Below the pieces are notes generated by a model. It was given only the letters and a program-made list of their open reading frames with translations, ran no database searches and had not been told where the DNA came from. A program made the translations under genes and the position numbers. This document shows, piece by piece, positions 1 through 64,000 of a DNA stretch of 64,000 bases (position 1 is its first letter; every line of letters begins with the position of its first letter). Source of the stretch: an uncultured Schlesneria sp. (GTDB taxonomy: Bacteria; Planctomycetota; Planctomycetia; Planctomycetales; Planctomycetaceae). The DNA is taken from NCBI GenBank assembly GCA_903904835.1, contig CAIVEI010000113.1, forward strand, positions 1-64,000, in the 5' to 3' direction.

Positions 1-35
1 CAGACAAGATCCCTCGCTTGCGCGTCGGGCTAACG
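1..35. repeat. GCCCGACGCG inverted-repeat element, right end only (cut by window start)
   Basis: Bases 6-31 (AAGATCCCTCGCTTGCGCGTCGGGCT and flank) match one arm of the complete inverted repeat at 8411-8482. Only this arm is inside the window, so the other arm is expected just before base 1. Confidence 0.6.
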
Positions 36-79
36 TTACAGGGTGATTCTTGTGATGATGGCTACTTTGGTCTGAGACA

Positions 80-169
80 AAGCCTCGCTGGCGACTTCGG
101 AGAAGCCGTGGCTTCTCCATTGATCGATCAAAGAGCACTGCTTGACCGAAGACGGTCAAGCAGTGGCAC
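80..169. repeat. GTGGCAC palindromic element, copy A (left end decayed)
   Basis: A perfect 13 bp hairpin (136-148 with 153-165, loop AAGA) ends in GTGGCAC at 163-169. Upstream, 99-118 form a second hairpin, GGAGAAGCC/GGCTTCTCC with a 2 nt loop. The right half is almost identical to copy B at 31.3 kb and close to copy C at 34.4 kb. The left terminal GTGCCAC is not preserved. It lies downstream of the topoisomerase B gene, where the hairpins could also act in transcript ending, although no T-run follows. Confidence 0.7.
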
Positions 170-193
170 ATTCAATTCGAAGACCAACAACCA

Positions 194-2104
194 CTAGACA
201 TCCAAGTCATCAACAAGATTGGCATCGCTCATAATGATGCGATAACGCTCGCTGGCGTCTTTGCCGAGTAGCTGAGAAAACGTCTGGTCTGCTTCCACGA
301 GGCTGTCGATATCGACAGCCAATAACGTCCTTGTCTTCGGGTCGAGCGTTGTTTCTTTTAACTGCGTCGCGGTCATCTCGCCCAGACCTTTAAACCGACC
401 GATTTCGGGCTTTCGATTGGCGGGAAGTCCAGCCAGGATCTCTTCTTTGTGCGCGTCATCCTGGGCATACAAGATTTGTGTGCCAACCTGAATCCGGTAC
501 AGAGGCGGTTGAGCGAGATACAGTTTTCTGTTGGTGATCAGATCCCTCATGTGTCGGAAGAAGAAGGTCAGCAGCAAAGTGCTGATGTGATATCCGTCAC
601 TATCGGCATCCATCATCAGGATGACCTTGTCGTAGCGCAAGAGGTGAATATCAAACTTGGGGCCGAGTCCGGTGCCCAGTGTTTCGACCAGATCTTTAAT
701 TTCCTGGCTTTCAAGAATCTTGCTGGTGGCCAGTGATTCGGTGTTCAGAATTTTGCCGCGTAAGGGAAGGATGGCCTGGGTCCGGCTGTCGCGACCCATC
801 CCGGCGGTTCCACCTGCGGACTGACCTTCGACGATGAACAGTTCTGCTTCAGCAGGATTGGTTGCCCGGCAATCAAGAAGCTTGCCGGGAAGGCTTGTTC
901 TTCGTGATGTTGGTGACTTGCGGCGAACTTCGGTCGCTGCTTCGCGACTCGCCTGGCGCGCTCGTGCGGCGAGGACAATTCTTCCAACAACCGCGTCTGC
1001 AATCGTGGGATTATTGTTAAGCCAGGTTTCGAGCGCCGGACGGATCATCCCCTCGACGGCAGCAGTCATTTCCGGGTTATTCAGTTTCTCTTTCGTTTGT
1101 CCTTGAAACATGGGGTCCGAAAGAAACACGGACAAAATCGCGAGAACTCCTTCTCGAATATCGGAGTTTTCGATCACGACCCCTTTGATCTTGATGTCGT
1201 GAACTTCCATGTAGTTACGAACGGCTTTTGCAACTGCGGAACGAAAACCCGATTCGTGAGTCCCCCCAGCATGCGTACGGATTCCGTTCACGTAACTGCG
1301 AACATGTTCGTCGGTCGCCTCAGTCCAGCGAAGGACCACTTCAATCTTAACACCGCCATCGTCGCGAGAGGCCGAAAAGACCTGTTCGTGGATCGCCTTT
1401 TTTTGCCCTTCAAGAAGTATCTTATCGAGGTATGCGACGATCCCGTTCGGGTACAGGAATTCGTGCCTTTCTTTTTTTGCTTCATCGTTGAAGACAAGTT
1501 TCAATCCCGCGTGAATGTAAGCGATATCTTCCAGATGCTGACGGATAATGTCCGCATTGAAGGTTGTTTTGGAAAAGATCTCTTCATCGGGCCGAAAGAA
1601 GATCGTGGTACCCCGGCCGCGAAATGGTTTGACCTGTTTGACAGGGGTGGTTGGCTTTCCTCGTTTGTATCGTTGCGACCACTCGTAACCATCACGATAG
1701 ACCGTCGCGACCATTTCGCTTGAGAGTGCGTTCGTGACTGACGACCCGACACCATGCAATCCACCGCTGCGAGCGTAGGCCTGACTGTTGAATTTGCCCC
1801 CTGCGTTGAGTGTCGTCAGAACGGTTTCAAGTGTCGATTTTTTTGTCTTCGGATGAGTGTCGACGGGGATACCGCGACCATTGTCCTCAACGGTACATGA
1901 CGAGCCGTCTTTGTGCAGAGTCACGATGATTTCTGTGCAGTGTCCTGCAAGGTGTTCATCGACACTGTTGTCGAGGATTTCCCATAACAAATGGTGCAGT
2001 CCGCGCGAATCCGTTCCTCCAATATACATCGAGGGACGCATCCGAACGTGTTCGAGGCCTTCCAGGACTTCGATATCTTTTGATGTGTATTCGGCGTTGG
2101 ACAT
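194..2104 (-). CDS. parE: Type IIA DNA topoisomerase subunit B (ParE/GyrB family, ParE-like)
   Basis: ATPase subunit of a type IIA topoisomerase, which with the A subunit passes one DNA duplex through another. The GHKL ATPase motifs are visible: EILDNSVDE (about 42-50), DNGRGIP (74-80) and GGLHGVG (114-120). The TOPRIM domain has VEGQSAGG (Glu about 426) and DADSDG (about 499-504), followed by GRFKGLGEM. The 636 aa length and the DADSDG spelling fit ParE, but GyrB cannot be excluded from sequence alone. EGQSAGG replaces the usual EGDSAGG; the acidic metal ligands are kept. I chose ATG 2104, preceded by GGAAG at good spacing, over an upstream TTG at 2197. The A subunit gene lies upstream on the same strand, separated by a 405 bp repeat-bearing gap. 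Confidence 0.9.
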   Translation of the reverse strand: MSNAEYTSKDIEVLEGLEHVRMRPSMYIGGTDSRGLHHLLWEILDNSVDEHLAGHCTEIIVTLHKDGSSCTVEDNGRGIPVDTHPKTKKSTLETVLTTLNAGGKFNSQAYARSGGLHGVGSSVTNALSSEMVATVYRDGYEWSQRYKRGKPTTPVKQVKPFRGRGTTIFFRPDEEIFSKTTFNADIIRQHLEDIAYIHAGLKLVFNDEAKKERHEFLYPNGIVAYLDKILLEGQKKAIHEQVFSASRDDGGVKIEVVLRWTEATDEHVRSYVNGIRTHAGGTHESGFRSAVAKAVRNYMEVHDIKIKGVVIENSDIREGVLAILSVFLSDPMFQGQTKEKLNNPEMTAAVEGMIRPALETWLNNNPTIADAVVGRIVLAARARQASREAATEVRRKSPTSRRTSLPGKLLDCRATNPAEAELFIVEGQSAGGTAGMGRDSRTQAILPLRGKILNTESLATSKILESQEIKDLVETLGTGLGPKFDIHLLRYDKVILMMDADSDGYHISTLLLTFFFRHMRDLITNRKLYLAQPPLYRIQVGTQILYAQDDAHKEEILAGLPANRKPEIGRFKGLGEMTATQLKETTLDPKTRTLLAVDIDSLVEADQTFSQLLGKDASERYRIIMSDANLVDDLDV

Positions 2105-2254
2105 AAACACTTCCGTTGTTCTAACGTTTTGTTTCTTCGCACTCCACGAAGATTTTGCATCGGGAGGAGCGTCACCCTGGTCTAATGAAACGGTCAAACT
2201 GACGTGGGGAAAAACAGTTGCACCTTATGCGTGGAATAGCGGTCGAAACTTGGA

Positions 2255-2354
2255 GTGCCACGGTTTTGGAGTCTTCGACAAGGCCGTGTGTTTTCATGGT
2301 TCGACAACGTCTCCGAAGAGCACGGCCTTACCGAAGTCGGTAAAACCGTGGCAC
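2255..2354. repeat. GTGCCAC/GTGGCAC palindromic element, copy D (complete, 100 bp, variant arms)
   Basis: Terminal inverted repeats are GTGCCACGGTTTT (2255-2267) and AAAACCGTGGCAC (2342-2354), a perfect 13 bp match. Internally CACGGCCTTACCG and CGGTAAAACCGTG form a right-hand hairpin with an AAGT loop, and the left half can form a second hairpin. It has the same size and layout as copy C (34351-34448), but the arm sequence differs (CACGG instead of CACTG) on both sides, so pairing is kept. Confidence 0.8.
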
Positions 2355-2460
2355 CCATTTTCGTAGCTTTCGGTTCCATAATCACACCATTCCTAGCAAC
2401 ATCAATACCCCACCTTCTGTCCGTTTCATCAGGACGGCCGCGCCCTCCAATTTTCGTTGA

Positions 2461-2483
2461 GGAAAAGAGTCCGGGGGCTTACG
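2461..2483. repeat. Short dispersed repeat (GAAAAGAGTCCGGGGGC), copy 1
   Basis: The 17 bases at 2462-2478 recur exactly, in inverse orientation, at 12465-12481, and the match extends to 22 bases with one mismatch. Both copies are intergenic. Confidence 0.55.
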
Positions 2484-2509
2484 CCTCCAGGCTCGCCTGT
2501 TTTCTAACT

Positions 2510-4915
2510 TTAACTGCTCCCCTTCTCTGCTTCGATTGTGGCCCAGTCGATCAAGACGATGTCGGGGCGAACGATTTCTGTGAACGTACTTCTCTGTGCC
2601 GCTCGAATTCCTTTTCCGCCACGAGCCGTAAGCTCGTACTTCATCTGTCCAAAGACCAGTAGTTTTTCGGCGGATGTTTGAACTCGAAGACAGTCACTGG
2701 GGCGAGCCATTTGAGCAGCCCCGAGGACTTCATCTTTGGGATCAGACAGCTTGATGCCTCGAACCCCCTTGCCTGCGCCAGATAAGATAGGGATTTCGTC
2801 GATCGAGAAATGAATCACTCGTGCTTGCTTTGTCGCGACGAACATCGACGTTGCATCCCGAACGAGTTCGACCCAGACAACTCGATCCCCCTCCATCGGA
2901 CGACAGTATTTTCGACCCGCTTTCGTCGAGGGAGTGCGAAATGGAGAAAGAGGCAGCCGCATGACCTGCCCCTGAGCGGTCAAGGCTAAAAAATAGGGTG
3001 CGGAAGGTAATCCTTCACCCATGTCCTGATCCGATGGGGTGAACCGGGCGTCGGTTGTCATCGCTGCGACGATTGTGACGCCGTCACCCATTTTCACATG
3101 CTTGGAAATTGGTTCGCCGTAACCGGATGATACGGGGATCAGCTCGACCGGCAGCGTAAAGGCAATTCCGTCGCTTGTGAAATAGATGATATTGTCGACC
3201 GTGCTGCCGGGGAGGACGTCCAGTACGACGTCACCTTCTCTGACCCTGGTGGTTTCCACGCTTTGCAGGCGTCCGACCCGTTTGACCCAGCCCTCGCGCG
3301 TCAGCACGACATTTGTGTTTTCACGGACGATGTAAACACTTGCATCGAATTCGACGATTTCTTCGCTGCTGCCAATCGTCGTCCGGCGCTTGTCAGCAAA
3401 TTTGGTCGACAGTTCTTCAAGCTCAGACTGAACGACACCCCAAAGTCGTTTTTCCGAGGCGAGCAATTTGCGAAGCTTCTCGGCGGCGGTCCGTTTTTCG
3501 TTGAGCTCACCGACAATCGAATCGATTTCAAGCTGAGAGATTTTGTAAAGCTGCATTTCCAGGATCGACATGGTCTGCTCTTCATCAAGCAGTGGAAATG
3601 CCTTGAGCAATTTGTCACAGGCATCTCGTTTGCCTGAGCTGTTGCGAATGATCTTCAGTGCCCGATCGAGGTCATTAAAAATGATCTCGAAGCCTTCCAG
3701 GATGTGAATTCGCTGCTCAAGTTGCCGAAGATCGAATTCGAGTCGTTTCCGGAGGGTTGCCAGCCGGAACTTGAGGAAATGTCGCAAGATTTCCACAAGA
3801 CTTAACCGAGCCGGGACCATTGAGCCCGTTTCTTCGGGAATCAGGCAAGTGGCGTTGTAGCCAAAGTTTTGTTCGAGCGACGTGTGCTTGAAAAGATACG
3901 TCATCACGGGTTCTGGATCGGAACCGGGCTTCAGATCCAGAACGATTCGCAGGTCGTGCTTGTTGTCCGTTTCATCGTTTGAATCTAGCAACTGCGGCAG
4001 CTTACGCGAATTGACGATTGCTCCGATCTCTGCGGCAAGTGGACCCGATTCCACGCCGTAGGGAATGGAATAAATGATGACCCGGTTTTCGCTGCCAGCC
4101 TTTTTGCTTTTGTCGAGCATCCATTCGCCACGAACTTTGATTGCCCCCCGCCCTTCTTCGTAAATGGCCCGCAAATCTTTCCGATCGGTCACGATTCGAC
4201 CGCCGAGAGGAAAATCAGGCCCCTTGATCTGCTTGAGAAGATCTTTGGTTTCCGCTTCAGGATTTTCAATTAAATGGATACATGCCGCGATTACTTCGCC
4301 CAGATTGTGTGGAGGCATGTTCGTCGCCATCCCAACTGCAATACCCGACGCCCCATTGACAAGGAGATTTGGAAAACGAGCGGGTAAAACGACTGGTTCG
4401 TTCACACGACCATCGTAATTCGGTCGCATGTCAACAGTTTGAAACTTTAGTTCTTGAATCAGGTGTTCAGCTAACTGAGTCAGCTTCGCTTCGGTGTAAC
4501 GAGAAGCAGCGGCAGGCAGACCCATGATCGAGCCGAAGTTTCCCTGACCATGGACAAGCGGGTATCTCAGCATGAAGTTCTGGGCCATGCGAACCAGTGC
4601 ATCATAGATGGCCCCTTCACCGTGCGGATGGTAGTCACCCATCGTGGTTCCGGAGATCTTCGCGCACTTCAGGGTTTTACTATCTGCCGTGAGACGAAGA
4701 TCTTCGTACATGGCATACAGAATTCGCCGTTGGACTGGCTTCAATCCATCGCGCACGTCGGGGAGCGCTCGCGACATGATAACCGACATCGCATAGTTCA
4801 AGTATCGCTTACGTGTCTCTTGGCTGAGGAGCACGTATTCAATGCGGTCCGTTGCTTCCTGGCCTTTTTCACCGTTTTCGTTGTCAGACGTGCGCTTCGC
4901 CAATTTCAACTCCAT
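2510..4915 (-). CDS. parC: Type IIA DNA topoisomerase subunit A (ParC/GyrA family)
   Basis: DNA cleavage-religation subunit and partner of the ParE-like protein downstream. The N-terminal winged-helix/tower region is clear: YAMSVIMSRALPDVRDGLKPVQRR, then GDYHPHGEGAIYDALVRMAQ. The catalytic tyrosine sits in AAASRYTEAKL (Tyr about 140 from ATG 4915). The C-terminal third looks like a beta-pinwheel with repeated blade sequences; a canonical GyrA box (QRRGGKG) is not seen in the first blade, though ARGGKGIRAAQR occurs near the C-terminus, which favours a ParC-type reading. The 801 aa length fits either family. An in-frame TTG at 4981 would add 22 residues; neither start has a good ribosome binding site, so ATG 4915 is preferred but not certain. 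Confidence 0.88.
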   Translation of the reverse strand: MELKLAKRTSDNENGEKGQEATDRIEYVLLSQETRKRYLNYAMSVIMSRALPDVRDGLKPVQRRILYAMYEDLRLTADSKTLKCAKISGTTMGDYHPHGEGAIYDALVRMAQNFMLRYPLVHGQGNFGSIMGLPAAASRYTEAKLTQLAEHLIQELKFQTVDMRPNYDGRVNEPVVLPARFPNLLVNGASGIAVGMATNMPPHNLGEVIAACIHLIENPEAETKDLLKQIKGPDFPLGGRIVTDRKDLRAIYEEGRGAIKVRGEWMLDKSKKAGSENRVIIYSIPYGVESGPLAAEIGAIVNSRKLPQLLDSNDETDNKHDLRIVLDLKPGSDPEPVMTYLFKHTSLEQNFGYNATCLIPEETGSMVPARLSLVEILRHFLKFRLATLRKRLEFDLRQLEQRIHILEGFEIIFNDLDRALKIIRNSSGKRDACDKLLKAFPLLDEEQTMSILEMQLYKISQLEIDSIVGELNEKRTAAEKLRKLLASEKRLWGVVQSELEELSTKFADKRRTTIGSSEEIVEFDASVYIVRENTNVVLTREGWVKRVGRLQSVETTRVREGDVVLDVLPGSTVDNIIYFTSDGIAFTLPVELIPVSSGYGEPISKHVKMGDGVTIVAAMTTDARFTPSDQDMGEGLPSAPYFLALTAQGQVMRLPLSPFRTPSTKAGRKYCRPMEGDRVVWVELVRDATSMFVATKQARVIHFSIDEIPILSGAGKGVRGIKLSDPKDEVLGAAQMARPSDCLRVQTSAEKLLVFGQMKYELTARGGKGIRAAQRSTFTEIVRPDIVLIDWATIEAEKGSS

Positions 4916-5196
4916 TTGTCTGTTCAATGGCACAAGACGGGGTGACTTTTCCGTCTGAGCCAAGTCTTCGGGAACTATCAATTACACGGACTGCGGAGAA
5001 TCTGCAACTGATCTTAAGCCGTTAAATTGCAATCCTTTGCAAATATCTTCGCAGTCACGTTCTCAGACCGGGAATGACTCATTCCAACGATCGTTCCGAA
5101 CCGAAATTGAGTAGGGTTCGATCGTCCGAACAGGTCGGATGAACAGGGAGTCTTGCCGGGCACGCACTGCCGATGGCAACCCAAGGAGGGGATTCG

Positions 5197-5841
5197 ATGT
5201 TTTGTCGTAAATTGGCCGCCGTTTGGCCGGTAGTTTTATCCGCCCTAATGATGCCCTCGATCCATGCTCAGGATCAAGACTCAGATCCATTTGCAACGGG
5301 TCCGGAGTTAACTCCGCCACCGGCATTGAATCGTCCTGTGATCTCTGATCAGCAACGCAATCTGGCTCAGCCAGCGTCGTATCGCAATGGCCCGGATAGC
5401 GGAGCTTCTTGCCAGCAGCAACCGATGCCAATCGATGCGAATCTCGCCGGTGGATCAGGTGGCGGATTCGGTGGTGGCGGCGCCGGAGGAGGGGCAGCGG
5501 GACCGATGCAACAACAAGGATACGTCCGGCTGGGTGCACCGATGTATCCAACGCCAAAACCGAATATTCCCATCTGGTCCGGAGCAACGATGATCACGAA
5601 TCAAGCTCTGGCTCCACAGGAAATGCTTTATCCTCACACCTACCGGGCGATTTATCCGCCGTACTACCATCGAGTCAAAGGGGGATGGATTCTGACGCCG
5701 CTTGGTGTTCGATCACACGAAAAGTGGGAACTTCAAGGGACCATGGTCCAGGTGAAATATCGTTCGAGTTACCCAGGCATGTTGAGCGGTGCCGGCTGGC
5801 ACCCAACCGCAACGTCCTATTGGCACGGATCGTGGAAATAA
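5197..5841 (+). CDS. Exported Gly/Pro/Tyr-rich protein of unknown function
   Basis: No family recognised. A signal peptide is clear (MFCRKLAAVWPVVLSALMMPSIHAQ, cleavage after HA). The mature part of about 190 aa has a glycine-rich linker (GGSGGGFGGGGAGGGAAG, about 88-105) and a C-terminal section rich in Tyr, Pro, Trp and His (YRAIYPPYYHRVKGGWILTPLGVRSHEKWELQGTMVQVKYR). ATG 5197 is chosen because AAGGAGGGG sits just upstream; the in-frame ATG at 5173 would place that site inside the gene. First of four closely spaced exported-protein genes. Probably a cell-surface component, by inference from export and composition only. Confidence 0.75.
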   Translation: MFCRKLAAVWPVVLSALMMPSIHAQDQDSDPFATGPELTPPPALNRPVISDQQRNLAQPASYRNGPDSGASCQQQPMPIDANLAGGSGGGFGGGGAGGGAAGPMQQQGYVRLGAPMYPTPKPNIPIWSGATMITNQALAPQEMLYPHTYRAIYPPYYHRVKGGWILTPLGVRSHEKWELQGTMVQVKYRSSYPGMLSGAGWHPTATSYWHGSWK

Positions 5842-5875
5842 TTGATCCGAAAACCTTTGGTGAAAGGGGCTCAAT

Positions 5876-6436
5876 ATGCGTCTGCGAATGAAATTCGGAT
5901 CGGTAGTGATTCTCACGATCGTCAGCGTTGCCGCTACGACCGACGGATGGACTGCCGAGCCAACAGTCACAAATTCAGCGGTTCAAAACCGACAGAAATT
6001 ACAAACCGAAACAGCAAAGCCGAGTTCCTCTTCGAAAGTTGTCCCTGCGGGATATTCATCAATGGCGGAATTTCAGGATTCCGTTGTCGATGGAAGTGAA
6101 GCGGTGCAGCTTCGTGCCAGGGGCAAGGCATCACGGATGTACCGTGAATCGTTGATCGCTCGAGCACATCGACAGAAACAAGAACACTTTCGTGTCGAGC
6201 ATGAAAACTTGCGAGATTGGACCAATTATATCAGAGGTTACGGCCCAGCCGTCTGGGTTCGCAATGGGCCCGAATGTGGCATTCATCCACCTTCAATTCC
6301 GTTTGCGAAACGAGTTGGCGGATACAACGCTCCGGCTTGGCGAGGCGTTTCAGGTATCCCGAAACAACCTGATATTTCGCCTCTGGCAGTGAACGCGCCG
6401 GATGATGAGATGCGCTATAGGACTGTAGGACATTGA
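5876..6436 (+). CDS. Exported protein of unknown function
   Basis: 186 aa with an N-terminal signal peptide (MRLRMKFGSVVILTIVSVAATTDGWTAE). The central region is Arg/Glu-rich (SRMYRESLIARAHRQKQEHFRVEHENLRDW). The C-terminal half has a Gly/Pro pattern, GPAVWVRNGPECGIHPPSIPFAKRV, with a single Cys. It starts 34 bp after the preceding exported-protein gene, with GAAAGGGG upstream of ATG, so the two are likely co-transcribed. No enzymatic motif seen. Confidence 0.7.
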   Translation: MRLRMKFGSVVILTIVSVAATTDGWTAEPTVTNSAVQNRQKLQTETAKPSSSSKVVPAGYSSMAEFQDSVVDGSEAVQLRARGKASRMYRESLIARAHRQKQEHFRVEHENLRDWTNYIRGYGPAVWVRNGPECGIHPPSIPFAKRVGGYNAPAWRGVSGIPKQPDISPLAVNAPDDEMRYRTVGH

Positions 6437-6509
6437 GAGATTCGCCTGGCGGATCTCGTGGATTAATGTTGAGCTTTGCCCATCCGATGTGAACGGAAGG
6501 ATTTTTGAA

Positions 6510-7196
6510 ATGAAATCGTTGTGGAAAAACCTCGTTCAGAGCGCACTCGTTGTTGGCCTCGCGGCCAGCCTGACGGGAACACTCGTTGCTCAGGATTCGG
6601 GGCAAGCTGGCATCGTGCGGATTTCCAGGCCGAAAATGAGTGATGTCGTCAACCGCCAGGTGACGCCGACCGGCGCCATGATGATGAGCGAGAGCTGTAA
6701 CACAGCGATCGGATCACAATCGTCGGCCGGATGTGATCCCTCATCGTCTGGAGTGGGGTCAGGCTATCATAACGGTCAGGGATCGCAATACACCGAGTAT
6801 CCGGCAGATAACTCGTGGGGCGCGGGATTCCATCGTCACACGCGCGGTCATAGTGCTGCCTTCAACAGCATGTGCTTTGGCAACTCGTGCCCTCCCGGCG
6901 GTATGTATTATCACGACCCATCCGGTCAGGCGATGCTCGACTACTTCAAATGTAAATTTGGCTATTTCATCCCGACTGGTGGTGGAGGTGCAGGACTGCC
7001 GTGGGTAGGCCACTACTCCAGGGTCTACCCTGTCACCCCGTATCACAGCGACGCGCGTGATGGCCAGGTCTGGGCTGCTCAGGGCTACGGTATTCCGATC
7101 TCGGTACCACTCGCCCCTGTCGTCGGCCATACGTACGAATATGGCTGGGGAGTTCCTTCCAGTCGGTTGGTGCCTGTGTCGAATCCTGCTTATTAG
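6510..7196 (+). CDS. Exported Gly/Tyr-rich protein with AGIVRIS motif
   Basis: 228 aa after choosing ATG 6510, which has GGAAGG upstream; the in-frame ATG at 6489 lies before that site. The signal peptide is MKSLWKNLVQSALVVGLAASLTGTLVAQ. Immediately after it comes GQAGIVRISRPK, a motif shared with the next gene (GSAGIVRISDG). The rest is rich in Gly, Ser, Tyr and His, with Cys pairs such as SSAGCDPSS and CFGNSCPPGG, and includes YYHDPSGQAMLDYFKCKFGYF. No known domain. The shared motif shows that the two neighbours are related and suggests a common surface or processing role (inference). Confidence 0.7.
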   Translation: MKSLWKNLVQSALVVGLAASLTGTLVAQDSGQAGIVRISRPKMSDVVNRQVTPTGAMMMSESCNTAIGSQSSAGCDPSSSGVGSGYHNGQGSQYTEYPADNSWGAGFHRHTRGHSAAFNSMCFGNSCPPGGMYYHDPSGQAMLDYFKCKFGYFIPTGGGGAGLPWVGHYSRVYPVTPYHSDARDGQVWAAQGYGIPISVPLAPVVGHTYEYGWGVPSSRLVPVSNPAY

Positions 7197-7298
7197 TCTT
7201 GGTGTTACAACAGTGCTTTTGAGGAGCCGCAGTCAGCGGCATTCATGAACTGCGACCGCCGTGGGATTGCTCCGACCGGCGACGTAAAGGAAACTGCG

Positions 7299-8255
7299 AT
7301 GCGTTTCACAAAATCGAACGGATTGATAGCAGCCTCCCTGATGCTCATCTTGGGTTCGGCGACCAGTGGATTCGCACAACAGGGGCCCGGCTCTGCTGGC
7401 ATCGTGAGAATCAGCGACGGTCGAGTCCGGTCAAACGGCCAAACGGCGACCGCTCAGTCTGTTGAGCAGGTCGGCGGACATCGGTATGGTCCGATGGCTG
7501 GTGATTGCCAGAATGGAAGCTGCCCAACCGGCGGTTGCCCAACGGGAAATTGTCCCACGGGATTCGGTCAGGATTGCCAATCCGGGTATTGCCCAAGCTG
7601 CCGTGGTGGATGCCTTCACGGCAAATTTGGCGAACACTACTGCAAGCATTCTCCCGATTATGGATATGCTCCACCGACAAAGTACCCGCTCCATCGTCGC
7701 GGTGTTGAGTATACCAATTACTTCCCTCAAAAATGGTACGGTGCAGGTGCTGACTACAGCCAGTCACCCGCTCCGATGGTTTACCAACCGACGGACACGA
7801 CTCAGCTTGGCTACTACTATCAGCATGTCCCGTTCTGGCAGCCGATGCCGAATCGATTGCCACCTCGGCCGATCCCTTCACAATGGCACACCACACCTCC
7901 AGCGGTTTCCGCTTCCCGCTATTGCAACGGCTTCTTTCCTGGCCAGTTGGGGCCATATGCCGGGCACTCAGGTTGGCACGGAGGTCACAACGCTGGTTCG
8001 TACGTGTCGGCCGGTGGCATGAACGGATCGTGTCCTCCAAACACGAATGCAGCTCCAATGACAAGCCCCCAGCCGTTGCCTCATAACATCGAGACCGTGC
8101 CTCCGATTCAATCTGTACCAGGTCCGATTGACACAGCACCTCAGCCTTTGCAAGAACAGGTGATTGACAGCCAGCCAGCATCGGCGTCGTCAGACGCGAG
8201 TGGATTGCCACCGTCACCCAGTTCGGCTTCAAACGCCGATAGTAGCCCGTTCTAA
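7299..8255 (+). CDS. Exported Cys/Gly/Pro-rich protein with CPTG repeats and AGIVRIS motif
   Basis: 318 aa from ATG 7299, preceded by AAAGGAAA; an in-frame ATG at 7245 is less likely. The signal peptide is followed by GPGSAGIVRISDG, as in the preceding gene. A cysteine cluster follows: CQNGSCPTGGCPTGNCPTG, then CQSGYCPSCRGGCLHG. The remainder is Tyr/Pro/His-rich and ends in a low-complexity Pro/Ser/Ala tail. The Cys spacing could bind metal or cross-link; nothing here decides. The tandem-like gene order and shared motif suggest duplication. A strong terminator follows at 8332-8374. Confidence 0.72.
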   Translation: MRFTKSNGLIAASLMLILGSATSGFAQQGPGSAGIVRISDGRVRSNGQTATAQSVEQVGGHRYGPMAGDCQNGSCPTGGCPTGNCPTGFGQDCQSGYCPSCRGGCLHGKFGEHYCKHSPDYGYAPPTKYPLHRRGVEYTNYFPQKWYGAGADYSQSPAPMVYQPTDTTQLGYYYQHVPFWQPMPNRLPPRPIPSQWHTTPPAVSASRYCNGFFPGQLGPYAGHSGWHGGHNAGSYVSAGGMNGSCPPNTNAAPMTSPQPLPHNIETVPPIQSVPGPIDTAPQPLQEQVIDSQPASASSDASGLPPSPSSASNADSSPF

Positions 8256-8331
8256 GTTGTTCTCAGCCTGATGTCGAGCGACATCGACTCAAGTTTGAAC
8301 CTTCAAGACGATGGTCGTAACGAATCGAAAA

Positions 8332-8374
8332 AAAGGCCGGGAACTCGATGACGAGTTCCCGGCCTTTGCGTTTT
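8332..8374 (+). terminator. Rho-independent terminator after exported-protein cluster
   Basis: A perfect 16 bp stem (8332-8347 with 8352-8367, loop ATGA) is flanked by an A-run before and TTTGCGTTTT after. It could work in both directions, but lies 77 bp after the stop of the plus-strand cluster. Confidence 0.85.
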
Positions 8375-8410
8375 AACCCTGATTATTCCTCTGGAACACC
8401 TTGAAACATT

Positions 8411-8482
8411 AGCCCGACGCGCAAGCGAGGGATCTTATTCCCATTAAAACGAAAAGAAGATCTATCGCTTGCGCGTCGGGCC
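8411..8482. repeat. 72 bp inverted-repeat element (GCCCGACGCGCAAGCGA arms)
   Basis: Arms at 8412-8436 and 8457-8481 pair over 25 bp with only two mismatches; the 17 outer bases are perfect. The 20 bp centre is A/T-rich. One arm of a second copy sits at the window start (6-31), and a degenerate relative (GCCCGACGCGCCAGCGG) is at 56554. MITE/REP-like in form; no transposase nearby. Confidence 0.75.
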
Positions 8483-8727
8483 AACAAATAATACGGGTTC
8501 AGCGTGACCTCGATTCTTTGAACCCTCTTGATCTCCAGTGAAGCAATCTTGTCGAATGAATAACATGAACGCAGGATTAGAACTGCGTCACTGGCAATAA
8601 TTTGTTCGACTGCCGAGTCGAAATCAGGTGTCCCGAAACGATCATCAATTTGACGACTCCAACAAACAGCCCCTACACTACGTAAAAGAGTTTCGTGTGT
8701 CTGCCGCATCTGCGGAAATTGGTTATC

Positions 8728-9150
8728 ATGAGCGCCGAATCGCGAGTTTCATCGTCCCGACTCCCCGGATTCTTCCGCTGGGCCATGGGATTGCTCGTAT
8801 TCACGTCGGCTGTTGTCATTGCAGAGAACGCGAATGCATCCTGCGGTGATTATCTTCACGGGTTCAATCAGCCTTCCGTTGTCGCCGACCATCTGAACGA
8901 GGATAACTTGCCTGTTCACGATGCCCCATCGAACAGCCCGTTCTGCGATGGTCCGTTTTGTCAGCAGGTGCCATTAGTTCCGACGGATCGTCCGCAGCCT
9001 GAAACGCAAACTTCTGAATTCAAAGATCTTCACCCAGGTGAAGAGACAGTCCTCGTATTCACAGACGCATGGTTTGGCTTGGAGCAGGTTCGGGACGTGT
9101 TGCCAAATCCTCCTGACTCGGAACGTCTTGATCGCCCGCCTCGGCCCTGA
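8728..9150 (+). CDS. Small exported protein with ASCGDYLHG motif
   Basis: 140 aa from ATG 8728. It has a basic start (MSAESRVSSSRLPGFFRW) followed by a hydrophobic segment and a likely cleavage after NA in AENANASCGDYLHG. The mature chain has Cys pairs (CDGPFCQQ) and ends in a Pro-rich tail. No known domain. It stands alone after the terminator-closed cluster but resembles it in being short, exported and Cys-bearing. Confidence is moderate because nothing beyond the signal peptide supports it. Confidence 0.55.
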   Translation: MSAESRVSSSRLPGFFRWAMGLLVFTSAVVIAENANASCGDYLHGFNQPSVVADHLNEDNLPVHDAPSNSPFCDGPFCQQVPLVPTDRPQPETQTSEFKDLHPGEETVLVFTDAWFGLEQVRDVLPNPPDSERLDRPPRP

Positions 9151-9376
9151 TGAGTGCCGATTTTCCGGCGAGGGTTTATCTTGATCCTCGCGTTCAGGGA
9201 TTTTTTTGTCATGCGGTCAGTCCAAGCTGTTGTCGACCGACCCGATCCTTGCTGCTCATGTCCCGACGCATTCGTTGACACTTCGGCAAGAGACAGAGAA
9301 TTCCTCATCGAAAATGACGAGCCATCTCGTTTGACTCATTTTATTCATGGGCAGAACATCTGCGGAGTTTTCATAG

Positions 9377-12319
9377 ATGTCCATTCCGAACGTACCCTCA
9401 TCAGACCGACCGGTTCGCGCAAAAGTCATTCCGGCAGTCGGACCTCGACTTCGAATTCTGATGTGGTTTGTCTACTCATTAATTGCCCTGCTGGGGGCGA
9501 ATTCGGTTTATCTCGCCAGTGTGACATTTCTGAGCTGGAACTCGGGCAGAACTTACGAAAACTGGTTTTACATGTTGATGTTCGGCGGACATTTGATCCT
9601 CGGCATCATCTTGCTCGTCCCCTTCGTGCTGTTCGTGTTAATCCACATATCGAACACGCGGTTTCGAAAAAACAAACGTGCCATTCGGGTTGGTTACGCG
9701 TTGTCGATTGGCTCGTTGATACTGCTGATCAGTGGCTTGCTGCTCATGCGAATCGATTTTGGGGGACCAGGTTCGGTATTCGTTATCAAACACCAGACGA
9801 CTCGATCGATGGTCTACTGGGCTCACGTGGCGTCGCCGCTGTTTTGCCTGTGGCTGTACTGGCTGCATCGGTTAGCGGGACCAAAAATCCGATGGAAGCT
9901 CGGGATCGGTTACCTGGGGGCCGTGGCTGCAACAGGCGTCGGCATGATCGCGCTTCATAACCAAGACCCTCGCCAATGGAATCAGGCGGGACCCAAAGAA
10001 GGGGCCGACAAATATTTCTTCCCATCTCAGGCCCGTACTGCCACCGGTAATTTCATCCCCGCGTCCTCCTTGATGAATGATGCTTATTGCCTGAAGTGCC
10101 ACCAGGATGCCTATCAGGGGTGGTTCCATAGTTCGCACCATTTCAGTTCGTTTAACAACCCGGCCTATCTGGCGAGTGTTCGTGAAACCCGCGAAGTGTC
10201 GTTAAAACGAGACGGAAACGTGCGCGGGTCACGGTTCTGTGCTGGCTGTCACGATCCCGTCCCGTTTTTCAGTGGAGCTTTCGACGATCCGAAATTTGAT
10301 GACGTCAATCATCCAACCTCTCAAGCGGGGATTACCTGTACGGTCTGCCATGCGATCACTCATATCAACAGCACTCGCGGAAACGCCGACTTCACGATCG
10401 AAGAACCCGAACAGTACCCGTTTGCCTTCAGTGAAAACGCGGCCCTGCAATGGATTAACAATCAACTCGTCAAAGCGAAGCCTGCCCTGCACAAGAAGAC
10501 GTTTCTCAAAGACTTTCACACGTCGGCAGACTTCTGTTCCACGTGCCACAAGGTCCATATCCCGTTTGCAGTTAACCACTACAAAGAGTTCCTTCGCGGA
10601 CAGAATCACCATGATACTTACCTGTTAAGCGGTGTATCGGGACATGGAGCGCGCAGTTTCTACTACCCGGAAAAAGCGGTCCAAAACTGTAATGGGTGCC
10701 ATATGCCAGCCCAGGAATCGCAGGATTTTGGAGCCAAACTGTTCGCTCAGGTCAAACAACCGAGTATCCATAACCATTTTTTCCCGGGAGCCAATACCGG
10801 ACTTGCATGGTTAAAGGAGGATCAGGCTGCCATCACCGGACACCAGGAATTTCTGAAAGAGAAACTGCGGGTCGACATTTTCGGAATCAAAGAAGGAGGC
10901 GAGATCGACGGAAATCTGATCGCACCACTGCGTCCGGAAGTCCCCAGGCTGAAGCCTGGTCAGACTTATCTGTTGGAAGCGGTCGTTCGTACGCTGAAAG
11001 TCGGACATCCGTTTACACAAGGGACGGCGGATTCGAACGAAGTCTGGCTCGATGTCACTGTGACCAGCGGTGGAAAAGTCATCGGCCGCAGTGGGGGAAT
11101 GGACGACAAGAAGGAAGTCGATCCCTGGTCACATTTCATCAATATTTTCATGCTGGATAAGGACGGAAATCGAATCGATCGTCGTAATCCGCAGGACATT
11201 TTTACGCCTCTCTACAACAACCAGATCCCCCCCGGTGCCGCTGGCACTGTCCATTACAGCTTGCCCGTTCCCGAGGACGTGCACGAGCCGATCACGGTTG
11301 AAGTCAAAGTGCAATATCGTAAGTTCGACAAGATCTATACCGACTTCTTCACAAAACAGGCGAAGCCGGGTGATGCACCGATTCGCGGTCATAAGCCACA
11401 AGAACCCTATTCCAATGACCTTCCGATCACGACGCTTGCCACCGACACAATTACGTTTCCCGTCGAAGGGAACGATGCCGTTGTCGAGAACGCCAAAGTC
11501 GAAATCCCCGTATGGCAACGTTGGAATGACTATGGGATCGGGCTGTTCTTGAAAGGACGTGCCGAACTTAAGCAGGCGGACGAGGCGTTTACGCGGCTTG
11601 AGCAATTGAAAGACAACAAGCGTTACGACGGTGCATTGAATATCGCCCGGGCATATTTTGAAGAAGGATTGCTCGACGAAGCGACGGCAGCAGTGGCCCG
11701 GGCTTCGGAATTCAAAGATCCCCCTGCCCCACCCTGGACCATCTCGTGGTTGACCGGTGTGATTAACCTGCAGCAAGGTCGACTCACAGAAGCCGAAACA
11801 GCCTTCCGCTCGGTGCTTGAAGATAAGACGCCGGAACGTACTGCACGAGGATTCGATTTCAGCATGGATTACGAGGTCATCAATCGACTTGGTGACACCT
11901 TGTTTGAGCAGGCGAAGCAGATTCGCCAACCGTCAGAATCCGCAGCACGTCAGAAACTGCTGGAAGAAGCCGCGTCGCAATACGACAAGACGCTCAAGAT
12001 TGATTCGGAAAACGTGGCCGCTCATTATGGACTACGCCAGATTCACACCGAACTGAAGTCGATTGCCGAAAAGGCTGGCGATCGAGCGGCTGCTGATAAA
12101 CATGAGGAACTGGCAAAAGAGCATGGGCGACTTCACGAGAGATATAAACCCGACGACAATGCTCGCGATCTGGCACAACAAAAGGCCAAAGTAAACTATC
12201 CGTGGGCAGCCAAAGCCTCGGAACCGATTGTGATTTATTCGCTGAATCGACCGGGTGCCCCAGGTCTCGCTGAAGTCGGGCGAGTGACGGAAGGCGAGGC
12301 GGTGACTGATCGGAAATGA
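9377..12319 (+). CDS. Membrane-anchored pentaheme cytochrome c with C-terminal TPR region
   Basis: 980 aa. The first 195 residues hold about five membrane helices (roughly 28-50, 66-90, 107-125, 148-163, 178-193). Five CXXCH c-type heme sites follow: CLKCH (238), CAGCH (288), CTVCH (321), CSTCH (387) and CNGCH (438), a cytochrome c-554-like arrangement with several extra His. Residues about 500-690 are beta-rich, and about 715-930 look like TPR helices (RAYFEEGLLDEATAAVARA). This indicates electron transfer on the outer face of the cytoplasmic membrane; the partner is unknown. The next gene encodes a CRTAC1-type propeller protein, suggesting a shared periplasmic role, though a 548 bp repeat-rich gap separates them. 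Confidence 0.85.
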   Translation: MSIPNVPSSDRPVRAKVIPAVGPRLRILMWFVYSLIALLGANSVYLASVTFLSWNSGRTYENWFYMLMFGGHLILGIILLVPFVLFVLIHISNTRFRKNKRAIRVGYALSIGSLILLISGLLLMRIDFGGPGSVFVIKHQTTRSMVYWAHVASPLFCLWLYWLHRLAGPKIRWKLGIGYLGAVAATGVGMIALHNQDPRQWNQAGPKEGADKYFFPSQARTATGNFIPASSLMNDAYCLKCHQDAYQGWFHSSHHFSSFNNPAYLASVRETREVSLKRDGNVRGSRFCAGCHDPVPFFSGAFDDPKFDDVNHPTSQAGITCTVCHAITHINSTRGNADFTIEEPEQYPFAFSENAALQWINNQLVKAKPALHKKTFLKDFHTSADFCSTCHKVHIPFAVNHYKEFLRGQNHHDTYLLSGVSGHGARSFYYPEKAVQNCNGCHMPAQESQDFGAKLFAQVKQPSIHNHFFPGANTGLAWLKEDQAAITGHQEFLKEKLRVDIFGIKEGGEIDGNLIAPLRPEVPRLKPGQTYLLEAVVRTLKVGHPFTQGTADSNEVWLDVTVTSGGKVIGRSGGMDDKKEVDPWSHFINIFMLDKDGNRIDRRNPQDIFTPLYNNQIPPGAAGTVHYSLPVPEDVHEPITVEVKVQYRKFDKIYTDFFTKQAKPGDAPIRGHKPQEPYSNDLPITTLATDTITFPVEGNDAVVENAKVEIPVWQRWNDYGIGLFLKGRAELKQADEAFTRLEQLKDNKRYDGALNIARAYFEEGLLDEATAAVARASEFKDPPAPPWTISWLTGVINLQQGRLTEAETAFRSVLEDKTPERTARGFDFSMDYEVINRLGDTLFEQAKQIRQPSESAARQKLLEEAASQYDKTLKIDSENVAAHYGLRQIHTELKSIAEKAGDRAAADKHEELAKEHGRLHERYKPDDNARDLAQQKAKVNYPWAAKASEPIVIYSLNRPGAPGLAEVGRVTEGEAVTDRK

Positions 12320-12867
12320 AGGCGTTCGCACGAAAGGTGTGGAATAACAATGACAAGAACTTAGCCACAGATGCACCCAGTGTGGGCTTCCCCCGCAACC
12401 GAATCACGAGAAGAAATTGAACCACGAAAAACACGAAATACACGAAAAAAACAGTCGAGCGTCAGCCCCCGGACTCTTTTCTTCTATAAATTCCTCGCGG
12501 CGCGCGAATAAACGAGGCGTTATTAGTCCAGGACCACACAGATAAAAGAGGAACAAATCCCAAGAAAAAAAGTTGAAAACTCTTTTGGCTGTATTTTCCG
12601 GTTTTGCATTTGTCAGTTTGAATCTGTGTGCATCTGTGGCACAAACTCTTCGCTTTCGCATTCCCTTCGATGAATTGGTGACCATGCTGTTCGATAAAGG
12701 AAAACGTGGGTAAAGATATGCGGCCCAGAGAAGCTCGCAAAACGAAGAGCCTTGGTCTTTGATATCTTACACCTTCGGTGTAAGAAGACCCCTTTTGTGA
12801 ATGTTTAACTTAAAAACCGACCGGGAAAAATCACGGCGTTGCCATATACGACTAAGAAAGAATCTTA
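12320..12867. other. Repeat-rich intergenic region
   Basis: No gene found. It carries an inverted pair GCCACAGATGCAC (12364-12376) and GTGCATCTGTGGC (12628-12640). Between them lie a CACGAAA-rich stretch (12421-12450) and copy 2 of the GAAAAGAGTCCGGGGGC repeat (12460-12481). A 9 bp hairpin, TCTTACACC/GGTGTAAGA (12765-12785), lies about 80 bp before the next start and could be a leader structure or weak terminator. Confidence 0.65.
12364..12640. repeat. Composite inverted repeat (GCCACAGATGCAC arms)
   Basis: Exact 13 bp arms at 12364-12376 and 12628-12640 enclose 251 bp that contain other repeat pieces. The arms extend imperfectly outward and inward. Similar arm-bounded units occur at 28290-28408 and 57317-57415. 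Confidence 0.55.
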
Positions 12868-14700
12868 ATGAATCAGCCGCAACAGGACGAAGAACGCGAC
12901 GACGCTGTCGTGGGACGGGCTTTCGTCTGGTCCGCCAGTTTGATCGTCCTGGCACTGATGATTGGTGCGGGCGCTTATTGGAAAATGAATCAGAAGCCAC
13001 CAGCAGTCGTATCAAAAACCGAATACGAGCCGCCCAAGCCCCCCAAACCGCTGATGGTCGAAATCCCTGATATGCCGTTTAAAGACATCACGGCTTCTGC
13101 GGGGATTCACTTCAGTCACGATAGCGGTGCCGCCGGTGAAAAACTTCTGCCCGAAACGATGGGTGGCGGATGTGCGTTTCTCGATTACGACAACGACGGT
13201 GATCAGGACATCTTATTCGTCAACTCGTGCCGCTGGCCTTGGGACGACGCCCCGGTCGATCCACCACCAACCCAATCGCTCTATCGAAATGACGGTGATT
13301 GCCAGTTTACCGATGTCACGAAATTGGTCGGTCTGGATGTGACATTTTACGGTCAAGGCGTTGCCGTCGGTGACTTTGACGGTGACGGCGATGTGGACCT
13401 GTTCTTCACGGCAGTCGGCCTCAATCGGCTCTTTCGAAATGATGACGGAAAATTCGTCGATGTGACTGCCGAAACAGGGGTCGCTGGCCAGCCCGATCAA
13501 TGGAGTACAAGCTGTGGGTTTATCGACTATGACAACGATGGTGATCTGGATCTGTTCGTCGCCAACTATGTAAAGTGGACTCGGGACTTTGATAAGGCTC
13601 AACCCTTTACACTGACGGGTCGGGAGCGGGCCTATGGACGACCTCAGAATTTTCCCGGTACCTACCCCTACCTTTATCGGAACGACGGAGGAAAGTTTAC
13701 CGAGGTGGGTGCCGAGTCCGGCCTGCACGTGACGAACCCTGCTCGAAAAGATATCGCCGTCGCGAAATCACTGGGGGTAACATTCGTTGATGCAGACCTC
13801 GACGGTTATATGGATATCTTCGTTGCAAACGATACCGTGCAGAACTTTCTGTTTCACAACAAACAGAATGGAACCTTCGAAGAAGTTGCCGTACTGCATA
13901 ACGTTGCCTTCGACCAGCAGGGAAATGCTCGCGGCGCGATGGGTATTGATTCGGTCCGGTTTCGAAATGGCGAGCACCTGGCCATCGTGATTGGAAATTT
14001 CTCGAATGAGATGACCGCATTGTACGTGACGCGCGGTGATTCGATGGACTTTGTGGATGAGGCCAACGCGACCGGAATTGGATACCAGTCTCGCCTCGAA
14101 TTGAAATTCGGTACGCTTTTCGTCGATGTCGATCTCGATGGACGACCCGATATTGTCTCAACGAATGGCCATCTTGAAAACGAAATCAATAAGGTTCAGG
14201 TGAGTCAGCAGTATGCGCAAACTCCACACTTCTTCTGGAACTGCGGCCCGGAATCACCAACCGAATTCTCGCAGGTTCCCAAAGCCAAATGTGGAGGTGA
14301 ATTCATGAAGCGAATGGTCGGTCGAGGCTCGGCTGTGGCTGATATTGATGGCGATGGCGATCTGGATCTCCTATTCGCGGCCGTCAATTCACCCGCCAGG
14401 CTGCTTCGTAACGATCAGCAGTTGGGAAACCACTGGCTCCGAGTCGATGTTTCCGGCCCGAAACAAAACCGATCTGCGATCGGTGCCGAGATCGAAGTCC
14501 AGTGGGCAAACGGCAAGCAGATCGGTCAAGTCATGCCGACGCGCAGCTATCTTTCTCAAAGCGAACTTCCCGTCACCTTTGGCCTGGGAAAGATTGATAC
14601 AATTCAGCAAGTGACGGTCACCTGGCCCGGTGGTTACAAGAAGGTGATTGAATCGCCCAAAGTTGACCAGCTCTTGAGAGTCACACCCGATTCAGAATAA
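12868..14700 (+). CDS. CRTAC1 family protein (FG-GAP/VCBS repeats, ASPIC/UnbV C-terminus)
   Basis: 610 aa with a single N-terminal membrane anchor (about 18-38) and the rest outside the cytoplasm. At least six Ca-binding-type FG-GAP repeats are visible, for example DYDNDGDQDILFVN, DFDGDGDVDLFF, DYDNDGDLDLFVANY, DADLDGYMDIFVAND and DIDGDGDLDLLFAAV, indicating a beta-propeller. The C-terminal 90 residues have the UnbV pattern (IGAEIEVQWANGKQ, VTWPGG). The family's biochemical role is poorly defined; proteins of this kind often sit beside TPR/cytochrome proteins in planctomycetes, as here. Likely an extracellular adhesion or complex partner of the upstream cytochrome (inference). Confidence 0.85.
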   Translation: MNQPQQDEERDDAVVGRAFVWSASLIVLALMIGAGAYWKMNQKPPAVVSKTEYEPPKPPKPLMVEIPDMPFKDITASAGIHFSHDSGAAGEKLLPETMGGGCAFLDYDNDGDQDILFVNSCRWPWDDAPVDPPPTQSLYRNDGDCQFTDVTKLVGLDVTFYGQGVAVGDFDGDGDVDLFFTAVGLNRLFRNDDGKFVDVTAETGVAGQPDQWSTSCGFIDYDNDGDLDLFVANYVKWTRDFDKAQPFTLTGRERAYGRPQNFPGTYPYLYRNDGGKFTEVGAESGLHVTNPARKDIAVAKSLGVTFVDADLDGYMDIFVANDTVQNFLFHNKQNGTFEEVAVLHNVAFDQQGNARGAMGIDSVRFRNGEHLAIVIGNFSNEMTALYVTRGDSMDFVDEANATGIGYQSRLELKFGTLFVDVDLDGRPDIVSTNGHLENEINKVQVSQQYAQTPHFFWNCGPESPTEFSQVPKAKCGGEFMKRMVGRGSAVADIDGDGDLDLLFAAVNSPARLLRNDQQLGNHWLRVDVSGPKQNRSAIGAEIEVQWANGKQIGQVMPTRSYLSQSELPVTFGLGKIDTIQQVTVTWPGGYKKVIESPKVDQLLRVTPDSE

Positions 14701-14802
14701 CGTAACCGTTCAGAAGCTATGCCCCTGCATTGCCCGTGAACGATGACCTGACTAACGTGCTTCGATCGTCTTATTGAATTCATCAACATCAGGAGTCTAC
14801 TC

Positions 14803-15270
14803 ATGACTGACACTGTCGAGCATCGTCTATCGCAACATGGCCATAATATTCCGACAGCGCCCGAAGCGGTCGGGTTTTATGTTCCCGTGTTACGCACGGG
14901 TAATCTGGTTGTCACGAGTGGTCAGTTGCCGATGGTCGGTAAAGAACTGATGTTCAAAGGCAAAGTCGGTACCGAGATTCAGGAAGAGCAAGCCTTTTAC
15001 GCAGCGAGAATGTGTGCCTTAAACGCGTTAGCTCAAATCAAAGCGTGCATCGGCAGTCTCGACAAAGTCACCAGAATCGTACGAGTTGAAGGCTACGTTC
15101 AATCGGCACACGGATTCACCAGACAGCCCCAGGTCATCAACGGTGCCTCGGAACTGCTCGTCCAGGCATTCGGTGAAGCGGGCAAGCACACCCGAATTGC
15201 CGTCGGAGCCAACGAATTGCCCCTCAACGCTGCAGTGGAACTGGTCATCTGGGCGGAAGTTGCCATGTAA
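14803..15270 (+). CDS. RidA/YjgF/UK114 family protein
   Basis: 155 aa with the RidA fold signature: [14 protein letters not shown] near 43-56, [35 protein letters not shown], and a C-terminal [18 protein letters not shown]. Classical RidA deaminates reactive enamine/imine intermediates. This sequence belongs to the longer subgroup (about 150 aa), whose catalysis is not established, and the classic Arg of RidA (IPxxxARxxVEV) is replaced by [15 protein letters not shown] precedes the ATG at about 8 nt. It lies 102 bp downstream of the CRTAC1 gene on the same strand, with no obvious functional link. Confidence 0.88.
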
Positions 15271-15285
15271 TTGTGTTGCTCGTAA

Positions 15286-15304
15286 CTGCGGCTTCCAGCC
15301 GCAG
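15286..15304. repeat. CTGCGGCT/AGCCGCAG hairpin
   Basis: A perfect 8 bp stem with a 3 nt loop, 16 bp after the RidA-like gene stop. No T-run follows, so it is not a typical terminator. Confidence 0.4.
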
Positions 15305-15472
15305 AAATAAGGGCGGAAGCTGGGCGCCTCCAAGACAACACCTGACAACCTCTCCGCGTGATGAGCGTTTCATGAATGACTGACAACATACACCACGCTT
15401 AGAATTTGTTGGAAACGCGTTCCGAGGCGAAACAGCATTCTCGCTCCGCCGAAAAATGGTCCGAATTGCCAA

Positions 15473-16153
15473 ATGATCCATCGTGCCTACCCTCGTTGTT
15501 TCTCTGATCCCAAATCCTTGCACTTAAGTCCGATATCCGTGTTCCCCCTCGCTGCATATCTGTTTTTCCGGACGCAACTGTTTTATTGGGGCCTCGTGTT
15601 TCCGACGATAAGCTGGCTGACACTTTTCCAAAGTTGCTGGATTGCTTGGAGGAAAGGACGAGGTACTTCGGTTGTATTCATTCCGTTCGTTGGCCCAATT
15701 CTCCTTACATGGTGGATATCGGTCGCGGGGCAATCACTCTGGATGATCCCGGTCGTCTGGGTTCTTGATATTGGTACAATGTGTTTTATCGCGATGATGC
15801 CAAGAATGATTAAGGAATTTTGGGAATCATCCAAATCCAATCGCCTACTGACGTTACACGGTGTCAATGAAAATCAGGATGTTGTCATCGATTTTCAAAA
15901 GAATGGTAAATATGTTCTGAGAAAAACATGGGACAAAGAAAAAGGTGAATACGGAACGTCGAGCCTGAGTGAACCTGGAACATTTTCCATTGATGGCGAT
16001 ACGATCAAGATGGTGTCTCACCTCGGCCAAGCAAGGAACCTCACTAAGTCGAGTGAAGGCACATTTCTCGTTGAAGATAACGTCATCGAACAGCCAGAAT
16101 TGCACAGATACTGCATAGACAAGTGGTTGCTCGAGGACGAATTCCATCACTAA
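15473..16153 (+). CDS. Membrane protein of unknown function
   Basis: 226 aa. The N-terminal half holds about four hydrophobic helices (VFPLAAYLFFRTQLFYWGLVFPTISWLTLF, SVVFIPFVGPILLTWWISV, WMIPVVWVLDIGTMCFIAMM). The C-terminal half (from about 130) is soluble and beta-rich (ENQDVVIDFQKNGKYVLRKTW, GTFSIDGDTIKMV, GTFLVEDNVI), resembling a small barrel. No ribosome binding site is evident before ATG 15473, so a later start is possible. No family recognised. Confidence 0.55.
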   Translation: MIHRAYPRCFSDPKSLHLSPISVFPLAAYLFFRTQLFYWGLVFPTISWLTLFQSCWIAWRKGRGTSVVFIPFVGPILLTWWISVAGQSLWMIPVVWVLDIGTMCFIAMMPRMIKEFWESSKSNRLLTLHGVNENQDVVIDFQKNGKYVLRKTWDKEKGEYGTSSLSEPGTFSIDGDTIKMVSHLGQARNLTKSSEGTFLVEDNVIEQPELHRYCIDKWLLEDEFHH

Positions 16154-16164
16154 ATATGGGAGCG

Positions 16165-16199
16165 GCTCTATTTCCCCGAAGACTCCTAAGCAGTGGCAC
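16165..16199. repeat. GTGCCAC palindromic element, left-end fragment (copy E, inverse)
   Basis: On the minus strand, 16199-16165 read GTGCCACTGCTTAGGAGTCT and onward, matching the left end of copy C (34351-34380) with few changes. The rest of the element is missing; it sits in the 59 bp gap between convergent genes. Confidence 0.6.
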
Positions 16200-16212
16200 A
16201 GGCCCAACGCAA

Positions 16213-19674
<3,462 letters not shown>

Positions 19675-19887
19675 TGTCAGACCTGCAAAGAGAATAAACG
19701 GAAAACGTATTACTCAAACAATAACGCGGATCGAGCAACGGGATAAAACCTCATCGCTGACCCGAGGGGACACGATTGTTTCGTGGACCTGATTGGCGAT
19801 CAAGTCAGAGTCCAATATTGTCACTTTCACAAAATCTCGCTTTCGGCAAGAATCCCACTCACCGACACCCTGAATGGCCTGATAAAG

Positions 19888-20520
19888 ATGACTCAGTTCC
19901 CACAAATTGTTCTCGGCAGCCGAAATCGGAAGAAGATTGGCGAGATTGCCGAACTGTTTTCCCCGTATGGCATCGAACTGATCGGCGTCAGTGAGTTTCC
20001 CCACGTCGAGGACGTTGTTGAAGATGGTAACTCGTTTGCAGCCAATGCGGAGAAGAAGGCAACCGAGGTCGCCAAAATCTTGAATCGCTGGGTGATCGCC
20101 GAAGACAGCGGATTATGCGTTGATGCGCTCGGCGGTGCTCCCGGGATTTATTCCGCTCGCTATGCGGGCGAGCACGGTGCTGACGCTAATAATAACGAAA
20201 AGCTGTTGCGAGAACTTGCGGCTGTCCCTTCGGAAAAGCGAACTGCACATTATGTTTGTTATGCGGTCTTGTCAGATCCAACAGGACAGGTGCGATTGCA
20301 TTCGGAAGGTCGTTGCGGCGGTTTGATATTAAGAGACTATCGCGGCGAACACGGCTTTGGTTACGACCCGCTTTTCCTCGTGCCAGAGTTTCATCAGACA
20401 TTCGGTCAGCTTTCCCCTGCCGTCAAGCGGCACATCAGTCATCGAGCCAAAGCCTTTGAACGATTGATTCCTCAAGTAATCAGGCTATTCGAAAATTTCA
20501 CGGAAGATCTCACACAGTGA
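19888..20520 (+). CDS. rdgB: XTP/dITP diphosphatase (RdgB/HAM1 family)
   Basis: House-cleaning pyrophosphatase that hydrolyses dITP and XTP to monophosphates and keeps deaminated purines out of DNA. The family signature is plain: LGSRNRKKIGEIAELF (Lys-rich N-terminal loop), ANAEKKATEVAKILNRWVIAEDSGLCVDALGGAPGIYSARYAGE, GEHGFGYDPLFLVPE, and the C-terminal SHRAKAFERL. The 210 aa length fits. ATG 19888 gives the expected N-terminus; an in-frame GTG 105 bases earlier adds residues without similarity. Its stop overlaps the start of the next gene by 4 bp (GTGA), so the pair is probably translationally coupled. Confidence 0.92.
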   Translation: MTQFPQIVLGSRNRKKIGEIAELFSPYGIELIGVSEFPHVEDVVEDGNSFAANAEKKATEVAKILNRWVIAEDSGLCVDALGGAPGIYSARYAGEHGADANNNEKLLRELAAVPSEKRTAHYVCYAVLSDPTGQVRLHSEGRCGGLILRDYRGEHGFGYDPLFLVPEFHQTFGQLSPAVKRHISHRAKAFERLIPQVIRLFENFTEDLTQ

Positions 20521-21608
20521 CAACTGCTGCAAATAATCCGAGTCGCGCAAAACTGATCGCTATTTTCAAATGGCTGCTCGCCATTGGACTGATGGCAGGT
20601 TTGTTATGGATGAGCCGTAAAACGCTGGCGGACCTCAAGGACCGAAAAATCCTTTGGGGAGTATTTGCCGCCGCTTTAGTTGTGAGATTTCTCTCTTTGA
20701 TGGCAACGTTCAGCCGATGGCGTCTTTTAGTTCGCGGAATCGGCCTGACATTTTCGTTTCGTGAAACGTTTCGGCTGGGAATGCTTGGCGAAGCGTGTAA
20801 CTTGATGGGGCCTGGAACTGTCGGGGGTGATCTCATCAAAGCGGCCCTTCTCGCTAAAGACCATCCTCAGCGAATTGCTTCCATCATGGCGACCGCATTC
20901 CTCGATCGAGTTCTCGGGATGTGGGCACTATTTGTGCTTGGTGCCCTGGCGTCATTGAGTCCAGCCGGGACTAAGCCGGGACCGGAATTACAGTGGGCCG
21001 TCTGGGTCTTGTGGGGAGGTGCTGCAGCGGGGTTAATCGGCATCTCACTGATGTTCGTTCCCGCCTTCACGCACTCGCAGCTTATGCACTGGTTAACGAC
21101 ATGGAAATTCGTCGGGAAGATCGTGAAAGAACTGATGGACTCGATCCAGCTTTATCAAGGAAAGCCGCAAATTGTTCTGGGTGCCGCAGCGCTCGGACTG
21201 CTCGGCCACTTTGGGTTCCTGACATCGTTTTTCTTTTGTGCGCAAGCGATTCATACGGGGCAGGTCATTCCAGGTTTCATTGACCACATTGTTGGATTGC
21301 CCCTTCCTGAAGCGGTCAGTGCCGTCGTCCCTGCACCGGGTGGAGTTGGTCCTTTGGAAGCGGCTGTGGCCTGGTTTTACCAGCAGCATCAACGGTCTTT
21401 AGTTCCCGATAGCTCGCCCGAACAATTAGCGACGGCATGGGACAATGGTGTGCTGACGGGAATGGGTTACCACCTGACAATGATGGTTTGGGGAGCCGTC
21501 GGCATTCTTTATTATTTCGCGTCTCGCGGAGAAATCCGCAAAGCGGTTGATCAAACTTCGAATGACTCGCCGAACTTGGGCACGGTCGGTGGTTCGTCGC
21601 AGACGTGA
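20517..21608 (+). CDS. YbhN / lysylphosphatidylglycerol synthase-type membrane protein
   Basis: 363 aa integral membrane protein with about eight helices. The UPF0104 (YbhN, flippase-like domain of MprF) pattern is visible: LMATFSRWRLLVRGIGLTFSFRETFRLGMLGEACNLMGPGTVGGDLIKAALLAKDHP and, near the C-terminus, LPLPEAVSAVVPAPGGVGPLEAAVAWFY. Such proteins are tied to lipid translocation, but this stand-alone form has no synthase domain. It begins with GTG inside the stop of rdgB. Its last 58 bases overlap the 3' end of the convergent MBL gene. Confidence 0.82.
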   Translation: MTTAANNPSRAKLIAIFKWLLAIGLMAGLLWMSRKTLADLKDRKILWGVFAAALVVRFLSLMATFSRWRLLVRGIGLTFSFRETFRLGMLGEACNLMGPGTVGGDLIKAALLAKDHPQRIASIMATAFLDRVLGMWALFVLGALASLSPAGTKPGPELQWAVWVLWGGAAAGLIGISLMFVPAFTHSQLMHWLTTWKFVGKIVKELMDSIQLYQGKPQIVLGAAALGLLGHFGFLTSFFFCAQAIHTGQVIPGFIDHIVGLPLPEAVSAVVPAPGGVGPLEAAVAWFYQQHQRSLVPDSSPEQLATAWDNGVLTGMGYHLTMMVWGAVGILYYFASRGEIRKAVDQTSNDSPNLGTVGGSSQT

Positions 21609-22945
21609 TCGAGCAGATGTGCCAGGGCGATGGAAGACTCTTGCTCGCCGTGAACGATAAAGGCCCGTCCAACGCCCCTGACGGCTGACAGTCCTTCAAA
21701 CCACCACTTGAAATCCTCGGCGTCTGCATGAGCTGACAACCCCTGCAGCGACTCGACTTCTGCGCGAACTTTGATGTCGTGATCGAGAACGCGAACGGTC
21801 GGCATACGGTCTTGAATCCGACGGCCGAGCGTGTCCTTGGCCTGATAGCCGATCAACAGGACGATGTTGTTTGGGTCACCCAATCCATGCAGGAGGTGGT
21901 GAACCACGCGACCCGCTTCACACATGCCGCTCGCCGCAATCACAACGAAAGCACCCTTCCGCTGATTGAGTCCCATACTTTCCGACTGCGAACCGATATA
22001 GCGAAGACCCGGGAAAGAAAATGGGTCGCGATCTGTTTGCAAACTTCGATGAAACTCAACATCCAATAATTGCGAATGCTTTCGATACACCGACGTGATC
22101 TCACTGGATAACGGGCTGTCCACAAAGACGGGCATCGAGGGGAGATCACCCGCGTTATGTAACTCGTTAAGGAAGTAGACAAACGTCTGTGTCCGTCCCA
22201 GACTGAATGCGGGAATAATCACGCGTCCTCCACGTGCCGCAGCTCGCTTAAGGATTGCCTTCAACTGAACTTTAATGTCGTCCGCCGGCGGATGAATGCG
22301 GTTTCCATAGGTCGATTCTGTAATCAGGACATCACAACCTTCCACGCGTTGAGGATCATGCAACAGAGGAGTGTCACGGCGACCCAGGTCCCCCGTGAAG
22401 ACCACTCTTTTCCAATCCCCCTTTTCGAGAATCTCCATCTCGGTGATTGCTGAGCCCAGGATGTGACCTGCGTCCTGAAATCTCAGCCGAAAATTCTTGG
22501 AAAGATCATGCCACTCCCCGTATGGAATCGTCTCGAAATTTTTGACAACGGCGGTGACATCGCCATCGTCATACAGCGGCTGAATCCGGGGTAATTCGGG
22601 AGGATGCTTTCGATTGAGATATCGTGCGTCTTCTTCCTGAATATGAGCACTGTCGTGAAGCATGATGTCGGCCACGTCGGCCGTTGCAGGCGTACAGAAA
22701 ATGGGGTCGCGAAAACCTGCTTTGTACAATCCCGGCAGGTTGCCGCAATGATCGGCATGCGCATGCGAGAGAATCACTCCGTCCAGGTTTTTCGGATCGC
22801 AAAAAAACTGCTCGTTCTTTCGACGCGACTCAGCTCGATGTCCCTGAAATAGCCCGCAATCCAGCAAGATTCGCAGATTTTCCGTTTCGATGAGATGTTG
22901 ACTTCCCGTCACTTCACCCGCTGCGCCGAGAAACGTAATTTTCAT
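21551..22945 (-). CDS. MBL-fold metallohydrolase with beta-CASP and RNA-specificity domain
   Basis: 464 aa. The metallo-beta-lactamase zinc motif HAHADH is at 61-66 in LDGVILSHAHADHCGNLPGL, with GDLGRRDTPLLHDP and ITESTYGNR following. The beta-CASP insert and the C-terminal GLSAHADAEDFKWWFEGL and VHGEQESSIALAHLL match the RNA-specificity module of CPSF73/YsfA-like proteins, so it is probably a ribonuclease. ATG 22945 is preferred: AAGG lies about 7 nt upstream and the protein then begins with the typical MKITFLGAAGEVTGS. RuvB lies 76 bp upstream on the same strand. The 3' end overlaps the YbhN-like gene by 58 bp on the other strand. Confidence 0.88.
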   Translation of the reverse strand: MKITFLGAAGEVTGSQHLIETENLRILLDCGLFQGHRAESRRKNEQFFCDPKNLDGVILSHAHADHCGNLPGLYKAGFRDPIFCTPATADVADIMLHDSAHIQEEDARYLNRKHPPELPRIQPLYDDGDVTAVVKNFETIPYGEWHDLSKNFRLRFQDAGHILGSAITEMEILEKGDWKRVVFTGDLGRRDTPLLHDPQRVEGCDVLITESTYGNRIHPPADDIKVQLKAILKRAAARGGRVIIPAFSLGRTQTFVYFLNELHNAGDLPSMPVFVDSPLSSEITSVYRKHSQLLDVEFHRSLQTDRDPFSFPGLRYIGSQSESMGLNQRKGAFVVIAASGMCEAGRVVHHLLHGLGDPNNIVLLIGYQAKDTLGRRIQDRMPTVRVLDHDIKVRAEVESLQGLSAHADAEDFKWWFEGLSAVRGVGRAFIVHGEQESSIALAHLLDHVCDEPPTVPKFGESFEV

Positions 22946-23021
22946 GATTGACCTTATGGCGTGGATTCGCCGAGAAGTACCGCTTGATGAAGTCTTTCCT
23001 CTTTTGTCCCTGACCAAAAGA

Positions 23022-24125
23022 TCAAAACAAACGCTTCTGACCATCGTCGGTGCCGGGGGGGGCTGGCGGTGTCAAACCAAGATGATTAAATCCGGCCGCT
23101 GTAATCATTCGACCCCGCGGGGTTCGTTGAATAAATCCGACACGTAACAGAAATGGCTCAACTTCGTCTTCCAGAGTATCGGGAGGAACATTCATCGTGT
23201 GTCCAATCGCAGAAAGTCCCGCTGGCCCACCCGCAAAAACGGAAATCAGGGTTTGCAGATACCGACGGTCCTGAGCTTCTAAACCGACGGAATCCACATC
23301 AAGCATGGCCAAAGCGTTATCGGCGGCGAGTTTTGTGATGTGCCCTTCCGGTTCTCGGACGGTGGCAAAGTCGCGAGTCCATCGCAACAGGTTGTTTGCT
23401 TTACGAGGCGTGCCACGACTTCGGTCAGCAATCAATCGAGCAGCATCCTCGACGATTTCCGTTCGTAGCTTCTTCGAATTCCGATTAACGATCTCGGTCA
23501 GCTCAGAAAGATCATAAAAATCAAGATGCTCACGATGAACAAACCGATCACGCAGTGGTGCGGTCAACATCCCGCTTCGCGTCGTGGCTCCAATCACGGT
23601 GAACGGCTTCAGTTTCATATTGATTGTGCGAGCATTCAATCCCTCACCCAGCACGATATCAACGCGAAAATCTTCCATCACGGGATAAATGAATTCTTCC
23701 ACAGCCGGAGGGAGGCGATGAATCTCGTCGATGAACAACACCGATCCGTAGCTGGCATTCGTCAGATACGACAACAGATCTTTCGGAGCCTGCAGTGATG
23801 GTCCCGATGTGATCTGACATTCGGTTCCCATTTCGCGAGCGAGCGTCATCGCCAGCGTCGTCTTCCCGAGGCCTGGCGGTCCGTCGAAGAGGATATGCCC
23901 AAGTGGCTCCTTGCGCCTGAGCGTCGCATCGAGCACGATTTTTAATCGATCGACGACTTTCTTCTGTCCGACAACGTCACCGAGTTTCTGCGGACGTAGT
24001 TCGTCGTCAAACTTGTCATCATCCGGATTAAAGTCGCTAACCGGGCCTGATGGCGGCAACTTGTGACCACCATCCCCTGCCCCACCTTCGATAACTTTCT
24101 TCCTTGCCATCTGTCCACGATCCAT
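23022..24125 (-). CDS. ruvB: Holliday junction branch migration helicase RuvB
   Basis: Hexameric AAA+ motor that, with RuvA, drives branch migration during recombination. Walker [10 protein letters not shown] (about 82-90), Walker [10 protein letters not shown] (about 130-138), sensor region [17 protein letters not shown] and the winged-helix C-terminus ([49 protein letters not shown]) are all present. The 367 aa length includes an N-terminal extension of about 35 residues ([19 protein letters not shown]) beyond the usual start. Several start codons lie close together (GTG 24128, ATG 24125, ATG 24110); ATG 24125 was chosen without strong ribosome-site support. No ruvA or ruvC is adjacent. Confidence 0.95.
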
Positions 24126-24318
24126 CACGAATTACAGGGAAACGACTTCAGACTCTGCCCGCGAGTCATGCGTCGTAAAATCTTGTTTTTTCAATTACCA
24201 CCAAGCGGAATATTTGAGTTCATTTCATTGTACCCCGTGGTCGAGTACTCGACATGTTTGACTGATCAACGATCATGACTGACGAATGTATCGGCGAACC
24301 CATACGGATGACAGCCAT

Positions 24319-26193
24319 TCAAGGGGCAGGCCATCGGCTAAGTCTTCCTGCGACTGCGTCGTTGACAATCCGTTTGACTGCTTCAGCGGGAATCGCCCAA
24401 CCGTCACGATCGTCTGCGCCTCCAATAGTGACCGCAATCACCTTACCGGTGAGGTCGATTAATGGACCACCCACTGCAAAAACGGTAATCGATGGTGAAT
24501 ACACCATCGCGATTGGAAAATCACTGGCGCGGTACGTTCGTTGTGAATATGTGTCGGCAGGTTCAAGCGGAAGCTGAACGGTGATCGTCTCGTCGTCTCG
24601 GACGAAAGCTATGGGAACAGTGTCGCCCGTCAAATGATTGCTTACGGAACTCTCTAGATCTGCTTCGGTTTGAAGATTGTGACCATCGACCGATACAAGA
24701 CGATCCCCTGCTCTGAGTCCCGCTCGCTTAGCGAAACCGTGGACGGCCTTCACGAGAAGCCCTCCATCGGGAGAGATTTCACCATACACATTCGGTTTTT
24801 CAACTTTGACTCGAAGAGGAAGATCATCGGTTGGTATCTGGACATGGCTGACATGGCGAGTTGCGACGCTGATGATTCCAATTGAAACGGGTTCGCCATG
24901 AGGGCCGATTGCGGCGACAACCGTTCCCGCAGACCTCCTTTCCTGATCTGACGACCAACGTACGGGCTGAACCGAATTCGGGGGAAGCTGAATGACAGCC
25001 AGGTCGAACGGCTTGTCCACGCCGATCACAACGCCTTCCACGGTCGCCCCGTCAGGTAATTGACACTGAAACTGCTGCGGCAGCAGGCTCGCTTTGACAA
25101 CTGCCGAACCTTCCTCGTTTACAACGGTTCCCAGCGCAATTGGAACTCCATGATTAAGGATCGTGACGATACCCGTTTGTAGTGGCTCCGCCAGCGGCTG
25201 AAATAGCGAGATCAAATTCGCCCCCTGGGTTTCGTATTCAGTATCCAGCTTCGTCCCTTCGACGAGGTTTTGGAGATAACGGAAACTTCCTCTGGGAGGT
25301 ATTTCGCCGTTCAACATCGATTTATAAAACGTTTCAATTCGCGGGATGGAGATGGCCGACCACTTTAAACGATGATGCGAAAAGTCGTTGTTCGGTTCAT
25401 TAAAAAGCGGCACGGCATAGCTGATTATTCCCACCAACCGACCATCCAGATCGAAATACGCTGAGCCACGCCAAGAAGGACAGTCATTCATGAACGCCTC
25501 GGGATCGACACCAAGAACCCGACCGAGATGTGCCGGTACGAGACCTTCGTTGCTCAAACCAGACGAATGACCCAGTTCGATCACCCAATCACCTCGCGGA
25601 ATGACGGCGTTCGACTCCAATGGGACGAATGGGTATGGCCCCGGATCTGTAATTTGAACCAGAGAAATATCGTAGGTCCGATTCCCTCCGAGTAGCTTGG
25701 CTTTGCATTCCTGTCCGTTCGCCAGGATGACCACAGTTTCTTCGCCGGGCTGATAGAGTTGAGAATCGTCATAGGTACCAGCGCGAGCATGACTGATCGT
25801 CAGTTTCGTCAGGACGAGTCCATCCGCGGTGATGATGACTCCGGTCCCTCCAAGCGAATGTGTCTCCTGACGAGGGAGAGATGCTTCTGACGGGCTTAAT
25901 ACACCGACAACCGCTGACTGAACTAGCTTCTTCGCTTGAATAAATCGATCTTCGACATGCCGAAGATCGTCAAACTCCATCGTAAACGGGCGGACTGGCT
26001 CTTTTGCAATATAGGCGACAGGCGCCAATGGCGGAGGCCTTTTGGCCGCCTCGGCGGCAAGGATACGATCGCGCTCTCGTAAGGCGTTCACACAGATCAG
26101 AACAACACCGCCGACGGATGCCACGATGAGTAGCAACAGCACGACCAGTATTCTCTTCGCCCAGTTCACATTGGATCGCCGAGGACTGTTCAT
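24319..26193 (-). CDS. HtrA/trypsin-like protein with PDZ domain, apparently catalytically dead
   Basis: 624 aa with an N-terminal membrane anchor (about 13-35), so probably periplasmic. Two trypsin-like domains are visible. In the first (about 95-290), GTGVIITADGLVLTK and DISLVQI match HtrA, but the active-site loop reads CPSWRGSAYFDLDGRLVGI, putting Arg where GNSGGP has Ser, and the His position is shifted. In the second (about 338-615), GTVVNEEGSAVVKASLL lacks the His, while AVGGPLIDLTGKVIAVTIG has Val for Ser. A PDZ domain (about 462-545; KAVHGFAKRAGLRAGDRLVSVDG) lies inside the second domain, before its Ser loop. A chaperone or scaffold role is likely (inference). Confidence 0.8.
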   Translation of the reverse strand: MNSPRRSNVNWAKRILVVLLLLIVASVGGVVLICVNALRERDRILAAEAAKRPPPLAPVAYIAKEPVRPFTMEFDDLRHVEDRFIQAKKLVQSAVVGVLSPSEASLPRQETHSLGGTGVIITADGLVLTKLTISHARAGTYDDSQLYQPGEETVVILANGQECKAKLLGGNRTYDISLVQITDPGPYPFVPLESNAVIPRGDWVIELGHSSGLSNEGLVPAHLGRVLGVDPEAFMNDCPSWRGSAYFDLDGRLVGIISYAVPLFNEPNNDFSHHRLKWSAISIPRIETFYKSMLNGEIPPRGSFRYLQNLVEGTKLDTEYETQGANLISLFQPLAEPLQTGIVTILNHGVPIALGTVVNEEGSAVVKASLLPQQFQCQLPDGATVEGVVIGVDKPFDLAVIQLPPNSVQPVRWSSDQERRSAGTVVAAIGPHGEPVSIGIISVATRHVSHVQIPTDDLPLRVKVEKPNVYGEISPDGGLLVKAVHGFAKRAGLRAGDRLVSVDGHNLQTEADLESSVSNHLTGDTVPIAFVRDDETITVQLPLEPADTYSQRTYRASDFPIAMVYSPSITVFAVGGPLIDLTGKVIAVTIGGADDRDGWAIPAEAVKRIVNDAVAGRLSRWPAP

Positions 26194-26379
26194 GCGAATG
26201 CTTTCTTAAAAAATAAGGTGCCCCGTTGGATTTACCAGTCTCTGGCCGCATGGTCTTTGCCCCGGCGTGACTGATGCAATCAAAGAACTGATACGGTCTT
26301 TTTTAATCGAGACAGACTTGAAATCAACGAGATCAGTCGATGTTCGCGAAATTCTTTTTGAAAAAAGAAAAAAATCTCG

Positions 26380-26428
26380 TTGACAATCCGGCACGCCACG
26401 ATTACTGTACTACCTGGATAGTACAGTA
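26380..26428 (+). promoter_or_regulatory. Promoter with overlapping GntR-type operator
   Basis: TTGACA (26380-26385), a 17 bp spacer and TACTGT (26403-26408) form a sigma-70-like promoter. A perfect palindrome, TACTGTACTA-CCTGGA-TAGTACAGTA (26403-26428, 10 bp arms), begins exactly at the -10 box and ends 13 bp before the regulator gene. A bound regulator would block the promoter, so autoregulation is the natural reading. Confidence 0.8.
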
Positions 26429-26441
26429 AAGGGATTTGGAA

Positions 26442-26828
26442 ATGTTCTTCGAGATCAATCCATCCAACGGCGTCGCGATCTTCGAGCAGATCGCCCGTCA
26501 AGTGAAATACGCGGTCGCCAATGGTGCTCTTCGCGTCGGCGAACTGGTTCCGTCGGTCAGAGAATTGGCGACAAAGCTGGCGGTGAATCCGAATACCGTT
26601 GCCAGGGCGTATCGTGATCTGCAGGCCGACGGATTTCTCGAACCGATACGGGGTGAGGGATTACGAGTCACCAAGCAAGCGACCGAGCGAAGCCGTAAGC
26701 ACCGGACAAAATTGCTTCACGATCGAATTCGTCTCGTCGTGGTGGAAGCGAAACAAAGTGGCATTACCGAAGAAGAGTTCTACGCAATTGTCGATGAACT
26801 CTGGAAAATTGATCTGGCAACTATTTAG
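26442..26828 (+). CDS. GntR family transcriptional regulator (YtrA type)
   Basis: 128 aa, typical of the short YtrA subgroup without a ligand-binding domain. The winged helix-turn-helix is clear: IFEQIARQVKYAVANGALRVGELVPSVRELATKLAVNPNTVARAYRDLQADGFLEPIRGEGLRVT. A short helical tail probably dimerises (EEEFYAIVDELWKIDL). ATG 26442 follows GGGATTTGGAA; an upstream TTG is unlikely. A palindrome covers its promoter. It leads an apparent operon with a small membrane protein, an ABC ATPase and a permease, the usual YtrA setting, so it probably represses that transporter. Confidence 0.9.
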   Translation: MFFEINPSNGVAIFEQIARQVKYAVANGALRVGELVPSVRELATKLAVNPNTVARAYRDLQADGFLEPIRGEGLRVTKQATERSRKHRTKLLHDRIRLVVVEAKQSGITEEEFYAIVDELWKIDLATI

Positions 26829-26899
26829 TGGAAGTGTCGCATAGAGTCCTGTTTTCACTGGCACACCAGCAAATTGATGATCGTTAAGGAACGAAATTC

Positions 26900-27187
26900 A
26901 TGCACCAGCAGCAAGTCAAACCGCTTTATCGAAACGCCCTGAACCTGACTTTGAAACAACAAGTCCCTGCATTCCTTCTTTGTTCCCTGCTGCTGGATGG
27001 AGGAAGGGTCTTGAGGGTCTGTTTGATTGCGATGATTGGCTTTTGGTTGTTCGCCTTGCTGTGCCTCGCTCGCAGTACAAAAGATTCCGACCCAATCGGT
27101 CTTTGGTTTCTGCGATGGGGCTTTTTCCCTTTATTCGGCGTTCTTGTGTACTTCAACGAAGTTTTGCACCCACTGACTCATCGATGA
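26900..27187 (+). CDS. Small membrane protein in GntR-ABC operon
   Basis: 95 aa with two strongly hydrophobic segments (PAFLLCSLLLDGGRVLRVCLIAMIGFWLFALLCLA and WFLRWGFFPLFGVLVYF) and basic ends. AAGGAA lies upstream of the ATG. It sits 71 bp after the regulator and 147 bp before the ABC ATPase, on the same strand. No family recognised; it may be an accessory membrane component of the transporter. Confidence 0.65.
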   Translation: MHQQQVKPLYRNALNLTLKQQVPAFLLCSLLLDGGRVLRVCLIAMIGFWLFALLCLARSTKDSDPIGLWFLRWGFFPLFGVLVYFNEVLHPLTHR

Positions 27188-27334
27188 TTCATGACAACTC
27201 CGTCCATCGGCCCATGACAGATGTCTAGACTCGTAGAGAATTCGCAGTAAAGCAAATCCCGGTAAATTGTTTCTCTCCTCAATAAGCATATTCCAAGGTT
27301 TTCGAATAACACGCCGCTTCAAGAAAGGTTTGTC

Positions 27335-28267
27335 ATGACTGCCATCTTTGAGTTTCTTCAAGTGACAAAGCGGTTCGGGAAACAGACCGTTCTCGATCAG
27401 GTTTCGTTCGAGGGCCAGCGGGGTGAAGTGGTTGCATTACTCGGTGAAAATGGTGCGGGTAAAACCACGGCGTTGAAAATTCTGCTCGGGTTGTTGCCGC
27501 CTGATTCGGGAATACCACGAGTCATGGGCCTCAACAGTAATGCCCACGGTGCCGAGATCCGCCGCCGGGTTGGCTACATGCCCGACCGCCCTGCCCTGTA
27601 TGAATGGATGACCGTCGAAGAAATCGGGTGGTTTGCTGCAGGTTTTTACCCGCTCGGTTATCAGCAGCGATTTACGCATCTGACCCAGCGGTTCGAATTG
27701 CCTGCAGATAAAAAAATCAAAGCCATGTCCAAGGGGATGCAAGGCAAGGTTTCGTTAGCACTTGCGATGGCCCACGAGCCCGAACTGCTGGTCCTGGACG
27801 AACCAACCTCGGGGCTTGACCCATTGGTACGTCGTGAGTTTCTTGAGAGCATGATCGACGTTGCCGCGTCGGGTCGAACGGTCCTGTTGTCGAGTCACCA
27901 AATGAACGAAGTCGAACGAGTCGCCGATAAAATTGCGATCATGCGCGGCGGAAAGCTGGTCCTGTTCGAATCGCTGGAAGTCTTGAAGAGTCACGTTCAA
28001 GAAGTTGTCATCACTCTCGATGCCGTCGAAACACTTCCCCCCGAGATGCCAACAGGTGCAAAGTTACTTGCAGCGCAGCGGCGCGATCGACAGTGGCAAC
28101 TGATGGTTCGCGACCTGGACGAATCAGGCCGGATCGAACTCGCCGCCAACCCCTTGCATCTGGATGTCGAAGTGCGAACACCCTCGCTCGAACAAATCTT
28201 TGTGGTTTGCATGAAGTCAGCAGACGAAGCCCCGATCGATTCTCCGCATCGCCTTACAATAAAGTAA
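27335..28267 (+). CDS. ABC transporter ATP-binding protein
   Basis: 310 aa. Walker A GENGAGKTT (38-46), Walker B LLVLDEPTSGLD (about 152-163) and the switch His in LLSSHQMNEV are intact. The signature is MSKGMQGKV (132-140) in place of LSGGQ, as is common in the ABC-2/YtrB class. The C-terminal 90 residues are a regulatory extension. It pairs with the large permease 200 bp downstream and is probably controlled by the GntR regulator upstream. The substrate cannot be deduced; YtrA-linked transporters often respond to cell-envelope stress. Confidence 0.9.
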   Translation: MTAIFEFLQVTKRFGKQTVLDQVSFEGQRGEVVALLGENGAGKTTALKILLGLLPPDSGIPRVMGLNSNAHGAEIRRRVGYMPDRPALYEWMTVEEIGWFAAGFYPLGYQQRFTHLTQRFELPADKKIKAMSKGMQGKVSLALAMAHEPELLVLDEPTSGLDPLVRREFLESMIDVAASGRTVLLSSHQMNEVERVADKIAIMRGGKLVLFESLEVLKSHVQEVVITLDAVETLPPEMPTGAKLLAAQRRDRQWQLMVRDLDESGRIELAANPLHLDVEVRTPSLEQIFVVCMKSADEAPIDSPHRLTIK

Positions 28268-28289
28268 AAGATGTTTTTAATCTTCTTTC

Positions 28290-28408
28290 TTATTAGTGCA
28301 GATTAGTGAAGATGAGTGTTCCGCTTCTGTTTTTTAAAACTTTCAGGCGTCGCCGGTCGGAATAAGAACAGTTTTGGAACACGAATCCTCGCTAATATTC
28401 GCTAATAA
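28290..28408. repeat. Arm-bounded inverted repeat (33 bp arms) between ABC genes
   Basis: Arms 28290-28322 and 28376-28408 pair at 26 of 33 positions (outer TTATTAG/CTAATAA, inner GTGTTCC/GGAAC). The arms repeat the word ATTAG internally. It lies between the ATPase and permease genes of one operon, so it could form a strong mRNA hairpin and cause unequal expression. Confidence 0.65.
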
Positions 28409-28467
28409 ATAAAGACAACAATTGTGACTGAATCGCTTTTCCAAATTCTCACGCCGCGAGGTGTTCT

Positions 28468-31266
28468 ATGTTCTCAATACCGTTTAATCGCATGTTCTGG
28501 AAGGAATATCGCGCCCAACGTGCGCTGTGGTTAAGCTGCCTTCTGATCGGGATTGTGTCTCAATTCACACTTGGTTTCATGGCACTGCATCCTGAGATCC
28601 GTTCTGAATTTCTGCTCGGAGCAGCCTCGTTCTTCCCGGTGATGTACGCGGTCGGCTGCGGGGCATTGCTCTTCGCAAGCGAACGAGAGGAGCGAACAGC
28701 AGATTGGCTGACCGCACTGTCGATTCCCCCTGCACCGTCGCTGACCGCCAAGTTCACTTTTGCTGTCGCCTCAGTTGTGGCTCTTCAAACAGTACTTGCA
28801 TTATTCTCACTGGCATTATTAGGCGGTGCCTCTGCCGAAAATCTGCGGACGATGTTCTTGCCATTCGCTCTTATTGTACTGATCTGGTCAGCTTTGGGAT
28901 CATTGTTGAGTCAACTCGTTTTGATGTCGGTGCCGCTGACATTCCTCTTGGGACTTGTGTTTCATTTGCTGTTGCTATCCTTATTGGTAAGCTGGAATGG
29001 ACAGTCTTTTCAAATGAATGCACCATTAGTTTTCATCGCTGTCGGCATGCTGTCCTTTTGCGCTCTGGGTGTTGATATCTGGCTTGGATTGCGCTGGTGC
29101 CAGGGGCAATACACTGACGGTTCGTCACTCGAAAACATCCAATTCCGATTGACGGATCTTTGGCAAAGCCAGTCGACATCCAGAAAGACAACATCTCGTT
29201 TGTCGACTTGTGTCGAACCTGAACAGGCATGGTATCGAACGTGGCAGCGACTTGTCTGGCAGGAGCGGAACCGTGAATCATTGCATTGGGTGATGCTGAT
29301 CGCAGGAGTCTTACTTGGCTCGCTGATCGCCATGAACGGACGAGTAGGATCGAACAACCCAAGTACGCGTGATGCCGTGGCATTTCTTGTTATTGGAATG
29401 GCTTCGTTGATCCCTTTTTCGATGGGAGTGCTGGGCTTTCGATGCGACGCAAATCGGAGTCAATCGCGGTTTCTTGCGTTTCGAGGAATCTCTCCCGCGT
29501 CCGTCTGGATGGCCAAGCAGGCAGTCTGGATGTGGCGCGCATTCTGGTTGCCGATTGCTGTCATCGGCTGTGCTCGATTGTTTGAAGCTCTGTTCGCCAC
29601 TCATTATGGCGGGACGAGCAAGTTGCCAATGGAGTCTATCATCTCGGCAATTTCCGAGAGACCCTGGTTAGCGATCTGGATGGTTCTCTTGAGTTATGGC
29701 AGCGGTCAACTAGCAGGATTACTGTTCCAGCGAACGATTATCGCCATGGCTTTCGGAGTCATGCTCAATCTTGTTTTCATGGGTTGGCTTGGTCTCATCG
29801 AGGTACTTTCTGTTCCGCAATGGTGGTCTCTCGGTCTACCCGCTCTGGCCTTGTTTTTAATCACGCTCTGGCAAATGCGACCGTGGCTGCTCGAAGACAA
29901 TTCCTGGTCTCGGCGATGGAAAATCGCAGTCGCAATAGTTGGTACCCCGGCATTACTCGTGATGCTACTGGCGTATTATCGAGTGGCTGAAGTCTCCTTC
30001 CCGCCAGCAGTCGATCCGAGTCTCGTCTCTCTTTTCCAATCAACTCGAACTAACTCCCGCTCACCCACAGCAGAGCAAGAATCGATCCGTCTGCGACTCG
30101 AACAACTCAGTCAAATCGAAGATGCTGGCCAAGCCGTCGCCGATGAAATCGTTGAGCTTCTCAATCACGAACATGTCGCTTTGGAACCTCAGTACGGTTA
30201 TGAAAAATCGGTCCATGCTTATACACATAAATTGAAAGACATCCTCGACAGGCAGGCCGATGCCTATCTCGACAAGGGACTGATCGACAAATCTTTAGAG
30301 TGCCACTTGGCGGACTTGAGACTTGGGCGTTTTTTGGGTCATGGATCAATCGTTTATGGCTGGTGGAGCGGCTCAATCTTTCAATATGTGACTTTGGAAA
30401 GTCTTGTGACTTGGGCCAACAACCCGTTGCAGACACCTGAGTCAATTCGTTCGGCAATGAAGTCCATTGAAGCCGAACTCGCCAGGTTCCCTTCCGCGAC
30501 CGAGGGGATTGTCGCGACATACGATCGCGATCGACGGACGTGGATTTCTTCTTCGCGAACGGAAATCATTGAGGAATTGACTCAATTGAAAATCTGGGAA
30601 AATGATTCTGCAGCCGGAATGGCCATATTCCCTGCCCTTCTTCCCTGGGAACGAAAACGATCCGATTTGTTGATGACGCGTGACGCAGAATTCCAGTTTG
30701 CCGCGATCTGGTCATTGGAGCATCAGCTTCAGTCTCCAAAGTCAAACGCACACCAGAGCGTGACAAAGACTATTGAGGGTTCCGAATTGATCATCAACCA
30801 CCCGAAAGACACGACATTTTTTTTACGCTTCTCGTCCAATACCCTGCGGTTTTCAGTGCAAGCAGTCTTAGATCGCCACACAACGATTCGCGCCGCGCTA
30901 ACTCGAATGGAATTGATCGCGTATCGGCTGGAACATGGACAACTACCCGACAGGCTGGTTCAACTCATCCCCAATTTCAACGGAGTCAATCTTGTTGATC
31001 CGTACTCTGGCCGATTGTTTGAGTATTACCCGGCCTTCCTGTTGAGCTCAGGACTGCGCGGCGTAGAACTCGTTCCAGTTGATGCGAAGAATCTCGAATT
31101 CCATTGGAATGGCTCGACTTCAACCGATAAGCAACTGACTCTCAATCAACTTGTGAATGGCACACCACAAGAGAGCCTTTCACGATTGACTGAACTCAGA
31201 AAAGAGGGCGACCTCGGCCGGTCGCTTTTCTTAATACCGCATGAGAAAAAATCGGATTCCAACTGA
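28468..31266 (+). CDS. ABC-2 type permease with large C-terminal extension
   Basis: 932 aa. The first 520 residues hold two sets of about six membrane helices (around 20-195 and 275-515) separated by a soluble loop, like two fused permease halves. The remaining 410 residues are mostly soluble and unlike a transporter. The end of this part, RMELIAYRLEHGQLPDRLVQLIPNFNGVNLVDPYSGRLFEYYP, resembles a module found at the ends of planctomycete exported and pseudopilin-like proteins (YRLxHGxxPxxLxxLxPxxxxxxxxDPxSGxxxxY). GAGGTG precedes ATG. It partners the ABC ATPase 200 bp upstream. Confidence 0.82.
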   Translation: MFSIPFNRMFWKEYRAQRALWLSCLLIGIVSQFTLGFMALHPEIRSEFLLGAASFFPVMYAVGCGALLFASEREERTADWLTALSIPPAPSLTAKFTFAVASVVALQTVLALFSLALLGGASAENLRTMFLPFALIVLIWSALGSLLSQLVLMSVPLTFLLGLVFHLLLLSLLVSWNGQSFQMNAPLVFIAVGMLSFCALGVDIWLGLRWCQGQYTDGSSLENIQFRLTDLWQSQSTSRKTTSRLSTCVEPEQAWYRTWQRLVWQERNRESLHWVMLIAGVLLGSLIAMNGRVGSNNPSTRDAVAFLVIGMASLIPFSMGVLGFRCDANRSQSRFLAFRGISPASVWMAKQAVWMWRAFWLPIAVIGCARLFEALFATHYGGTSKLPMESIISAISERPWLAIWMVLLSYGSGQLAGLLFQRTIIAMAFGVMLNLVFMGWLGLIEVLSVPQWWSLGLPALALFLITLWQMRPWLLEDNSWSRRWKIAVAIVGTPALLVMLLAYYRVAEVSFPPAVDPSLVSLFQSTRTNSRSPTAEQESIRLRLEQLSQIEDAGQAVADEIVELLNHEHVALEPQYGYEKSVHAYTHKLKDILDRQADAYLDKGLIDKSLECHLADLRLGRFLGHGSIVYGWWSGSIFQYVTLESLVTWANNPLQTPESIRSAMKSIEAELARFPSATEGIVATYDRDRRTWISSSRTEIIEELTQLKIWENDSAAGMAIFPALLPWERKRSDLLMTRDAEFQFAAIWSLEHQLQSPKSNAHQSVTKTIEGSELIINHPKDTTFFLRFSSNTLRFSVQAVLDRHTTIRAALTRMELIAYRLEHGQLPDRLVQLIPNFNGVNLVDPYSGRLFEYYPAFLLSSGLRGVELVPVDAKNLEFHWNGSTSTDKQLTLNQLVNGTPQESLSRLTELRKEGDLGRSLFLIPHEKKSDSN

Positions 31267-31291
31267 TGATGCACAGCCGCTGCGGTCGCGG

Positions 31292-31368
31292 AGCCTCGCG
31301 GCAGCAGTGGCGACTTCTTTTACCGGTCAAAGAGCACTGCTTGACCGAAGACGGTCAAGCGGTGGCAC
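31292..31368. repeat. GTGGCAC palindromic element, copy B (left end decayed)
   Basis: The hairpin CACTGCTTGACCG (31335-31347), loop AAGA, CGGTCAAGCGGTG (31352-31364) differs from copy A at one base, giving a G-T wobble pair rather than a mismatch. The element ends in GTGGCAC at 31362-31368. Upstream, GCCTCGC and TGGCGACTTC also match copy A. Confidence 0.7.
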
Positions 31369-31485
31369 GTGGATTGGCAAAGCACTTTGCCCAAGCTTGC
31401 TGACGGTTAAACCATAAGACGACTACTTGACGCAAAAGTGTATTGCAATAAATGCGATATTGTTCCACTTTTCGAGATCGGTCCC

Positions 31486-31766
31486 ATGCGAGAACTTATT
31501 GTGATCAGTCTGTGCATGGCAATCGGCTACTCAATCGCCGTACCATGCGGCCCATTTGCAGAAGCGCTGCGAGACGTGGAACAATCCGACGCCGTAACGT
31601 CTCGATTTATCAATGGCATCGAACGACGGATAAACTTCGTCAAAAAACCTTCGACGGCTATTCGGCTAATAAATACCCGTGACGCTGCTTCCAGTTTCTT
31701 GCTGAAGAAGGCGGCAACTTCGGTGCGGGGGTCGAGGCATCGCGTCCGCAATCGTTTAAGGAATAA
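31486..31766 (+). pseudogene. Broken small exported protein gene (frameshift and internal stop)
   Basis: ATG 31486 opens with a signal-peptide-like sequence (MRELIVISLCMAIGYSIAVPCGPFAEAL). After a run of six A (31642-31647) the protein-like sequence continues in the -1 frame as KTFDGYSANKYP, meets TGA at 31680-31682, and continues in that same frame as RCFQFLAEEGGNFGAGVEASRPQSFKE to TAA 31764. Reading on in the first frame instead gives a basic, low-quality tail that runs into the convergent decarboxylase gene. Two lesions suggest decay; recoding is possible but needs both a frameshift and a stop readthrough. No family recognised. Confidence 0.45.
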
Positions 31767-31798
31767 CCCATCAACGGAATCCCGGATGCTCTACAATG

Positions 31799-34093
31799 TT
31801 AATGGCCGTTGCCATTCCCATTAACATATCCGGGCTTATTCCGTACGCAGTCGACGTAATAACGGCGTTTACCGTTGACCTCATCTTCGACCAGACCATG
31901 GATATCTGTGTCGAAGCCTGGGAATTTTTCGTTGAACATCCTGGCAAACTTCAGGTATTCGATGATCGTCCGGTTGAACCGTTCACCGGGGATCAACAGT
32001 GGAATTCCCGGCGGATAGGGTGTTAACAAAACCGCCGTTGCACGTCCTTCAAGCTGATCAATCTCGACTCGATCGATTTCACGATGAGCCATCATGTCAA
32101 ATGCGTCTGATGGCTTCATGGCCGGCAGCATATCCGACAGGTACATTTCCGTCGTCACGCGAGCCACGTCATTTTCTTTATACGTCTCGTGAATCTGCTT
32201 GCAGAGGTCCTTCAGGCCAATCCCTTCGTATCGAGGATATTGTTGACAGAATTCGGGCAGAATTCGCCACATTGGTTGATTCTTGTCGTAGTCATCCTTG
32301 AACTGCTGAAGGGCACTCACCAGCGTGTTCCAACGTCCTTTCGTAATACCGATCGTGAACATGATAAAGAACGAATAGAGACCCGTTTTTTCGACGATGA
32401 CCCCGTGTTCAACCAGATATCGAGTGACAATCGAAGCGGGAATGCCTGACTCAGCAAACTTGCCACTGACATCCAGTCCCGGCGTAATCAGCGTCGCCTT
32501 GATCGGGTCGAGCATGTTAAAGCCGGGCGCGAGGTTACCGAACCCGTGCCATTCTTCATTGGCTTTCAGCAGCCAGTCATCGCGATGTCCGATCCCCTCA
32601 GCGGCAAGCTTTTCGGGACCCCATACCGTAAACCACCAGTCCTTGCCCCATTCGTCCGCGACCTTTCGCATGGCACGGCGGAAATTCAATGCTTCGACGA
32701 TCGACTCTTCGACCAATGCCGTTCCCCCTGGCGGTTCCATCATCGCCGCTGCCACATCGCACGAAGCGATGATGGCGTACTGAGGCGACGTCGATGTGTG
32801 CATCAGGTACGCTTCGTTGAAGATGTTCCTGTCGAGTTTCTCGGTTTCCGATTCTCTGACCAGAATTTGTGACGCCTGCGAGATCCCCGCTAATAGTTTA
32901 TGAGTCGAGTGGGTGGCGAAAATCATCGAATGCTTCGGACGCGGCCGGTCCTTTCCGATGGCATGCATGTCCTGGTAGAAATCGTGAAATGTTGCATGTG
33001 GCAGCCAGGCTTCGTCGAAGTGTAATGTTCCGATTTTGCCATCGAGTAATCCCTTCAACGTTTCCACGTTATAGACGATGCCGTCATAAGTGCTTTGCGT
33101 GATCGTCAAGATCCGAGGCTTGCGTTCCGGGTGCTTTGCTTGCGCCGCTTTGGCGAATGGATTTGCTTCAATCTTCTTCTGGATGGTTTCCGGAAGAAAC
33201 TCAGACAATGGAATCGGGCCGATGATGCCGAGGTGGTTTCGCGTTGGGGTCAGGAAGACCGGTACGGCACCTGTCATAATGATCGAGTGCAGAATCGATT
33301 TATGGCAGTTACGGTCGACGACGACGATGTCACCCGATGCAACGGTCGAATGCCAGACCATTTTGTTGGACGTTGATGTTCCGTTCGTCACAAAAAAACA
33401 GTGGTCGGCATTGAAGATCCGTGCGGCATTCCGTTCCGATGCCGCGACAGGCCCCGTATGATCGAGCAACTGGCCAAGTTCTTCTACGGCGTTACAGACG
33501 TCCGCTCGCAACATGTTTTCACCGAAGAACTGGTGGAACATCTGGCCGACAGGACTTTTCAAAAATGCGACGCCGCCGGAATGGCCTGGGCAGTGCCACG
33601 AATACGAACCATCTTGAGCATAATGGACGAGTGCCCGGAAGAATGGCGGGGCAAGGCTGTCCGTATACGCCTTCGCTTCACGAATAATATGTCGAGCCAC
33701 GAACTCAGGCGTGTCCTCGAACATATGGATGAAACCGTGCAGCTCCCGCAGAATATCGTTGGGGATATGTGTCGAAGTACGAGTTTCGCCATACAGGTAA
33801 ATCGGAATTTCAGCGTTGCGGCGACGAATCTCTTCGATGAAGGCGCGCAGGTTGACCACAGCAGGATCAAGCTCGGGTCCGGGCGTGAATTCTTCGTCGT
33901 CGATCGACAGGATGAATGCCGAAGCGCGGCTCTGCTGTTGAGCGAATTGCGAGAGATCGCCATAGCTGGTCACCCCCAGCACTTCCATCCCTTCGCCCTC
34001 AATGGCGTTGGCGAGTGCGCGAATTCCCAAACCGGATGTATTCTCGGACCGAAAATCCTCGTCGATGATGACGATCGGAAATCTGAATTTCAT
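31799..34093 (-). CDS. Orn/Lys/Arg decarboxylase, PLP fold type I (arginine/lysine decarboxylase-like)
   Basis: 764 aa, the length of inducible AdiA/LdcI-type enzymes. The N-terminal wing domain has a receiver-like fold (MKFRFPIVIIDEDF... AFILSIDDEE). The PLP core is complete: SWHCPGHSGG (165-174), FVTNGTSTSNK (phosphate site, 234-244), HFDEAW (358-363) and the Schiff-base lysine in FATHSTHKLLAGISQAS (Lys about 399). The C-terminal domain follows (LLTPYPPGIPLLIPGE). It decarboxylates a basic amino acid to a polyamine-type product; arginine is my best guess, not proven. The C-terminus ends in a Gly/Asn run. The gene converges with the broken gene at 31.5 kb. Confidence 0.9.
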   Translation of the reverse strand: MKFRFPIVIIDEDFRSENTSGLGIRALANAIEGEGMEVLGVTSYGDLSQFAQQQSRASAFILSIDDEEFTPGPELDPAVVNLRAFIEEIRRRNAEIPIYLYGETRTSTHIPNDILRELHGFIHMFEDTPEFVARHIIREAKAYTDSLAPPFFRALVHYAQDGSYSWHCPGHSGGVAFLKSPVGQMFHQFFGENMLRADVCNAVEELGQLLDHTGPVAASERNAARIFNADHCFFVTNGTSTSNKMVWHSTVASGDIVVVDRNCHKSILHSIIMTGAVPVFLTPTRNHLGIIGPIPLSEFLPETIQKKIEANPFAKAAQAKHPERKPRILTITQSTYDGIVYNVETLKGLLDGKIGTLHFDEAWLPHATFHDFYQDMHAIGKDRPRPKHSMIFATHSTHKLLAGISQASQILVRESETEKLDRNIFNEAYLMHTSTSPQYAIIASCDVAAAMMEPPGGTALVEESIVEALNFRRAMRKVADEWGKDWWFTVWGPEKLAAEGIGHRDDWLLKANEEWHGFGNLAPGFNMLDPIKATLITPGLDVSGKFAESGIPASIVTRYLVEHGVIVEKTGLYSFFIMFTIGITKGRWNTLVSALQQFKDDYDKNQPMWRILPEFCQQYPRYEGIGLKDLCKQIHETYKENDVARVTTEMYLSDMLPAMKPSDAFDMMAHREIDRVEIDQLEGRATAVLLTPYPPGIPLLIPGERFNRTIIEYLKFARMFNEKFPGFDTDIHGLVEDEVNGKRRYYVDCVRNKPGYVNGNGNGH

Positions 34094-34465
34094 CGTGAAT
34101 GAATCTCTCGTACGCTGCCCCGCCTGGGCATGGAATCCTGAAAATCATGCAGAGCACCCGCCCTGCCTGGAACCGACGATTTGTGATGTTATTGAAGCGA
34201 GTCCCGAGTTGTACACCCTGAGCGGCACTCCGTGGGAATCCATCGCTGAAATTTCATATTTGACGAAAACCAACTCTTGCGTTCGCAAGGTTGTCTGCTT
34301 GTTCACGTGTGGTGCTCTAACGCATCGTCGCCGATAAAAAATCGAATTTTGTGCCACTGCTTCGGAGTCCTCGGAGAAGCTGTGACGTTGCCTTTCGTTT
34401 TCTGCTTCAAAGCGCACTGCTTGACCGAAAACGGACATGCAGTGGCACAGGGCCAAATCGCTCGG
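34094..34465. other. Intergenic region with palindromic element copy C
   Basis: No gene accepted. It contains the complete palindromic element 34351-34448 immediately after the YHYH gene stop. The remaining 250 bp, upstream of the decarboxylase, must hold its promoter but show no clear boxes to me. Confidence 0.6.
34351..34448. repeat. GTGCCAC/GTGGCAC palindromic element, copy C (complete, 98 bp)
   Basis: Terminal inverted repeats GTGCCACTGC (34351-34360) and GCAGTGGCAC (34439-34448). The left half folds (CACTGCTTC with GAAGCTGTG) and the right half folds (GCACTGCTTGACCG with CGGACATGCAGTG, partly mismatched), giving a double-hairpin unit. It ends 17 bp from the stop of the YHYH gene. Confidence 0.8.
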
Positions 34466-35674
34466 TCAATCAATCACTCGAAACGCATCGTTTTTCTTGT
34501 AAACGATGGGGCCTCGACCTCCTGCTGGTTCGAATTCGATGTGACAATCCAGTAGCACTCCCACGCTTGCGTCATTGGGAATTTCGATTTCCGCAGTGAT
34601 GACATTTCCCTGGCGAGACATTTTTTTCGCTTCATAGGGACCGAACTGGCACCAGCTTGGCTTGTCGGAAGGAACTGGAAATCCGCGTTTGACGTTCTCG
34701 GGGGTCAATTCAATCTGGATTTCATGCGTTTTGCCACGCGATGCCGTCCCTGGACGAACTGACGTAATCACCTGTTCCATACGAGTTCCTGGTTGAGCAT
34801 TATTCTCGATCGGGCCTGTCCCCGCTTGTCTCAACCCACGGCTGTTTGATGGTTCAACGACCCCAGCATAACCACCCATGATGTACGGGAACCGACCCGG
34901 AGTCACATGATAGTGATAGCCCCGTTCTTCGTCCTTGTGTCCGTTGCACACATCCAGCGCATTGCTCCCTTTGACATCCTTGGCCATCAGGCCTGATGCT
35001 TCCCAGGGACCGTAAACAGGAAACCCGTCAAACGCAAAGCCGATAATGGGAGAATGCTGTTTCCCATCGTCCGAGAAGGGTGACTTCACGCAACTTGGAT
35101 ACTTGTGGTAGTGGTACATGCCGGTCGGGGACGGATGCCCGCAGCAGGAATCCAGCCAGACCTCGGAATAGCCTTCGACAGCATTCATGCCCCCCGCTTC
35201 GAAGGGGTTAAAGAAGACTACTCCGTTGATTGCCGTACCAATCGGCCCCATCGGCAAGCGGGTAATGTGGTCGGCCAGTTTCGGTTCCAGCGGCAATCGA
35301 AAGACCAGGTTTTGCAGCACGATCGAATTAGGGTTTCCGCTATTCGGAAAGACTGCCGTTGGATGATTCGGATATCCCTGGCTTTCCATGATCAGGAATT
35401 GTTTGTCATGACTCAGCCTGACGTTCTCGATCCCGTCCTTATTCGAATCCTTCGTGTGATAGGAAAACAGGTCGACAAAACGGTCAGCGTCCCGATAGAA
35501 GTAAACCGGTTTAGTCCCTTCCTTAACGTACCACTTGCCTCCGATCGGTTTCAGATCCTTTGGAGGTTCAGCACCATTGCTGATACCAGTTCCTGTGGAA
35601 AAAACGATTGAAATCATCAAGCAGCAAATGAGCTTCAGCAAGGCGACTCGGTTTCGTTTTCGGCACGGAATCAT
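34466..35674 (-). CDS. YHYH domain exported protein
   Basis: 402 aa with a signal peptide (basic start, then LLKLICCLMISIVFSTGTGISNGA). The YHYH domain is evident, with two copies of the defining motif, GMYHYHKYPSC and GYHYHVTPGRFPY, plus DSCCGHPSPTG and GFAFDGFPVYGPW. These His/Cys groups suggest a metal site, but family function is not established. The C-terminal 100 residues form a beta domain (HEIQIELTPENVKRGFP, GVLLDCHIEFEPAGGRGPIVYKKNDAFRV). ATG 35674 is used; a GTG at 35686 is an alternative. It appears to stand alone. Confidence 0.85.
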   Translation of the reverse strand: MIPCRKRNRVALLKLICCLMISIVFSTGTGISNGAEPPKDLKPIGGKWYVKEGTKPVYFYRDADRFVDLFSYHTKDSNKDGIENVRLSHDKQFLIMESQGYPNHPTAVFPNSGNPNSIVLQNLVFRLPLEPKLADHITRLPMGPIGTAINGVVFFNPFEAGGMNAVEGYSEVWLDSCCGHPSPTGMYHYHKYPSCVKSPFSDDGKQHSPIIGFAFDGFPVYGPWEASGLMAKDVKGSNALDVCNGHKDEERGYHYHVTPGRFPYIMGGYAGVVEPSNSRGLRQAGTGPIENNAQPGTRMEQVITSVRPGTASRGKTHEIQIELTPENVKRGFPVPSDKPSWCQFGPYEAKKMSRQGNVITAEIEIPNDASVGVLLDCHIEFEPAGGRGPIVYKKNDAFRVID

Positions 35675-35743
35675 GGCTGACGTCACTTTCGATTGAGATG
35701 AACCAAACAGTCAAAACGACGGACTTGATTCTGATCTAGTGAA

Positions 35744-36283
35744 TCAATGTTCGCAACCGCACCCGCCACCACCACTTCCGCAGGAAGACTGAGGGATCGT
35801 TACCAGGCCTGTGGCGGAAACCGGCTGGACCTCAATCACGCCGAATCCCCCCGCCGCCGCTTGCAGTGCAAGCTTCGTCGAATCAGGGCCGCGATCGCAC
35901 AAAACGTAAAGAATTAACTTTTGTCGATCCAGAGTCCATTCCATATCGATCAGCTCAAGGTTCAAGTTCCATTGGCTGATCCGGGCACACCATTGCGGGA
36001 ACTCGTTTTCGCATTCGCGGATGCGATCGCGAGCTGTTTCCAGGTCGCGCTGCGTCGCTGACCGGAGCAATTTGAAATCGGTCTCTGTTTCCTTAGCCGG
36101 ATCGAAATTTGGCTTAAGTCGTTCTAAAACAGTCCCGATTTGAAGTCCACGATGGGTCTCGACCACGACGTCGGTGCCGCGAGCGGGAAGCTCAGGGCTT
36201 TCGCTCGCGAACCTTGCAACTTCAGGAACGGTCCCGTATCGGACGAGGTAAATATCGGTGGAGGTCATTGTACTGGTAGTCAT
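35744..36283 (-). CDS. PSP1 C-terminal domain protein with Cys-rich tail
   Basis: 179 aa. The core matches the PSP1/YaaT C-terminal domain: YLVRYGTVPEVARFA, GTDVVVETHRGLQIGTVLE, LKLLRSATQRDLETARDRIRECENEF and LELIDMEWTLDRQKLILYVLCD. YaaT-type proteins link sporulation phosphorelay or RNA-degradation factors in Firmicutes; the role in planctomycetes is unknown. The C-terminus is unusual: SSCGSGGGGCGCEH, a glycine-cysteine-histidine tail that could bind metal. AGG lies 10 nt before ATG 36283. It lies between the YHYH gene and an unknown exported protein, all on the minus strand but with clear gaps. Confidence 0.8.
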   Translation of the reverse strand: MTTSTMTSTDIYLVRYGTVPEVARFASESPELPARGTDVVVETHRGLQIGTVLERLKPNFDPAKETETDFKLLRSATQRDLETARDRIRECENEFPQWCARISQWNLNLELIDMEWTLDRQKLILYVLCDRGPDSTKLALQAAAGGFGVIEVQPVSATGLVTIPQSSCGSGGGGCGCEH

Positions 36284-36367
36284 ATTTCGAACCTGGTGTT
36301 ATTTCTGTGACTGGCTTGGTCTCGATGAAATCGAGCCGAGGAGATTCATTTCCGTTTCTTGATGGGG

Positions 36368-38179
36368 TCAATTGTTTGTTTGAGGTGGGGTTGGCGGCGT
36401 GTTTGGTGGATTGCCGCCGGGTCTTCTTCCACCTGGCCCCCGCTGACCCGGCTGGAAAAACCCATTCTCGATTCCACTTGTGACCCCACGCCCCATCAGT
36501 CCCAAATAGCCCCCTTCGAATTCAAGTCGAATCCTCACCCCGCGATCGGTTGGGCGAATTTCAAGAGACATCGCATCATTGTCAGATTCAAATGAGGCTC
36601 GTGCCCGTTCGTTAAATGGTTGGGAAGCAGGAGTCTCGGTATCCGCCACGGATAACCAGTTTCTCGCATGCGTCACGAACTGAAAGGGGACTCGATGACG
36701 TCCCGGCTGAGCCGCTTGAGGCAACGCCACAGCACTGACCGCCTGTCGTAACGAGTCAAGAGCTGTATCGCCACCAAAGGCAATCCAGACTGCCTGGGGA
36801 CTCGCATAGACGTAAAGCTGAGCCTTTTCTCCGAACATCCGTTGTCCCGTTTTGTCGGGTGGATCGATCGGCAACCGATGTACGGGGAATGAATCAATCA
36901 CCTCCGCTGCCAGTTCCAGTTTTTCCATCAACTCGTTTCCATTCGGATTCTCTTTCACATATGTCAGCAATTGCTCAATTTGTGTCGGTAGATTCCGCGA
37001 CGTGGCCAGTTTGACTCCCCCAAGCAGGACGAATCCCCCCTGCTCTGTCCCCGTCAGTTGCGCCAGGGCGTCAAGATGCCCGACGTCGGCCGTTGTGATC
37101 AGTGTCTTGAAGATGGGGTCGACGATCTTTCCCAGTTCCGACGCGGCATCTTGATTTCCGCTTTTGGCAACATCCCGTTGAGCTGCCTCGAAATAGGTGA
37201 CAAACAGTTTTCGCTGTTGTTCATCAAGCAACCACGACACGGACGCAGTGAACGTTGACGGATTGGTGACGAGGTTTCCGAAATAGGTACGCTTGCCGGC
37301 CATGTTCTGGAACAGTTTTGCCAGTTTGCTGTCCTTGCTCCCTGCGATTTCGACATCAATATTGGCAATTTTCTTTTCGGGGTCGATCCGACCGCCGATG
37401 GTGAATTCTTCACCCTGATTCACAACTTTATCCAGCAGTTCAACCCAGCCTTCGCCATTGGCCCGACGCAGTCGATAAACCGATTCAGGCTCGTCGTCCC
37501 GTTGTTGCAAGTCGGCGATGGCCTGGCTTTTAAAGGCCTGTAACGCCAAGAGTTTCATGCCGGGGGGAATTGATTTGATCAGGCACGAAATCGCAATGTC
37601 GTATTGGGCTGACAATCGAGTCGACAGCTTTTCTGGATCAGGAAAGTTGAAATCCAATGAGGTATCGTTTCCGTCCGGTCCGACGACGAAGAGATAACCA
37701 TTCCGAAAAAAAGTTCGAATCTTGAAGTTATCGGAATAAATGATTTCGTGCCGATTCGCTTTTCCTTCGATGGGAACGATCGTTCCCGTACCGTACGCGA
37801 GGGTCAGAAGCGTATCGTCAAGATTCTCGACGGGCAAATAAGAAATTCCAATCGGCCTGACAAATGAATCCGTATTCAGGTACAGCATCATCCCAAACGG
37901 ACGCGATCGATCGATTCCCTTCGTTTCCTTTAACGTCTCGGCCGTCCACTGATCGACTCGATCCGTCATATCCTTGCGTTCGGCAGATTCAAACATCAGC
38001 CCGGCGTGATCGCGAAGTCGTTGAAGACTGGCAACATTCAGGACGATCAGGGGGTAATCAACATCGCTGACAGCTTTATCAGCAGCAACAGCCATCTCGT
38101 GCGGAATCAGAAAAATCCCCAGAAAAAGGGATACCAGACTTCGCTTTATGCTCGTCAAAGATGGCATCGAACAACGCAT
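36368..38179 (-). CDS. Exported protein of unknown function with Pro/Gly-rich tail
   Basis: 603 aa with a signal peptide (SIKRSLVSLFLGIFLIPHEMAVAA). The body alternates beta strands and helices (PLIVLNVASLQRLRDHAGLMFESA, RPFGMMLYLNTDSFVRPIGISYLPV, QGEEFTIGGRIDPEKKIANIDVEIAGS, LYVYASPQAVWIAFGGDTALDSLRQAV). It ends in a low-complexity tail (PGQRGPGGRRPGGNPPNTPPTPPQTNN). AGAGGA lies 9 nt upstream of ATG 38179. No catalytic motif or family recognised; proteins of this type look specific to planctomycetes (inference). Confidence 0.75.
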   Translation of the reverse strand: MRCSMPSLTSIKRSLVSLFLGIFLIPHEMAVAADKAVSDVDYPLIVLNVASLQRLRDHAGLMFESAERKDMTDRVDQWTAETLKETKGIDRSRPFGMMLYLNTDSFVRPIGISYLPVENLDDTLLTLAYGTGTIVPIEGKANRHEIIYSDNFKIRTFFRNGYLFVVGPDGNDTSLDFNFPDPEKLSTRLSAQYDIAISCLIKSIPPGMKLLALQAFKSQAIADLQQRDDEPESVYRLRRANGEGWVELLDKVVNQGEEFTIGGRIDPEKKIANIDVEIAGSKDSKLAKLFQNMAGKRTYFGNLVTNPSTFTASVSWLLDEQQRKLFVTYFEAAQRDVAKSGNQDAASELGKIVDPIFKTLITTADVGHLDALAQLTGTEQGGFVLLGGVKLATSRNLPTQIEQLLTYVKENPNGNELMEKLELAAEVIDSFPVHRLPIDPPDKTGQRMFGEKAQLYVYASPQAVWIAFGGDTALDSLRQAVSAVALPQAAQPGRHRVPFQFVTHARNWLSVADTETPASQPFNERARASFESDNDAMSLEIRPTDRGVRIRLEFEGGYLGLMGRGVTSGIENGFFQPGQRGPGGRRPGGNPPNTPPTPPQTNN

Positions 38180-38521
38180 GAAATGATTCCTCTAAAGACA
38201 ATTCAACAATTGCCTCGAAAGTTTGATTAGAACCGACCAACATGAACCAGGTGTCGCAGGACCTTGCGCCACAGAGATCGTATCGAAATCTTGTTTCTTT
38301 TGTCAGGAACCCAGTGAATCGACGCAGTTGAATCACGCGCGTCGCACGACCGAATGAGCATAAGGACGCCTTTTTCTCGTCGTTCAAGCCAGACCCCAGG
38401 TGCGCCGCCTGCGTCAACCCTTGGATTCTTTAACCCCAAAGAATGAAAAAAGGTGCCGGCAAGAAACCGGCACCCGGTGGGGAAAAACATTCAGTCGTCG
38501 ATGTGATCAACAAGCAGTGAT
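38180..38521. other. Intergenic region with minus-strand terminator
   Basis: No gene found. It holds the terminator for the gene upstream on the minus strand (38446-38474). The rest presumably includes the promoter of the 603 aa protein gene, without clear boxes. Confidence 0.5.
38446..38474 (-). terminator. Rho-independent terminator
   Basis: On the minus strand GGTGCCGG (38474-38467), a 7 nt loop and CCGGCACC (38459-38452) form a perfect stem followed by TTTTTTC. It lies 48 bp after the stop of the 417 aa exported-protein gene. Confidence 0.8.
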
Positions 38522-39775
38522 TTACCGGGTAGAGTCGGCGATGGCGATCGCCGCGGACTGGCCACCAGGTTGTGGAGAAGACGAGGCTGGGGTCCGAGCG
38601 ACCCACTGATTAACGCGAACTACGGAGGGACTCGAAAACTTACGGGCAGGAACAGTTGATTCAGTCGTCCGAGCAGGTGCCGCTGAATCGCTCAACTGTG
38701 TTTCAACAGAGTTTGAAGATTTGTACGAGGTACCATTCTTCTTGAACTGATCAGCGTCCAGAGTATCGTCTCGTTCTGCTGATCGCGGTGCTTTTTGACC
38801 TGAAGCTCGTTGATCGGGAGTTGGCTTCAATGTCGTCGCTGGTGCTCCTTCGGTTGATGGAGCACTTCCTACGGCTGTACTTCCGATCGGAGCATAAGAA
38901 AGTCGTGTCCCTGTCTGAACGGTTTTTACGACGGTCATCGGCTTCATCACGGTGATTTCTGTCGGCTCGTAGACAATTCGACTTTGAGCGACCTTGCGAG
39001 TCGTTTGTGTTGGTTGCAATGTTGTGACGTTGTAAGTCACTTGTTTCATCCCCGGAACCGCAACCTGCTTTGTATAAGGTTGTGTGCAAGTCATCGTTTG
39101 TGGGACAAACGTTCGTTGCTGTCGGTACATCGGAGTGAACGCGTTTCGCAAATCGTAGCTGGCTCGGTTCATGAAGCCGGCGGCATTAGGACGATTGTCG
39201 TACTGCCACGAGGGGACGCGGCCTGTGGGGACGTTATTGGTCACCCAGTAGCCAACTTGCTTTTGCGTGGTTTTGTATTCCGTCACATTGTGATAATCGA
39301 CCGTCGAAACATTTGCGGTCCGCTGTTCCGTGACCGGACGCATTTCGGTGACCATCTGATCGACGTATTCGGTTTTGACGACCGGTCGGTTGACCGTCTG
39401 CTTGACCGGATGGTACTCCGTCACGTGGACGTCCTGCACAACCGGATGAACGATTGTTTGCATTGGCTGTACTTTAACCGTCTGAACGACGGGAACATGA
39501 ACGACCTGGACAGGCTGTTCGATGTAGCAACCAACTGGTGGACCGCTTTGAGCCGCGTTGCTATAAGCGTAGGACGCGGTCGTCATCGGCGCGGCAGAAT
39601 AGGCCGATGCCGTTTGTCGCATAATTGGTGGCGTTCCCATATACGGTGGGGCGGAGCAACCGCAGCTGCGTCCCCCTCCGAAACCGGAAAACCACTGTGC
39701 GGATGCCGTTCCGCTGAGACTTAACACGGTGAGGCTGGCAAACAATGTGGCCAGTCCGAACGATGATCGGGGCAT
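38522..39775 (-). CDS. Exported Val/Thr/Pro/Tyr-rich repeat protein
   Basis: 417 aa. ATG 39775 is chosen because AGGAAGG stands just upstream; a longer frame exists. The signal peptide is MPRSSFGLATLFASLTVLSLSGTASAQ. A short Gly/Cys-rich segment (GGGRSCGCSAPP) leads into a region of about 90 residues of irregular repeats built from V-P-V, Q-T-V and H-P-V (QPVQVVHVPVVQTVKVQPMQTIVHPVVQDVHVTEYHPVKQTVNRPVVKTEY), repeated more loosely at 230-290. Ser/Ala/Thr-rich tail. The pattern suggests an extended beta or fibre-like surface protein. No family assigned. Confidence 0.75.
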   Translation of the reverse strand: MPRSSFGLATLFASLTVLSLSGTASAQWFSGFGGGRSCGCSAPPYMGTPPIMRQTASAYSAAPMTTASYAYSNAAQSGPPVGCYIEQPVQVVHVPVVQTVKVQPMQTIVHPVVQDVHVTEYHPVKQTVNRPVVKTEYVDQMVTEMRPVTEQRTANVSTVDYHNVTEYKTTQKQVGYWVTNNVPTGRVPSWQYDNRPNAAGFMNRASYDLRNAFTPMYRQQRTFVPQTMTCTQPYTKQVAVPGMKQVTYNVTTLQPTQTTRKVAQSRIVYEPTEITVMKPMTVVKTVQTGTRLSYAPIGSTAVGSAPSTEGAPATTLKPTPDQRASGQKAPRSAERDDTLDADQFKKNGTSYKSSNSVETQLSDSAAPARTTESTVPARKFSSPSVVRVNQWVARTPASSSPQPGGQSAAIAIADSTR

Positions 39776-39959
39776 GGAAACCTTCCTACCTGAAAACCTG
39801 AGGTCTGAAAGCGGTGATGTGAAAGCGCTGAGGTGAATTGTGAAGGGATGCTTCGGCAGCAATTGCTTGTGAAAAGCGATTGGCTGGTCGAAGCGGGCGG
39901 ATTTTTAGAAGAATCTCGATTTTCGGTCAAGACCGTAACTTCGATCGCCGACACGAATG

Positions 39960-42900
39960 TCATTTACCCAAAACATGAATCGTGTTGTGGATCAAGCCAT
40001 TGAACAATTCGCCGTTCGACCCGATCAGCTTATATTCGATCGACATGCACCATGTTGGTTCGATCTCGGGAAGCTCAATACTGACGGTCCGTCGATCGTC
40101 CGAAAGTGTCACTGAGGAGACCTTTAATTCCTTTTCGTTGTAATGGTTCGACCCATAATTGGCAGTCCGCTTTAATGACCAGGTGCGAACCACGAAACGA
40201 CTGGGGTCGAGTGATTTAACGGGATCAACGGGATCGCCGAATCGAATCTGCATCCCGTGTTCTCCTGCATGCAATCCGATCGGCAGATGAGCCGGTCGTC
40301 CGGTCGCACGAATGCGGTAGAAACCGCCAGGCTGAGTGGCATTACCGGCCCACGCGAACATTCCGCAGGTGTATAGCTGGCCGTCAACCGGATGAAACCG
40401 GCCCCGCATGATTCCGGTCGGAAAGATTGGCAAAGGTAATTCGCACATCCCACCCTGCACCAGCTTCGACGGTTCCCTGCCCCCGTCTGGATTGGTTCGA
40501 GTGATCGTTTCAAACGGGACAACGTACACCTTTCCATAGCCGTACGAGAGATTGAGTAATGAACCTTTGAGCGGTCCCCATTTCTCGCTGGTGACCCAAA
40601 GCAATTCCGCTGGTGACCGATCAAAAGCATTCGTGATCCAGCACAACGGTGGCTGAGCGGCACCGTCGGACGAGTCGGTCACGTCGTGATAGCCGAACAT
40701 ATTTCCGTAGAACGGTGGTGACTCACCCGGCTTGGCGGGCGTGACCCAATTGATTCGGTTCTTGGGATTCCAATGTCCTTCCTGGTCGGTGACGATGAAT
40801 GTCCCGTCGGGATTCAGGCAAACACCATTAGCCGCACGAAAGCCATTGGCCACAATTTCCGTCCGTGACCCATCGGAACTGACTTTCAACAGCGTCCCAT
40901 GTTGAGGGACAACCGCAGGCAATGCGTGACGCGCTGATTTGGCGTAGTAAAAATTTCCTTCGGGGTCGGTCTGCAAGCCCATGGCGAATTCGTGAAAGTG
41001 CTCGGTCACCTGGTGATCGCTGTTAAAGCATTCGATGAAATCGGTTTCGCCATCTCCGTTCAGATCTCGCAGGATTGCAATCTGATCTCGGCAGGTGACG
41101 TAGATCTGATCATCAACAATTTTCAGTCCGAGCGGCTGAAACAGTCCATTCGCAATCCGCCGCCATGTTAATTGTCGTGGCGACGTCAAATCCGCAGAAC
41201 CGGGTGCTGAGCGCGTCGACTTCACTCCGCCGTTGCCGTTTTGAACAAGGTCGTGTTTGCCGAGAATGCCACTCACCAGCCAGACATCCCCGTCCCAGGA
41301 GCAAACGGCCATTCGGTCGCCGTCAGGGTAAAAGTCAAATCCGGTCAGCCGAAGTTGAGCGAACCAAGGATTATTCACAGGAATGGTAAAAACGTCGGCA
41401 GCAAAAGGGCCGTTGTCAGGGCCAACCACGATTTCTGTTTTCAGTTCGCCTGGCCATCGCTGTGGACCACCGTGAGTTAACGATGTGAGATCCAACGGAG
41501 GTTGACTTACCAACGCGGTCAGGACCTCAGGCCCGACAAAATGCCGAAGCGGAGCCACGGAGAGCACAAACTTTAACGATTCATTCCCAGCAGGCAGACT
41601 CAGCAGTAAACATCCGCCATCACCGCGCAGCCATTTTGCACCCTTTGGGGTCGGCGATAGCCCTGCCGCAATGTGGACATTCGTTTCATCGAACGGGGCT
41701 GTACCGGCACCGGTCACGCGACCATCATGTCCCCGTCCAGACTCATCCTTTCTCACGTCGTTGCTGGCATCGTTCAACGGCCACGACGCCACAAGGTGTT
41801 CGTCTTTCAAATCTACCGAGGAGTCTTGTAGTTTTGGTCGCGTCACCACCTTTTGAAAGAATCGGACGTTACTGAGGTAACCGACGAAGAATGTCGGGTC
41901 GGGGAAGTTTGGTGTTGTGTAGCCAATTCGAATGGTCTGTTTGTCGGCTTTGGCCTGTGGTTTCAATGCCCTCTGGCCATCAACCTTCCCGTCAACAAAC
42001 AGCGTTACCTTGCCAGATTTTTGTTCCCAAGTCATAGCAACATCGTGCCATTGATCGTCGGCAACGTTAGCTTTTCCCACCACGGCTCCGACCCAGCCGA
42101 TGTCAAACGTCAGTCGACTCCCTCGAACAAAAAGGCTCTTCCCATTCGCCGCCCAATTTCCTTCGGTCGGCGCCTGGCAAAAAATGGTCCCCCCTGTCTT
42201 TGTCTTGATTTTTGCTGAGATTGTGTAGTCGCGGTCGGTCAGATCAAAGTCGTCGAATTTATCGATATCGATTCGTGTCTGTCCGCTGAAAAATTGCCCC
42301 TGAGCGTTCCCTGTTGGAGCCGGCAACGGATCGGGGATTAATACTGCGACGGTTCGTGGATCAGTTTGAGATGCCGTTCCGACACCAGCCTCCAGTATGT
42401 TCGCCGCACGTTTGGGATGAGTCGCGACTTTCAGCAATAAGTTCTTTGGTCGGGGGCCGATTTGAAAAGTCCGTGTGTAAACGGAAGTGCTGAGATCCTG
42501 CTTAAGATCCGATGAGCCCCTCTTTTCAGAACTTTCCGGGCGGTCAGGACTGGATTCAATTACGCTGGTCACACCTGGCATTTCCAGAATGTTCGTACGA
42601 CCGACCTTATACGACAGAATGACCTGATCGCCAAACTGATAAAGGCCGCGATAACGCCCCCAGTCACGTGGCAACGGGCCGTAGTGCCTGTTGTCTCGCC
42701 CAATAACTCGTGGATCATCGAACGAACTCGTGTCGGGATTGGCCCAGGCTGGTCCCGTGGGATTGAAGATTTGAACCTCCCCTGAAACGCGAGGATGACT
42801 ATTATGTCGACCGTCAAAATTGATGCCGTGCCAGTCAATGAAGTTTGAGGACTGTTGCGGCTGGGCACTCCAGGCTGCCGCCATGCGCAATGTGTCGTGA

Positions 42901-44096
42901 TCGAAAACCTGCCAGTGCGCGCCGCGTGAAACTCCGCCGGGTCCGGAATCCAGTCGGACGGCGACCCCTTTCTGGGCGAAGTTCGATCCGTCGCTGCCAA
43001 CTTCGTACGTCGCCGTCAGAAACGGTCCGTAATTCATTGAAGACCAGGGTTCGACATTTGACGGAGATGGACCACGCGAGCTTCCCTTGGGCAATGAAGC
43101 AAGATACTCAGCGTCGATTGTCGCGTATTGTGAGGGATTATGCGGTTTGAGATACGTTTCGCGAACGTAGTGAATCACATCGTACTTCTGCTGAGGGACC
43201 ATCCAGGTCTGCGGAGCCATCAACCCAAAACCGTGTGTCAGCGTGTGGTACATTCGATAGGGATCGTGACCATTCTTAAACTTTCCCTGGGCGAATTTCA
43301 AAGATGTGGGAAGTGAACCTGGCTGGTCCTTGGTGCCGTGACAGTTAACGCATAGCCGCGAATAAATCGCCTCACCCCGTTGGAACGCTTTGTCGTTCAG
43401 ATCGCGAAGCAGGCTGGCATGATCGATGTCACGTTCATAATCAGGCAATACAAATGCGATCAGCGATGCCGGCGGCTGCAATTGTTTTGCCGTCTCGGGG
43501 CCACTTTCGGCAATCGCAATCAGGTAAGCCATCAGATCGAGAAACTGCTGACGGTTTGCCAGGACATTAACTTGTCCTGCGGGCATAATCGAAGTCTTGC
43601 CTGTGACGCGTTCTTCAATCTGCGATTTGGCCAAAGTCACCGTTTCGCCAATCCGTGCTACATCGCGCAGGACAAGTGTGTCGTCAGTCTCTTCGACAAA
43701 TAGACCGGTAACGGTCCTTCCGTCGGTCAGTTGAACGATGACCGGTTCAAATCCTTTCCGAATGACTTTGGATGGTTCGAGGATTGACTCAACCAATGAT
43801 TCGGCAAGTGATTCAGCCTTCACGTTTTTTTCGAGACGCGTCAGGTCGGGTCCCAGGACCGGCAAGCTGGAGGCCTGGCCGACGGTATGACACTTTGAGC
43901 AGGCGAGAAACGGCTGGTGGAAGACAATCGCCCCGCGTTTGGGGTCCCCCGCACTTCTTGCCGATTTTGCAAGCGACGCTGGTCCTTCCGCGACAAGCTG
44001 ATCCTGCAATGTTCTTCCCTGTCCCCAGGCTGTGCCAACGAGTCCGTGTAGCAACAGGCAGAAACAACAAACTCGACCCGTAAAGGAATATTTCAT
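39960..44096 (-). CDS. Giant exported cytochrome c / LamG / propeller protein (PVC type)
   Basis: 1378 aa with a signal peptide (MKYSFTGRVCCFCLLLHGLVGTAWG). Two c-type heme sites: CSKCH (about 66, PVC heme-binding module with GPDLTRLEKN and SILEPSKVIRKGFEP) and CVNCH (about 250, ordinary cytochrome c domain). Next comes a region of about 300 aa resembling DUF6797-type sequences, then a LamG/concanavalin-like domain (about 630-780; YTISAKIKTKTGGTIFC, WHDVAMTWEQKSGKVTLFVDGK). The C-terminal 450 aa look like a PVC dehydrogenase propeller (TGFDFYPDGDRMAVCSWDGDVWLVSG, NGVCLNPDGTFIVTDQEGHWNPKNRINWV). Probably a periplasmic oxidoreductase acting on a bound polymer or sugar (inference). Module content overlaps the protein at 16.2-19.7 kb. 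Confidence 0.88.
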   Translation of the reverse strand: MKYSFTGRVCCFCLLLHGLVGTAWGQGRTLQDQLVAEGPASLAKSARSAGDPKRGAIVFHQPFLACSKCHTVGQASSLPVLGPDLTRLEKNVKAESLAESLVESILEPSKVIRKGFEPVIVQLTDGRTVTGLFVEETDDTLVLRDVARIGETVTLAKSQIEERVTGKTSIMPAGQVNVLANRQQFLDLMAYLIAIAESGPETAKQLQPPASLIAFVLPDYERDIDHASLLRDLNDKAFQRGEAIYSRLCVNCHGTKDQPGSLPTSLKFAQGKFKNGHDPYRMYHTLTHGFGLMAPQTWMVPQQKYDVIHYVRETYLKPHNPSQYATIDAEYLASLPKGSSRGPSPSNVEPWSSMNYGPFLTATYEVGSDGSNFAQKGVAVRLDSGPGGVSRGAHWQVFDHDTLRMAAAWSAQPQQSSNFIDWHGINFDGRHNSHPRVSGEVQIFNPTGPAWANPDTSSFDDPRVIGRDNRHYGPLPRDWGRYRGLYQFGDQVILSYKVGRTNILEMPGVTSVIESSPDRPESSEKRGSSDLKQDLSTSVYTRTFQIGPRPKNLLLKVATHPKRAANILEAGVGTASQTDPRTVAVLIPDPLPAPTGNAQGQFFSGQTRIDIDKFDDFDLTDRDYTISAKIKTKTGGTIFCQAPTEGNWAANGKSLFVRGSRLTFDIGWVGAVVGKANVADDQWHDVAMTWEQKSGKVTLFVDGKVDGQRALKPQAKADKQTIRIGYTTPNFPDPTFFVGYLSNVRFFQKVVTRPKLQDSSVDLKDEHLVASWPLNDASNDVRKDESGRGHDGRVTGAGTAPFDETNVHIAAGLSPTPKGAKWLRGDGGCLLLSLPAGNESLKFVLSVAPLRHFVGPEVLTALVSQPPLDLTSLTHGGPQRWPGELKTEIVVGPDNGPFAADVFTIPVNNPWFAQLRLTGFDFYPDGDRMAVCSWDGDVWLVSGILGKHDLVQNGNGGVKSTRSAPGSADLTSPRQLTWRRIANGLFQPLGLKIVDDQIYVTCRDQIAILRDLNGDGETDFIECFNSDHQVTEHFHEFAMGLQTDPEGNFYYAKSARHALPAVVPQHGTLLKVSSDGSRTEIVANGFRAANGVCLNPDGTFIVTDQEGHWNPKNRINWVTPAKPGESPPFYGNMFGYHDVTDSSDGAAQPPLCWITNAFDRSPAELLWVTSEKWGPLKGSLLNLSYGYGKVYVVPFETITRTNPDGGREPSKLVQGGMCELPLPIFPTGIMRGRFHPVDGQLYTCGMFAWAGNATQPGGFYRIRATGRPAHLPIGLHAGEHGMQIRFGDPVDPVKSLDPSRFVVRTWSLKRTANYGSNHYNEKELKVSSVTLSDDRRTVSIELPEIEPTWCMSIEYKLIGSNGELFNGLIHNTIHVLGK

Positions 44097-44517
44097 TGAA
44101 AGGTTCTTCGTTTAATGAGCAAAACACGGTCAAGCCAGTTTCCACTGCGCGGCAGGGAGTCGCGAAACACATCGAGATATCGTGTTGCTTGAACTTGATT
44201 GATAGTCACATTCCGACCATTGTCGGTCACGCTGTTCCACTCGATTGTGCAATGCAATATTGGTTCTGACAAGCGGCAACGAGACAACCTGTTGCTCAAC
44301 ACGATTCCATATTTCAACGGTCCAGCCGGGGCATAAACGGAAAACGGATATCCCTGGCTTACGGACAACTGAATTGAATCTGAGTACCCTTCGTAACACG
44401 ATAAGAGTTCGGTGTTTCGACCCGTCGAGTACGGCGATACGATACATAACAAAGCCTGTTCAAGACTCGGTCGAATTGGGTCGCTTTTCATTCTTACGAC
44501 GAGGAGCGGAGGTCAAA
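44097..44517. other. Divergent intergenic region
   Basis: Separates the cytochrome/LamG gene from the Uma2 gene. A 132-codon minus-strand frame (44093-44491) fills it and overlaps the next start by 4 bp, but its sequence looks like no protein family, codon use is not distinctive and there is no ribosome site; I leave it uncalled. No repeats seen. Confidence 0.45.
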
Positions 44518-45111
44518 ATGTCAACTGCTGTGGCTCGGAATCACCTCGGCCCAACCGATGCCGGGCGATGGTTGACACGAGACGAATTTGCGACGGCGCA
44601 ATTTCAAGAACCCTACATCTACGAACGTGTCATGGGGAGGCTGTTGGTCTTGAGTCCCGCAGGGCCAGAGCATCGATTCGTATCAAGGCCTTTCCGTCGA
44701 CAACTCAGCGGCTATTGGGATCGTCACCCTGATCTTGTGGACGATGTCGATATTGAAGGCTGGGTCGCGACAAGCGAAGACAACGACCGATTGCCTGACA
44801 TCTGCGTCTATCTGGCAGGTTCCTCGTCGCACGAAGTTGTTCCGAACCGAGTACCCGATTTGGTGTTCGAGTTTGTCAGTGGAAATCGATCGGACCAGGA
44901 ACGGGACTATGTTCAGAAGCGGCAGGAGTACCACCAGATTGGAGTTCGCCAGTACGTGATTGTTGACCGGCTGAAAAGGGAGGTCCTTGTCTTGCGCTGG
45001 CAACCAAGTGACTACGACACCGCGATTTTGACAATCGACGAAACGTATACAACCCCTCTCCTTCCCGGATTAGAAATCCGTGTCGCAGAAGCTTTTTCCA
45101 GCAAGGATTAA
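44518..45111 (+). CDS. Uma2 family (DUF820) PD-(D/E)XK nuclease-fold protein
   Basis: 197 aa from ATG 44518, preceded by GGAGG at good spacing. The nuclease-fold core is visible: RLPDICVYLAG (Asp about 94), VPDLVFEFVSGNRSDQERDYVQKRQEYHQIGVRQYVIVDRLKREVLVLRW, with Glu about 118 and Lys about 134 as likely catalytic residues. Uma2 proteins are numerous in cyanobacteria and planctomycetes; their biological role is unsettled. It stands alone between divergent and convergent neighbours, and the convergent DUF1559 gene ends 20 bp away. Confidence 0.85.
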   Translation: MSTAVARNHLGPTDAGRWLTRDEFATAQFQEPYIYERVMGRLLVLSPAGPEHRFVSRPFRRQLSGYWDRHPDLVDDVDIEGWVATSEDNDRLPDICVYLAGSSSHEVVPNRVPDLVFEFVSGNRSDQERDYVQKRQEYHQIGVRQYVIVDRLKREVLVLRWQPSDYDTAILTIDETYTTPLLPGLEIRVAEAFSSKD

Positions 45112-45131
45112 TCGATTGTTTCGACCGATCA

Positions 45132-45983
45132 TTAAAAGCCGGAAATCTGTTCGCCGCCGTTGCGCGTGATCAAAGATTGATAGATCTTCGGGTCAATATT
45201 AATCGAGACAAACCGCACGGAACCGTCCGCCATGAGGACATGAGCGCCTCCCGTATGCTTGCTGCTGGCACCGTTCGGGTCGACGACTCCTTTGACGGTT
45301 GCTGCGTTAATGTCCTGCGGCTTCATCCAGGGGATATTGAGTCCACAGCCTTCGACAATCATCAGTGTATTGGATGTGCCATCACTGATATCACGAAGTG
45401 GTACACATTTGCCATCACCCAAGGCGGTATTGCTGCCGGTGATCGTGACGTAGGCCGTATTCGTGCTGCCGGGGATCGTGTGCGAAGGACACCCGTAAAC
45501 CACCGGCAATGGATTGAGCAAACCCGAATTCGAGGGGCTGTCCCAGGCATCGTCAAATTGATAGGAGTTAAATCGACCAGCCTCGCCGAGAAATGGCAGG
45601 ATTGAAACTCGCCAACTCAGTTTTGGCTCCCCCTCAAGGTCATTCAGATGTGCCGCCGGGAATAAAGTGAAAGTGTCATGGTAATTATGTAGCGCAAGTC
45701 CAATCTGCTTGAGATTATTCTTGCACTGAGTTCGGCGAGCCGCCTCGCGAGCCTGTTGCACCGCAGGCAACAGTAACGCGATCAAAAAGCAGACACCGAA
45801 AAACATGACGGCACATGCGGCGACCGCGATGATGGCGGTCGTCATGCTGCTTGAGCTGCCCCCCGACTTGGTTCGAGCGGCCTCGGGATTGCGACCCTTA
45901 CCCTGTTTCAGCCTCTCACCACAAAAGGGACAAAAATTATCTTTGGCGGAAATATCTTCCGCACAGCTCGGGCAAGTCGCCAT
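45132..45983 (-). CDS. DUF1559 pseudopilin-like protein with N-terminal zinc ribbon
   Basis: 283 aa. Residues 4-21 form a zinc ribbon (CPSC...CPFC, Cys 4, 7, 18, 21). A single membrane helix (about 47-72) runs into the DUF1559 signature LLPAVQQAREAARRTQCKNNLKQIGLALHNYHDTFTLFPA, and the H-X9-DG ending is seen as HTGGAHVLMADGSVRFV. DUF1559 proteins usually begin with a type II pseudopilin signal; here that start is replaced by a cytosolic zinc ribbon, so this form is more likely a membrane-anchored protein than a processed pilin (inference). The family is hugely expanded in planctomycetes. Confidence 0.88.
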   Translation of the reverse strand: MATCPSCAEDISAKDNFCPFCGERLKQGKGRNPEAARTKSGGSSSSMTTAIIAVAACAVMFFGVCFLIALLLPAVQQAREAARRTQCKNNLKQIGLALHNYHDTFTLFPAAHLNDLEGEPKLSWRVSILPFLGEAGRFNSYQFDDAWDSPSNSGLLNPLPVVYGCPSHTIPGSTNTAYVTITGSNTALGDGKCVPLRDISDGTSNTLMIVEGCGLNIPWMKPQDINAATVKGVVDPNGASSKHTGGAHVLMADGSVRFVSINIDPKIYQSLITRNGGEQISGF

Positions 45984-46081
45984 GGTCGAATCCCTTTGAG
46001 CGAATTCTCAAACGAAATGATTGTGACATGATTCGACTGCATTACCCTGTTCGAGTCAAACATGAACTGATCGCGCAGCCG

Positions 46082-46621
46082 CTACTTTTTCTTCCTGGCC
46101 AATTCAAATGAATGGGTGCTATCAGTTTTGCCACCCTTAAAGAGTACCCAATCAGCCTTGACGTGATCGGCATCGATGAAGGTATACGTGACTTGATGCA
46201 TGTGATCTTCGGTTTCGATCTTTGCGTTTTCGGCCTTTGGACAAACCAAAACGATCTGAGCCGGGTTCGATGTCTTTTCCTCTCGCATAAGTGGCCGGTT
46301 TTGCAGCATGCAATAGTGCGTCAGGGCCAACTTGCCGTCTTCCACATAGAACAGCGTGATCATTTCATGATCTGTTCCGCCAAAGAGGGTCTCTTGGACT
46401 GCGCTTCCCGCAGCGGTGGTCTTGTAAGTGACAGCGGCTCCATGTTGACCATGGTCGCCCGGTCCACGAATCACTTCCCACTCGCCGCTTAACGATTTGA
46501 TCCGATCAAAGCTGGACGGTTTCGTCGTCGCTTTGCCATCGGTCTTCTCTTCAGCCCGCGCGAACGACTCCCATGCCATCACCGAAACAATTAAAGCCAG
46601 ACAGATTTGAACGGTCTTCAT
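46082..46621 (-). CDS. Exported beta-barrel-like protein of unknown function
   Basis: 179 aa from ATG 46621, with GGGAG 5 nt upstream. Signal peptide MKTVQICLALIVSVMAWESFARA. The mature part alternates strands typical of a lipocalin-sized barrel: LSGEWEVIRG, GAAVTYKTTAAGSAVQETLFGG, MITLFYVEDGKLALTHYC, HMHQVTYTFIDADHVKADWVLFKGGKTDSTHSFELARKKK. The shape recalls exported proteins annotated as DUF1579-like, but I do not assign it. It lies alone between the DUF1559 gene and the DevBCA-type operon. Confidence 0.72.
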   Translation of the reverse strand: MKTVQICLALIVSVMAWESFARAEEKTDGKATTKPSSFDRIKSLSGEWEVIRGPGDHGQHGAAVTYKTTAAGSAVQETLFGGTDHEMITLFYVEDGKLALTHYCMLQNRPLMREEKTSNPAQIVLVCPKAENAKIETEDHMHQVTYTFIDADHVKADWVLFKGGKTDSTHSFELARKKK

Positions 46622-46807
46622 GTTTGCTCCCATGGGTCAAATGGACAGTATTCACTCTCTTGGATGGATCTCAAGCGACCGTGTCATCTTAACCGATCGC
46701 ATTCGCCGTGAAACGCGATTGTTGAGAATCGGATGTTTAAACAATACCAGAAGCCTCTTAAGTTCGGGCGAATTGCAATTTCATCTGTCGTCGACGCAAA
46801 GGCGTTG

Positions 46808-47527
46808 TCAAAGTGAATTCACGGGTTGTTTGATACGACCATCTTCCATTTCGATGATCCGGTCCGCGACATTCAGGACGCGGTTGTCATGAGTCACCAT
46901 CAGGATCGCAGAGCCATGATCTGTTGCCAGCCGCTGCAGAAGCTCGACGACTTCTCGGCCCGAATGACTGTCGAGTGCCGCAGTTGGCTCGTCAGCCAAA
47001 ACCAGTTGAGGCCTCCCCACAAGAGCCCGTGCAATCGCCACCCGTTGCCGCTGGCCGCCTGATAGCTTAGCCGGGTAATAATCCATCCTGTCTTTCAGTC
47101 CGACCATTTCCAGAAGCTCGCTGACACGTTCTCGCGACTCGGTCGCCGTGACTTCCGGATGTAGCTGCATCGCCATGGCAACATTATCTCGCGCCGAGAG
47201 AAAATCCAGCAGATTATGGGCCTGAAAGATAAACCCGATCTGTCGCCTTGTTCGGACCAGATCGGCGACGCTCGCAGTTCTAAAATCGGTACCCAGGACG
47301 GTTAATTCCCCGGTTTTCACGTGACGAAGACCACCGACGAGCGTCAGGATCGTCGTCTTGCCGCTCCCCGAGGGGCCTGTGAGCAGCACGATTTCTCCTG
47401 GAAAAACATTGAAATTGATATCGAATAAGATCTGCTTGCAAAGGTCACCCTCACCGAACGAAAACGCTAAATGGTTGACGTTAACGATCGGCTCGGCAGT
47501 TCTATTCACGCAGTGAATCATTCGCAT
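46808..47527 (-). CDS. ABC exporter ATPase, DevA/MacB-like
   Basis: 239 aa with intact motifs: Walker A GPSGSGKTT, Q-loop FIFQAHNLLDFLSARDNVAMA, signature LSGGQRQRVAIARALVGRP, Walker B LVLADEPTAALD and the switch His in MVTHDNRVLNVADRI. It belongs to the LolD/MacB/DevA class that pairs with FtsX-type permeases. It is the last gene of a TetR-HlyD-permease-ATPase operon, 7 bp after the permease. It likely powers export of a lipid, glycolipid or toxic compound across the envelope; the substrate is unknown. Confidence 0.92.
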   Translation of the reverse strand: MRMIHCVNRTAEPIVNVNHLAFSFGEGDLCKQILFDINFNVFPGEIVLLTGPSGSGKTTILTLVGGLRHVKTGELTVLGTDFRTASVADLVRTRRQIGFIFQAHNLLDFLSARDNVAMAMQLHPEVTATESRERVSELLEMVGLKDRMDYYPAKLSGGQRQRVAIARALVGRPQLVLADEPTAALDSHSGREVVELLQRLATDHGSAILMVTHDNRVLNVADRIIEMEDGRIKQPVNSL

Positions 47528-47534
47528 TCCCGTC

Positions 47535-48686
47535 TTAGAAGATATCGGCCGGGTCAGCGGCTCGCAGTTTTCGCATCGCCATGGCTGCGGAGAAAATACA
47601 CATCGTGATTGTTAATCCAAGTACCGAGGTGAGTCTGAACATCGTCAGTGCCATTGGTAGTTGAGTCTCACGTGCCGCGATCTGATAAACGCACCATGAA
47701 AGCACCGTTCCGGGGAGGTAGCCCAACACAGCCAGGATCAGCGATTCCTGCATCACAAGTCGTAAGAGGTAATTGTCGGTAAAGCCGATTGCCTTAAGCG
47801 TTGCGAACTGAGGAAGATGGGTTGAAACTTCGGTGTAGAGAATCTGGTACACGATCACAAACCCGATAAAGAATCCGACAGCAGTACCCAGGCCAAAGAT
47901 AAAATTGATCGGTGCCCCTGTGTCGAGAAAGTGCTTTTCGAAGGCGATGAATTCTGCTTTTGTCAGAATTCGCATGTCGGTACCACACCAGCGAACCAGT
48001 TCGTCCCGAGCTGCCGCAGGATCGACGCCAGGCTTCAGCCTGACCAAACCCAAATCAATGCTTCCGGGAATCCTGGGGAACAAACGAAGGAAGTTGGTGT
48101 CGGTCACAAACAGGTTTCCATCGACACCAAGCGTCACACCGATTTCGGTACAGGCGGCAATCGTGATCTTCCTGCGATTAACTTCGACATCGACCCGTTC
48201 GCCCTTCGCCAGTGAGTCTGCGACCGGCCCGAACGTCGGCCTCGAACGTCGATCGAAAAGGCCCACATCGGGCTGCTGCAACTGGTGGACAGCGTCGGTG
48301 TAACCAGGAATCTGCAACATGTTTTCACCGGCCCCCAGGCCGTAAACCAGGATCTGACGTTCCGATTTGTCCCACGGATTTTTCCAGCGACCCGTCCCTA
48401 GATAGATGGCCTGGACCTCGGCGACCGCAGGGTGAGCAGGAAGCCGGTACAGCATTCGACGTGCAAATTGAGTTGGCGTGGCGAACGTCGGTGACTGCGG
48501 GCTGAGAACAACAAGATCCGCTGTTATCCGCTTGGGAACTGCCAGCGACGAATCGTATGCCGCGTTCAGAAACCCAAGCTGCACGAGCATCAGCAGGACG
48601 GCGACGACGACGCCGGCAGTCGCAACAATCAACTTGACTTTGCTGTGACTGAGTTGCTTCCAGGCGACTTGCCAACTGGACCGCAT
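47535..48686 (-). CDS. ABC exporter permease, DevC/FtsX type
   Basis: 383 aa with four membrane helices: one at the N-terminus (KLIVATAGVVVAVLLMLVQLGFLNA) and three at the C-terminus (FGLGTAVGFFIGFVIVYQILYTEV, ILAVLGYLPGTVLSWCVYQIA, VLGLTITMCIFSAAMAMRKLRAADPADIF). Between them is a periplasmic domain of about 200 aa. The layout and the terminal A-D-P motif match DevC/MacB-type permeases. AAGGA lies 9 nt upstream of ATG. It works with the ATPase downstream and the adaptor upstream. Confidence 0.9.
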   Translation of the reverse strand: MRSSWQVAWKQLSHSKVKLIVATAGVVVAVLLMLVQLGFLNAAYDSSLAVPKRITADLVVLSPQSPTFATPTQFARRMLYRLPAHPAVAEVQAIYLGTGRWKNPWDKSERQILVYGLGAGENMLQIPGYTDAVHQLQQPDVGLFDRRSRPTFGPVADSLAKGERVDVEVNRRKITIAACTEIGVTLGVDGNLFVTDTNFLRLFPRIPGSIDLGLVRLKPGVDPAAARDELVRWCGTDMRILTKAEFIAFEKHFLDTGAPINFIFGLGTAVGFFIGFVIVYQILYTEVSTHLPQFATLKAIGFTDNYLLRLVMQESLILAVLGYLPGTVLSWCVYQIAARETQLPMALTMFRLTSVLGLTITMCIFSAAMAMRKLRAADPADIF

Positions 48687-48796
48687 AACCCGTTTCCTTC
48701 GCGTTCAAAAAATGCTTTTTCAGCGGTGCTGTCATTGTTCCGCATGCTGAAGGCCGTAACACATCAACTCAGATCTTGCTTCGAAGTGATTTTGAC

Positions 48797-49909
48797 TCAT
48801 TCAGCCTTATTCAAATCAGTTTGGCCATCAAATGTGATTTCGCATCGTGCGTTGGAAAAGCCTGAAACTCGACTGCTGTCACTGCTATTGAGTCGAACGC
48901 GTACTTCGACGACGCGCGCATCGGTGTCGCTGACGGGGTCGTTGTTCAAGACGTCCTTTCGTCCGACAATCAAACCGATTTCTTCCACCTGACCAGCGAC
49001 CGATATTGTCGAACCGGTCAGCTTTGCCTGTGCTGACTGGCCAATACGGATTCGCGAGATGTCCGCCTCATAGACTTCTGCAACGACATACATCAGATCG
49101 ATCTGACCAATTTCCATGACCCCTTTATCACTGACCCGCTCCCCTGCCCTGGTATGGATTCTCAGGACGTGGCCATCGATCGGTGTCTTGATCAACGTCG
49201 CATCCAGGTCGGCTCGCGCCCTTGCTGCCGTTGCGATCGCACTCTCAATCTCTCGTTGTTGTAAATCGATATCGACTTGACGGACTTCCTGCAGGCTTTC
49301 AAGAGTCGCTTGTGCTTGCTCAAGGTCTTGTTGCGAGCGTTCCACCTGAAGTTTACGTTGTTCGAAATCCGATTCAGAGATGGTCCGCGAGGCCGCCAGT
49401 TTACGAGACCGCTCGAGTTCGGCTTCGGCATTCTTGAGAACAAAGCGACACCGATTGACGGCTGACTGCTGCGCAAGAATGTCACCGGGTTTGGCCCCCG
49501 CCTTGATCTGCGACAACTTCGCCTGAGCCACTCGAACTCGCGCCTCTGCTTCGTCAAGTGCACTCTTTCGCCGGTCATGAGTGTCCAGCATGGCTACAAC
49601 CTGCCCGGCGTGCAGCGCATCCCCTTCTTTGACGGTCAGTTGTTCGATCCTTGAACCCTCAGCCGCAGTAGGGCTCGACAGCCGAATCACTCGCGATTGC
49701 GGCTCCAATCGACCCAGCGAATGGACCTTGGTGGGGATAGTGGGGCCACGAAATGAAGATTCCGATAAGCGATCGGTTCGATCAGACTGATAGATGGCCA
49801 ATGCCGTGCCGCCGATCACAACAACAAGTATCGCAGCGGCCCACAGACATCGTAATTTGAAGCGAGATACCAATCGAGTTGAATTGGACTTGAGATTGGT
49901 TGTGCTCAT
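48797..49909 (-). CDS. HlyD/DevB-type periplasmic adaptor
   Basis: 370 aa membrane-fusion protein. One N-terminal membrane helix (LRCLWAAAILVVVIGGTALAIYQS), a biotinyl-lipoyl half-motif (GSRIEQLTVKEGDALHAGQVVAMLD), a long alpha-helical hairpin (about 115-220, rich in Glu/Gln/Arg heptads), the second lipoyl half (IKTPIDGHVLRIHTRAGERV) and a beta-barrel (QIDLMYVVAEVYEADISRIRIGQSAQAKLTG). It bridges the inner-membrane pump to an outer-membrane duct. Its ATG overlaps the stop of the TetR gene (ATGA), so the two are probably coupled in translation. Confidence 0.92.
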   Translation of the reverse strand: MSTTNLKSNSTRLVSRFKLRCLWAAAILVVVIGGTALAIYQSDRTDRLSESSFRGPTIPTKVHSLGRLEPQSRVIRLSSPTAAEGSRIEQLTVKEGDALHAGQVVAMLDTHDRRKSALDEAEARVRVAQAKLSQIKAGAKPGDILAQQSAVNRCRFVLKNAEAELERSRKLAASRTISESDFEQRKLQVERSQQDLEQAQATLESLQEVRQVDIDLQQREIESAIATAARARADLDATLIKTPIDGHVLRIHTRAGERVSDKGVMEIGQIDLMYVVAEVYEADISRIRIGQSAQAKLTGSTISVAGQVEEIGLIVGRKDVLNNDPVSDTDARVVEVRVRLNSSDSSRVSGFSNARCEITFDGQTDLNKAE

Positions 49910-50577
49910 GGAGAGCCTCTTTTCTTCGCAACGGGACGCTTTGCGGGAGCTTTCGTCGAGCGTTTTTTTGGTGCAGGAGAATCAACCGGCTGATACGTCT
50001 TCTCCCGAATGCGATTAAGTAGTTCCTGCCGTAACGGATCGGTGGGTGAAATCAGTCCAAACAAACCCCAGACAAACAACCCGTCAAGTGCCATCCATAA
50101 GAGCAACTGTTCCAGAGCCTGCGGATCCTCAGCCTGAATCCGATCCCTCATCTGTTTTCCGAATGACCGTAGCGGCTCAAGCAGCGTTGGGTTGACCGCA
50201 ACGGCGGCCAACAGTGATGCATGAAACTTCCCCATGCCGCTCATCGCCAACAAAGGGTTTGACTCAGTCGCGTCGGCATTCTCTGCCGGTATCACGCAAC
50301 TATCTAACAATGCCCGAACCCACCGTCCGTTTGGCTGAGGATCAACAGCGACCTTCGCATTCAGTGTCTGTTCGACATGCAAAGCAAAATGTGTAATCAA
50401 ACTACGGACGAGCTCTTCCTTGGAGGCAAAATGATAGATCAATCCCCCCTTACTCACCCCTGCCTCACGGGCGACGTTATCGAGAGTCATCGACAACAAC
50501 CCGTCTCGAGATGCGACCCGGATCGCTGCCTCAAGAATGGGCTCACGGGCTGATGCTTCTGGTTTGCGCTTGGCCAT
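49906..50577 (-). CDS. TetR family transcriptional regulator
   Basis: 223 aa from ATG 50577. The HTH is typical: REPILEAAIRVASRDGLLSMTLDNVAREAGVSKGGLIYHFASKEELVRSLITHFA. The ligand domain is helical. The C-terminus is Lys/Pro/Ala-rich (PAPKKRSTKAPAKRPVAKKRG), an unusual basic tail that might add non-specific DNA contact. It heads the HlyD-permease-ATPase operon and overlaps the adaptor gene by 4 bp. Two operator-like palindromes and a promoter lie just upstream, so autorepression with control of the exporter is the likely circuit. Confidence 0.9.
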   Translation of the reverse strand: MAKRKPEASAREPILEAAIRVASRDGLLSMTLDNVAREAGVSKGGLIYHFASKEELVRSLITHFALHVEQTLNAKVAVDPQPNGRWVRALLDSCVIPAENADATESNPLLAMSGMGKFHASLLAAVAVNPTLLEPLRSFGKQMRDRIQAEDPQALEQLLLWMALDGLFVWGLFGLISPTDPLRQELLNRIREKTYQPVDSPAPKKRSTKAPAKRPVAKKRGSP

Positions 50578-50608
50578 TTGCAACCACTTCCTTGCCGAGT
50601 AAAACAAA

Positions 50609-50659
50609 ACCGACCGGTTGGTGTTGTTTTACTATACCAACTGGTCGGTATCATGGCAA
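50609..50659 (-). promoter_or_regulatory. TetR operon promoter with two operators
   Basis: On the minus strand, TTGCCA (50659-50654), 17 bp, TATAGT (50636-50631) form a promoter. Two palindrome-like sites with the same core occur: ACCAACTGGTCGGT (50636-50649), filling the spacer, and ACCGACCGGTTGGT (50609-50622), just after the expected start point. Their centres are 27 bp apart. Each is ACCRACYGGTYGGT or its complement, a usual TetR-type operator form. Confidence 0.78.
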
Positions 50660-50859
50660 GTGCAGCATGAGCAAATCCAGGCGGCAAATGGCTTGGATTC
50701 GGAAAACACCGATGACGAATTGGCATCAGGCAATCCGACGCAACCCAACCGCTCCTGCGGCGGTGGTAAACGGGCCTTTGCACCAGCACGCGCCACCATT
50801 CATCGACACGACCTGATTCAATTCCCCAAGTCGTTGCCGACAACTGCAATTCGCGTGGT

Positions 50860-50895
50860 GTGCCACTGCATCGGCGTCTTCGCAGACGCAGTGTC
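50860..50895. repeat. GTGCCAC palindromic element, left-end fragment (copy F)
   Basis: GTGCCACTGCATCGGCGTCT onward matches the left end of copy C, and CACTGC (50864-50869) pairs with GCAGTG (50888-50893), with GTCT/AGAC inside. The right half of the element is absent. It lies 38 bp after the stop of the thioredoxin-fold gene. Confidence 0.65.
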
Positions 50896-50933
50896 TTCTC
50901 TTTTTCGATTGTCTCGATAGGCCAACGCACAAA

Positions 50934-51515
50934 TCACTTTGCCAGCAAGTCGAAGATCTGGTCGACGTTGTCATACGGCTTCGGAATCGGACCGACATGC
51001 GCAACCTGCCCCTTGCGGTCAATGAAAAAGACGCCAGAAAGAGGTGCTTCCTTGACGGGGTCGAGTCTACCCCAGTGGCGATGGATTCGAAGTGTTCCTT
51101 CGGGGGACTGAGGATCAACATCCGAAACGAGTGGAAATGGAAACTCCCCCCCTGCTCTTTCCATGGCCGTGCGATTGACTTGGGGGATAGAAGCAGTCAC
51201 TCCCACAACTTTTACATCATTCGCTTGAAGCTCGGCAAAACGATCTCGCAATTTCAACAAATCAGGATCATTGTCAGCACCTCGTTCCCCGTCAAAGAAG
51301 ACGACGATGATGCGATGTCGGCCCAGCCAGGCGGCCAGCCGCACGAGGTGGCTGTCCGAATCCAATGCTTCAAATCCCGGTGCAGGACGCATCGTCCTGG
51401 CCGCCTCAACCTGCTCAAGATAGGTCTGCGGATGGTTATTCTTGATTCGCATCACACACACCGCAGCGATCAACACGCCAGCAGCGATTACAAACAAGAA
51501 CTTTCGATCTCTCAT
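50934..51515 (-). CDS. Thioredoxin/peroxiredoxin-fold membrane-anchored protein lacking active-site Cys
   Basis: 193 aa with an N-terminal membrane helix (FLFVIAAGVLIAAVCVM). The fold follows the AhpC/TSA-redoxin pattern: PAPGFEALDSDSHLVRLAAWLGRHRIIVVFFDGERGADNDPDLLKLRDRFAELQANDVKVVGVT, VSDVDPQ, and GVFFIDRKGQVAHVG. The peroxidatic Cys expected after the VVFF strand is absent; the only Cys is inside the membrane helix. It is therefore unlikely to be a thiol peroxidase. Its ATG overlaps the stop of the YheT-like hydrolase gene (ATGA), pointing to coupled translation. Confidence 0.82.
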   Translation of the reverse strand: MRDRKFLFVIAAGVLIAAVCVMRIKNNHPQTYLEQVEAARTMRPAPGFEALDSDSHLVRLAAWLGRHRIIVVFFDGERGADNDPDLLKLRDRFAELQANDVKVVGVTASIPQVNRTAMERAGGEFPFPLVSDVDPQSPEGTLRIHRHWGRLDPVKEAPLSGVFFIDRKGQVAHVGPIPKPYDNVDQIFDLLAK

Positions 51516-52537
51516 GAAGTCGTCCAATCAATCACCTGGCGGTCCAGCCAGGTCGGGCCGTTAGTTGTTACAAAACCCAAGTGCCCGCCGTGCCTGGGGG
51601 CTCGTAATTCAGTTGTTGGTGATAATATGGCGTTTGCAAAGGGTCCAAAGGGGACAACGGGGTCATCCTGTGCAGCGATAATCAATGTCGGGACTGTAAT
51701 TCCCGGCAAAAACTGTTTGGCGCTAGCTAGTGAATAATAGTCGGCCGCCGATGCAAAACCACAAACGGGTGCGGTAAAGGTTTCGTCAAATTCCCGCATC
51801 GAACGAGGCGGCCGAGTAAACCAGCCGTCCGGGATGATGGCGTCGGGTCTGACGAGTTGGCGATGTTGTATGTTGCGAATACATGTCTTCGCAAAATAGG
51901 CGTCGTAAACGCGAGCCCAGCCAGTGTTGATATATTCGATCGTCTCTGAAAGGTCGATTGGCGGACAGACTGCGACGGCTCGGATGACCCCATCGATCGT
52001 GCTGGATTCCCCCAGCAGCTTGAGTGCGACGTTGCCGCCCATTGAAAAGCCGATCAAACAGACTGGCGATGACGGACAACGGCTTTGCACCTGTGTAATC
52101 GCGGCCCGCAGGTCGTCAGATCGGCCACTATGATACGGCAGTCGGGCCAATGACATGCCCGCTCCGCAACCTCGCCAGTCCAGTCGAAATGTTCTCACGT
52201 TCTGGCGGCATAATTGATTCGCGATACGTTGCATGTAGGGACTGGCATGAGAGCCGGCGAGCCCATGTAATAGCAGAGCGACCCGATCACCCGGTCTCCA
52301 GTTCTCGGGACATTCGTCATGATAGACCAGCCGATCACCGTCATCGACCACCACTTCACCTACGGTTGAGACGGACGTTGTCAGGCCGCTTCGATCTTTC
52401 GTGCGACCAAACAAATAGGTCCCCGCCAATGTTTGGATATGACCGTTTCGAAAAATCCACGGGGGCTGAAATAAATGGCTTGTTTCAGCCAGCCCAACAA
52501 TTGGTATGGAAGAAGGCTCGGGCGGCGTCGCAGTCAT
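51512..52537 (-). CDS. YheT-family alpha/beta hydrolase
   Basis: 341 aa from ATG 52537. YheT/ABHD1-3 landmarks are present: FRNGHIQTLAG near the N-terminus, LLLHGLAGSHASPYMQRIANQL (oxyanion region), the nucleophile in IGFSMGGNVALKLLGE, Asp in IIAAQDDPVVPF and His in RHGGHLGF. Substrates of bacterial YheT proteins are not settled; short-chain esters are hydrolysed by some. A longer frame to 52738 has no similarity in the added part and was not used. It is translationally coupled to the thioredoxin-fold gene. Confidence 0.88.
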   Translation of the reverse strand: MTATPPEPSSIPIVGLAETSHLFQPPWIFRNGHIQTLAGTYLFGRTKDRSGLTTSVSTVGEVVVDDGDRLVYHDECPENWRPGDRVALLLHGLAGSHASPYMQRIANQLCRQNVRTFRLDWRGCGAGMSLARLPYHSGRSDDLRAAITQVQSRCPSSPVCLIGFSMGGNVALKLLGESSTIDGVIRAVAVCPPIDLSETIEYINTGWARVYDAYFAKTCIRNIQHRQLVRPDAIIPDGWFTRPPRSMREFDETFTAPVCGFASAADYYSLASAKQFLPGITVPTLIIAAQDDPVVPFGPFANAILSPTTELRAPRHGGHLGFVTTNGPTWLDRQVIDWTTS

Positions 52538-52858
52538 AAGCGACTGAAATCCTCTGGGTTTGGTCGGTTCGTGTGCTATGTCCTCGACCGGGAGAGACCG
52601 ACTCGGGCATTGTCCCGATAATCTACCACGCCGAACATCGAGAAACAATCTGTACATCGCAGCAATCGCCGTTCCAAAGTGGCCTCGACAGGTGTACGTC
52701 GGAGGATCAGAAGATGAAGGGAGTGTGTGTTTCTTCACAGACCCGGTCTCAGTCTCAGAAAATGATCTCTGAAGGTTTGGAATCTCTCAGGCTGGCTTTT
52801 AGAATCCGCCTGCGTTGACTTCGACTGATCCCACTCGCGATTTAAAAAGGTCATGCTG
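52538..52858. other. Divergent intergenic region
   Basis: Lies between the YheT-like gene (minus) and the PHP-domain gene (plus). Short frames exist but have neither ribosome sites nor recognisable products. No repeats or clear promoter boxes identified. Confidence 0.45.
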
Positions 52859-55438
52859 ATGAAGTCGTTATTCGCCGTCATGGGAACAGCACTTCTGCTC
52901 GTTCTTGCGGTTGGACTGGGTGCTGCCAGACAAGTGACCACAGTTGGTGACAAGCCCGTTGAGATCGCCGTGCTGACGGAAGCGACTTGGGAAAGATTTT
53001 TGCCTGAGGGAAAAGAGGTTGACGCCATCTATGGTGACGTCGTGTTGCGAAACGGCTATGTCTCTGCGGTGATCGCTCAGCCTCTGGCAACCCGGCACGC
53101 CAACATGACCGTTCGGGATGTGGCCGGTGCAATTATCGATTTCACAGTCCTGTCGTTGCCGAATGATCAGCTTGCTGCCTTTTATCCAGGAAAGAAGGTG
53201 TTCCCCTACCGGACGCTGACGGCACTCGATAACAACGGTAAAGATTTTTCGATAGAGGCACCGATTGCATCGCAGAAGTCTATTGCTGTTGCCGTCAAAG
53301 CGGATGGAAATGACGAACGTCCTGAAGCGGTTGTGCGTTACGAATTGGGTCCGTCAGATCGGTTTTTGACCGTGACGACGACTTATACGAACCATACTTC
53401 ACAAGTTCTGTCCGTCACGCTCGAAGATGAATTCCGGGCCGATGGCGGCAAGGAAGAGATGTCACGTACTCCCAATGGAACAGTCGATCGATTCTGGCTC
53501 GAAGACCGTTTCTGGGCTCAAGCGTATGGACTCGATGCCGAAGGCTACAAACTTCAACTGACCAGCGATCCGAAGGTCACGTCGATCCGTTATGAAAACA
53601 AAGAAGGTTCGTCAAAGATCACTTTGGAACCGGGCAAGTCATATCAACTGAAACGCCGCTTTTATCCCGGCGCAAATCTTGTCGCTGTAAATGCGATTGC
53701 AGCAAACCTGGCTCCGTCCAATTCGACAGCGATCCCGATTGCCGTCAGAAACAAAAGTAGTCGATCACTACCCAAAACATTGATCGAATTCAAAAAGGGC
53801 GAGATTTCCTACGGAACCGTTCGAACCGACGCCGAAGGGATGGCTTCAGTCGTACTTCCAAACGAAGAACTGACGGCCGACGTTTTCGCCTTTGGACGGA
53901 AGATTGCATCGAGTCTTGCTGTACCGATCAGCCCTCGTCCTCTGGTGCTGACAGTCGATTTCGATCCTGGAGTAGTCTCGGCCACCATCACAGACGGCGA
54001 TGGTCGATTGATTCCCTGCAAAGTCGAATTCAAGCAGCTCGGCGACGATTCCAAACTGGATTTCGGTCCCGAGACGGGTGAGTTCTCCGTTCGAAACCTG
54101 GTCTACACGGCCAGTGGGAAATTTCAACGACCGATACCATCCGGCAAATATGCCGTGGCAATCAGTCACGGCCCTGAGTTTGACGCGGTGTTTACAGAGG
54201 TGACCGTTCAGCCTGATGAAACCGTTCCGCTCGTCGCAAAACTGATTCGGACGGTTGAAACACCGGGTTGGGTCAGCGGCGAATTTCACAGTCACAGCAG
54301 TCCGTCTGGCGATAATACGTCAAGTCAACTTGGGCGAGTCCTGAATCTCGCTGCGGAACAGATCGAATTCGCGCCGTGTACCGAACACAACAGGGTCAGC
54401 ACCTATCAGCCGCACATCGACCGATTAGGACTCCGTTCACAGTTGGCGACGGTATCAGGGATCGAAATGACAGGAGTCCCCCTCCCCTTAAACCATCAGA
54501 ACGCATTCCCGATGAAACTGACTCCGCGAACGCAAGACGGCGGAGGGCCGATCGCAGGCCCTGATCTGGAAACCCAGATTGAGCGATTGGCGTTGCATGA
54601 CGATCGCAGTGAAAAGTTGATTCAGGTCAATCATCCCGATATCGGCTGGATGTTTTATGATAAAGATGGAGATGGCAAACCGGACAGCGGATTCGAGCGG
54701 GCATTTCCATTCATGGACGTGATCGAAATTCACCCGATCGACCGCGTGCTGAATCTCGGCCCATTCACCGAGATTGAAGGTAAACAATATCACAACACGA
54801 TTTTCAATTGGTTGCAGTTGCTGAACCAGGGTTTTCGGATTTATGGCGTCGTAAACACCGACGCTCACTACAACTTCCACGGATCGGGTTGGCTGAGGAA
54901 TTGGATTCAGTCGTCGACCGACGACCCAGCCAAGATCGACACGATGGAAATGGTGCGTGCCGCCGAGCGAGGCCGATTGGTCATGTCGAACGGGCCGTAT
55001 CTTGAAGTCACCGCTCAGGAGTCGGGCAAGCCAGACGTTCACGTTGCTGGACAAGATCTGAAAGCGATGTCTGGCAAGGTGTCGCTAAAGGTCCGCGTAC
55101 AATGTCCAAACTGGCTGGACGTTAATCGCGTCTTCGTGCTGGTCAATGGGCGTATTCACGAAACGCATAACTACTCTCGCGAGAAAACACCGGACGCTTT
55201 TCGCGGCGGTATCGTGAAATTCGAAAGAACACTCGATCTCGAATTGAAATCCGACGCCCATCTCATCGTGGCAACAGGCAATTCAGCCGGAAACCTCCTC
55301 TCGATCTACGGTTTGGAATACGGCAAGTCACAACCTGCTGCAATGACAAATCCAATCTTCGTCGACATCAACGGTGACGGCTTCCAGCCAAACAAAGACA
55401 CCCTCGACGCACCCTTGCCGGCAAAATTTCCCAGGTAA
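52859..55438 (+). CDS. Exported CehA/McbA-type PHP-domain metallohydrolase
   Basis: 859 aa with a signal peptide (MKSLFAVMGTALLLVLAVGLGAARQ). The first 460 residues are beta-rich, including a carboxypeptidase-regulatory-like part (VVSATITDGDGRLIPCKVEF). The PHP-type metal site starts at about 473: GWVSGEFHSHSSPSGDNTS, then EFAPCTEHNRVS, with later acidic/His groups (VNHPDIGW, NTDAHYNFHGSGWLRNW). CehA/McbA enzymes hydrolyse carbamates and related esters; this protein's substrate is unknown. ATG 52859 has AAGG 8 nt upstream; ATG 52853 would be only 2 nt from it. Confidence 0.85.
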   Translation: MKSLFAVMGTALLLVLAVGLGAARQVTTVGDKPVEIAVLTEATWERFLPEGKEVDAIYGDVVLRNGYVSAVIAQPLATRHANMTVRDVAGAIIDFTVLSLPNDQLAAFYPGKKVFPYRTLTALDNNGKDFSIEAPIASQKSIAVAVKADGNDERPEAVVRYELGPSDRFLTVTTTYTNHTSQVLSVTLEDEFRADGGKEEMSRTPNGTVDRFWLEDRFWAQAYGLDAEGYKLQLTSDPKVTSIRYENKEGSSKITLEPGKSYQLKRRFYPGANLVAVNAIAANLAPSNSTAIPIAVRNKSSRSLPKTLIEFKKGEISYGTVRTDAEGMASVVLPNEELTADVFAFGRKIASSLAVPISPRPLVLTVDFDPGVVSATITDGDGRLIPCKVEFKQLGDDSKLDFGPETGEFSVRNLVYTASGKFQRPIPSGKYAVAISHGPEFDAVFTEVTVQPDETVPLVAKLIRTVETPGWVSGEFHSHSSPSGDNTSSQLGRVLNLAAEQIEFAPCTEHNRVSTYQPHIDRLGLRSQLATVSGIEMTGVPLPLNHQNAFPMKLTPRTQDGGGPIAGPDLETQIERLALHDDRSEKLIQVNHPDIGWMFYDKDGDGKPDSGFERAFPFMDVIEIHPIDRVLNLGPFTEIEGKQYHNTIFNWLQLLNQGFRIYGVVNTDAHYNFHGSGWLRNWIQSSTDDPAKIDTMEMVRAAERGRLVMSNGPYLEVTAQESGKPDVHVAGQDLKAMSGKVSLKVRVQCPNWLDVNRVFVLVNGRIHETHNYSREKTPDAFRGGIVKFERTLDLELKSDAHLIVATGNSAGNLLSIYGLEYGKSQPAAMTNPIFVDINGDGFQPNKDTLDAPLPAKFPR

Positions 55439-55487
55439 CTCAAAAAAAGAGTGAACCGAAACGGCTTCAGCTTCGGCTGACTGGCAA

Positions 55488-56045
55488 ATGGACGTCGAAC
55501 CACGAAAAACTCGCGATGCCTGGCTGGCTCTGAGATGTCAACTCGGAGAATCGCTGGCGTTTCGTGAGCTGGTCGCCGAGTTCGAACGACCATTGGCCTA
55601 TTTTGTGACCAAGATGATCGGCGATCAGGACGCTGCCTGGGATGTGCTTCAACTCGTCTGGATTCGTGCCTTTCAACAAATTCGCCGATTGCAGAATCCA
55701 GAGCAGGTTCGTGCCTGGCTTTATGGGATCGCGCACGGACTGGCGGTAGATCATCTGCGAAAGCGGGATTCCCTTCGACGTATCGAACGTGAATACGCTG
55801 AAGAACATCCCGAAGAAACGGATGACAAACCCACTTTTAACACGGAAGAGGTCGCTACCGTCCATCAGGCTCTGGATCAATTAGACCTGAGGCTGCGTGA
55901 AGTCTTGACACTGTATTTCATCGAAGATTTGACGATTGCCGAAGTGGCCGGGATCGTTGGTGTTCCCGAGGGAACCGTGAAGTCCCGGCTGTATCACGCC
56001 CGTCAGGCGCTGCGTGAACGACTGAAAGGTATGAACCATGAGTGA
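55488..56045 (+). CDS. ECF-type RNA polymerase sigma factor
   Basis: 185 aa with sigma region 2 (AFRELVAEFERPLAYFVTKMIGDQDAAWDVLQLVWIRAFQQIRRLQNPEQVRAWLYGIAHGLAVDHLRKR) and region 4 (VHQALDQLDLRLREVLTLYFIEDLTIAEVAGIVGVPEGTVKSRLYHARQALRERL). It overlaps by 8 bp the next gene, a small membrane protein that may act as its sensor or anti-sigma factor. No ribosome site is obvious, and translation may depend on another signal. The target promoter is unknown. Confidence 0.92.
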   Translation: MDVEPRKTRDAWLALRCQLGESLAFRELVAEFERPLAYFVTKMIGDQDAAWDVLQLVWIRAFQQIRRLQNPEQVRAWLYGIAHGLAVDHLRKRDSLRRIEREYAEEHPEETDDKPTFNTEEVATVHQALDQLDLRLREVLTLYFIEDLTIAEVAGIVGVPEGTVKSRLYHARQALRERLKGMNHE

Positions 56046-56454
56046 ATCGCCAAACAAGATTCGCGAGCAATTACTGGCTCAAAATGAGCCGACTCGCGAA
56101 CGGCGTCTTAAGTACGAAAAGGAGACTCAAGCCATGTTGAATGAACTCGAAGTCGGATTCCGTCGTGAAAAATGGGGCACAGGAATTCTCTGGGTTTATG
56201 CCACGTTTTTCATGACGGTCGCGCTGCTTGTTACCGGTTATCGAAATCAGGTCCAGCCAGAAATTTCCATACTGGCGTTTGCATTCACGTTACTGATTAT
56301 GGGTGCGGTGGAACTCATCAAGCATTTCATTAATCGGAGTCGTGTCGAGGTTTTGAAAGAATTAAAAGCCATGCAGATGCAAGTCTTCGAACTCGAATCG
56401 CTGATGCCGAAGCACTCCCGACAGAACGGCGGCGAGAAACAGCGAACGGATTGA
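56038..56454 (+). CDS. Small membrane protein coupled to ECF sigma factor (possible anti-sigma)
   Basis: 138 aa. A charged cytosolic N-terminus (about 1-45), two membrane helices (GILWVYATFFMTVALLVTGY and ISILAFAFTLLIMGAVELI) and a charged C-terminal helix (RSRVEVLKELKAMQMQVFELESL) that could form a coiled coil. No zinc-binding anti-sigma motif (HXXXCXXC). The 8 bp overlap with the sigma factor gene makes functional linkage likely. Role as anti-sigma is inference from position. Confidence 0.7.
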   Translation: MSESPNKIREQLLAQNEPTRERRLKYEKETQAMLNELEVGFRREKWGTGILWVYATFFMTVALLVTGYRNQVQPEISILAFAFTLLIMGAVELIKHFINRSRVEVLKELKAMQMQVFELESLMPKHSRQNGGEKQRTD

Positions 56455-56568
56455 GCCTACGCGGTCTTGAAAACGGCAGTCTCCGCAATGCTCACCGGCG
56501 GTTTTACGGATTCGTAGCTTGGGCTTTAGCCCGAGCAAACCTCAATGACGCCTGCCCGACGCGCCAGC

Positions 56569-56625
56569 GGAACAGAAACAGGGGTAGGTCCAGTGCGTAT
56601 CTGGACCTGTCTCCGTTTCTGTTTG
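56569..56625. repeat. Long imperfect hairpin
   Basis: Bases 56570-56593 (AACAGAAAC ... AGGTCCAG) pair with 56601-56625 (CTGGACCT ... GTTTCTGTT) with few mismatches around a 7 nt loop. Confidence 0.6.
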
Positions 56626-57316
56626 CCAAGATGTGGATTAAAAATCGACTCTCGTTTTCAATTCGAAAAGCAAGTCGATTTTCATGAGCACCTTCCAAAT
56701 AATAATAAAGTGTTTCCATTTTCTCATTGACCTGCGACAAATGTGCATATACGTTCATGTCGTTTACTGTTGTGGTGGAGGCGAAGGAATCCGCGAGGGC
56801 TTACCTGAAACCAAAGTCGCCAGCATCGCTTTGATATTGTCGATATTGTTCGTGTGGGACTCTTGCTTGCGCAAGCTGTTTTCTGGAACGGGCTGAAGCC
56901 CATTTTACAGCTTTCTGCTCGACTGGATTTTCGAAGCCAAAACCTGACGGCGGCAATTGATCTAGACATCTTGGAATGAATTACGGATCGCCCCCGTAGC
57001 CCAGCGGGGGTGCGGGCTGATCCGTGGCGGCGCCGAAGCGGCGAGAAAGTAGTTTTGGGAAAGTAGAAAGTAGAGATTAGTCGCTCGAACTTCATCGAAC
57101 TTTGACACCAAGTTTTGTGGCCGCGTGATGACAACAGAACGGAAGAGAAGATTTTTGAACAGAAGGTGAGGAAGGTAGCGAAGTGAAGAGAATCGCAGGA
57201 GACCTTTCGTCGGTCGTTTGTGCGAGGTCGGGAGACCCGTCGCACAACAAGAAGATTCCTCCGACAGCGTGTTTCTCAATCCGGTCGCGGACATCAAGCA
57301 TTATGGTAGGAAGAGC

Positions 57317-57415
57317 TTAGCCACCGATAGCACCGATGGGCACGGATAAGAGACGACCGAAAATTTGTTCTGTCTTTGGGATTTATCCATGCCCATCCGC
57401 GTTATCCGTGGTTAA
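57317..57415. repeat. Arm-bounded inverted repeat (33 bp arms)
   Basis: Arms 57317-57349 and 57383-57415 pair at 27 of 33 positions (TTAGCCAC outer, GGATAA inner). The arms contain the words ACCGAT/ACGGAT and GATGGGCA. Same size class as 28290-28408. Confidence 0.65.
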
Positions 57416-57457
57416 AAATCCTGAATCGAACTCAATGGAAGCCTGGAAATCGCCAAT

Positions 57458-57554
57458 GTTGCCTAAGAATTTCCAGAGTTGCCTAAGCCGTTTCATGGTA
57501 GCCCAACCAGAGTTGCCTAAGCTCCGACAGTGTTTCCCATCAGAGTTGCCCAAA
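57458..57554. repeat. GTTGCCTAAG interspersed word cluster
   Basis: GTTGCCTAAG occurs at 57458, 57478 and 57512, and the variant GTTGCCCAAA at 57545; GTAGCCCAAC at 57498 is a further relative. Three are preceded by AGA. Spacing is irregular (20, 20, 14, 33), so this is not a CRISPR. Confidence 0.5.
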
Positions 57555-57642
57555 CGTTTTGAAACTCACACCGAACCGGTTGTTTGACTTGGGGGTTCTG
57601 TCGAGTCTGTGCGTGGTCAGTGGAGACTACCACGACTGACTG

Positions 57643-57674
57643 CATTATTTCGTGTTTTCATTATTTCGTGTTTT
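57643..57674. repeat. Tandem 16 bp duplication (CATTATTTCGTGTTTT)
   Basis: Two perfect adjacent copies, 57643-57658 and 57659-57674. The sequence resembles, in inverse orientation, the CACGAAA-rich stretch at 12421-12450. Confidence 0.6.
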
Positions 57675-57794
57675 CGTGATCGTCGCGCAAGTTCTTTAAC
57701 GAGTGTACGACTTAGTTGCTCGATTGGCCGTGACTTGCGACGATTGTGGTTGTGCAAACACTTCCGCCGTATGTTGCCAGGGCAGGATGCTTTT

Positions 57795-59099
57795 ATGAAC
57801 ATTCATGTCAATGTTTCTCACCTTTCAATCCGTCGATTTAAACGGAGTCATTTTCTGTCGGTCTACGCCTTGTTCCTGTTGGTAAACAGTTTGTGTCTGG
57901 CACAACCAGCGAATGACAAACATGACTGGCCGCAATTTTTGGGACCGCAGCGCAACGGGATCTCACAGGAAGTCGGTTTAATTGACCGATGGCCATCCGC
58001 AGGTCCTAAGGAGGTCTGGCGTGTTTCCGGTGGCGTGGGAATGTCTGGTTTGGTGATCAGTCGAGGGCGACTTGTCACGCTCATTCAGAAAGACGGTGAG
58101 CAACAGCTTGTTTCGCTCAATGCTCTGACTGGAAAAACAGTCTGGGAACAGCCCCTGGCACCTGAATACCAAAATGGGATGGGGAACGGGCCGCGTGCGA
58201 CTCCTGCCATTTCGGGCGAACTGATCTTTTCGTATACCGGCGAAGGAATTCTCACCGCGGTCAATTTTTCGAGCGGGAAGGTCGTCTGGACCCACAACGT
58301 TGTAGAAGAACTTGGCGGTCAAGTGGCCGATTATGGGATGGCGAGTTCCCCATTAGTCGTCGACAACCGCGTGCACGTCACCGTTGGTGCTTCCAACTCC
58401 ACCGTTGCGGCTTTCGAGGCGACTACCGGCAAGCTGGTTTGGAAATCGGGTGAAGATCCAGCGGGATATTCTTCACCAACTTTACTGAATGTTGGCGGAC
58501 GTTCGCAGCTTGTCGTCTATTCAGGGGCGTCAGTCCTTGGGCTGAGTCCAGACAACGGTACCCTGCTCTGGAGACATCCTTATGAAACAAATTTTGATTG
58601 CAACATCGTGACCCCGTTAGCAGTGAAAGATCAGGTGTTTGTTTCATCGGGAGAAAACCACGGCAGCGTGTTATTGTCTCTCAAGCCGAAAGGGAACAAA
58701 TTCGAAGTCAGCGAAGTCTGGAAGTCACAGGGGCCGAAGAGTGTCCTGCGGAACGAATGGCAGACATCGATCCTGCACGACGGGTTCTTGTACGGGTTCG
58801 ACAATGTCGGGGCTGCCGGTCCGGTGACTCATCTCACCTGTGTCAATGCGGCGACTGGTGAACGGGCCTGGCAGGAACTGCGGTTTGGTAAAGGGAATTT
58901 AATAGCCGCCGACGGCAAACTGTTCATGACCACAATGAATGGCGAGTTAGTTGTCGCGAAAATCTCGAGCAAGGGTTATGAAGAAATTGGCCGGGCTGAA
59001 GTTCTCAAACAGACACGTCAGGCTCCTGCCCTTTCCAATGGCCTGCTCTATCTTCGGGATAACGACGAAATTATCTGTCTCGATGTCCGCAAGCCATAA
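57795..59099 (+). CDS. Exported PQQ-like beta-propeller protein
   Basis: 434 aa from ATG 57795, with AGGA 9 nt upstream; longer frames run into duplicated repeat DNA and were rejected. An N-terminal signal segment (FLSVYALFLLVNSLCLAQ) is followed by DWPQFLGPQRNGISQE, a typical opening of planctomycete PQQ-binding-like proteins. Propeller repeats show the tryptophan-docking pattern: LVSLNALTGKTVWEQPL, LTAVNFSSGKVVWTHNV, VAAFEATTGKLVWKSG, VLGLSPDNGTLLWRHPY, LTCVNAATGERAWQEL. No catalytic residues assigned; ligand binding or scaffolding is likely. It lies 45 bp upstream of the Gfo/Idh/MocA gene. Confidence 0.88.
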   Translation: MNIHVNVSHLSIRRFKRSHFLSVYALFLLVNSLCLAQPANDKHDWPQFLGPQRNGISQEVGLIDRWPSAGPKEVWRVSGGVGMSGLVISRGRLVTLIQKDGEQQLVSLNALTGKTVWEQPLAPEYQNGMGNGPRATPAISGELIFSYTGEGILTAVNFSSGKVVWTHNVVEELGGQVADYGMASSPLVVDNRVHVTVGASNSTVAAFEATTGKLVWKSGEDPAGYSSPTLLNVGGRSQLVVYSGASVLGLSPDNGTLLWRHPYETNFDCNIVTPLAVKDQVFVSSGENHGSVLLSLKPKGNKFEVSEVWKSQGPKSVLRNEWQTSILHDGFLYGFDNVGAAGPVTHLTCVNAATGERAWQELRFGKGNLIAADGKLFMTTMNGELVVAKISSKGYEEIGRAEVLKQTRQAPALSNGLLYLRDNDEIICLDVRKP

Positions 59100-59144
59100 T
59101 TCAACGTTGATCCGCAATTCGTTGTTTCATTCGGAGAGATCCTG

Positions 59145-60176
59145 ATGCCTGAACTCACGGTCGCAGTGCTGACAGATGTTGGCGGGGCACACCTGGATTC
59201 CTACCTTACCGGACTCGCATTGTCGGACCAGGTTCGTTCCGTGGTCGTGGCCGATCCGAGTGGATTGAGTGATGCTGCCGCGAAGAAATCGTTGGGGGCC
59301 AAGTTGACCCATTTCGAACGAGATCACGCAAAGGCGCTCGTCGATCATCAACCGGGGATGGCACTGGTCACGTTGGAAGCAATCAATGCGCCTCCGGTGA
59401 TTCAAATGGCACTCGAAGCAAACTGTCATGTGATGGCGGAAAAGCCGTCGTGTGTCAAAGCCGAAGACTTTGAACCACTTGCCAGACTGGCCGATATGAA
59501 GCATCGATATCTGATGCTGGCATTTGCAAACCGGTTGCGTGGAACGGTCAAGGCTGCAAGAAACCTGATTCAGTCAGGGCAGATCGGGAAGATCTACGGT
59601 TGTGAACTGCATATTGTCGCCGATCAAACGCGGCTCAAGAATCCGACCTATCACAAATCGTGGTTCGCTGATCGTACCCGCGCAGGAGGAGGACACCTGA
59701 TGTGGCTGGGAATTCACTGGATCGATCTGGTGATGCATCTGACTGATTCACAAATCGTCGAGGTCGCAGGCTTCGCCGGTATCGTCGGGGGGCAACCGCT
59801 GAAAATTGAAGACTCGGCCGCGATGTCATTAAGGTTTGATAATGGCAGCTTCGGCACGATGACCAGTGGATATTACCTCGATCGTGGCTATCACTCGCAC
59901 ATTAAGATTTGGGGATCGGACGGTTGGTTGCAACTGGAACCACACGGTGGTGAACCGTTGCAGTGGTACAGCACGAAAGAGACGCCCGCTCAGATCCGAA
60001 AGTACGAAGGACCGGCAGATGACACGAGCTATACGCCGCTCGTCCAAGCCTGCGTCAAAGCAAGCGCCGATTCCGCTTCGCCGCCGGTCACCAGTGGCCA
60101 AAGCCTGCACGCGTTGAAAACGGTTTTTGCATGTTACCGCGCTGCGGAAACCGGCCAATCGCAGCGAGTCCGATGA
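59145..60176 (+). CDS. Gfo/Idh/MocA family oxidoreductase
   Basis: 343 aa. The N-terminal Rossmann domain is somewhat atypical: the usual GxGxxG is replaced by LTDVGGAHLDSYLTG. The family motif AEKPSC (EKP) is intact in ANCHVMAEKPSCVKAEDFEPLARLAD. The C-terminal domain has the expected GGGHLMWLGIHWIDLVMHL with the catalytic His region, and GYHSHIKIWGSDGWLQLEP. It probably oxidises or rearranges a sugar-like substrate with NAD(P). GGAG lies 9 nt before the ATG; it follows the propeller gene by 45 bp and is probably co-transcribed. Confidence 0.88.
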   Translation: MPELTVAVLTDVGGAHLDSYLTGLALSDQVRSVVVADPSGLSDAAAKKSLGAKLTHFERDHAKALVDHQPGMALVTLEAINAPPVIQMALEANCHVMAEKPSCVKAEDFEPLARLADMKHRYLMLAFANRLRGTVKAARNLIQSGQIGKIYGCELHIVADQTRLKNPTYHKSWFADRTRAGGGHLMWLGIHWIDLVMHLTDSQIVEVAGFAGIVGGQPLKIEDSAAMSLRFDNGSFGTMTSGYYLDRGYHSHIKIWGSDGWLQLEPHGGEPLQWYSTKETPAQIRKYEGPADDTSYTPLVQACVKASADSASPPVTSGQSLHALKTVFACYRAAETGQSQRVR

Positions 60177-60316
60177 TGCGATTATCTGGCATTTGTCAGC
60201 CATGATTGTTTTCAAATTCGGATTAGATGAAAGCGGGTGTGCCTGATCTGGCTCATCAAAATCTGGCTCATAGTAAAACCGCCTATTGTTTGGAACTGTT
60301 TCCAGGGAAAGTCCCA

Positions 60317-62305
60317 ATGACAAATTGCTATGGTCTCAATATTCAAATTCCGGCCTTGTGCTTCATTGTTATGGGAGTTGTCACCGTTTTGAATGGGGCC
60401 GATGATCTCGAAGAACTTGGGCCACCCGTTGATGTCAGTTTTACCGCAAAGCTCGACGGTACTGAGCAACGTTATGTGATTCGCCTTCCAAAACAATTTG
60501 ATGTCAATCAACCGCACAGCCTTTTGATCGCTCTGCACGGTCACGGCTCGGACCGTTGGCAATTCATGAATGACGCTCGTGACGAATGTCGTGCAGCGCG
60601 TGACGCGGCGGCAAAATATCGGTTGATTTACGTATCACCAGACTATCGCGCAAAGACCTCATGGATGGGGCCAGCCGCAGAGAAAGACCTGTTGCAGATT
60701 CTGGATGATCTCCACCAGCGGTTTCGGATTGAAAATGTGATCCTCTGCGGCGGTTCGATGGGGGGCACTTCAGCTCTTGCATTTGCAGCCATCCACCCGG
60801 AAACAATTGACGCCGTTGTTTCGATGAATGGAACGGCGAACCTGATCGAGTACGCAGGTTTCACCGAAGCAATTGCGGCGTCATATGGTGGAACCAGGTC
60901 TGAGCAGCCTGAGGTTTACCGCACTCGATCGGCGGAGTTGTTTCCTGAACGACTGACGATGCCAATCGGACTAACAACAGGCGGGCGCGACGTTCTCGTT
61001 CCTCCAGAGAGTACATTGCGACTAGTGGAACTGCTGAAAAGACGTGGTTCACGTGTCCATTCAATTCATCGTCCCGAAAGGGGGCACGAAACCAATTATT
61101 CCGACGCCATGGACGCCCTGAAATTTGCCATCGAAAAGTCCCTTCAGAACAATCTGCAGTCAAAACCTCTTCTCAGTTTCAACGAGTCGCCAAGAACCAT
61201 TGTTTGCCTGGGAGACAGCGTGACGGGAGTTTATTACCACACGGGCGGACAACGGGCTTATCCCGAATTGCTCGAATTGGGGTTGAGGCGGTTATTTCCA
61301 AATGCAGACGTTAAGGTCATTAATGCGGGAATTAGCGGGCAGACAACGGCAGAAGGCCTGGAGCGATTTGAACGAGATGTACTTAGTAAGCATCCAGACT
61401 TGGTCACAATCAGCTTTGGCCTGAATGACGTCACGCGAGTCACCCCGGAGAAATTTCGCGAGAAACTGGAAATGTTGATTAATCGCTGCCGTGCACGAAA
61501 CTGTCAGGCTGTACTTTGCACACCGAACGCCGTGATCGACACGCCAAGCCGTCCCACTCAAACGCTGGTTTCTTATTGTGAGATTATCCGGTCCGTCGGC
61601 CGCGACCTGTCCGTCCATGTCTGCGATCAATATCGGACAGGAACGCATCTGCGCAGTCGTGCTCCCTGGACCTGGCGGCTGACGATGAGCGACGAAATTC
61701 ATCCCAATCTGGATGGTCATAAACGCATGGCAGAAGAACTTTGCCTGCGTATTGCTGGCAAGTCCTTATCTTTGGACTGGATCGACCCACCCCGCCCAGC
61801 ATTGCTGCACGTCAAAGCCTTACTGCAAAAACAGCGTACGGTCAAAGTCCTTGCGATGTCACCCTATCACGCACTGATCGGAGCGGCGTTAAAGGGTTTG
61901 AATCAAGACGCAATCGTCGATGTGACACCCTGGTCTGTTGAAGGAAAAACAATTGCGACTTTAGAGAACGAAGCAAAGGCCACGGTACGAACTCTTAAGC
62001 CGGATCTGGTTGTCATCGCGGTTCCGCAAGAAGCCGCTGCCGAAACTGACGAACAGTTCGTACACTATTACTCATGGATCATGAACTGGTCGCTAAGTTT
62101 CGGGCATCAAGAATGGGACTGCATTGTTGTTGATCCCTCTGTTTCCGATTCCGATAAGGTTGGCACACGCAATGAACTTTGCCGAAGACTGGTGCGAGCT
62201 CAAGGGCTGGAGTTGATCACCCGCGCCCGCGATGACAAATCAACTCAGGCCGAATTGCTGCGTGATTGGTTCACCAGACAATCGAACGAAGTGTCTGCAA
62301 AGTAA
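60317..62305 (+). CDS. Exported two-domain esterase: alpha/beta hydrolase fused to SGNH/GDSL hydrolase
   Basis: 662 aa from ATG 60317, with a signal-like N-terminus (IQIPALCFIVMGVVTVLNGADD). Domain 1 (about 40-280) is an alpha/beta hydrolase: LLIALHGHGSD, nucleophile CGGSMGGTSALAF (Ser 147), Asp in TGGRDVLVPP (225), His in PERGHETNY (257). Domain 2 (about 290-480) is SGNH: VCLGDSVTG (Ser 301), INAGISGQT, FGLNDV (368-372) and DEIHPNLDGHKR. A further 180 residues follow without known motif. Both triads look complete. Joint deacetylation or polysaccharide ester cleavage is a plausible role (inference). It may share an operon with the oxidoreductase. Confidence 0.85.
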   Translation: MTNCYGLNIQIPALCFIVMGVVTVLNGADDLEELGPPVDVSFTAKLDGTEQRYVIRLPKQFDVNQPHSLLIALHGHGSDRWQFMNDARDECRAARDAAAKYRLIYVSPDYRAKTSWMGPAAEKDLLQILDDLHQRFRIENVILCGGSMGGTSALAFAAIHPETIDAVVSMNGTANLIEYAGFTEAIAASYGGTRSEQPEVYRTRSAELFPERLTMPIGLTTGGRDVLVPPESTLRLVELLKRRGSRVHSIHRPERGHETNYSDAMDALKFAIEKSLQNNLQSKPLLSFNESPRTIVCLGDSVTGVYYHTGGQRAYPELLELGLRRLFPNADVKVINAGISGQTTAEGLERFERDVLSKHPDLVTISFGLNDVTRVTPEKFREKLEMLINRCRARNCQAVLCTPNAVIDTPSRPTQTLVSYCEIIRSVGRDLSVHVCDQYRTGTHLRSRAPWTWRLTMSDEIHPNLDGHKRMAEELCLRIAGKSLSLDWIDPPRPALLHVKALLQKQRTVKVLAMSPYHALIGAALKGLNQDAIVDVTPWSVEGKTIATLENEAKATVRTLKPDLVVIAVPQEAAAETDEQFVHYYSWIMNWSLSFGHQEWDCIVVDPSVSDSDKVGTRNELCRRLVRAQGLELITRARDDKSTQAELLRDWFTRQSNEVSAK

Positions 62306-62342
62306 AAGTCGTGCCTTGTCGCAGCGGAATTCATCGCTCTCG

Positions 62343-63098
62343 TTACGAATCGGCTTCCAGTTCAGCCATGACAGTCTCTGGGATATTGAAGTTCGCCGTG
62401 ACGCTTTGTACGTCATCGTGATCTTCAAGGATTTCCATCAGCTTGAGGACCGCACGAGCGGCTTCGAGATCAAGTTCGACTGTGTTGGTTGCGATTCGCA
62501 TGACTTCCGCTGTTTCCATCGGAATTTTTGCGTCCTCGATCGCGGACATCACTTCCTGGAAGGAATCGGGGGTCGTCGTGACCTCAAACATCTCGCCGAC
62601 CTGCTGGACGTCGGATGCTCCGGCTTCGAGAGCAATTTCGAAGAGCCGATCTTCCGTCACTGATTTCGTCGGGGTCTGAATGATTCCCTTGCGTTCGAAC
62701 AGGTACGCAACGCACCCGGTGCTGCCAAGGTTACCGCCGTTGACCTCGAAAATCTTTCGTATTTCACCTGCTGTCCGATTTCGATTTTCGGTCAGGATTT
62801 CGCAGAGAATGGCCACTCCATGCGGGCCATAACCTTCGTACATCACCTCATCGTAGGTTTCTGTTTCGAGTTCTCCGGTCCCTTTTTTGACCGCACGCTC
62901 AATCGTATCGTTTGACATCGACGCTTTTCTAGCTCGGTCGATGGCATAACGCAATGCGAGATTGGCCGCCGGATCACCACCGCCTCGTCGCGCAGCAACG
63001 ATGATGTAACGTGCCAGCTTGCCAAACAGCTTGCCTCGCTTCTTGTCAACGAGGCCTTTTTTAAAGGCGATATTCGCCCAGTGGGAATGTCCAGCCAT
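62343..63098 (-). CDS. YebC/PmpR family protein (TACO1-like)
   Basis: 251 aa, full length. Signature MAGHSHWANIAFKKGLVDKKRGKLFGKLARYIIVAARRGGGDPAANLALRYAIDRARKASMSNDTIERAVKKGTGEL, followed by YEGYGPHGVAILCEILTENRNRTAGEIRKIFEVNGGNLGSTGCVAYLFERKGII. Family members act in translation of proline-rich stretches or as DNA-binding regulators; for this organism, with many Pro-rich exported proteins, either is possible. The gene stands alone, convergent with the esterase gene. Confidence 0.95.
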   Translation of the reverse strand: MAGHSHWANIAFKKGLVDKKRGKLFGKLARYIIVAARRGGGDPAANLALRYAIDRARKASMSNDTIERAVKKGTGELETETYDEVMYEGYGPHGVAILCEILTENRNRTAGEIRKIFEVNGGNLGSTGCVAYLFERKGIIQTPTKSVTEDRLFEIALEAGASDVQQVGEMFEVTTTPDSFQEVMSAIEDAKIPMETAEVMRIATNTVELDLEAARAVLKLMEILEDHDDVQSVTANFNIPETVMAELEADS

Positions 63099-63223
63099 GT
63101 TCTCTGAGTCAGAATCGAAGGAGTATTAAGCTTAAAACGATTGATCGGGGAGATTAAAGCCGAAATGATCTGTGATCTCTACTCAAGCCTTTTTAATTCC
63201 TCATTGAATATCAGATTCACCCG

Positions 63224-64000
63224 TCAGGGTGATCCCTTTTCTGCCGGCTTGGGATTGGGTGACGCACCGTGTTGTTTCAATTTTTCTCGGATTCGATCGT
63301 TGAGTGCTTCGTCCGTCGGCTTCTCTTCCTCCGAACGTTGTAGTCCAGTCTTCCACGCCTCGATCGCTTTTTCCGTTTTCATCGCTTTCAGCAGGACATC
63401 GCCTAAGTGGTCCCAGAGGGTCGCATCACCACCGAAGCTTGCTTGCGTTGCCTGTTCAAGAGGTGGCAATGCCTCGTCAATTTTTCCTAATTTGAATAAG
63501 ACCCAGCCAAGACTGTCCAAGTACGCTGCGTTCTCGGGTTCAGCCGCCAGAGCCTTGCGAATCATTTTCTCAGCACGTTCCAGATTTTTCCCCTGATCAG
63601 CCCACAAATAGCCAAGGTCATTGTTTGCCTGCGTGCTCTCAGGATTGAATTCGAGAACTTTTTCGAGGATCTCTTCACCCCTACGGATTTCACCCTTTTG
63701 GACATAGATATTTGAGAGATTAAACTGGCACCGTTCGATCACTTCCTTTTCTTCGGGAAAGTCAGTCATGACTTGCTCCGATTTACGAATCGCGTCATCC
63801 CAGCGTCGGGCATGTGTGTAAATCCCCACCTCGAAAAGGCGAAAATCAGGGTTGTCATCATCCAGTTTGATCGATTCATTAATCGCATCGACTGCCTCGT
63901 CGATACGATTGTCGCGCATGAGAACTTGTGCCAATGAGTAATAAGTGACGGCTCGACCGCGTTCAGTCAGCTGCCCCGATCCAAGAATGTCTTTGTAGAT
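63224..64000 (-). CDS. TPR-repeat protein, 5' part beyond window
   Basis: The frame is open to base 64000, so the N-terminus is missing. The visible 258 residues are TPR helices: AVTYYSLAQVLMRDNRIDEAVDAINESIKLDDDNPDFRLFEVGIYTHARRWDDAIRKSEQVM, GEEILEKVLEFNPESTQANNDLGYLWADQGKNLERAEKMIRKALAAEPENAAYLDSLGWVLFKLGKIDEALPPLEQA. The C-terminus is a Lys/Pro-rich tail. The YLDSLGWVLFKLGKIDEAL pattern is common in exported TPR proteins of bacteria. Function unknown; partner binding likely. Confidence 0.85.
   Translation of the reverse strand: MYKDILGSGQLTERGRAVTYYSLAQVLMRDNRIDEAVDAINESIKLDDDNPDFRLFEVGIYTHARRWDDAIRKSEQVMTDFPEEKEVIERCQFNLSNIYVQKGEIRRGEEILEKVLEFNPESTQANNDLGYLWADQGKNLERAEKMIRKALAAEPENAAYLDSLGWVLFKLGKIDEALPPLEQATQASFGGDATLWDHLGDVLLKAMKTEKAIEAWKTGLQRSEEEKPTDEALNDRIREKLKQHGASPNPKPAEKGSP

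Follow-up and report, generated by a model that had tools for sequence, protein, structure and literature searches.

On the minus strand of the window (the whole stretch of DNA that was analysed, 64,000 nucleotides), an open reading frame of 624 codons was found at 24319-26193. Its product matched a protein of the same genus (G007, 627 aa) in a single frame, with 33% identity over residues 81-610 (E 2.2e-61). All features of this gene given below lie on the minus strand. The protein begins with a hydrophobic helix at residues 9-50 (26044-26169), seen in the structure model and with a mean hydropathy of 3.5 over 12 aa, which would be a membrane anchor or an uncleaved signal. A trypsin/HtrA-like barrel follows at residues 73-297 (barrel A; 25303-25977), as indicated by Pfam and structural alignment. 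The second barrel (barrel B) was found in two parts, an N-terminal half at residues 326-455 (24829-25218; structural and profile alignment) and a C-terminal half with the Ser loop at residues 551-619 (24337-24543; alignment). Between them, in loop L3 of barrel B, a PDZ domain was located at residues 456-546 (24556-24828) by Pfam, the model and the alignments. In Pfam, two stretches matched Trypsin_2, and residues 478-542 matched PDZ_2, the only PDZ domain of the protein. Against TIGR02037, the NCBIfam model of the Do family, the protein scored 102.2 bits, below the curated cut-off of 416.2 bits. Elsewhere in the window, an 861-aa open reading frame at 52853-55438 (plus strand) had no Pfam match (E 1e-5), and a 406-aa protein with a YHYH domain is encoded at 34466-35686 (minus strand).

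The initial annotation had described the product as a doubly degenerate HtrA-like protein and had proposed structure prediction as a check of the two domains and of the PDZ insertion. Both were borne out by the AlphaFold2 model (pLDDT 81.9, pTM 0.75), which showed two barrels and was built on an alignment of 47 sequences, where barrel A was covered by only 11 fused relatives, fewer than barrel B, two of them being at most partial owing to contig edges. Residues 261-276 had a pLDDT below 50. When the model was aligned with known structures, the protease domain of DegQ matched residues 326-619 (Z 23.9, 184 aligned, 2.4 Å) and HtrA1 matched residues 73-297 (Z 21.3, 187 aligned, 3.0 Å), so that both halves have the trypsin-like double barrel of the HtrA/Do (S1C) fold at Z 21-24. 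Some of the structural matches, with ranges such as 70-619, join parts of the two barrels.

Subsequently, the catalytic sites were examined. Barrel A reads LTKLTIS at the site where its relatives read LTAAHV, which places Thr132 (25798-25800) at the catalytic His site in both profile and pairwise alignments and confirms the missing His that had been annotated. Asp175 (25669-25671), the Asp of barrel A, is still present in the alignment. The Ser loop of barrel A, residues 237-247 (25453-25485; DCPSWRGSAYF), is shortened; as aligned, DCPSWRGSAYFDLDG is three residues shorter than the loop of G007. The residue at the Ser site hinges on gap placement, being Arg242 (codon 25468-25470) in the profile alignment and Ala245 in the pairwise alignment with G007, so the annotated Arg is one of several readings of this site; Ser244 is also conceivable from the sequence. 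Because the His is missing, barrel A is without a triad whatever residue occupies the Ser site. A frameshift or sequencing error behind the odd loop was considered and rejected, since the other frames of the DNA at about 25440-25499, read by eye, contained no GDSGG coding. A real deletion of three residues appears the likelier origin of the loop.

In barrel B, the alignment placed Ser369 (25087-25089) at the His site and Val574 (24472-24474) at the Ser/Cys site, the latter as annotated. Asp397 is kept and, like Lys367, lies within the N-terminal half (24829-25218), and Arg446 (24856-24858) corresponds to the loop L3 Arg. The PDZ domain follows the strand that ends in SVATRHV and precedes the Ser loop of barrel B; it is upstream of the second Ser loop as first noted, and between the halves of the barrel instead of C-terminal to a protease domain. 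Accordingly, no His-Asp-Ser triad is present in the protein: barrel A has Thr-Asp with an altered, short Ser loop, and barrel B has Ser-Asp-Val. The reading as doubly degenerate is supported by the sequence and by the structure models: in the window protein, two domains with the shape of a protease, each without its cutting residues, are fused behind a membrane anchor.

Fusion of two units usually adjacent in planctomycetes

Two neighbouring genes often matched the query in related genomes, one for each half. The query was matched somewhere in 51 of 59 related genomes, many of them through the PDZ domain or a partial barrel only. By alignment, the first gene (gene A, about 360 aa) encodes a protease with LTAAHV, the Asp and GGDSGGPL followed by a C-terminal PDZ domain, and the second (gene B, about 370 aa) encodes a protease-like protein with a PDZ domain inside. 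A GTDB scan with the B alignment gave 287 loci. Among the best 80 of these, which were found with the pattern [VLI]G[ILV]NIAR[AG]GR and in which the NIARxGR motif is consequently over-represented, gene A lay directly upstream of gene B on the same strand at 65; the median gap in the paired loci was 53 nt, and 61 of the 65 gaps fell within -47 to 162 nt. Pairs from cultured planctomycetes include L043 of Zavarzinella formosa and L091 of Gemmata. A and B were fused at 11 of the 80 loci, in the order A then B in all 11. No A gene was seen at four, of which two are at contig edges and two are near-identical to each other. (At the near-identical loci, L040 and L041, about 4.9 kb of sequence upstream of B contains no A gene.) The best 30 loci of a phylum-wide search comprised 21 pairs, 2 fused genes and 7 without A in the fetched flank. 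In three genomes examined in which A does not adjoin B (G018, G025 and G054), an A-family gene with H-D-S was found elsewhere; the A profile gave these unlinked genes 351-369 bits, and the best ordinary HtrA genes scored alongside them 187-200 bits. Taken together, these results show that the window gene joins two units which planctomycetes usually encode side by side.

By their titles, 76 of the best 80 loci are planctomycete, three belong to Verrucomicrobiota (L103, L107 and L110) and one to Nealsonbacteria (L102). The last is a fused pair on a contig titled Candidatus Nealsonbacteria that groups with the planctomycete fused pairs and is perhaps misbinned. Clustering of the open reading frames around the 80 loci gave one large family consisting of antisense shadow frames of A and B and a family of 13 loci that is apparently also a shadow frame; shadow frames apart, no neighbour family occurred at more than 8 loci, where the flank is often shorter than 5 kb and rarer neighbour links could escape. 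No conserved neighbour pointing to a substrate of A-B was found among the 80 clustered loci.

Besides G007, a second full-length fused relative was found in the same family (G442, 927 aa; E 7e-129 with the two-sequence profile of the window protein and G007), and another fused relative (L097, 577 aa) has an intact first barrel and one PDZ domain. The G442 gene (L152, 1357-4140) shows an Asp-to-Glu change in the A triad and carries about 330 additional C-terminal residues without a Pfam match (E 0.01). A LolA-like C-terminus common to G442 and the gene beside the G007 copy was considered, and was not accepted at E 0.036. On a quick tree, the fusion state changed at least four times, as gains or losses, with two of the changes forced by strongly supported branches; the number was again four after relabelling of L002, whose A half fell below the 150-bit cut.

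Within the genus, 2 of 15 genomes, the window genome and that of G007, matched either the entire query or the full breadth of the B profile. In the family, 94 of 170 genomes matched the two-sequence fusion profile at E <= 1e-25, mostly one half at a time, and 82 of 392 sampled genomes of the phylum matched the B profile at E <= 1e-20, some of these matches being partial and possibly from ordinary HtrA. In family f30 (e.g. G258:C66 and G279:C12), open frames of mostly about 960-1010 aa had two partial B matches, at about 37-258 and 173-348, each of which included the PDZ columns, which suggests a duplicated PDZ domain or another arrangement.

Active-site pocket and inserted PDZ domain of the B family

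Conserved residues were counted in two overlapping sets, some genomes occurring in both: the 80-locus set, and a second set not chosen by NIARxGR, which holds the best-scoring loci of protein and profile searches, some of which had gone into building the profiles. Rows with a domain score of 150 bits or less (80-locus set) or 100 bits or less (second set) were dropped beforehand. The counts over 95 and 105 rows were not de-duplicated; those over 99, 60 and 51 rows and the conserved-column counts were. The A relatives carry H-D-S in 94 of 95 rows of the 80-locus set, the remaining row being incomplete; in the second set, 50 of 51 unique rows have it and G442 (H-E-S) is the exception. Among B rows with a letter at the site, the window protein included, Ser stands at the His site in 101 of 105, Asp is kept in 105 of 105 and Cys occupies the Ser site in 103 of 105; L094 and the window protein have Val there. 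The second set gave the same picture for B, with Cys in 60/60, Asp in 59/59 and Ser at the His site in 57/59, together with a Lys two residues before that Ser (59/59), Arg306 (60/60) and Arg309 (58/60).

Columns of B conserved at 95% or more were concentrated in the active-site segments (16 of 45 columns, against 11 of 234 elsewhere; Fisher p 6e-8), and similarly in the set found with NIARxGR (17/45 against 12/232; p 2.7e-8), the segments having been picked after the alignment was seen and for the B family only. Some of the conserved glycines of these segments are also conserved in ordinary HtrA. Since HtrA proteases do not have the Cys, Lys and Arg at these positions, the pocket of B looks to be under selection rather than drifting. 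Furthermore, because the homologues carry Ser-Asp-Cys at the triad sites, the inactivity of B would be old and conserved. This bears on the initial annotation, in which both domains were taken to have lost their catalytic residues. By sequence neither site would be functional; the missing His and Ser of barrel B, however, are not decay in this copy. Homologues with active motifs, which the annotation had named as grounds against its reading, do exist for A and were not found for B, and of the inactive residues only the Ser at the His site of B is conserved, not the Thr and short loop of A or the Val of B.

A conserved pocket of this kind could also mean that B is an active enzyme in which Ser-Asp-Cys, Lys and Arg make up a remodelled site for catalysis or covalent binding; the inserted PDZ domain would gate this site, and the window protein would have lost it. 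The invariance of the Cys and Arg306 and the clustering of invariant columns in the pocket agree with such a site, and in trypsin folds Cys can stand in for the Ser nucleophile, as in picornaviral 3C proteases. Yet nearly every B protein has Ser where the general-base His would stand, none of the 41 columns with at least 90% conservation is a His, and His279 of the QHD motif is Thr in 15 of 99 B proteins. We consider an active B very unlikely.

The place of the PDZ domain was examined with a model of a separate B protein (L096; pLDDT 86.6, pTM 0.77). With VIA-align, its residues 60-353 aligned with the AlgW protease domain (181 aligned, 2.0 Å, Z 24.4) and its residues 64-353 with DegS without PDZ (172 aligned, 1.8 Å), in both cases leaving over as an insertion about 110 residues that equal the PDZ domain. 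The profile alignment with a DegP-like chain (22kg) agreed, from sequence, with the VIA-align result: positions 70-165 of the B profile matched 99-199, positions 283-336 matched 206-264 and the PDZ domain, 167-277, matched 265-386. The PDZ domain of the B family thus lies between SVxxR and FPxVLQHD, and its counterpart follows the protease in DegP. Foldseek matched the L096 model to the HtrA family (best E 2e-16) with poor superposition (TM 0.25-0.38, rmsd at least 9 Å) and seems to have matched protease and PDZ in chain order; the insertion is read from VIA-align and the profile alignment, as the Foldseek superposition does not show it by itself.

Judged from the alignment, the gap between SVxxR and FPxVLQHD corresponds to the position of loop L3. 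According to the accessible part of one study, the PDZ signal of DegS passes to the catalytic domain via L3, and Thr176, Arg187 and Gln200 of DegP are proposed to act between subunits (PMC5666011). With residue numbers mapped from DegP to the B family by alignment, 94 of 99 B proteins have the L3 Arg (53/60 in the second set) and 92 of 99 the Gln of QHD (52/60); 89 of 99 have Pro at the equivalent of Thr176, so the HtrA relay would not have been copied whole.

Divergence of the window protein

The window protein shares the build of the A-B module, with an A barrel followed by a B barrel and the PDZ domain in loop L3 of B. At the sites where the module carries H-D-S in A and Cys in B, it has T-D-R (by profile) and Val. 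Among the rows covering the sites, the loss of A's His together with the altered A Ser loop is unique to the window protein, and the loss of B's Cys is found in it and in L094 only. As 94 of the 95 relatives carry H-D-S, the loss of the A triad (His and Ser) appears to be specific to the window's lineage, and the missing Cys of B is read in the same way. In L094 (4917-5990; locus title Phycisphaeraceae), where B has a gene of its own, Val takes the place of the Cys as it does in the window protein, and the A gene of this locus keeps H-D-S.

In the B tree, the window row was the most divergent, having the longest end branch (2.43 against a median of 0.3). It departs at 14 of 41 conserved B columns plus 1 gap, the most departures of any row, and at 17 of 50 conserved A columns plus 6 gaps. 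It paired with G007 (98 SH-aLRT), both being long branches, and when either was left out of the B tree the other had no supported place. Because neither could be placed singly, we relied on the full-length match to G007 and not on the tree.

This divergence is what would be expected if the gene were decaying, that is, if a once active A-B fusion under relaxed selection were heading to a pseudogene with no present function. The two full-length fused relatives, G007 and G442, still have A's His and Ser and B's Cys; the two copies in the genus stand at sites with differing neighbours, no synteny with G007 being found; the L3-partner Gln is lost, as are B's Cys and the NIARxGR loop; and the G+C content at third codon positions (0.52) is just under the range of the 11 neighbours compared (0.53-0.59). 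A codon-frequency score did not separate the frames of the gene. Against decay, the 624-codon frame is open without an internal stop and matches G007 in one frame, and many fold residues are kept in a confident model, along with the two barrels, the PDZ domain, the L3 Arg (446) and the membrane helix. Decay is a serious possibility, though we regard it as somewhat unlikely.

Possible role and comparison with known systems

The explanation that we favour overall, with moderate confidence, is that B is a non-proteolytic, PDZ-controlled subunit working with A, and that the window protein is a non-cutting membrane PDZ scaffold. The frequent adjacency of A and B, their fusion in the order A then B and the intact A suggest that the two may form one complex with B as its regulatory subunit. 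By analogy with MamO/MamE and with the dead domain of DEG7, B is most likely a PDZ-controlled regulatory partner of protease A. In the proposed mechanism, B, a non-cutting pseudoprotease, would assemble with protease A; peptide binding at the PDZ domain of B would be relayed via L3 straight into B's barrel, and the signal would pass from there to a neighbouring A subunit, turning A on or off. In the window protein, with both active sites gone, what remains would be a membrane-bound, peptide-binding scaffold, a chaperone-like holder or a decoy. We read it as a membrane-anchored PDZ scaffold because the A triad is lost; if it is not decaying, it would be a derivative with both barrels dead that has been retained to bind peptides, as a scaffold or a decoy.

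A decoy of a particular kind was also considered, in which the window protein is dominant and joins the trimers of the cell's ordinary HtrA proteases, lowering their activity. The HtrA fold is kept in both barrels, and further HtrA-like genes exist in the genome, where the A profile finds 14 matching places (E 1e-15 or better), several of which outscore the window protein. We nevertheless find this improbable. A further, more specific proposal is that the pocket of B, with its invariant Lys, Ser, Asp, Cys and Arg, would be a covalent or redox-sensitive ligand site steering A in trans, the PDZ domain being spliced into the sensor loop; the window protein would then have kept the PDZ/L3 scaffold and discarded both cutting and the Cys site. 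This proposal is speculative, and we think it quite unlikely.

How a PDZ domain switches an HtrA protease is a long-standing question, in which loop L3 is a proposed relay. A natural graft of a PDZ domain into L3 of a dead barrel, beside or fused to a live-looking one, would let the relay be tested as separate parts. The Ser-Asp-Cys/Lys/Arg pocket of B is a pseudo-active site found in many planctomycetes and so far unexplained, and, to judge from the window copy, the module may be worth retaining for its non-catalytic parts alone.

The window protein resembles HtrA, DegP, DegS and DegQ (S1C) in its trypsin-like barrels (Z 20-24 among the matches listed), its PDZ domain and its hydrophobic N-terminus. 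Unlike them, it has the PDZ domain inside loop L3 of barrel B and not after the barrel, and both of its catalytic sites are gone, with Ser-Asp-Cys in the B family. PDZ domains within or between parts of a protease fold are known from the C-terminal processing proteases (S41, e.g. CtpB) and from RseP, whose catalytic folds are unrelated to HtrA barrels. MamO gave Z 20.4 with barrel B of the window protein (5hm9; 173 aligned, 2.5 Å). Pseudoproteases of the MamO type have a di-histidine metal site on their surface. In the available text on the magnetosome proteins, MamO promotes proteolysis by MamE without catalysis or a triad of its own (PMC4794232), and an HtrA-type protease with a pseudoprotease paralogue is the arrangement proposed here for A and B. 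The same text gives MamO a TauE-like domain (PMC4794232), which sets it apart; the B family is planctomycete, with the PDZ domain in L3 and a conserved Cys.

Plant DEG7 likewise has two HtrA barrels in a single chain, of which, in the part of the report at hand, one is potentially active and one degenerate, the inactive barrel being reported to share in trimerisation, and has four PDZ domains in the order PD-PDZ-PDZ-PDia-PDZ-PDZ (PMC3473262). The window protein does not share this combination of one active and one degenerate barrel with PDZ tandems: it has one PDZ domain, inside the dead barrel B, and its first barrel is dead too. Deg5 and Deg8 of Arabidopsis form a mixed complex. These two HtrA members are treated jointly in one structure paper, as far as its accessible text goes (PMC3640471), and Deg5 is described in the available part of another as being without a recognisable PDZ domain (PMC3473262); unlike the window protein, neither has an inserted PDZ domain. 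The accessible portion of a survey of microbial PDZ domains records many PDZ proteins in planctomycetes and does not describe the A-B arrangement (PMC6411480), and searches of open-licence PubMed Central yielded no account of the A-B pair or of an HtrA barrel into which a PDZ domain is inserted, which is a weak test of absence. Taken together, the component parts are of known kinds, and the arrangement with PDZ in L3 and the conserved Ser-Asp-Cys pseudo-site represent a new variation on them.
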